From a virus, in the IMG/VR virus record IMGVR_UViG_3300036791_000143, positions 1 to 20,129 of that record: a stretch of DNA of 20,129 nt. One strand, written 5' to 3'. Under the pieces are notes generated by a model. The model was not told where the DNA came from and did not search any database. It saw only the letters and a program-made list of their open reading frames with translations. The translations under genes were made by a program, and so were the position numbers. Positions 1 through 20,129 of this stretch are shown here, in pieces (positions within the stretch are counted from its first letter, which is position 1; each line of letters opens with the position of its first letter).

Positions 1-1
1 C

Positions 2-61
2 CTGAACGTCGCCGGCGCCGACCTGCTGCAAGCCGAAGTGACCCTGATCATCCACATGTAG
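2..61 (+). CDS. C-terminal end of a head-tail connector or tail terminator gene (partial)
   Basis: Only the last 19 codons are inside the window, in the frame starting at base 2, ending LIIHM and a TAG stop at 59-61. The stop lies 11 bases before the start of the major tail gene, and the intervening AGGAG serves that gene. In siphovirus order the gene before the major tail protein is usually a tail terminator or head-tail connector, so this is the positional guess. The fragment is too short to recognise by sequence. Confidence 0.55.
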   Translation: MNVAGADLLQAEVTLIIHM

Positions 62-72
62 GAGACCCCGCC

Positions 73-765
73 ATGTCCATCGACACCATCGACACCCCGC
101 CCGAGGTGAGCCTCACCGCTGCCGGCGACCCGACCCCGCCGACCGCCAACCCGCTGATCCTGAACGACGCCTATTTCGAGCTCGGTGGCGTGAACCTCCG
201 CTGCTTAGTGCAGCATTTGGAGGTATCACCGGAGAACAAACCGGTCACGATTACCTCCTTTTGCGCCGAAACGGACTACCCGGGAGTGACAAAATGGCAT
301 CTCCGGGTTACCTTCTATCAGAGTTTCGATGTGGGGGCGGTGTTCGCCACGCTGCAAGCTGCCTACAACAGCTACGTCGCCAACGGGACGACCGTGAACT
401 TCAAGGCCCGGCCGTACTCGTCCCGGGTCGCGTCGGCGAACAATCCGATCATCTCCGGGCAGGCCATACCGCAGCCGTTCGACTATCTGATAGGCGACGC
501 CGGGGCGGCCAGCACCGTCCCCATAGACTGGAACCTCACCTCCTTCCCGACCGTCGACACCGGGGCGGTCACCGCCGTCGGGGCGACCGCCGGCTCCCCC
601 GGGTTCTACACCCCGTCGGGGGCGTCGACGCCGGCGAACCTGGCCGCCCTCACCGGGATCACCGCCACCCCGGCGACGGCGTGGGCGGTCGGCCAGTATG
701 TGATCACCGCCGACCTGCTCGCCAACCACTGGTCCGGGTCGGCGTGGGTGGCCGGGAAGGCCTGA
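73..765 (+). CDS. Major tail (tube) protein
   Basis: A 230-residue protein that probably forms the stacked rings of the tail tube. The core (about residues 25-165) alternates beta strands with a short helical segment, as expected for tail tube proteins. The last 55 residues look like a separate Gly/Ala/Thr-rich appendage ending in an HWSGSAWVAG-type motif, which would decorate the tube surface. The ATG at 73 has AGGAG about eight bases upstream. It sits between a connector-type gene and an HK97-gp10-like gene, ahead of the tail chaperones, which is the normal place for the tube gene. Bases about 200-330 are visibly less GC-rich than the rest of the gene. The call rests mainly on position and architecture. 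Confidence 0.7.
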   Translation: MSIDTIDTPPEVSLTAAGDPTPPTANPLILNDAYFELGGVNLRCLVQHLEVSPENKPVTITSFCAETDYPGVTKWHLRVTFYQSFDVGAVFATLQAAYNSYVANGTTVNFKARPYSSRVASANNPIISGQAIPQPFDYLIGDAGAASTVPIDWNLTSFPTVDTGAVTAVGATAGSPGFYTPSGASTPANLAALTGITATPATAWAVGQYVITADLLANHWSGSAWVAGKA

Positions 766-766
766 C

Positions 767-1252
767 ATGGCGCAGCAGGCGCAGGCGTCGATCGTCGGCA
801 TAAAGGCGCTCATGCGCGACGTGGACAAGCAGTGCAAGGACGAGCGGTCCCTGCTGTTCGCGGCCATGAAGAAAGCCGGGTATGCGGCGGTGGCGCCGAT
901 CGTGCCGGCCGTGCGCGGCGCCCTCCCGCACTCCGACGCGCCGGGCGGCCACTGGCACCGCCCGGGCGCCCTGTCGACCTCGGTGCGGGCCTCGGCGTAC
1001 CGGTCGGGGGCGGCCGTGCGGATGGGCTCGAAGGCCGTGAGCTACGCCGGCTGGGTCGACTTCGGCGGCCGTCGCAGCCGCCCGCATCTGACGGAACGGC
1101 CGTACGTGCAGAACGGCCGGTACCTCTTCCCGGCCGCCCGAGCCCACGCGGCGCGCGCCGCCGAGGAGTACGTCAAGGCGATCAACGACACGTTCGGGAA
1201 GACGGCCGTGTGGACCAACGCCACCGCCACCCCGGAGGCCGTCCATGACTGA
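767..1252 (+). CDS. HK97-gp10-like tail completion/minor virion protein
   Basis: A 161-residue protein resembling the HK97-gp10-like family, small virion proteins at or near the head-tail junction. The recognisable part is the middle and end: a basic N-terminal helix region, then a SYAGWVDFGG segment near residues 90-100, followed by RPYVQNGRYLFPAARA. This matches the family pattern of a YA-x-x-v-x-FG strand and a late RPYL-x-PA helix start. It starts one base after the stop of the tube gene, with AAGG upstream, and its end overlaps the tail chaperone by eight bases, so the three genes are probably translated together. Family genes often precede the tube gene; here it follows, which makes the exact role less certain. 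Confidence 0.6.
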   Translation: MAQQAQASIVGIKALMRDVDKQCKDERSLLFAAMKKAGYAAVAPIVPAVRGALPHSDAPGGHWHRPGALSTSVRASAYRSGAAVRMGSKAVSYAGWVDFGGRRSRPHLTERPYVQNGRYLFPAARAHAARAAEEYVKAINDTFGKTAVWTNATATPEAVHD

Positions 1253-1583
1253 CGACGCCCTCCCCGACCTGATGGCCGGCGCCGATCTCGGCCCGCTGCC
1301 CGACATGATCGAGGTGACCCAATCGTTCATCGCCCGGCTGCCGTCGCAGCGGATCATCGACCTGTTGAAACGGCTGGAGCCGGACATGAAGTTCGGGGAG
1401 CTGATGGAGGATCAGCCGCCCCGCATGATCGCCTTCCGGGCGCTCCTGCGGGACCATCCGCGCCGGGACCCGGCCAGCCTGTGGCTCCACGCCTACGACG
1501 TGGAGGTGGCCATCGCCCCGGCCGACCCTTTCTCGCCGAACGGGCAGACGGCGTCGCCAGCCTCTGCGCCTACTATCACCTGA
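1245..1583 (+). CDS. Tail assembly chaperone, short (unshifted) product
   Basis: A 112-residue product equivalent to lambda gpG. Such proteins bind the tape measure protein and keep it soluble while the tube assembles; they are not in the finished virion. It is rich in acidic and hydrophobic helices (for example ITQSFIARLPS-like and IDLLKRLEP segments). It lies immediately upstream of the tape measure gene, and its reading frame runs into a second overlapping frame through a canonical slippery heptamer, which is the hallmark of this gene. The last 16 residues after the slippery site (SPNGQTASPASAPTIT) are low complexity, as expected for an unshifted tail. The start overlaps the preceding gene by eight bases. 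Confidence 0.85.
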   Translation: MTDDALPDLMAGADLGPLPDMIEVTQSFIARLPSQRIIDLLKRLEPDMKFGELMEDQPPRMIAFRALLRDHPRRDPASLWLHAYDVEVAIAPADPFSPNGQTASPASAPTIT

Positions 1584-1696
1584 CCCCGACGGCCGTGGAC
1601 GACCTTGACGACGAGATCTTCGCGGCGATGATCCGGCACATGCAACGGGAGGCGGCCGCCATCGCGGCCGCCAACGCCAAGCTCCCGAGGCGCTAG
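1245..1696 (+). CDS. Tail assembly chaperone, -1 frameshift fusion product
   Basis: The G-T type fusion of about 150 residues. Ribosomes read 96 codons from 1245, slip back one base on CCCTTTC at 1526-1532, and continue in the other frame from 1532 to the TAG at 1694-1696. This adds 54 residues that include LTPTAVDDLDDEIFAAM and a helical Arg/Ala-rich end. The second frame has no good independent start or ribosome site, but encodes a plausible helical domain, which supports expression by frameshifting. The T part in lambda binds the tube protein and brings it to the tape measure complex. The stop is directly followed by the ATG of the tape measure gene. Coordinates span both frames, so a naive translation will not give this product. 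Confidence 0.85.
1526..1532 (+). promoter_or_regulatory. -1 ribosomal frameshift site (CCCTTTC)
   Basis: The heptamer reads C CCT TTC in the zero frame (Asp-Pro-Phe codons at 1524-1532). It fits the X-XXY-YYZ rule, with XXX=CCC, YYY=TTT and Z=C. After a -1 slip both tRNAs can re-pair as CCC and TTT. It lies 51 bases before the zero-frame stop and at the join between the G and T parts of the tail chaperone. Confidence 0.85.
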
Positions 1697-3550
1697 ATGG
1701 CCGGCCCGTCGATCGTCGTCCGGGTCCTCGGCGACCTCACCGGCCTGGCCAAGTCGATCGTCGACGCCGGCGCCAAGGGGGCGGCCGCCGCCAAGGGCCT
1801 CCACGAGACGTTCTCGACGACCCTGAACGCCCTGAACCAGACGGGCGTCCTCGGCCCGTTCGGCGCCGCCCTGGACGGCATCGACACCGCCTTAGACCAG
1901 GTGGCCAAGCATGCCAAGGAGGTCGGCCCGGCGCTGATCGGCGCTGGTGGCGCCCTCGCCGGCATCGGCGTCGGCCTGTCCGCGGTCGGCTCCGCCGATC
2001 AGGCCGCCCACCAGCAGCTGCAGGCGTCGGTGGCCGCCACCGGCAAGTCGTATGACGACTACTCGAAGCAGGTCGACCAGGCGGTCAAGCATCAGGAGAA
2101 GTTTGGGAACACCGCCGCCCAGACCGACGACGCCCTCCGGGTCCTGACCCAGGCGACCGGCGACCCGGCGAAGGCGTTGGGCCTGCTGAACACCGCCTCC
2201 GACCTGGCGGCCGCCAAGCATGAATCCCTGGGCACGGCCGCCACCCAGGTCGGCAAGGTCTACAACGGCAACACCAAGCTGCTGAAGGAGTACGGCATCC
2301 AGGTCGGCAAGACGACCACGGCCACGCAAAGCCATTCGGCGGTCACGCAACTGTCGGCCAAGGTCCAGGGTCAGGCGGCCGCGGCGTCGGACACGTTCGG
2401 CGGGAAGATGCGCGAGCTGAAGGCGAAGGTGGAGGACACGGCCGCCAGCCTCGGCCAGAAGTACGGGCCGGCCATCACCGCCGCCGGCGCCGGCATGACC
2501 ATCTTCGGCGGGCTGGTGTCGGCCGCCCCGGGCGCCTTGAAAGCGTTACAGGGCGCGGCCGAGGGTGTCCAGAAAGGCTTCAAGTTGCTCACCGGCGCCA
2601 CCGAGGCCATGTCGGCCGCCGAGGACGCCGCCGCGGTGTCGGAGGGGGCCGCCCTGTGGCCGCTCCTCCTCATCGCGGTGGCCGTCGCCGCCCTGGTCGC
2701 CGTCGGCTACCTGCTGTACAAGAACTGGGACAAGATCTGGGCGTTCATCAAGAAGATCATCAAAGACGTCTGGGACTGGATCAAGAACAACTGGCCGTAC
2801 CTGCTTGGCATTCTCCTCGGCCCGGTCGCCCTGGCGGCGGCCCTCATCTACAAGCATTGGCAGGACATCTGGGACGGCATCAAGAAGGTCTGGAACTGGC
2901 TGCAAACCGAATGGGCGAAGGTCTACGGCTTCCTGAAGCAGCCCGTCGAGGACGCCATCAACTGGATCGTCGGCGCCTGGAAGGCGGTTACCGACGCCGT
3001 CACCACCGTCATCAACTGGATACAACAACAGTTCGACAACATGGTGAATTGGTTCTCGCAACTGCCCGGCAAGATCGCCAATGTCGTGTCGAACCTGTGG
3101 CACGGCATCACCGACGGCGTGACCACCGCCATCAACTGGGTCGGCCAGCAGTGGGACGGCCTGATCAACACCATCTCCGGGCTGCCCGGCCGGATCGCCA
3201 ACGCCGCGTCGGGCATGTGGGACGGGATCACCGCCGCCTTCCGGGGGGCGGTCAACGCGCTGATCGACATTTGGAACGGCCTGCATTTCACGCTGCCGGC
3301 GATCAACTTCGGCCCGATCCATCTCGGCGGCGAGACCATCGGCGTCCCGTCCATCCCGCATCTCGCCCAGGGCGGGCTGATCACCGGCTCCGGGCTGGTC
3401 TACGCCCACGCCGGCGAGGCGATCACCCCGATCGACGCCATCCCCCGCGGCCCGGCGGTGGTCATCAACGACGCCCACTTCGCCACCGAGCTCGACGTCG
3501 ACGCCTTCCTCCGCCGGGCCGCCTGGATCGTCCAAACGAGAGGCATCTGA
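1697..3550 (+). CDS. Tail tape measure protein
   Basis: A 617-residue protein that sets tail length and is ejected with the DNA. It directly follows the frameshifted chaperone with no gap, the standard position. The N-terminal half is Ala/Gly/Lys-rich helix. Two strongly hydrophobic segments lie near residues 319-341 and 367-387, as usual for tape measures that insert in the membrane. Trp-rich repeats (WDWIKNNW, WDGIKKVWNWL and similar) follow, then two tandem 40-residue repeats at about 435-514. The C-terminus has a globular region with HLAQGGLI and GEAITPID. At roughly 0.15 nm per residue (known rule of thumb) the tail would be about 90 nm, short for a siphovirus. No peptidase or lytic transglycosylase motif is obvious. 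Confidence 0.9.
   Translation: MAGPSIVVRVLGDLTGLAKSIVDAGAKGAAAAKGLHETFSTTLNALNQTGVLGPFGAALDGIDTALDQVAKHAKEVGPALIGAGGALAGIGVGLSAVGSADQAAHQQLQASVAATGKSYDDYSKQVDQAVKHQEKFGNTAAQTDDALRVLTQATGDPAKALGLLNTASDLAAAKHESLGTAATQVGKVYNGNTKLLKEYGIQVGKTTTATQSHSAVTQLSAKVQGQAAAASDTFGGKMRELKAKVEDTAASLGQKYGPAITAAGAGMTIFGGLVSAAPGALKALQGAAEGVQKGFKLLTGATEAMSAAEDAAAVSEGAALWPLLLIAVAVAALVAVGYLLYKNWDKIWAFIKKIIKDVWDWIKNNWPYLLGILLGPVALAAALIYKHWQDIWDGIKKVWNWLQTEWAKVYGFLKQPVEDAINWIVGAWKAVTDAVTTVINWIQQQFDNMVNWFSQLPGKIANVVSNLWHGITDGVTTAINWVGQQWDGLINTISGLPGRIANAASGMWDGITAAFRGAVNALIDIWNGLHFTLPAINFGPIHLGGETIGVPSIPHLAQGGLITGSGLVYAHAGEAITPIDAIPRGPAVVINDAHFATELDVDAFLRRAAWIVQTRGI
2999..3238 (+). repeat. Two tandem 120 bp repeats within the tape measure gene
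   Basis: Units 2999-3118 and 3119-3238 encode 40-residue copies. Both begin VTT, then V/A-INW, then QQ followed by an aromatic, contain LPG(K/R)IAN, and end with a W-x-GIT motif (WHGITDG versus WDGITAA). The in-phase length means a copy-number change would alter tail length by one unit without breaking the frame. Confidence 0.75.
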
Positions 3551-3551
3551 C

Positions 3552-4451
3552 ATGGCCGGCTGCGTACGGACCGCCTGGCTCGACCTGTACGGCGACGGCA
3601 CCGTCACCATGCCATTGGAGAACCCGGCCGGCGGCTGGTTCTGCTCGTCCCTGGATCTCGGCTACCCGGCATCCCGGGAGGTGACCGCTAACCGCCCCGA
3701 CCAGGACGGCGTCGACGACCGCACCCGCTACATGGGCGGCCGGGTCGTGTCCGCCAATATCAGCGCCCTGGCCGGCGCCGGCGCCCGTATCGACGACGTG
3801 GCCGACAACTTCGGCCCGTACATGATCCCGTCCGCCCGGCCCGTCCTGCACTATGTCCTCGACCGGCCCGGCGCGGCCGAGCGGACCCTGACGTTACGAG
3901 GCTCCGGGTACGCCTGGGCGGTCGCCGGCGCCTACCAGCGCGACATTCAGCTGCAGTGGCTGGCCGCCGACCCGGTCGCCCGCGACCCGGCCACCCATGT
4001 GGTCACGGCCTGGATGGGGTCGCCGGGGGCGGCCGGCCGGACCTACCCGCTGACCTTCAACCGGGCCTACCCGCCGGCGGGTGGGGCGCCGATCACCGGG
4101 ATCATCTCCAGCCCCGGCGACATCGCCGTCCGGCCGCTCCTGCGGATCTACGGGCCGGTCACGGCCCCCGACATCCGCCTCGTCCCATCTGTCGGCCCGG
4201 CCTACGACGTGCGCTTCGTCGCCGGGTTCACCGTCGCCGGCGGCGACTGGGTCGACGTCGACACGGCCAACAAGACCGCCTACATCCGCGGCGACCCGAC
4301 CCGCAACGCCGTCACCTCGATCGACTGGGTGAACACCACCTGGCCGGTCCTGCCAGTCGCCCCCGCCCAGACCACCATGAACATGACCGGGTCGGGGGCG
4401 TCGTCGGTCACCCAGGTGCAGGCCATCTGGAACGACGGGTACCTCACATGA
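3552..4451 (+). CDS. Distal tail protein (Dit-like minor tail protein)
   Basis: A 299-residue protein in the first position after the tape measure, where siphoviruses encode the distal tail (Dit) ring that joins the tube to the baseplate. The sequence is rich in beta strands. An N-terminal region of about 160 residues includes RYMGGRVVSANISALAGAG, typical of the Dit N-terminal ring. A galectin-like second half has repeated strand motifs (RPLLRIYGPVTAPDIRL, WVDVDTANKTAYIRGDPTRN), the latter resembling the D-x-x-x-x-V-x-x-x-G-x segment of phage tail family proteins. The start follows the tape measure stop by one base. Its TGA overlaps the ATG of the next gene. No enzyme motif is seen. Confidence 0.75.
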   Translation: MAGCVRTAWLDLYGDGTVTMPLENPAGGWFCSSLDLGYPASREVTANRPDQDGVDDRTRYMGGRVVSANISALAGAGARIDDVADNFGPYMIPSARPVLHYVLDRPGAAERTLTLRGSGYAWAVAGAYQRDIQLQWLAADPVARDPATHVVTAWMGSPGAAGRTYPLTFNRAYPPAGGAPITGIISSPGDIAVRPLLRIYGPVTAPDIRLVPSVGPAYDVRFVAGFTVAGGDWVDVDTANKTAYIRGDPTRNAVTSIDWVNTTWPVLPVAPAQTTMNMTGSGASSVTQVQAIWNDGYLT

Positions 4452-5743
4452 CCGCCCCCGGCCGGCCGGGCGGCTACCCGATCCCCGCCGGGCGCGGCCG
4501 GTGGCGGCTCACCCTGCACCGCCGGACGTTCACCGTCCCCGGCGAGACCTGGACCCAGACGATCATCGCCGAACTCGGCGCCGCCAGAGGCCGCCAGCTC
4601 GACCAGACGTGGGACGCGGCCGCCCAGCTGACCTTCACCGTCGACGGTCACGACCCGGCCGCCGCCACCGTCGCCGAATTGCAGCACGACGTGTGCGCCT
4701 GGCGGTGGGATGACCGGACCGGCGCCGATGTGTGCGTCTTCCGGGGGGTGGTCGACCATTCCGAGGATCAGATCACCGAGCAGTCCCACACCGTCACCTT
4801 CGTCGCCCATGACTATCTGGCCATGATCGGCCGGCGGTTCCTGCTCGACTCCACCCAGGTGATCTTCACCGCCGTCGACGCCGACGCCCTGGCGGCCACG
4901 TTCGTCGCCCGGGCGAACGGGGCGGCCCTCGGGTTCACGCCCGGCTCGAACCTGCCGGTCGGCGTCGTCATCGTCGACGCCTCCGGCGCCACCCGCGCCC
5001 GCTCCGGGGTGCTGCGCGACCGGACGTACACGGGCGGCACGAACCTCGGGACCGCCCTCGACGATCTCGCCAAGGTCATCGGCGGGTTCGACTACGACAT
5101 CATCCCCGAGGCGCAGGCGGCCGACACGCTCACCGCCGTCGACCCGACCGGCGCCCTCCACCAGCTCGGCCCGGGCCTTGACGCCGTGCGGATCTTCTAC
5201 CCCGCCCAGGGCGTCACCCGGAATGACCTGGCGCTGGTGTACGGCTCGACGGTGTCGACGGTCACCCGGACGGTCGCCTCCGCCGACTACGCCAACTACA
5301 TCCGGGTGTTCGGGAACAACGCCAGCGCCGACCCGACGGCCGCCCAGCTGATCAGCACCGCCTCGAACAGCGACGCCTCCGCCGCCGCCGTCGGGTACTG
5401 GCCGAACGCCGACAACGCCGCCGACGTCGTCCTGGCCGCCACGCTCGACCAGCAGGCCGCCGGCGATCTCGCCCTGTCCGGCATCCTCATGCCGACGTAC
5501 ACCCTCGGCCTGCGCCCCGGCGCCTACAGCTGGGGCTACCCGCGGATGGGTGACAGCGTGCCGCTGATCATCGCCTCCGGCCGGCTGAACGTGAACAGCG
5601 CCGCCCGGGTCCTCGGCATCAGCTACGCCATCTCCGACGACGGCGGCGAGGACGTCACCCTCACCGTCGGCCGGCCGTTGCAGACGCTGGCGAAGCTGTT
5701 CACCGGCTCCCGCAAGGATGTCAACGCCCTGGCCCGCAGATAA
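4448..5743 (+). CDS. Tail hub / tail-associated (Tal-like) minor tail protein
   Basis: A 431-residue protein starting at the ATG overlapping the stop of the Dit-like gene (ATGA). The frame stays open far upstream, but that extension is only a shadow of the previous gene. Position after Dit and an all-beta N-terminal half suggest the gp27-like baseplate hub, comparable to the Siphovirus Gp37-like family of actinophages. Supporting segments are FRGVVDHSEDQI and FVAHDYLAMIGRR near residues 95-130, which look like the hub domain's strand-turn-strand, and a C-terminal YPRMGDSVPLII...VNSAARVLGISYAIS region typical of such proteins. No peptidase or glycosidase motif is visible. AAGGA for the next gene lies just after its stop. 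Confidence 0.7.
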   Translation: MTAPGRPGGYPIPAGRGRWRLTLHRRTFTVPGETWTQTIIAELGAARGRQLDQTWDAAAQLTFTVDGHDPAAATVAELQHDVCAWRWDDRTGADVCVFRGVVDHSEDQITEQSHTVTFVAHDYLAMIGRRFLLDSTQVIFTAVDADALAATFVARANGAALGFTPGSNLPVGVVIVDASGATRARSGVLRDRTYTGGTNLGTALDDLAKVIGGFDYDIIPEAQAADTLTAVDPTGALHQLGPGLDAVRIFYPAQGVTRNDLALVYGSTVSTVTRTVASADYANYIRVFGNNASADPTAAQLISTASNSDASAAAVGYWPNADNAADVVLAATLDQQAAGDLALSGILMPTYTLGLRPGAYSWGYPRMGDSVPLIIASGRLNVNSAARVLGISYAISDDGGEDVTLTVGRPLQTLAKLFTGSRKDVNALARR

Positions 5744-5754
5744 GGACCCGCACC

Positions 5755-6642
5755 ATGACCCGCTACACCCCCCTGTGGTTACAGCAAGGCTCCTACGCCG
5801 CCTCCGTCGACCGGCGCCTCGTCGGCGCCCTCTGGCCCGCCCCGGCGTCGGCCGGCTGCGCCGTCACGGCAGCGTCGGGGATGGCCGTCAACGTCGCCGC
5901 CGGCCAGGTGGCCGTCCCGTCGCAGAACAGCACCGGCTCCACGCTGTGCACCAGCGACGCCGTCGAGCCGGTCACCATCACGGCCGCCCCCGGATCCGGG
6001 ACGAACCGGATCGACGTGATCATCTGCCAGCCGCGCGGCAACGACCTCGACGGCGGGACCAACAATGATTTCCTGTTCACGGTGGTGACCGGCACCCCGG
6101 CCGCCAGTCCGACGGTGCCGGCCACCCCGGCCGGGGCGGTCGCCCTCGCCCAGATCCTCGTCCCGGGCGGGTCCGCCAACGTCATCGCCGGGAACATCAC
6201 CGACGTCCGCCCCGGCAATCTGCTGGTCCCCGCGGCGGTGCCGAACAGCTACCCGCGGGGATTCATCAACGCCAACACCGGCCCGGCCGGCACGACCAAC
6301 TTCAGTGGCATCGCCTCGGCGGTGGCCATCAACTCGGCCGTCGTCGCCGGCCGGCGGTATGTGATCACCGCCGGCATCAACGGGCAGATCGTCACCGCCG
6401 CCGCCGGCGTCGTGATCCGCATCCGCGACGACGTCGGCGTCGACACGTTCCTGTGGAACGGCACCGGGGTCACCATGCCGGTCGCGGCGGCGCTGATCGC
6501 CAACGGCACCGCCCTGTTCACCGCCGGCACCACCAAGCTGGCCACGTTCAGCCTGATGGTCAACGTCGCCACCGGCACCGGCGCCTACCAGGTGGGCGCC
6601 AACGGCGGGTACATCTTCGTCGAGGACATCGGCACCGGATGA
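5755..6642 (+). CDS. Upper baseplate / minor tail protein, probable receptor-binding component
   Basis: A 295-residue protein beginning MTRYTPLWLQQGSYAASVDR, an N-terminus seen on minor tail proteins of actinophages that attach to the baseplate. The first 150 residues contain GMAVNVAAGQVAVP, TNRIDVIICQPRGND and PAGAVALAQILVP, the pattern of a conserved baseplate-attachment domain. The rest (from about 160) is a Gly/Ala/Val/Thr-rich beta region that may carry the host-contact function. The start has AAGGA upstream. It is the last structural gene before lysis. No collagen repeats are present here, unlike the fibre at 16799. The precise role is inferred from position and composition. Confidence 0.65.
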   Translation: MTRYTPLWLQQGSYAASVDRRLVGALWPAPASAGCAVTAASGMAVNVAAGQVAVPSQNSTGSTLCTSDAVEPVTITAAPGSGTNRIDVIICQPRGNDLDGGTNNDFLFTVVTGTPAASPTVPATPAGAVALAQILVPGGSANVIAGNITDVRPGNLLVPAAVPNSYPRGFINANTGPAGTTNFSGIASAVAINSAVVAGRRYVITAGINGQIVTAAAGVVIRIRDDVGVDTFLWNGTGVTMPVAAALIANGTALFTAGTTKLATFSLMVNVATGTGAYQVGANGGYIFVEDIGTG

Positions 6643-6652
6643 GGAGACACCA

Positions 6653-6742
6653 TTGACCACCACCCAGACCATCGTCCTGCTCGTCGAGGTCGGCGTCATC
6701 GCCGCCTACGCCCTCCTCCGGATCATCGGCATCCGAACGTGA
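6653..6742 (+). CDS. Very small membrane protein next to the endolysin
   Basis: A 29-residue ORF with a TTG start preceded by GAGGAG about six bases upstream. After TTTQ, one hydrophobic stretch (TIVLLVEVGVIAAYALL) could span the membrane, followed by a basic Arg and a short tail ending RT. Its TGA overlaps the GTG start of the endolysin (GTGA), so it would be translationally coupled to lysis. It could be a small holin-like or pinholin-like protein, or a leader that couples endolysin translation. The good ribosome site and perfect fit between neighbours are the evidence; there is no family recognition. Confidence 0.5.
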   Translation: MTTTQTIVLLVEVGVIAAYALLRIIGIRT

Positions 6743-7530
6743 CGGTCTGCCCGTTCGCCACCTGGAAGCCGATCGTGGGTAACCACGGCGGGGCCATGGC
6801 CGGCCATCTCGGCCTGATCCTCCACGTCCAGCAGGGCAACAACAGCCTGTCCGGCTGGTTCAACAACCCGGCCGCCGGGGCGAGCTCCACCTGGTGGGTG
6901 TCGAAATCCGGGGCGCTCGAGCAGTACGTCGACGCCGACGTCGAAGCCTGGGCGCAGGGGGCCGGGAACGCCACCTACAACAGCGTGGAGACCGAAGGGT
7001 ACGTCGAGGAGCCGCTGACCGACGCCGCCGAGGCCATGCTGGCCCGGCTGTACGCCTGGGGGGCTGACACCTACGCCTGGGCCGACCGCCTCGCCGAGGC
7101 GCCCGGCGCCCACGGCTTCGGCTGGCACGGCATGGGCGGCGCCGCCTGGGGCGGCCATGTCGCCTGCCCCGGCGATCTCCGCAAGGACCGCCGCCAGCCC
7201 ATCCTCGACACCGCCTTCGCCTCGTCGGCGCCGACACCCCCCGAGCTCCCGGAGGTTTCCGACATGATCGCCCCGCCCTGCGTGTTCAACATGGACGACG
7301 GCTCCCAGCAGGTCTTCTACGTCGACGGCGGCGGCCGGCTCCGCCACCACTACTGGCAGGCCGGCCGGGCCTGGGTCGGCGAGTCCCTCTCCGCCGGCTG
7401 GGACCCCGACTCCGGCCTGGCCGCCGCCCGGAACGATCAGGGCACCTGGCAGGTGTGGGGCGTCCTCGCCGACGGCGACAACGTCCAGTGCTACTGGTCG
7501 GGCCGGGCCTGGGTCACCCAACCCCTCTGA
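6739..7530 (+). CDS. Endolysin: N-acetylmuramoyl-L-alanine amidase (amidase_2 / PGRP type)
   Basis: A 263-residue enzyme that cuts the amide bond between MurNAc and the peptide stem at the end of infection. The catalytic domain covers about residues 1-160. It contains ILHVQQG with H29, a SSTWWVSKSGALEQYV strand pair typical of amidase_2, and a C-terminal WHGMGG...GGHVACPG block with H130, H140 and C143; H29, one of the later His and C143 are the expected zinc ligands. A linker (about 161-180) rich in Pro and Ser follows. The C-terminal domain (about 181-263) has two Trp-rich repeats about 47 residues apart (QVFYVD...HYWQAGRAW and QVWGVL...CYWSGRAW), perhaps a wall-carbohydrate binding module. 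The GTG start overlaps the stop of the small membrane ORF. Confidence 0.9.
   Translation: MTVCPFATWKPIVGNHGGAMAGHLGLILHVQQGNNSLSGWFNNPAAGASSTWWVSKSGALEQYVDADVEAWAQGAGNATYNSVETEGYVEEPLTDAAEAMLARLYAWGADTYAWADRLAEAPGAHGFGWHGMGGAAWGGHVACPGDLRKDRRQPILDTAFASSAPTPPELPEVSDMIAPPCVFNMDDGSQQVFYVDGGGRLRHHYWQAGRAWVGESLSAGWDPDSGLAAARNDQGTWQVWGVLADGDNVQCYWSGRAWVTQPL
7264..7530 (+). CDS. Possible internal-start product: free C-terminal domain of the endolysin
   Basis: Inside the endolysin gene, a perfect GGAGG at 7251-7255 stands eight bases before the in-frame ATG at 7264 (Met176). This is exactly at the linker between the amidase and the C-terminal repeats. Translation from here would give an 88-residue protein made only of the Trp-rich binding domain. 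Some endolysins are known to produce such a separate binding subunit from an internal start, giving multimeric enzymes (for example enterococcal phage Lys170). Whether this one is used is inference from the site's strength and placement. Confidence 0.4.
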   Translation: MIAPPCVFNMDDGSQQVFYVDGGGRLRHHYWQAGRAWVGESLSAGWDPDSGLAAARNDQGTWQVWGVLADGDNVQCYWSGRAWVTQPL

Positions 7531-7534
7531 GCCG

Positions 7535-7720
7535 ATGCCGTGGCGGATCAAGCGGATCTGGGCGCTCACCCTGCTCGGCGTGGCCGCCCTCAGCCTGGCG
7601 GTCATCGTGCTCGTCTTGAACCGGGACACCTCGACCGATCTGCTGGCCGTCCTCGGCCTGATCGGCGGGGTCGCCATCATCGTGACGACCCTGCCGGTCA
7701 ACGGCGACGGCAAGCCCTGA
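7535..7720 (+). CDS. Holin-like protein with two membrane segments
   Basis: A 61-residue protein starting four bases after the endolysin stop. The N-terminus is basic (MPWRIKRIW). Two hydrophobic segments follow at about residues 9-28 (ALTLLGVAALSLAVIVLVL) and 37-55 (LAVLGLIGGVAIIVTTLPV), with a short polar loop (NRDTSTD) between them and a charged tail. Size, topology and position beside the amidase fit a class II type holin, which would permeabilise the membrane to release or activate the endolysin. There is no sequence-level family match that I can claim. Confidence 0.7.
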   Translation: MPWRIKRIWALTLLGVAALSLAVIVLVLNRDTSTDLLAVLGLIGGVAIIVTTLPVNGDGKP

Positions 7721-7818
7721 CCAGCCGGCGGGTCGTGCTGGCCGTGTGGCTGGCCATCGCCGTCGCCTCGACGCTGCTGGCCTTCACCCTCGGGATCGCC
7801 CTGGCCTTGTGGGCCTAA
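7717..7818 (+). CDS. Small single-span membrane protein of the lysis cassette
   Basis: A short frame of about 27-33 residues after the holin-like gene, ending at TAA 7816-7818. It encodes TSRRVVLAVWLAIAV followed by more hydrophobic residues to ALALWA, that is, a basic patch and one membrane span. The start is unclear: a CTG at 7717 overlaps the holin stop (CTGA), and a GTG at 7735 is the first standard codon. It could be an antiholin, a second holin or a spanin-like partner. Its stop overlaps the stop of the convergent integrase gene. Confidence 0.45.
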   Translation: MTSRRVVLAVWLAIAVASTLLAFTLGIALALWA

Positions 7819-8636
7819 GCCGACCGGTTGAGGGCGGCTCGCAGGGCGTCGTCGTCGCCGGCGCGGAGGTACCGGTCGGTGGTGGCCACGTTGCGATGCC
7901 CGAGGAGGCGCTGCACCATCTTCACGTCGCGGCTCTCGTCGTAGAGGTTGGTGGCGGCCGTGTGCCGCAGGGCGTGGGCGGACACCCCGTCATACGCCTC
8001 GGCCTTCAAGCCGGCGGCGGCCAGCCAGCCCGACACCCGCCGCGACAACCGGTTCGCCGACCAGCCGACGACCGGCCCGGCGCTGCGGGCCCCGACGTGG
8101 GCGGCCAGCAGCCCGGCGACGTCGTCGGCGACGGGCAGGCGGCGATGGTCGTCGTTCTTGCCCCACACGTCGAGGTGACTGCCGTCCCAGTCGGCGACGG
8201 CCAGCCGGGACACTTCCACGCAGCGCAACCCCTGGCGGGCCATGAGCGCCACGATCAGCCTGGCTTGGGTGTCGGGCAGGACGAGGCGCAGCCGGGCCAT
8301 CTGGGCGGCGCTCAGCGCCCGGTCCCGGCCTCTCGGCTCGTGCACCCGCCCGGCGGAGCGGCACGGGTCGACGTCGAGGAGGTCCCATTCGATCGCCCAC
8401 CGGCAGAACACCTTGACGGTGGACAGGTACGCCCGGCGGCTGGCGGGCCGCTGGCCGCCGACGAGGGCCTGCCAGGCGCGGATGTGGTCACGGTCGAGAT
8501 CGGCGATGTCGACGCCTTCGCAGATGGCGGCGAGGCGGCCGAGCCGCCAGCCGAGCTGACGGGCGGATCGGGCGCCGATCTCGCCCCGATCTTGGCGGTC
8601 GTTGACGTAGGTGGCGACGGCTTCGGACACCAGCAT
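7815..8636 (-). CDS. int: Tyrosine-family site-specific integrase
   Basis: A 273-residue recombinase for phage integration and excision. The start at 8636 is chosen because GGGAGGAACC lies just upstream on the minus strand; the frame remains open for 108 more codons, but that part is low complexity. Residues 1-90 look like a core-binding SAM-like domain (AVATYVNDRQ...AYLSTVKVFCRWAIEWDLL). The catalytic domain follows with all expected residues: R138 (GLRCVEV), K160 (WGKND), H221 and R224 (HALRHT), H247 (LLGHRN) and Y256 (TTDRYL). It is shorter than lambda-type integrases and seems to lack an N-terminal arm-binding domain, so it resembles XerC/D-sized enzymes. It is convergent with the lysis cassette, with stops overlapping. 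Confidence 0.95.
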   Translation of the reverse strand: MLVSEAVATYVNDRQDRGEIGARSARQLGWRLGRLAAICEGVDIADLDRDHIRAWQALVGGQRPASRRAYLSTVKVFCRWAIEWDLLDVDPCRSAGRVHEPRGRDRALSAAQMARLRLVLPDTQARLIVALMARQGLRCVEVSRLAVADWDGSHLDVWGKNDDHRRLPVADDVAGLLAAHVGARSAGPVVGWSANRLSRRVSGWLAAAGLKAEAYDGVSAHALRHTAATNLYDESRDVKMVQRLLGHRNVATTDRYLRAGDDDALRAALNRSA

Positions 8637-8828
8637 GTGGTTCCTCCCGAGCTTGGGCCGCCACCCGGCGGCGGATGCTAGGTCGCGTCTACCGTTCGGT
8701 AATTGCCCCCGCTCACGGCCGCTAGAGACTGTCGCAGCCGGGGCGTACCGTGTCGCGGTAGGTCGAGCGGGGATCGCTCCCGAACGTGACGCGTGCGCCT
8801 CGGCGCCCGAACGTAAGGGAGACCCCCA
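8637..8828. other. Non-coding stretch upstream of int with clustered inverted and direct repeats (possible attP/regulatory region)
   Basis: This lies between the divergent int and the small gene at 8829. It holds three small inverted repeats: TACCG/CGGTA at 8690-8701 with a 2-base loop, the same arms again at 8746-8760 with a 5-base loop, and GAGCG/CGCTC at 8765-8779. It also holds a direct repeat CCCGAACGT at 8779-8787 and 8806-8814. Because the int stop overlaps the lysis gene, there is no room for an attachment site on that side, so attP would more likely lie here. No tRNA-like 3' end is visible. Ribosome sites for int (minus) and the 8829 gene (plus) are at its two ends. Confidence 0.35.
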
Positions 8829-9068
8829 GTGCCACGAGATCGAAGGGGAAACCAGGCGCGGCGAGAGGTGAAACGCCGCATCGAGCTGCTCGACGCCGGC
8901 TTCGCCTTGCCGCGCGGACCGGACGTCCGGTCGCTGCTGCGACTCCTGGCCCTGATCCACGACGACGCGACGGTCACCGTCGAGGACCTCCTCGACCGGG
9001 TCGAGCTACACGCGAAGCACACCACGGCGACCCGACTGGTCGATCCGGAGAGATGGCGGTCATGGTGA
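8829..9068 (+). CDS. Small protein of unknown function
   Basis: A 79-residue product from a GTG start with AAGGGAG about seven bases upstream. The N-terminus is very basic (MPRDRRGNQARREVKRR). A helical middle follows with PDVRSLLRLLALIHDDATVTVEDLLDRVELHAKH. The ending is DPERWRSW. The basic start could touch nucleic acid, but no known motif is seen. It overlaps the following HNH gene by a few bases, so the two are probably made together. It is divergent from int and transcribed towards the repressor. Confidence 0.55.
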   Translation: MPRDRRGNQARREVKRRIELLDAGFALPRGPDVRSLLRLLALIHDDATVTVEDLLDRVELHAKHTTATRLVDPERWRSW

Positions 9069-9403
9069 TCCAACTGCAGCCGCATCTGTTCGACCCCGCC
9101 CCGTTCGACGAGTCGAGTGTCGGCCAACTGCTCCGGATAACCCGAAGACTCCAGTACCGCACCCAATACCTGCAGTCTTGGCAGTGGGCTCGCCGGCGGA
9201 TCGAGTTCCTGGACCGTCACCCTGACTGCGAGGTGTGCGGCCGGCGCGCGACCGACGTCCACCACACGAGCTACGACCATGTTGGCGACGAGTCCGACGA
9301 CGAGCTGATGCCGTTATGCCGGCGCCATCATGACGAGGCGCACCCTCGGACCGGCCGGCGCCGGGATCGTCGCCACCCCGGTCCGTCCGGGCCCGGACGG
9401 TAG
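9062..9403 (+). CDS. HNH endonuclease-like protein
   Basis: A 113-residue protein with the layout of phage HNH proteins. An N-terminal part is followed by a helix YLQSWQWARRRIEFLDR, then the zinc/nuclease core: CEVC (C56, C59), DVHHTSYDHVGDE with the HH at 67-68, and LMPLCRRHHDEAH with C86 and H89/H90. The Cys pair, the central HH and the C-x-x-x-H end are all present. Three in-frame starts are possible (ATG 9053, ATG 9062, GTG 9065). ATG 9062 is preferred because GGAG at 9047-9050 is well spaced. It lies away from the terminase genes, so it may be a stand-alone nicking or homing-type enzyme. Its stop is three bases from the stop of the convergent repressor. Confidence 0.75.
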   Translation: MVIQLQPHLFDPAPFDESSVGQLLRITRRLQYRTQYLQSWQWARRRIEFLDRHPDCEVCGRRATDVHHTSYDHVGDESDDELMPLCRRHHDEAHPRTGRRRDRRHPGPSGPGR

Positions 9404-9406
9404 TGC

Positions 9407-9691
9407 TCATGCCGCCACCCCGGGATACCATCTGGTAGACGGCACCGGTAGCCGACCGCCGGTCATGAGCCACACGTAGTCGACGGCGGTCCGCTCGGCG
9501 ATCTGGCGGCAGACGAGCGGATAGTCACGCGGCCGGTTACGGCCGGCCTCCCAGTTACGCCACTTCTGATCGTCGAGGCCGCAGTGCTCGGCGGTGCGCT
9601 TGACGTTCCAGCCGCCGAGATGCTGGCGGATCAGGGCGAGGCGGGCGCCGAAGGTGTCCTCAGGAATCCAGGGTTTGACAGGTCGAGCCAT
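9407..9691 (-). CDS. Probable immunity repressor (small HTH protein)
   Basis: A 94-residue DNA-binding protein, the only leftward gene besides int. A helix-turn-helix region runs from about residue 12 to 70: FGARLALIRQHLGGWNV, TAEHCGLDDQKWRNWEAG with the W-x-x-WE-x-G turn found in XRE-type repressors, and a following helix VCRQIAERTAVDYVWLM. The start at 9691 (MARPVKPW) is chosen; a longer frame exists but would run into the operator-like DNA upstream. There is no strong Shine-Dalgarno, and a -10-like TAGAAT lies only 8 bases upstream, so a leaderless mRNA is likely, as for lambda cI from PRM. It is divergent from a MerR-like gene, the normal arrangement of a lysogeny switch. Confidence 0.75.
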   Translation of the reverse strand: MARPVKPWIPEDTFGARLALIRQHLGGWNVKRTAEHCGLDDQKWRNWEAGRNRPRDYPLVCRQIAERTAVDYVWLMTGGRLPVPSTRWYPGVAA

Positions 9692-9699
9692 CACCCCAC

Positions 9700-9729
9700 A
9701 TTCTACCACATTATCCACAGTGTCCACAA
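9700..9729 (-). promoter_or_regulatory. Predicted leftward promoter of the repressor gene
   Basis: On the minus strand there is TTGTGG at 9724-9729, an 18-base spacer, and TAGAAT at 9700-9705 (five of six bases of TATAAT). Transcription would start about at the repressor ATG (9691) or the GTG just before it. The promoter overlaps the tandem CCACA/DnaA-box-like sites, so binding there would affect it. Confidence 0.45.
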
Positions 9730-9764
9730 GAGGGTGTGGATGATCGTCGATACGGGGTGGATTA
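9702..9764. repeat. Cluster of DnaA-box-like 9-mers in the immunity control region
   Basis: Compared with the consensus TT(A/G)TCCACA: 9711-9719 TTATCCACA is a perfect match on plus. 9720-9728 GTGTCCACA has one mismatch and directly abuts it. 9735-9743 is TCATCCACA on minus with one mismatch. 9756-9764 on minus matches seven of nine, and 9702-9710 six of nine. The CCACA cores on plus are spaced 10, 9 and 9 bases, close to a helical turn. An AT-richer stretch (9778-9812) lies beside them. These may be DnaA sites, or repressor operators that happen to share the core. Confidence 0.5.
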
Positions 9765-9771
9765 GCGGGTG

Positions 9772-9802
9772 TTGCGGTCATTAGTTAGGAATAGCATAGA
9801 CT
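9772..9802 (+). promoter_or_regulatory. Predicted rightward early promoter
   Basis: TTGCGG at 9772-9777 and TAGACT at 9797-9802 with a 19-base spacer; an alternative -10 is TAGCAT at 9792-9797. The ATG of the excisionase-like gene at 9813 is 11 bases after the -10 and has no ribosome site, so the message would have almost no leader. This would drive the long overlapped early operon. Confidence 0.4.
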
Positions 9803-9812
9803 TGTGAACCTT

Positions 9813-9995
9813 ATGGCTGATGAACTGTTGACCGCCGGCGAGGCGGCCGTGCTGTTGAACCTGAGCGACGAGACCTTGAGGCGTTGGGCCAAGACCGGGC
9901 GGGTCCGGTATGTGCGCCTGCCGTCGGATCAGATCCGCTTCCGGCGCCGGGACATCCTGGCGATCCTCAAGCCGGTCGAGCCGACGGCGTCATGA
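9813..9995 (+). CDS. MerR-like small HTH protein: excisionase or Cro-like regulator
   Basis: A 60-residue protein with a winged-helix fold of the excisionase (HTH_17/MerR N-terminal) family: LLTAGEAAVLLNLSDETLRRWAKTGRV for the HTH (residues about 5-31), then RLPSDQIRFRRRDILAIL for the wing and last helix. Proteins of this type either bend attachment-site DNA as a recombination directionality factor or regulate early transcription. Being the first rightward gene opposite the repressor suits both, and it is the only excisionase candidate in the window. ATG 9813 is used; GTG 9804 in frame is possible. It has no clear ribosome site, which fits a leaderless transcript. The stop overlaps the next start (ATGA). 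Confidence 0.8.
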   Translation: MADELLTAGEAAVLLNLSDETLRRWAKTGRVRYVRLPSDQIRFRRRDILAILKPVEPTAS

Positions 9996-10294
9996 CCGTC
10001 GCCCCGGATCTGCGGGAGTCCGAGGCCGGCTTCATGGCGGTGATCCGCGATTACGCCCGGCTGAACGGCTGGCGGACCTATCACACCGGCCGGTCGGACG
10101 GCTCCGACCCGGGCTGGCCGGACCTGGCGTTGTGCCGCCCGCCGCGGTTCGTGGTGGCCGAGGTGAAATCATCATGGGGCCGGCTGACCGTCGACCAGCA
10201 GGGGTGGCTGGCCGATCTGCGCCGCTCCGGCGTCGCGGCGTATCTGTGGCGGCCGGCGGACTGGCCGACGATTCTCCAGGTCCTGGCCCGATGA
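9992..10294 (+). CDS. VRR-NUC domain nuclease
   Basis: A 100-residue single-domain nuclease of the VRR-NUC (PD-(D/E)XK) family. Visible active-site elements are an early Glu in the first helix (ESEAGFMAVIRDYARLNGW), GWPDLALC with D44, VVAEVKSSWG with E57 and K59, and a Q-x-x-W after it (DQQGW, near residues 68-72). Stand-alone phage VRR-NUC proteins can act as Holliday-junction or other structure-specific nucleases. It starts by ATGA overlap with the excisionase-like gene. Its neighbourhood with RecT suggests a role in phage recombination or in resolving replication intermediates before packaging (inference). Confidence 0.85.
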   Translation: MTVAPDLRESEAGFMAVIRDYARLNGWRTYHTGRSDGSDPGWPDLALCRPPRFVVAEVKSSWGRLTVDQQGWLADLRRSGVAAYLWRPADWPTILQVLAR

Positions 10295-10467
10295 CCCCTA
10301 ACGCCGACCTGGAGGCACTTATCAGAGAGTCCATCGAGGACGCCTTCAGGTGGTACAGCGAGGACATCGACAAGGACGGGCTTATGGTTTACGTCACCAG
10401 GAACCTTCTTGCTGACCTAAAGCAAGCTGGCTACACGGTGTCCCGTAACGACAGTGGTGCCACATGA
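10291..10467 (+). CDS. Small acidic protein of unknown function
   Basis: A 58-residue protein beginning MTPNADLEALIRESIEDAF and ending SRNDSGAT. It is mostly helix, acidic, with a YVTRNLLADLKQAGYTV segment. Both ends overlap neighbours by ATGA, so it is a genuine member of the operon. Its DNA is clearly less GC-rich than the surrounding genes, including third positions (cttctt, ctaaag codons), which suggests later arrival or a different origin. No function is recognised. Confidence 0.6.
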   Translation: MTPNADLEALIRESIEDAFRWYSEDIDKDGLMVYVTRNLLADLKQAGYTVSRNDSGAT

Positions 10468-11048
10468 CCCAGAACGCCGACTCGGGGCGCGTTATGAAGT
10501 TCGCCTACGCCGACCCGCCGTACCTCGGATCATGCGCCCTCTGCAAACACAATCACCCTGACGGGCGATGCTGGGATGAAATCGAATCCTGGTGCCGGCT
10601 CCTCGACGAACTGCACACCTACTACGACGGCTGGGCGCTGTCGTGCGCGACGTCGAACCTGCGCGCCATCTACCCGATGTGCCCGCTAAAGGCCAGGATC
10701 GCCGCATGGTGCCGACCACAACCGCCCGGTCGCCTCAACATTTTCCCTACTCCCTCGTGGGAACCAGTGATCGTTGTCGTCGGCCGCAAGAAACGATCTA
10801 AAGGCGTCGACCGGGTCGTCGATCACCTCGTCTTGCAGCCTGACGTCGGGTTCCTTGCACCCTGGGGCGAACCCGGCAACAAACCGCCAGGGTTCGCCCG
10901 GTGGGTATTCCGCATGATGGGCGCCGAGCCGGGCGACAAGTTCGACGACCTGTTCCCCGGTTCTGGCGCGGTGACCCGGGCGTGGGACGCCTACGCCGCG
11001 CAAGGGGCGCTGGCCCTGTCCCCTAACGACAGGTCGGGGACAGCATGA
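10464..11048 (+). CDS. Phage DNA methyltransferase (DPPY type, circularly ordered motifs)
   Basis: A 194-residue enzyme likely to transfer a methyl group from SAM to an amino group of adenine (or cytosine). The catalytic motif IV appears near the N-terminus as ADPPYLG (D17-Y20). The SAM-binding motif I comes near the C-terminus as FDDLFPGSGAVTRAWD (FPGSG at 164-168). This IV-before-I order is the beta-type arrangement. No separate target-recognition domain is obvious. A Cys/His-rich insert (CALCKHNHPDGRC, residues 24-36) follows the catalytic motif. Such orphan phage methyltransferases usually protect phage DNA from host restriction. It overlaps both neighbours by ATGA. Internal Met11 is an alternative start. 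Confidence 0.85.
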   Translation: MTQNADSGRVMKFAYADPPYLGSCALCKHNHPDGRCWDEIESWCRLLDELHTYYDGWALSCATSNLRAIYPMCPLKARIAAWCRPQPPGRLNIFPTPSWEPVIVVVGRKKRSKGVDRVVDHLVLQPDVGFLAPWGEPGNKPPGFARWVFRMMGAEPGDKFDDLFPGSGAVTRAWDAYAAQGALALSPNDRSGTA

Positions 11049-11809
11049 CCGCCCCCGAGATCGTGCGGACGGACCGGCGGTGGGAGGCGCTGGCCGAGAA
11101 GATCGCCCCCGGCGCCAGCCGCCTCGACCTGGACTATCTGGGCGAGATCTGCCAGCGGACCGGGCTGTCGCCGTTCACCAGCCCCCCCGAGATCGTGCTG
11201 ATCGGCCGGCGCGACAAGCGGGCGGGCGGCCGGGTCGTGTACCGCCCGCAGGTGACCATCGACGGCCGCCTCGCCCTGGCCATGCGCTCCGGGCGGATCG
11301 TCGGCCTCGAAGGGCCGCACTTCACCGGCGCCCGCGAGGACTGGACCGACAGTCACGGCCAGAGGATCTGGACGGATATGTGGGACGCCAAGGAGGAAGG
11401 TGAGTACCCGCGCGCCGCCCGCTACCTGGTCCACGTGGCCGGCTGGACGATCCCGGTGAACGGCACCGCCCCCTGGATCGAATTTTGCCAACGCGACCAC
11501 GACGGCAAGCTGCTCGACCTGTGGCGGCAGATGCCGACCACCATGCTGGCGAAGACGGCCCTGTCGCTCGGGTTGCGCCGAGCGGGCGTCGAGAGCCTCC
11601 CCGCCGATGTGGCCGTCGGCTACGAGGGCGACCCTGGCACCGCCGACATCTCCGATTCGGAGGTCCCGGAGGCGGTCTACGACGCCCTGCCCGAGTCGCG
11701 CGGCGCCCTGGCGGACGAGGATCAGCCGACCCGGTACGACCCGCCCGACGACGATCCGGGCCGGCCGTTCACCGACGACCCGGATCCGGGCGCCCGGTTC
11801 GTGGAGTGA
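11045..11809 (+). CDS. recT: RecT/Bet-family single-strand annealing protein
   Basis: A 254-residue recombinase that would coat single-stranded DNA and anneal complementary strands. The conserved core is visible: YLGEICQRTGLSPF near residues 30-45, VVYRPQVTIDGRLALAMRSGRIVGLEGP (about 63-95), a beta-rich middle with WDAKEEGEYPRAARYLVHVAGW, and the diagnostic LWRQMPTTMLAKTALSLGLRRA helix near 160-180. The C-terminal 60 residues are acidic and disordered (ALADEDQPTRYD...DDDPGRPFTDD), a feature of proteins that recruit SSB or partners. No RecE, lambda-exonuclease or YqaJ exonuclease gene lies beside it; the only nuclease upstream is the VRR-NUC protein. Confidence 0.9.
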   Translation: MTAPEIVRTDRRWEALAEKIAPGASRLDLDYLGEICQRTGLSPFTSPPEIVLIGRRDKRAGGRVVYRPQVTIDGRLALAMRSGRIVGLEGPHFTGAREDWTDSHGQRIWTDMWDAKEEGEYPRAARYLVHVAGWTIPVNGTAPWIEFCQRDHDGKLLDLWRQMPTTMLAKTALSLGLRRAGVESLPADVAVGYEGDPGTADISDSEVPEAVYDALPESRGALADEDQPTRYDPPDDDPGRPFTDDPDPGARFVE

Positions 11810-11985
11810 CCCGCCGGGAGCTGCTCGACCGGCTGGAGATGTTGAACGCCGCCTTGGACCGGCATCGGGCCGACCCGCTGGTCACGCTGGCGGAGGGGAA
11901 GGCGATGCGGGTGTCGGCGCTGCGGCAAGCGGTGTACGCCACCGGCGACCAGGTGGCGAAGCTGGCCGAGGCGGAGGCGTGGTGA
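11806..11985 (+). CDS. Small helical protein of unknown function
   Basis: A 59-residue product with a GTG start overlapping the recT stop (GTGA). It is all-helical: RRELLDRLEMLNAALDRHRADPLVTLAEGKAMRVSALRQAVYATGDQVAKLAEAEAW, shown here only in its key parts RRELLDRLEMLNAALD and ALRQAVYATGDQVAKL. The heptad-like Leu/Ala spacing suggests a coiled coil or a small dimer. The open frame upstream belongs to the recT shadow. Function unknown; possibly a partner of RecT. Confidence 0.55.
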   Translation: MTRRELLDRLEMLNAALDRHRADPLVTLAEGKAMRVSALRQAVYATGDQVAKLAEAEAW

Positions 11986-12131
11986 TGAAGATCACCGAGG
12001 CTTACGCCGCGCTGGGCGATCCGGATGGGACGTCATCAGACGACCTATCAGCGGTCGACGAGGGCGATCGCGGCGGACATGAAAGTCTCCGAGAGCACGG
12101 CCCGCCGGGCGCTCCGCAGGCTTGTGGATAA
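11985..12131 (+). CDS. Short ORF or displaced N-terminus of the winged-helix gene
   Basis: An ATG overlapping the previous stop (TGATGA) opens a frame of 48 codons. Its first residues, MKITEAYAALGDPDG, look like real protein, while the remainder (SSDDLSAVDEGDRGG...) is the out-of-frame reading of the winged-helix gene. It may be the original start of the gene now read from 12025, separated by a frameshift, or a tiny coupling ORF. See the finding on this frame change. Confidence 0.25.
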   Translation: MKITEAYAALGDPDGTSSDDLSAVDEGDRGGHESLREHGPPGAPQACG

Positions 12132-12411
12132 GGGCAAGGTGATATCCACCACACTGCCGGGTCAAGCCCCCATCTGGTCGCTGGCACCCCTGTCAGAGTT
12201 ACAGGGGGGGGCTGTCACAGTGACCGTAACCCCTGTCACCCAGGGGGGGACTAAAGGCAGTTATAGGCAGGTAAACCATGGTGGCGAAGCTCGCCGCAGC
12301 AAGGCTGCAGCTTCGCCACCTGTGGAGAACCTGCGCCCGCACACGAGCGACGGCGTCGACTTCGCCCCCGGCTCGGGTCGCCTGCCGAACTGGTCGAAAG
12401 GTGAGACCTGA
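12025..12411 (+). CDS. Winged-helix DNA-binding protein, possible replication initiator-like
   Basis: A 128-residue product whose N-terminus is a clear winged-helix/HTH: YQRSTRAIAADMKVSES, TARRALRRLVDKGKV and the wing VISTTLPGQAPIWSL (residues about 8-53). The rest (from about 60) is Gly/Ser/Ala/Thr-rich and probably unstructured, ending NWSKGET. The ATG at 12025 has only a weak ribosome site. Within its coding DNA lie DnaA-box-like sites, three inverted repeats, an AT-rich stretch and a long hairpin. In lambdoid phages the replication origin lies inside the gene for the initiator O, between a winged-helix DNA-binding domain and a partner-binding tail, so this could be an analogue (inference). 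Alternatively it is a transcription regulator. Confidence 0.6.
   Translation: MGRHQTTYQRSTRAIAADMKVSESTARRALRRLVDKGKVISTTLPGQAPIWSLAPLSELQGGAVTVTVTPVTQGGTKGSYRQVNHGGEARRSKAAASPPVENLRPHTSDGVDFAPGSGRLPNWSKGET
12123..12329. other. Origin-like repeat region inside the winged-helix gene
   Basis: In order: a perfect DnaA box on minus (TGTGGATAA, 12123-12131); a weaker one on plus (12142-12150, seven of nine); an inverted repeat CCCCTGT/ACAGGGG with a 7-base loop (12187-12207); a dyad GTCAC-A-GTGAC (12214-12224); an inverted repeat CCCCTG/CAGGGG (12230-12246); a locally AT-rich part with AGGCAG repeated at 10-base spacing (12255-12270); the long hairpin at 12280-12320; and TGTGGAGAA, eight of nine to a DnaA box on minus (12321-12329). 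Direct copies of CCCCTGTCA occur at 12187 and 12230. The combination resembles a theta origin. Confidence 0.4.
12280..12320. repeat. Long perfect hairpin / cruciform
   Basis: GGTGGCGAAGC at 12280-12290 pairs perfectly with GCTTCGCCACC at 12310-12320. Inside the 19-base loop, GCAGC (12296-12300) pairs with GCTGC (12304-12308) across a 3-base turn. The whole forms a stem with one small asymmetric internal loop. It is within coding sequence and not followed by a T run, so it is not a standard terminator. It could act as a single-strand initiation or primase site, or a protein target. Confidence 0.6.
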
Positions 12412-12665
12412 TGGCCTGCCGCCGCTGCGACGGCCACGGCCTGGTCGAGATAGACGTCGCCGACGGCGCCTCCGCCGGGTTCACGTACCGCTGCGGCTGC
12501 CCCGCCGGCGACCGGTACGACAAGAAGTTCCCGCTGGCCCCGCCCGAGCTGCGGGTCGTGCCCGACCCGGTCAACCGGCTCACCAAGGCCGACCGGCGGG
12601 CCTGGCTCGCCGACCTGAAAGACAGCATCACCCGCCACCCCGCCAACCGGAAGGACCGCCCATGA
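12411..12665 (+). CDS. Small zinc-ribbon protein
   Basis: An 84-residue protein beginning MACRRCDGHGLVEI and continuing with YRCGCPAGDRY. The CxxC pair (C3, C6) in a CRRCDGHG motif, like one DnaJ zinc repeat, and the C28-x-C30 pair should bind one zinc ion. The C-terminal half is basic and helical (RLTKADRRAWLADLKDSI). Small proteins of this kind are common in early regions of actinophages, with unknown roles. The start overlaps the previous stop (TGATG) and the stop overlaps the next start. Confidence 0.65.
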   Translation: MACRRCDGHGLVEIDVADGASAGFTYRCGCPAGDRYDKKFPLAPPELRVVPDPVNRLTKADRRAWLADLKDSITRHPANRKDRP

Positions 12666-12925
12666 CTCTCTTCGACCAGGACGCCGGATCGTCTACCGCC
12701 GGCGCCGACAGTAGGCGTCCATCGTCGGCGCCGGCGGGGAAAGGCGACCACGCCGAGCAGCTCGGCACGCTGCGGATCCTCCTCGAAACCGCCCGGGCCT
12801 GCGCCGCCGTCCTCCCCGGCACGACCACCATCGTCGACACCCTCACCGACCTGCTCGAAGAGGTCGAGTTCCTCGCTGCCCTCGTCGACGCCGAAAGATC
12901 CGACACACAGAAAGAGAGCACATAA
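12662..12925 (+). CDS. Small protein of unknown function
   Basis: An 87-residue protein starting at an ATGA overlap with the zinc-ribbon gene. The first 30 residues are Ser/Ala/Gly-rich and likely disordered. The rest is an amphipathic helix pair (QLGTLRILLETARACAAVL and VDTLTDLLEEVEFLAALVDA) ending in a charged tail (ERSDTQKEST). The frame is open far upstream but only as a shadow. AAAGAGAG near its end may be the ribosome site for the next gene. No function is recognised. Confidence 0.55.
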   Translation: MTLFDQDAGSSTAGADSRRPSSAPAGKGDHAEQLGTLRILLETARACAAVLPGTTTIVDTLTDLLEEVEFLAALVDAERSDTQKEST

Positions 12926-12929
12926 ACCC

Positions 12930-13520
12930 ATGCCCGAAATCCAGTTGAAGCGGTTGGCCCGCTCGATGGCCGAGATACCGATCGAGGGGACCGCGCCGCT
13001 CATCCAGAACCGCTTCGCCGAGAAGGCGAAGCAGATGATGCTTGACCGTCAGCAGGGTAACGCCATCGAACGCGAGCCGAAGAACCCCGACCAGCTGTTC
13101 CACGACGCCCAATACCGCCTGCCCGGCGACCGGTACGGCCACCCAGCCGTCGCCTTCAAATCGGCGATCGTCGGCGGCGCCCGCTTCTACAAAGGGTCGA
13201 AGATCACCATGACCGGCCTGAAGGTCGCCCTGTTCGTCAAAGGCGAAGGCTCCGACATGCTCGTCGAGATCGACGGGATCCCGAAGATGCGCGAAGACCC
13301 CGTCCGAAACGCCAACGGCGTCGCCGACCTGCGCTACCGGCCCGTCTACTGGCCGTGGACCGCGACCCTGCAGGTCGTGTACATCCGCTCCCAATTCAGC
13401 CTCGACTCGCTCATCGCCCTCGTCGACGCCGGCGGGAATGTCGGCGTCGGCGAATGGCGCCCCGAGTTCGGCACCTTCCAAGTCGCCGACGACGCCGACG
13501 CCAAGGAGATCCAGCTGTGA
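12930..13520 (+). CDS. Conserved phage protein of unknown function, RecT-region
   Basis: A 196-residue alpha/beta protein with a good ribosome site (AAAGAGAG upstream). Recognisable conserved-looking blocks are IPIEGTAPLIQNRFAEKAK near the start, AVAFKSAIVGGARF in the middle, VEIDGIPKMREDPVRNANGVADLRYRP (the D-x-x-R and RYRP parts stand out), and a C-terminal GNVGVGEWRPEFGTF. I recall similar proteins in early regions of phages and prophages without an assigned role. The Gly-rich end loop and alternating strands recall RRM/RAMP-like folds, so a nucleic-acid-binding role is possible, but this is only a guess. It overlaps the next gene by GTGA and is probably co-expressed with it. Confidence 0.65.
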   Translation: MPEIQLKRLARSMAEIPIEGTAPLIQNRFAEKAKQMMLDRQQGNAIEREPKNPDQLFHDAQYRLPGDRYGHPAVAFKSAIVGGARFYKGSKITMTGLKVALFVKGEGSDMLVEIDGIPKMREDPVRNANGVADLRYRPVYWPWTATLQVVYIRSQFSLDSLIALVDAGGNVGVGEWRPEFGTFQVADDADAKEIQL

Positions 13521-14005
13521 CCGACCTGCAGCCGACCACCAAGATCGAGATCATCGCCACCTCGCTCCGCAGCGTCTGGGAGGACACCGGCCGCCTCGTC
13601 CCCGAAGAAGTCGTCGAACTCGCCACCGCCCCAACCCACCCGCTGCACACCTTCTTCGAATGGGACGACAACGAGGCCGCCCACCGCTGGCGGGTCTGGC
13701 AAGCCGGGCAGCTCATCCGCTCCGTGAAGATCCTCGTCACCGCCTCCACCAACGGCGACACCGAGGAGTTCAAGATCCGCGAATGGGTGCCGGCCCGCAC
13801 CGTCGGCGCCGGCCGCGGCTCCTACCTCCCCGAAGAGCTGATCCGCCAAAACCCCGACCAGAAAGCACGGCTCCTCCGCCAGATGCGCCGCGAACTCGCC
13901 GGCGTCGAACGCCGCTACAAGCACCAAGACTTCTACTACCGCGAACTCGCCCGCATGGCCGAAGCCGCCGCCCCCGCCGACGACGACGACGAGACCAGCG
14001 GATAA
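13517..14005 (+). CDS. Conserved phage protein of unknown function, partner of the 12930 gene
   Basis: A 162-residue protein from a GTG start overlapping the previous stop. It contains HTFFEWDDNEAAHRWRVWQA near residues 43-63, a pattern seen in phage early proteins (W-x-D-x-x-A-A-x-x-WR), then LIRSVKILV, EEFKIREWVPA, and a long basic helix RLLRQMRRELAGVERRYK. The end is acidic (PADDDDETSG). The charged helix and acidic tail fit a nucleic-acid-associated or partner-binding protein, but I cannot name a family. It is the last gene before the gene-free repeat tract. Confidence 0.6.
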   Translation: MTDLQPTTKIEIIATSLRSVWEDTGRLVPEEVVELATAPTHPLHTFFEWDDNEAAHRWRVWQAGQLIRSVKILVTASTNGDTEEFKIREWVPARTVGAGRGSYLPEELIRQNPDQKARLLRQMRRELAGVERRYKHQDFYYRELARMAEAAAPADDDDETSG

Positions 14006-14321
14006 CCCCAAACATGACACGGCACGGCACGGCAGGCGTGGTCCGGCTAGGCACGTCGAGGCGCCGGCAGGGCAAGGCTGGTCGCGGTCCGGTCTGGCAG
14101 GTCCCGGCCTGGCCCGTCAGGGCTTCGGTGCGGTGCGGCTTAGGCCCGGCAACGCACGGCAGGCACGGTCAGGCAAGGTACGACACGGTCGGGCACGTCG
14201 GGGTTCGGCGAATGGCACGGCAGGCCCGGTCCGGTACGGTCCGGTGTGGCCGGGCACGGCATCGGCGAGGGTGTGGCCGGGTATGGCACGGCACGGCAGG
14301 CATGGCCGTACCATCGTGGTG
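14006..14321. repeat. Gene-free G-rich tract of degenerate pentamers with 11 bp iterated motif
   Basis: There is no convincing gene in these 316 bases; the open frames on both strands are low-complexity Arg/Gly/Pro. The plus strand has GG about every five bases (units like CACGG, CAGGN, TCCGG). GCACGGCAGGC occurs four times: 14027-14037, 14154-14164, 14215-14225 and 14291-14301. A longer 17-base copy, GGCACGGCACGGCAGGC, sits at both ends (14021-14037 and 14285-14301). GGTCCGG occurs at 14040, 14086, 14228 and 14238. The tract lies between the early operon and the packaging genes, so it may hold terminase binding or cos sites, an origin, or a G-rich structure. Confidence 0.7.
14309..14314 (+). 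promoter_or_regulatory. -10-like element for a leaderless HNH message
   Basis: TACCAT (TANNNT pattern) at 14309-14314 ends seven bases before the ATG of the HNH gene, which lacks a ribosome site. This is the typical spacing of leaderless actinobacterial genes. No clear -35 is seen in the repeat tract upstream. Confidence 0.4.
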
Positions 14322-14627
14322 ATGGCTGGCCATGACCCACGCCTCAAGACGCTGGCATGGCAGCGTCTGCGCCTGCTGATCCTGGACCGAGATGGGTGGC
14401 AGTGTCAGGTGCATGGCTCCATGTGCACACACCACGCCTCTGTCGTTGATCACATCACCGCCCGTGCTGATGGTGGCGACTGCTGGGATCCGGCCAACCT
14501 GCGGGCCGCGTGCGTGCAGTGCAACAGTCGGGGCGGCTCGACCAGGACGAACGCACGCACGCACGCGCAGGCCACCCGGTGGGGGTACCGGCCGGGGGGG
14601 CTGGCGGACCCCGACACCCGGTTCTGA
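14322..14627 (+). CDS. HNH endonuclease of the packaging module
   Basis: A 101-residue HNH nuclease. The core reads RDGWQCQVHGSMC (C28, C35), VVDHITARADGG with D43-H44, WDPANLRAACVQCNSRGG with N59, and the CxxC at C64/C67, with the typical CNxxG end. HNH proteins encoded next to the terminase are known to be needed for cos cleavage in HK97-like phages, working with the large terminase; this position directly before the small terminase gene fits. The ATG at 14322 is chosen because upstream codons run through the repeat tract as Arg/Gly-rich shadow. The C-terminus contains the Thr/Ala/His repeat ARTHAQATRW from an acgc-repeat DNA stretch. Confidence 0.85.
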   Translation: MAGHDPRLKTLAWQRLRLLILDRDGWQCQVHGSMCTHHASVVDHITARADGGDCWDPANLRAACVQCNSRGGSTRTNARTHAQATRWGYRPGGLADPDTRF

Positions 14628-14645
14628 TGGCCCCCCCCGTTTTTT
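14593..14645 (+). terminator. Possible intrinsic terminator at the end of the HNH gene
   Basis: CGGGGGGG at 14593-14600 can pair with CCCCCCCG at 14632-14639, directly followed by six T (14640-14645). The loop of 31 bases is long, which weakens the call. If real, it would end HNH transcription and make the terminase genes depend on read-through or another promoter. Confidence 0.35.
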
Positions 14646-14700
14646 CAACAGGGGCTGCGCCCAGATCCCGATCGAACCGATTTTTGTGCCTTATGAGCCG

Positions 14701-14717
14701 GGTCCGGTCGGGTCCGG
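14701..14717. repeat. Paired GGTCCGG boxes upstream of the small terminase
   Basis: GGTCCGG at 14701-14707 and 14711-14717, spaced 10 bases start to start. The same box at the same 10-base spacing occurs in the repeat tract at 14228 and 14238. Together they flank the HNH gene and are candidate terminase or regulator binding sites. The box is not rare in GC-rich DNA, so the spacing and placement carry the weight. Confidence 0.4.
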
Positions 14718-14735
14718 GGCGATCCGGGCGGGCTG

Positions 14736-15032
14736 GTGAGTGAACGCCGCCGGCTGGGCCGGGTCGAGGCCGGATTGGAGTCCGAGCTTCTGGAACGGGC
14801 CGATATCCGCAAGACCGAACGGGCCGCCCTGCGCGTCCAGGCCCACGCCGTCGACTTGGCCGAGGCGTCCGGCGACCCGGAGATCATGACCCATGCCAAC
14901 GACGGCTATCTCCGGCTCCGGGCCGCCGCCGGGCTCACCACCGGCGGGGCTAAGCCCGTCGACGCCTTCGACGAGATCCTGGCCAGCCTGGCTCGACCCG
15001 CCGCCGACGCTGGCCACGTCCCGGACGGCTGA
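14736..15032 (+). CDS. terS: Terminase small subunit
   Basis: A 98-residue protein from a GTG start, predicted to recognise the packaging site and load the large subunit. It is helical and charged throughout: SERRRLGRVEAGLESELLE, RADIRKTERAALRVQAHAVDLAE, and a C-terminal VDAFDEILASLARP that would contact TerL. It lies between an HNH gene and the large terminase, which is the standard order. The length is on the short side for TerS, and no classical N-terminal HTH is obvious, so the assignment is positional with supportive composition. The region ahead of it has no clear Shine-Dalgarno. Confidence 0.7.
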   Translation: MSERRRLGRVEAGLESELLERADIRKTERAALRVQAHAVDLAEASGDPEIMTHANDGYLRLRAAAGLTTGGAKPVDAFDEILASLARPAADAGHVPDG

Positions 15033-16398
15033 CCGGCTCACGTTCGGCCCGGCCGTCGCCAAGCTGGCGGCCGTGTGCGGCAAGCCGCTCATGCCGTGGC
15101 AGCGCTACGTCGCCGATGTCGCCCTGGAGGTCGACGACGACGGCCGGTTCTGCTTCAGGCAGGTGATCGTCACCGTCCCTCGCCAGAGTGGCAAGACGAC
15201 CCTGTTCGGCGGGGTGTTAGACCATCGGGCGCTGATCATCCCGCGCGGACGGTGCTGGTTCACGCAGCAGTCCGGCAAGCACGCCGTCGACTGGCTGATC
15301 AACGAGCATTGGCCGCTCCTCGCCCCGTTCGTCCCGAAGGTCCATCTTCGCCGGGCGGCCGGGTCGGAGCACATCAAATGGCTCCCGTCCGGCGGGCTGA
15401 TCCGCCCGTTCCCGCCGACGCCGGACGGGCTGCACTCCAAGGTGTCCGATCTCGTCGTGATGGACGAGCCGTGGGCCTTCGATCTGGTCCGGGGCACCCA
15501 GCTTGACCAGGCGGTCGTGCCGACGCAGGCGACCCGGCCGAACGCCCAGGTGTGGAAGGTGTCGACCGCCGGCGACGCCACCTCCACTTGGTGGCTCGGC
15601 ACCGTCGAGGCCGGCCGGGCCGCGGCCACCGCCGACCGGCGGGAAGGGGTGTGCTATTTCGAGTGGTCCTGCCCGGCGGCCCTCGACCCGTGCGACCCGG
15701 TTACATGGCCGGTCTACCATCCCGCCTACGGGCGGACCGTCGGCCCGGAGGCCATCGCCTCCGCCCTGGAGATGCTCGGCCCCGACGAGTTCGCCCGGGC
15801 GTACGGGAATATCTGGGTGTCGACCACCGCCCGGGTCATCCCCCTCGCCGCCTGGCGGGCCGCCGCCGACGACGGCCAGCAGCTGCCCGACCCGGGGGGC
15901 ATGGCCCTCGCCTTCGACGTGGCCGTCGACCGGTCCGACGCCGCCATCGTGGCCGCCTGGCGCGACCCCGCCGGCGTCGCCCATGTCGAGGTCGCCGACC
16001 AGCGGCCCGGGGTCGGCTGGCTCGTTCCCCGCCTCGCCGAGCTGACCGCCCGGTGGCAGCCCCGCCGGGTCGCCTACGACGCCGCCGGACCGGCGCTCGA
16101 CGTCGCCGACGCCGCCAGCCGGGCCGGGCTCACCGTCGACGGCCTGAAGGCCCGGGACTACGCAGCCGCCTGTCTCGGCCTCCTGGAAGCCCTTGTGAGC
16201 GACCCGCCCGCCGTCAGGTACCGGCACCACCCGGCGCTCGACGCGGCGGCGAACGACGCCACCAGGCGGGCTCTCGGCGACGCCTGGGCGTGGGGTCGCC
16301 GCCAGTCGGCCGGTTCGCTGGCGTCGTTGACGGCGGCGACGGTGGCGGTGTGGGCGTACGATCACGCCTCGCCGGCCGCCGAGTTCCGGATCCTCTGA
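14893..16398 (+). CDS. terL: Terminase large subunit (ATPase and nuclease)
   Basis: The packaging motor. In numbering from 14893: PWQRYVADVAL (about 68-78) is the adenine-binding Q-motif, TVPRQSGKTT (94-103) is Walker A, LVVMDEP (187-193) is Walker B with the catalytic Glu192, and VSTAGDATSTWW is the coupling motif. The RNase-H-like nuclease starts at MALAFDVAVDRSDAAIV with its first Asp, continues with VAYDAAGPALD, and ends with the ALDAAANDATRRAL region. The start is uncertain. ATG 14893 is the only standard start before the conserved part, but overlaps terS by 140 bases and adds about 45 residues that look like a frame shadow. A CTG at 15010 would give the expected short lead before LTFGPAV. 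It is not a pseudogene: all motifs are intact. Confidence 0.9.
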   Translation: MPTTAISGSGPPPGSPPAGLSPSTPSTRSWPAWLDPPPTLATSRTADRLTFGPAVAKLAAVCGKPLMPWQRYVADVALEVDDDGRFCFRQVIVTVPRQSGKTTLFGGVLDHRALIIPRGRCWFTQQSGKHAVDWLINEHWPLLAPFVPKVHLRRAAGSEHIKWLPSGGLIRPFPPTPDGLHSKVSDLVVMDEPWAFDLVRGTQLDQAVVPTQATRPNAQVWKVSTAGDATSTWWLGTVEAGRAAATADRREGVCYFEWSCPAALDPCDPVTWPVYHPAYGRTVGPEAIASALEMLGPDEFARAYGNIWVSTTARVIPLAAWRAAADDGQQLPDPGGMALAFDVAVDRSDAAIVAAWRDPAGVAHVEVADQRPGVGWLVPRLAELTARWQPRRVAYDAAGPALDVADAASRAGLTVDGLKARDYAAACLGLLEALVSDPPAVRYRHHPALDAAANDATRRALGDAWAWGRRQSAGSLASLTAATVAVWAYDHASPAAEFRIL

Positions 16399-16410
16399 CC
16401 TACCGGCAGG

Positions 16411-16416
16411 TAACAT
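16411..16416 (+). promoter_or_regulatory. -10-like element before the 16425 gene
   Basis: TAACAT (TANNNT) eight bases before the GTG at 16425, which has no good ribosome site. This is the pattern of a leaderless start and would begin the virion-gene operon after terL. No convincing -35 is seen. Confidence 0.3.
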
Positions 16417-16424
16417 TCGCGGGC

Positions 16425-16802
16425 GTGACCACCTTGGCGGCGCCCCGCACCACCCCTAACGGCGCCGCCGGCTACCTGCGCTACCCGCTGTACCTGTACC
16501 GCGGCGACGACCTGATCCCCGTCAGCTTCGTCCTGTGGCAAGACACCGCCCGCACGGAGCCCGTCGACCTGACCGGGGCGGCCGTCGCCGCCCAGATCCG
16601 CGCCAACCCCGACGCTCCCGTCGCCGTCGACCTGACCTGCACCGTCGCCCTGCCGAACGTCATTCACGTATCCCTCTCCGGCGCCCTGTCGGCCACCGCC
16701 CCGCCCGGCTCGTGGGATCTGCAGGTCAGCTACCCGTCCGGCCAGGTGACCACCGTCGTCGCCGGCCCGGTGTTCGTCACCCCGGACATCACCCGGCCAT
16801 GA
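16425..16802 (+). CDS. Small beta-rich virion protein, BppU-N-like
   Basis: A 125-residue protein from GTG 16425. It is predicted to be a single beta sandwich: [48 protein letters not shown] and [13 protein letters not shown]. This order (RGDD start, a D-x-TG-x-x-x-x-x-x-IR middle, W-D-L-x-V end) is like the N-terminal domain of baseplate upper proteins and related phage virion proteins. Its stop overlaps the start of the collagen-like fibre (ATGA), so it may attach that fibre to the particle. The frame is open upstream through terL only as shadow. Its placement after terL rather than in the tail module is unusual. Confidence 0.6.
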
Positions 16803-17695
16803 CCACCGTCGACGTCATCGTCGCCCACCAAAACTCGGTCGACGTTGTCACCGGCGGCGCGGGCATCCCCGGACCGCCCGGCCCCGAAGGCCCGCCCGGC
16901 CCGACCGGACCGCAAGGCCCGAAAGGTGACACCGGGGCGGCATCGACTGTTCCCGGCCCGCAAGGCCCGACCGGACCGCAAGGCCCGACCGGCACGACCG
17001 GCGCCACCGGCCCGGGGGTGGCTACCGGCGGCACGACCGGCCAGGTGTTGGCCAAGAACTCGGCGACGAACTACGACACCGGCTGGATCACCCCCGCCGC
17101 TGGCGGCGGTGGCGGCTTTCCGGTCACCGGCACCAAGACGACGCTTGGCGAGAACACCGCCGACGGGTCGCTGACGCTCACCGGCGCCGGGACGGCCACC
17201 GGCAAGGTCACGACCGGCAAGGCGCAGCTGGTTCTCGAACAGACCGGCGACACCTACGGAACTTCGCGTCTGCACGTCCAGAACGAGGGCAGCGCGCTCG
17301 GCCTGCTGCTCGAGAACGTCGGTATGCAGCTGGCCGATCTCGCCTTCGCCTGTCTGGGCGATATCACCCACGCGGTGGTGGTGCGCGCCGAGGCTCGCAG
17401 CGGGTCGAACGCCGATACCAGCAACCCGTCGTCCGGTTACGCCGAGATCCAGATCTACACCGGGATACGGTCGGCCTGGTTCGGTAACAACGCCTGCGGG
17501 GTTTCCACCCGGCTGGCCGTCGGCGGCAACCAGGTCGGGCCGGCCTGGTCGGGCGCCGGGCCGATGCTGTTCATCGCCAACGACACCGCCGACCCGACCG
17601 CCAACCCGGTCGGCGGCGGTTTCTTGTACGTGTCGGCCGGCGCCCTCAAATATCGGGGCAGCTCCGGCACGGTCACCACCGTCGCGCCGGCCTAA
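16799..17695 (+). CDS. Collagen-like fibre protein
   Basis: A 298-residue structural protein. Residues about 21-75 are collagen-type Gly-X-Y: eight triplets from [14 protein letters not shown] to GDTG, a short break (AASTVP), then seven more ([21 protein letters not shown]). After this comes [18 protein letters not shown], a segment common in phage tail fibres just after the stalk. A C-terminal head of about 200 residues follows, rich in beta structure, probably trimeric and host-contacting ([52 protein letters not shown]). ATG 16799 overlaps the previous stop. It would be a fibre on the capsid or tail; the gene order does not decide which. Confidence 0.85.
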
Positions 17696-17706
17696 AAGGG
17701 AAGATC

Positions 17707-18027
17707 GTGTCCTACCAGTCGCAGACCCTGCTGGCCAACGATCCGGCGTTTCAGCAGCGGGTCAAAGCGTGCGCGGTGCAGCAGACCAACACCTTCGGGG
17801 GCAGCACCGACGCCGGCGAGGCTGAGCTGGCCGCCGCCGTCATCCGCGACCAGTCCGCCCAGCTGTTCAGCCTGTACAACACTTCGGCGGCGTCGCCCGG
17901 TTTCGCTGACACCGTCGACCAGGGCGACGGCACCGTCGACTCGACGCTGATCTCCGACCCCGAGATCCTGGCCACGGTGCAGGCGGTGTGGCCGATCGTG
18001 GCCGGCGCCTACCGGCCGCCGGCCTGA
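17707..18027 (+). CDS. Small probable virion protein of unknown function
   Basis: A 106-residue protein with GTG start and AAAGGGAAG upstream. The N-terminus SYQSQTLLANDPAFQQRVKACAVQQTN is helical and similar in style to small proteins in structural operons of actinophages. A middle helix (AAAVIRDQSAQLFSLYN) and DPEILATVQAVWPIVAGAY follow. It lies between the collagen-like fibre and the portal, with the portal ATG one base after its stop, so it is probably made with structural proteins. The role is unknown; a fibre chaperone or a minor head component are options. Confidence 0.6.
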   Translation: MSYQSQTLLANDPAFQQRVKACAVQQTNTFGGSTDAGEAELAAAVIRDQSAQLFSLYNTSAASPGFADTVDQGDGTVDSTLISDPEILATVQAVWPIVAGAYRPPA

Positions 18028-18028
18028 G

Positions 18029-19243
18029 ATGTCGATGACCTGGTCGCGCAGCCCGGCGCCGTGGACGGTCGGGCGGGTGTCGACGGGGGCGCCGTCGCTG
18101 CGGTTCGCGCCGCCGGACGGGACGAACGCCATGGTCGGCCCGTTCGTGTGGGACGCCACCTCCGCCCGGCAGATCCCGGCGGTCGCCCGCTGCCTGCAGA
18201 TCTACTCCGGGCTCGTCCGGCAGATGAAGCTCGACGCCTACCGCGGCGACGTGAAGCTCCCCCGCCCCCGCCTGCTGGAGCGGCCCGACCCGCTGAACGC
18301 CGGGTCGTGGTTCGTGGGCGTGTCGATCGAGGATTACCTCCTGTCCGGCAACGCCGTGTCGCTCATCACCTCCCGCGGCGTGGACGGCTGGCCGTTGAGC
18401 GTGCAGTACCTGCCGATCAACTACGTGTACATCGTCTGGGTGCCCGGCCAGGCCATCCCCGATTACTACTTCTACGGGTCGCCGCTGCCGACCGAGGACG
18501 TCATCCACGTGAAACGGGGCGCCGACCGGTGGTTCGGCGCGGTGCGCGGCGTCGGGATCGTCGAGGAGGCCATGGGCACCCTCGACCGGGTGGCCATGGA
18601 GGAGGTGTACGAGGCGGCCACCCTGGCCGGGTCGGCCGTCCCGTCGGTGGCCATCATCGCCCCGACCGCGGCGCTCACCCAGGACGTCGCCGACGAGGCG
18701 GCCGCCTCCTGGGAGGTGAAGTACGGCGGGCCGAACCGCCGGCCGGCCATCCTGCCGAACGGGACGCAGGTGATCCCCCTGGCGTGGAGCCCGAGTGACA
18801 CGCAGCTGATCGAGGCCCGGCACATGAGCCTCCTCGACACCGCCAATCTCTTCAATCTCGACGGCTACTGGCTGGGCGCCCCGGTGGCCGGCATGACCTA
18901 CAAGACGGCCACCCCCCAATACCAGCAGGTCCTCCGCACGTCGCTGGAGCCGGTCCTGGCCGACTTCGAGGACATCTGGAGTTACGCCTGGCTGCCGCGC
19001 GGTCAGGCCATCCGCTTCGACCGCAACCAGCTGCTCTCCGACGATCTCACCGTCACCTCCACCGCCGCGGTCGCCCTGTACGCCGGGAAGGTCACCACCC
19101 TCGACGAATCCCGAGAGCTGATGAACCTGCCGCCCACCGACGAGGACACCGGACCGCCCGCCCCGCCGCCACCGGTCGTCGTCACCCCGCCGGCGGCGGC
19201 GCCACCCGACAAACCCGCCCCCGAGGAGCTGCCGGCCGCATGA
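18029..19243 (+). CDS. Portal protein (HK97 gp3 type)
   Basis: A 404-residue protein forming the dodecameric ring at one capsid vertex through which DNA enters and the tail joins. The core matches HK97-type portals: an early RQIPAVARCLQIYSGLVRQMKL helix, RPDPLNAGSWFVGVSIEDYLLSGNAVSLI (about 90-120), LPTEDVIHVKR, SWEVKYGGPNRR with PAILPNGTQVIPL near 240-250, and DTANLFNLDGYWLGAPVAGMTYKT for the wing/stem region. The C-terminal 35 residues are Pro-rich (PPAPPPPVVVTPPAAAPP) and likely disordered. It is followed by an overlapping protease gene (ATGA), the HK97 head order of portal, protease, capsid. Size is usual for the family. Confidence 0.9.
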   Translation: MSMTWSRSPAPWTVGRVSTGAPSLRFAPPDGTNAMVGPFVWDATSARQIPAVARCLQIYSGLVRQMKLDAYRGDVKLPRPRLLERPDPLNAGSWFVGVSIEDYLLSGNAVSLITSRGVDGWPLSVQYLPINYVYIVWVPGQAIPDYYFYGSPLPTEDVIHVKRGADRWFGAVRGVGIVEEAMGTLDRVAMEEVYEAATLAGSAVPSVAIIAPTAALTQDVADEAAASWEVKYGGPNRRPAILPNGTQVIPLAWSPSDTQLIEARHMSLLDTANLFNLDGYWLGAPVAGMTYKTATPQYQQVLRTSLEPVLADFEDIWSYAWLPRGQAIRFDRNQLLSDDLTVTSTAAVALYAGKVTTLDESRELMNLPPTDEDTGPPAPPPPVVVTPPAAAPPDKPAPEELPAA

Positions 19244-19866
19244 CCGAACCTGAGCTGCGTGACTTCACGACCGTCTGGAGCTTGCGGGACATGCAAACCG
19301 CCGGCCGCCACCCGTACCAGTACCTGGAGGGCCGGGCCGTGCCGTACGACGAGTGGACGCCGGTCCGCACCGCCGTCGGCGGCTTCCTGGAGCAGCACCG
19401 GCACGGATCGTTCAAACGGTCGACCAGCCCGTCCCGGCCGGCCGGGCAGCGCCTGCCGCTCCTCCTCTTCCACGACAACCGGTCGTTCCCGATCGGCCAC
19501 GCCGAATCGTGGGCGCATCCCCCGGACGGGCTGCACGGCGTGTGGAAGCTGAACGACTCCGCCGAGGCGCAGCGGGCCGCCCAGGCGGCCAAGGCCGGCG
19601 ACCTCGTCGGCCTGTCCATCGGGTTCACCGACGCCGCCGCCCCCGCCTGGGCCGACGGCGACCCGTTCTCCGACGACCCCGACGAGCTGCCCCGCGTCAC
19701 CCGCCTCGAATCCCGGCTGATCGAGGTGTCGATGACGCCGACGCCAGCCTTCGAATCGGCCGGGGTGACCATGGTCCGCTCGGCGTGGCGGCCACCGGCC
19801 CGCCCGGAGCGGGACGTGGATCGCTGGCGGCGGATCGCCGACGGGTTACGCTCACCGTTGAACTAG
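19240..19866 (+). CDS. Prohead (HK97-family) protease
   Basis: A 208-residue serine protease that trims the capsid and scaffold during head maturation. Family signs are YLEGRAVPYDEWTPV near residues 28-42 (the opening strand with G-x-A-x-x-(Y/F)), LLLFHDNRSFPIGHAE with catalytic His78, LVGLSIGFT with the nucleophile Ser126, and the LIEVSMTPTPAFESAGV segment typical just before the end. All key residues are present. It overlaps the portal by four bases and is followed, after a 131-base gap, by the capsid gene. No separate scaffold gene is seen in the gap, so the capsid N-terminus may serve as the scaffold, as in HK97. Confidence 0.9.
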   Translation: MTEPELRDFTTVWSLRDMQTAGRHPYQYLEGRAVPYDEWTPVRTAVGGFLEQHRHGSFKRSTSPSRPAGQRLPLLLFHDNRSFPIGHAESWAHPPDGLHGVWKLNDSAEAQRAAQAAKAGDLVGLSIGFTDAAAPAWADGDPFSDDPDELPRVTRLESRLIEVSMTPTPAFESAGVTMVRSAWRPPARPERDVDRWRRIADGLRSPLN

Positions 19867-19997
19867 CGACGCACGCGGCCGACCCCGCCCATCCCCCGAC
19901 CGCCGCCCGGGCTGTTCGCAGCCCCCCGGTGGCCCCGGATGCTGGCCTGTCGGGCAGCCCCGCCAGCTGACCCCGACTCACACGCGGAGGAAGACCG

Positions 19998-20129
19998 ATG
20001 AACCCTGTCCTTGACCGGCTGCGCGCCCAGCGAGCCGAGCAGATGGCGGCCATGGACGCCGTCCTGTCCCAGGTGAACGACGACCGTGACCTCGTCGACG
20101 CCGAGAAGAGCCTTTTGACGGCCACCCAG
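19998..20129 (+). CDS. Major capsid protein, N-terminal part (cut by window end)
   Basis: The first 44 codons, from an ATG with a strong GGAGGAAG ribosome site. The peptide MNPVLDRLRAQRAEQMAAMD continues to VNDDRDLVDAEKSLL. This charged coiled-coil start with a DRDL-x-DAE motif is typical of the delta (scaffold) domain of HK97-type capsid proteins, which the prohead protease removes. Position directly after the protease supports this. The gene runs off the window end. The stronger ribosome site compared with neighbouring genes suits a highly made protein. Confidence 0.75.
   Translation, partial: MNPVLDRLRAQRAEQMAAMDAVLSQVNDDRDLVDAEKSLLTATQ

Follow-up and report, generated by a model that had tools for sequence, protein, structure and literature searches.

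A 9-bp direct-repeat array resembling DnaA boxes is a probable excisionase operator on the repressor promoter of a temperate actinophage

The stretch of DNA considered here, referred to as the window, is a complete virus record of 20,129 bases, possibly a fragment, that belongs to a temperate actinophage and has a GC content of 70.3%. Along with an integrase gene, the window contains rep, encoding an immunity repressor of the helix-turn-helix (HTH) type, and the divergently oriented xis, encoding an excisionase (Table 1). The remaining genes include tail genes, genes for VRR-NUC, RecT and a further HTH protein, and genes for terminase, portal and protease, with the structural names being taken from reading of the ORFs. 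An HNH-nuclease-like ORF (9055-9403, plus strand) lies between the integrase gene and rep, on the strand opposite to both, while a low-complexity stretch at 14010-14330, ahead of an HNH gene, consists of GCACGGTCAG-like tandem repeats with units of about 10 bp, similar DNA being present in the related loci L004 and L005.

In an earlier note on this DNA, the region between rep and xis was described as carrying a cluster of DnaA-box-like sequences at 9702-9764, next to an AT-richer stretch and placed exactly between the divergent genes. The AT-richness was confirmed, with the GC content of the gap (9692-9812) being 48.8%. The cluster itself was also confirmed, comprising a perfect TTATCCACA box, GTGTCCACA (9720-9728, plus strand), which abuts this box end to end and differs by one mismatch from TTGTCCACA and by two from TTATCCACA, and TCATCCACA, one mismatch from a DnaA box. 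The row is, however, longer than described, with CCACA cores at 9696, 9706, 9715 and 9724 and an inverted core at 9735, such that the first lies to the left of the interval originally given. Moreover, while the cluster does lie between the two genes, it is not central but rather covers the predicted rep promoter and stops 5 bp before the rep start codon. Read on the repressor strand, it becomes a TGTGG direct-repeat array with 9/9/10-bp spacing, in the order TCATCCACA-CCCTCT-TGTGGACAC-TGTGGATAA-TGTGGTAGAA-TGTGGGGTG-ATG. A scan for strict sigma-70 consensus sequences detected neither the rep nor the xis promoter.

Table 1. Positions of genes, repeat units and predicted elements at the immunity switch of the window.
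Feature	Position	Strand	Basis or remark
Integrase	7815-8960	-	
Immunity repressor rep, HTH protein, 94 aa, C-terminus VAA	9407..9691, ATG at 9691	-	PHROG 2328 transcriptional repressor, E 4e-17; relatives annotated as immunity repressor
Proposed attP core ATACCATCTGGTAGAC, last rep codons	~9421..9440 (region 9400-9450)		Palindromic core common to L004, L005, L019, L324
Unit 4, core TGTGG, reaching from the end of the -10 into the start region; 4 mismatches from DnaA box	9696..9700	-	
Predicted -10 box TAGAAT of rep promoter, 18 bp from -35	9700..9705	-	By eye
Unit 3, core TGTGG, just upstream of -10; 3 mismatches from DnaA box	9706..9710	-	
Unit 2, TGTGGATAA (on plus strand the perfect DnaA-like TTATCCACA), in promoter spacer	9711..9719	-	
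Unit 1, TGTGG (9728-9724), with predicted -35 box TTGTGG of rep promoter	9724..9729	-	Sequence; -37 from rep ATG; same place as first TGCRCG unit of relatives
Inverted unit, TGTGGATGA (minus strand TCATCCACA), separated by 6 bp from the TCCACA core of unit 1	9735..9743	+	11-bp core-to-core geometry also in L019, L099, L175
Predicted xis early promoter TTGCGG, 17 bp, CATAGA	9772..9800	+	By eye
Excisionase xis, HTH_17/BldC-like, 60 aa, proposed array ligand	9813..9995, ATG at 9813	+	Pfam HTH_17, E 1e-10; PHROG excisionase; best PDB matches BldC 6ama/6amk

Such a cluster would hardly be expected by chance. Across the whole window, five matches to the DnaA box with at most one mismatch were found, as compared to 0.65 expected, a number reached in none of 100 shuffles. 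Likewise, a CCACA triple at 9/10-bp spacing was seen in none of 2000 Markov-simulated windows.

A search based on a repressor alignment yielded 63 viral loci, and 52 non-redundant rep/xis pairs, Brujita included, were analyzed. In the 50 bp upstream of the rep start, these 52 loci gave a lag-9 autocorrelation of z = 10.3, as compared to z = 1.8 in a control segment. The commonest form of the array was TTGCGCGATATGCGCGA, the core of which, TGCRCGA, is unlike any DnaA box, and tandem TGCRCG pairs were found near the -35 in ~20 loci, which were otherwise almost free of such pairs. DnaA boxes with at most one mismatch were seen among the 52 switches only in the window and L019, apart from a single isolated box in L027 and another in L029. 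The layout of the family fits a promoter, assigned by eye, in which unit 1 is the -35 (TTGTGG or TTGCGC) and an 18-bp spacer separates it from a TA-type -10. L004 and L005 are the closest relatives as judged by the gene at 12930 (~90% identity), yet their immunity region differs from that of the window, and so they offer no direct comparison at the switch. Bacterial genomes, searched with the repressor, yielded no relative. Scanning very large collections for the array pattern returned mostly unrelated contigs, with only L099, L117 (identical to L019) and L175 carrying switch genes, and a Xis-based search added L322, which has no recognizable repressor alongside, and L324.

Within the subclade that carries TGTGG, L019 (repressor 63% identical to that of the window), L175 and L099 present the array geometry of the window with different spacers, and L324 and L027 present a weaker version, all units of which are at least two mismatches from a DnaA box. 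The perfect box corresponds to unit 2 in the window, to the inverted unit in L019, and to both in L099 and L175. In units 3 and 4 of the subclade, TGTGG is mostly kept on the helical repeat despite at least three mismatches from the DnaA box. The DnaA 9-mer is not the constant part of these arrays, with TT(A/G)TCCACA not being conserved at homologous positions; rather, boxes shift between units and are absent in L324, L027 and nearly all other relatives. In L099, where no intact rep gene is found, xis and the array are still present. At positions 194-725 of this locus, the opening codons of rep appear joined to the C-terminal part of the integrase, with rep apparently having been deleted; the junction looks like that of a natural non-lysogenizing phage or else an assembly junction.

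The similarity of arrays was next compared with the similarity of the two proteins encoded to either side. At fixed Rep, array similarity followed that of the Xis HTH (partial r 0.557; 0 of 1000 permutations, in a pairwise analysis that ignores phylogeny), while at fixed Xis, the value for Rep was 0.001, phylogeny again being ignored. Leaving out the TGTGG clade gave 0.606 for Xis and -0.109 for Rep. Similarly, locus pairs with unlike Rep and like Xis had more similar arrays than did the reverse (0.68 vs. 0.56; Mann-Whitney p = 0.003). Flanking control segments showed no covariation of the Xis type, although the array adjoins rep, and the next segment from the array in the direction of xis tracked Rep and not Xis. 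By eye, the early -35 of relatives contains a GTGTCAAGCAC-like dyad that is absent from the window, where a clear Rep dyad was sought and not found; this dyad region gave a mixed result, covarying about equally with Xis (0.35) and with Rep (0.34).

When all columns of the Xis alignment were scanned, residue 20 was the best predictor of the array core in both comparisons. This residue is Glu in 7 of 7 TGTGG loci and Ser, Gly, Asn or Pro in 28 of 28 TGCRCG loci (Fisher 1.5e-7, phylogeny ignored). Xis scores above the Pfam cut-off as a HTH_17/MerR-like winged HTH protein and, at 60 residues, is devoid of a dimerization coiled coil. Its best PDB matches are BldC-DNA structures (E 7.5e-10), Pukovnik Xis (4j2n) is a further match, and alignment places Xis Glu20 on BldC Lys26 and Arg24 on Arg30. 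These BldC residues are the two that contact bases in the major groove, with BldC protomers binding one per 9-bp direct repeat, head to tail (PMC5859096). BldC Arg30 reads a pyrimidine-G step; TG is the part common to the TGTGG and TGCRCG cores and may thus reflect recognition of the Arg30 type.

On the basis of these comparisons, the cluster is probably an operator at which Xis silences the lysogenic promoter of rep. Early in infection or upon induction, Xis protomers would assemble on the array, one per unit and head to tail, forming a filament as BldC does, with each unit, read as TGTGGATAA on the rep strand, corresponding to about one helical turn (9-10 bp). Such a row would cover the -35, the spacer, the -10 and the start region, turning off the rep promoter and keeping the phage lytic; the same protein would presumably also serve in excision. 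Glu20, at a recognition-helix position, would go with TGTGGA(T), whereas in most relatives, which have Ser20, TGCRCGA takes its place. The cluster would then look like DnaA boxes because the Glu20 Xis of this subclade goes with TGTGGA(T), the core of which reads TCCACA on the other strand. A simple head-to-tail row does not account for the inverted fifth unit.

The proposed arrangement has precedents. In phages 186 and P2, the respective excisionases, Apl and Cox, also act as repressors of the lysogenic promoter, over which lie the direct repeats that they bind; these sites are separate from the operators of the repressor, and the excisionase genes come first in the early operon (PMC7498355). 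The repeats of the window are likewise about one helical turn apart over what is, by eye, the lysogenic promoter. Yet, the promoters are divergent here and face to face there, the period is 9 bp as opposed to 10-11 bp, the protein belongs to the HTH_17/BldC type, and no matching att array was found. Indeed, although an excisionase would be expected to bind there also, neither the window nor L019 showed a tandem TGTGG/CCACA close to the att core, and the switch is therefore described as working like Apl/Cox and is not filed as a member of that group. Streptomyces BldC shares the HTH_17/MerR-like fold, as predicted by sequence, and 9-bp direct-repeat sites (PMC5859096), but it regulates development in the host and has AT-rich sites (AATTNNNNC), whereas the sites of the phage switches read TGTGGATAA or TGCRCGA. 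The switches of the mycobacteriophages BPs and Brujita also present divergent rep and xis/cro-like genes, an apparent att core within rep and an AA repressor tail, whereas the operators published for BPs are palindromes bound by Rep (PMC4557955). In the literature searched, no excisionase array is described at the repressor promoter of switches of this type. Finally, Pseudomonas phage Pf4 has divergent genes encoding the excisionase XisF4 and the repressor Pf4r, with mutual repression (PMC7379572); Pf4 is a filamentous phage, and the likeness noted here concerns gene arrangement and mutual repression.

At the 3' end of rep, the palindromic core ATACCATYTGGTAGA(C) is shared with L004, L005, L019 and L324 despite their different repressors, and L004 contains two copies (1712-1760 and 2890-2944) that flank an apparent DNA methylase gene. 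The repressor C-termini read VAA (window, L004, L324), LAA (L019), AAA (L005) and IAA (L175) and, as far as sequence can tell, form an ssrA-like tail. Repressor tails of the AA type occur in integration-dependent immunity (PMC4557955; PMC9934374). Together, these features make the core at the end of rep a candidate attP and point to integration-dependent immunity. No attB or integrated copy was found, and hence integration-dependent immunity stays a strong suggestion.

Elsewhere in the window, the HTH gene at 12025-12411 (HTH_36-like) contains repeats of ACCCCTGTCA at 12186 and 12229 together with an inverted copy, and A-richer DNA thereafter. A second perfect TTATCCACA (12123-12131, minus strand) lies within this gene. 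The counterpart HTH genes of L019 (285-401) and L005 (6638-6833) each contain their own cluster of direct and inverted repeats, one perfect TTATCCACA and A-richer DNA thereafter. The repeats and perfect box of the window (12123-12275) are a better candidate for a replication origin than is the switch cluster, in a layout that we take to resemble lambda O/ori. The HTH gene seemingly starts at 12025 without its first helix; an overlapping ORF in another frame (11985-12131) ends at the TAA of TGTGGATAA, and a frameshift here is possible.

Such lone boxes in the HTH genes of the window, L019 and L005 imply that these phages may use DnaA, and bear upon the proposal of the earlier note that host DnaA begins phage replication at the switch or couples the switch to host growth. 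This reading draws further on the AT-richer gap and on the at least one perfect TTATCCACA in all four of the closest arrays (window, L019, L099 and L175). It is nonetheless quite improbable. The 52 related switches keep the element with a different, almost never DnaA-like, core; every unit of L324 and L027 is more than one mismatch away, units 3-4 do not qualify as DnaA boxes, the perfect box falls on different units in different members, and the better origin candidate lies at 12.12-12.27 kb. No reports of DnaA boxes in the operators of temperate phages were retrieved from the literature. The earlier note had itself held that free variation of the boxes among related phages, with another motif being kept, would count against DnaA, and the outcome is close to this, with boxes varying and the array being retained. 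Even so, host DnaA may recognize the perfect box. Were the subclade Xis operator to have converged on the DnaA box, with DnaA also acting on the rep promoter and sharing the site with Xis, lysogeny would be coupled to chromosome replication, although this, too, is quite improbable.

The alternative offered in the earlier note, namely an operator with a similar core, was right in kind, although the likely ligand is Xis and not the repressor. That Rep would bind the array and autoregulate its own promoter is suggested by the position of the array directly upstream of rep, by the second operator that BPs Rep has near its own gene (PMC4557955), and by the very similar Rep HTH of the window, L019, L175 and L324. 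Still, this is unlikely given that array similarity is independent of Rep once Xis is accounted for, that loci such as L052, L080, L081 and Brujita share one TGCRCG array despite very different Rep HTHs, and that the characterized BPs Rep sites are palindromes and not 9-bp direct repeats (PMC4557955). As for a chance accumulation of CCACA words, short words do recur, and the three-core pattern matches many unrelated contigs in very large collections, yet the failure of simulated windows to produce such a triple, the array geometry kept in related switches and the lag-9 signal of the family make this exceedingly improbable.

If assignment of the array to Xis is right, then Xis itself, turning off the rep promoter via a 9-bp array, would fill the vacant 'Cro' position in a large family of actinophage switches, with many members of the family apparently using integration-dependent immunity. 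Recognition in the family would, moreover, follow a rule of one residue and one core, with Glu20 going with TGTGG and Ser20 with TGCRCG. It would also serve as a warning that clusters of DnaA boxes in phage switches can be look-alikes that stem from the recognition code of another protein.
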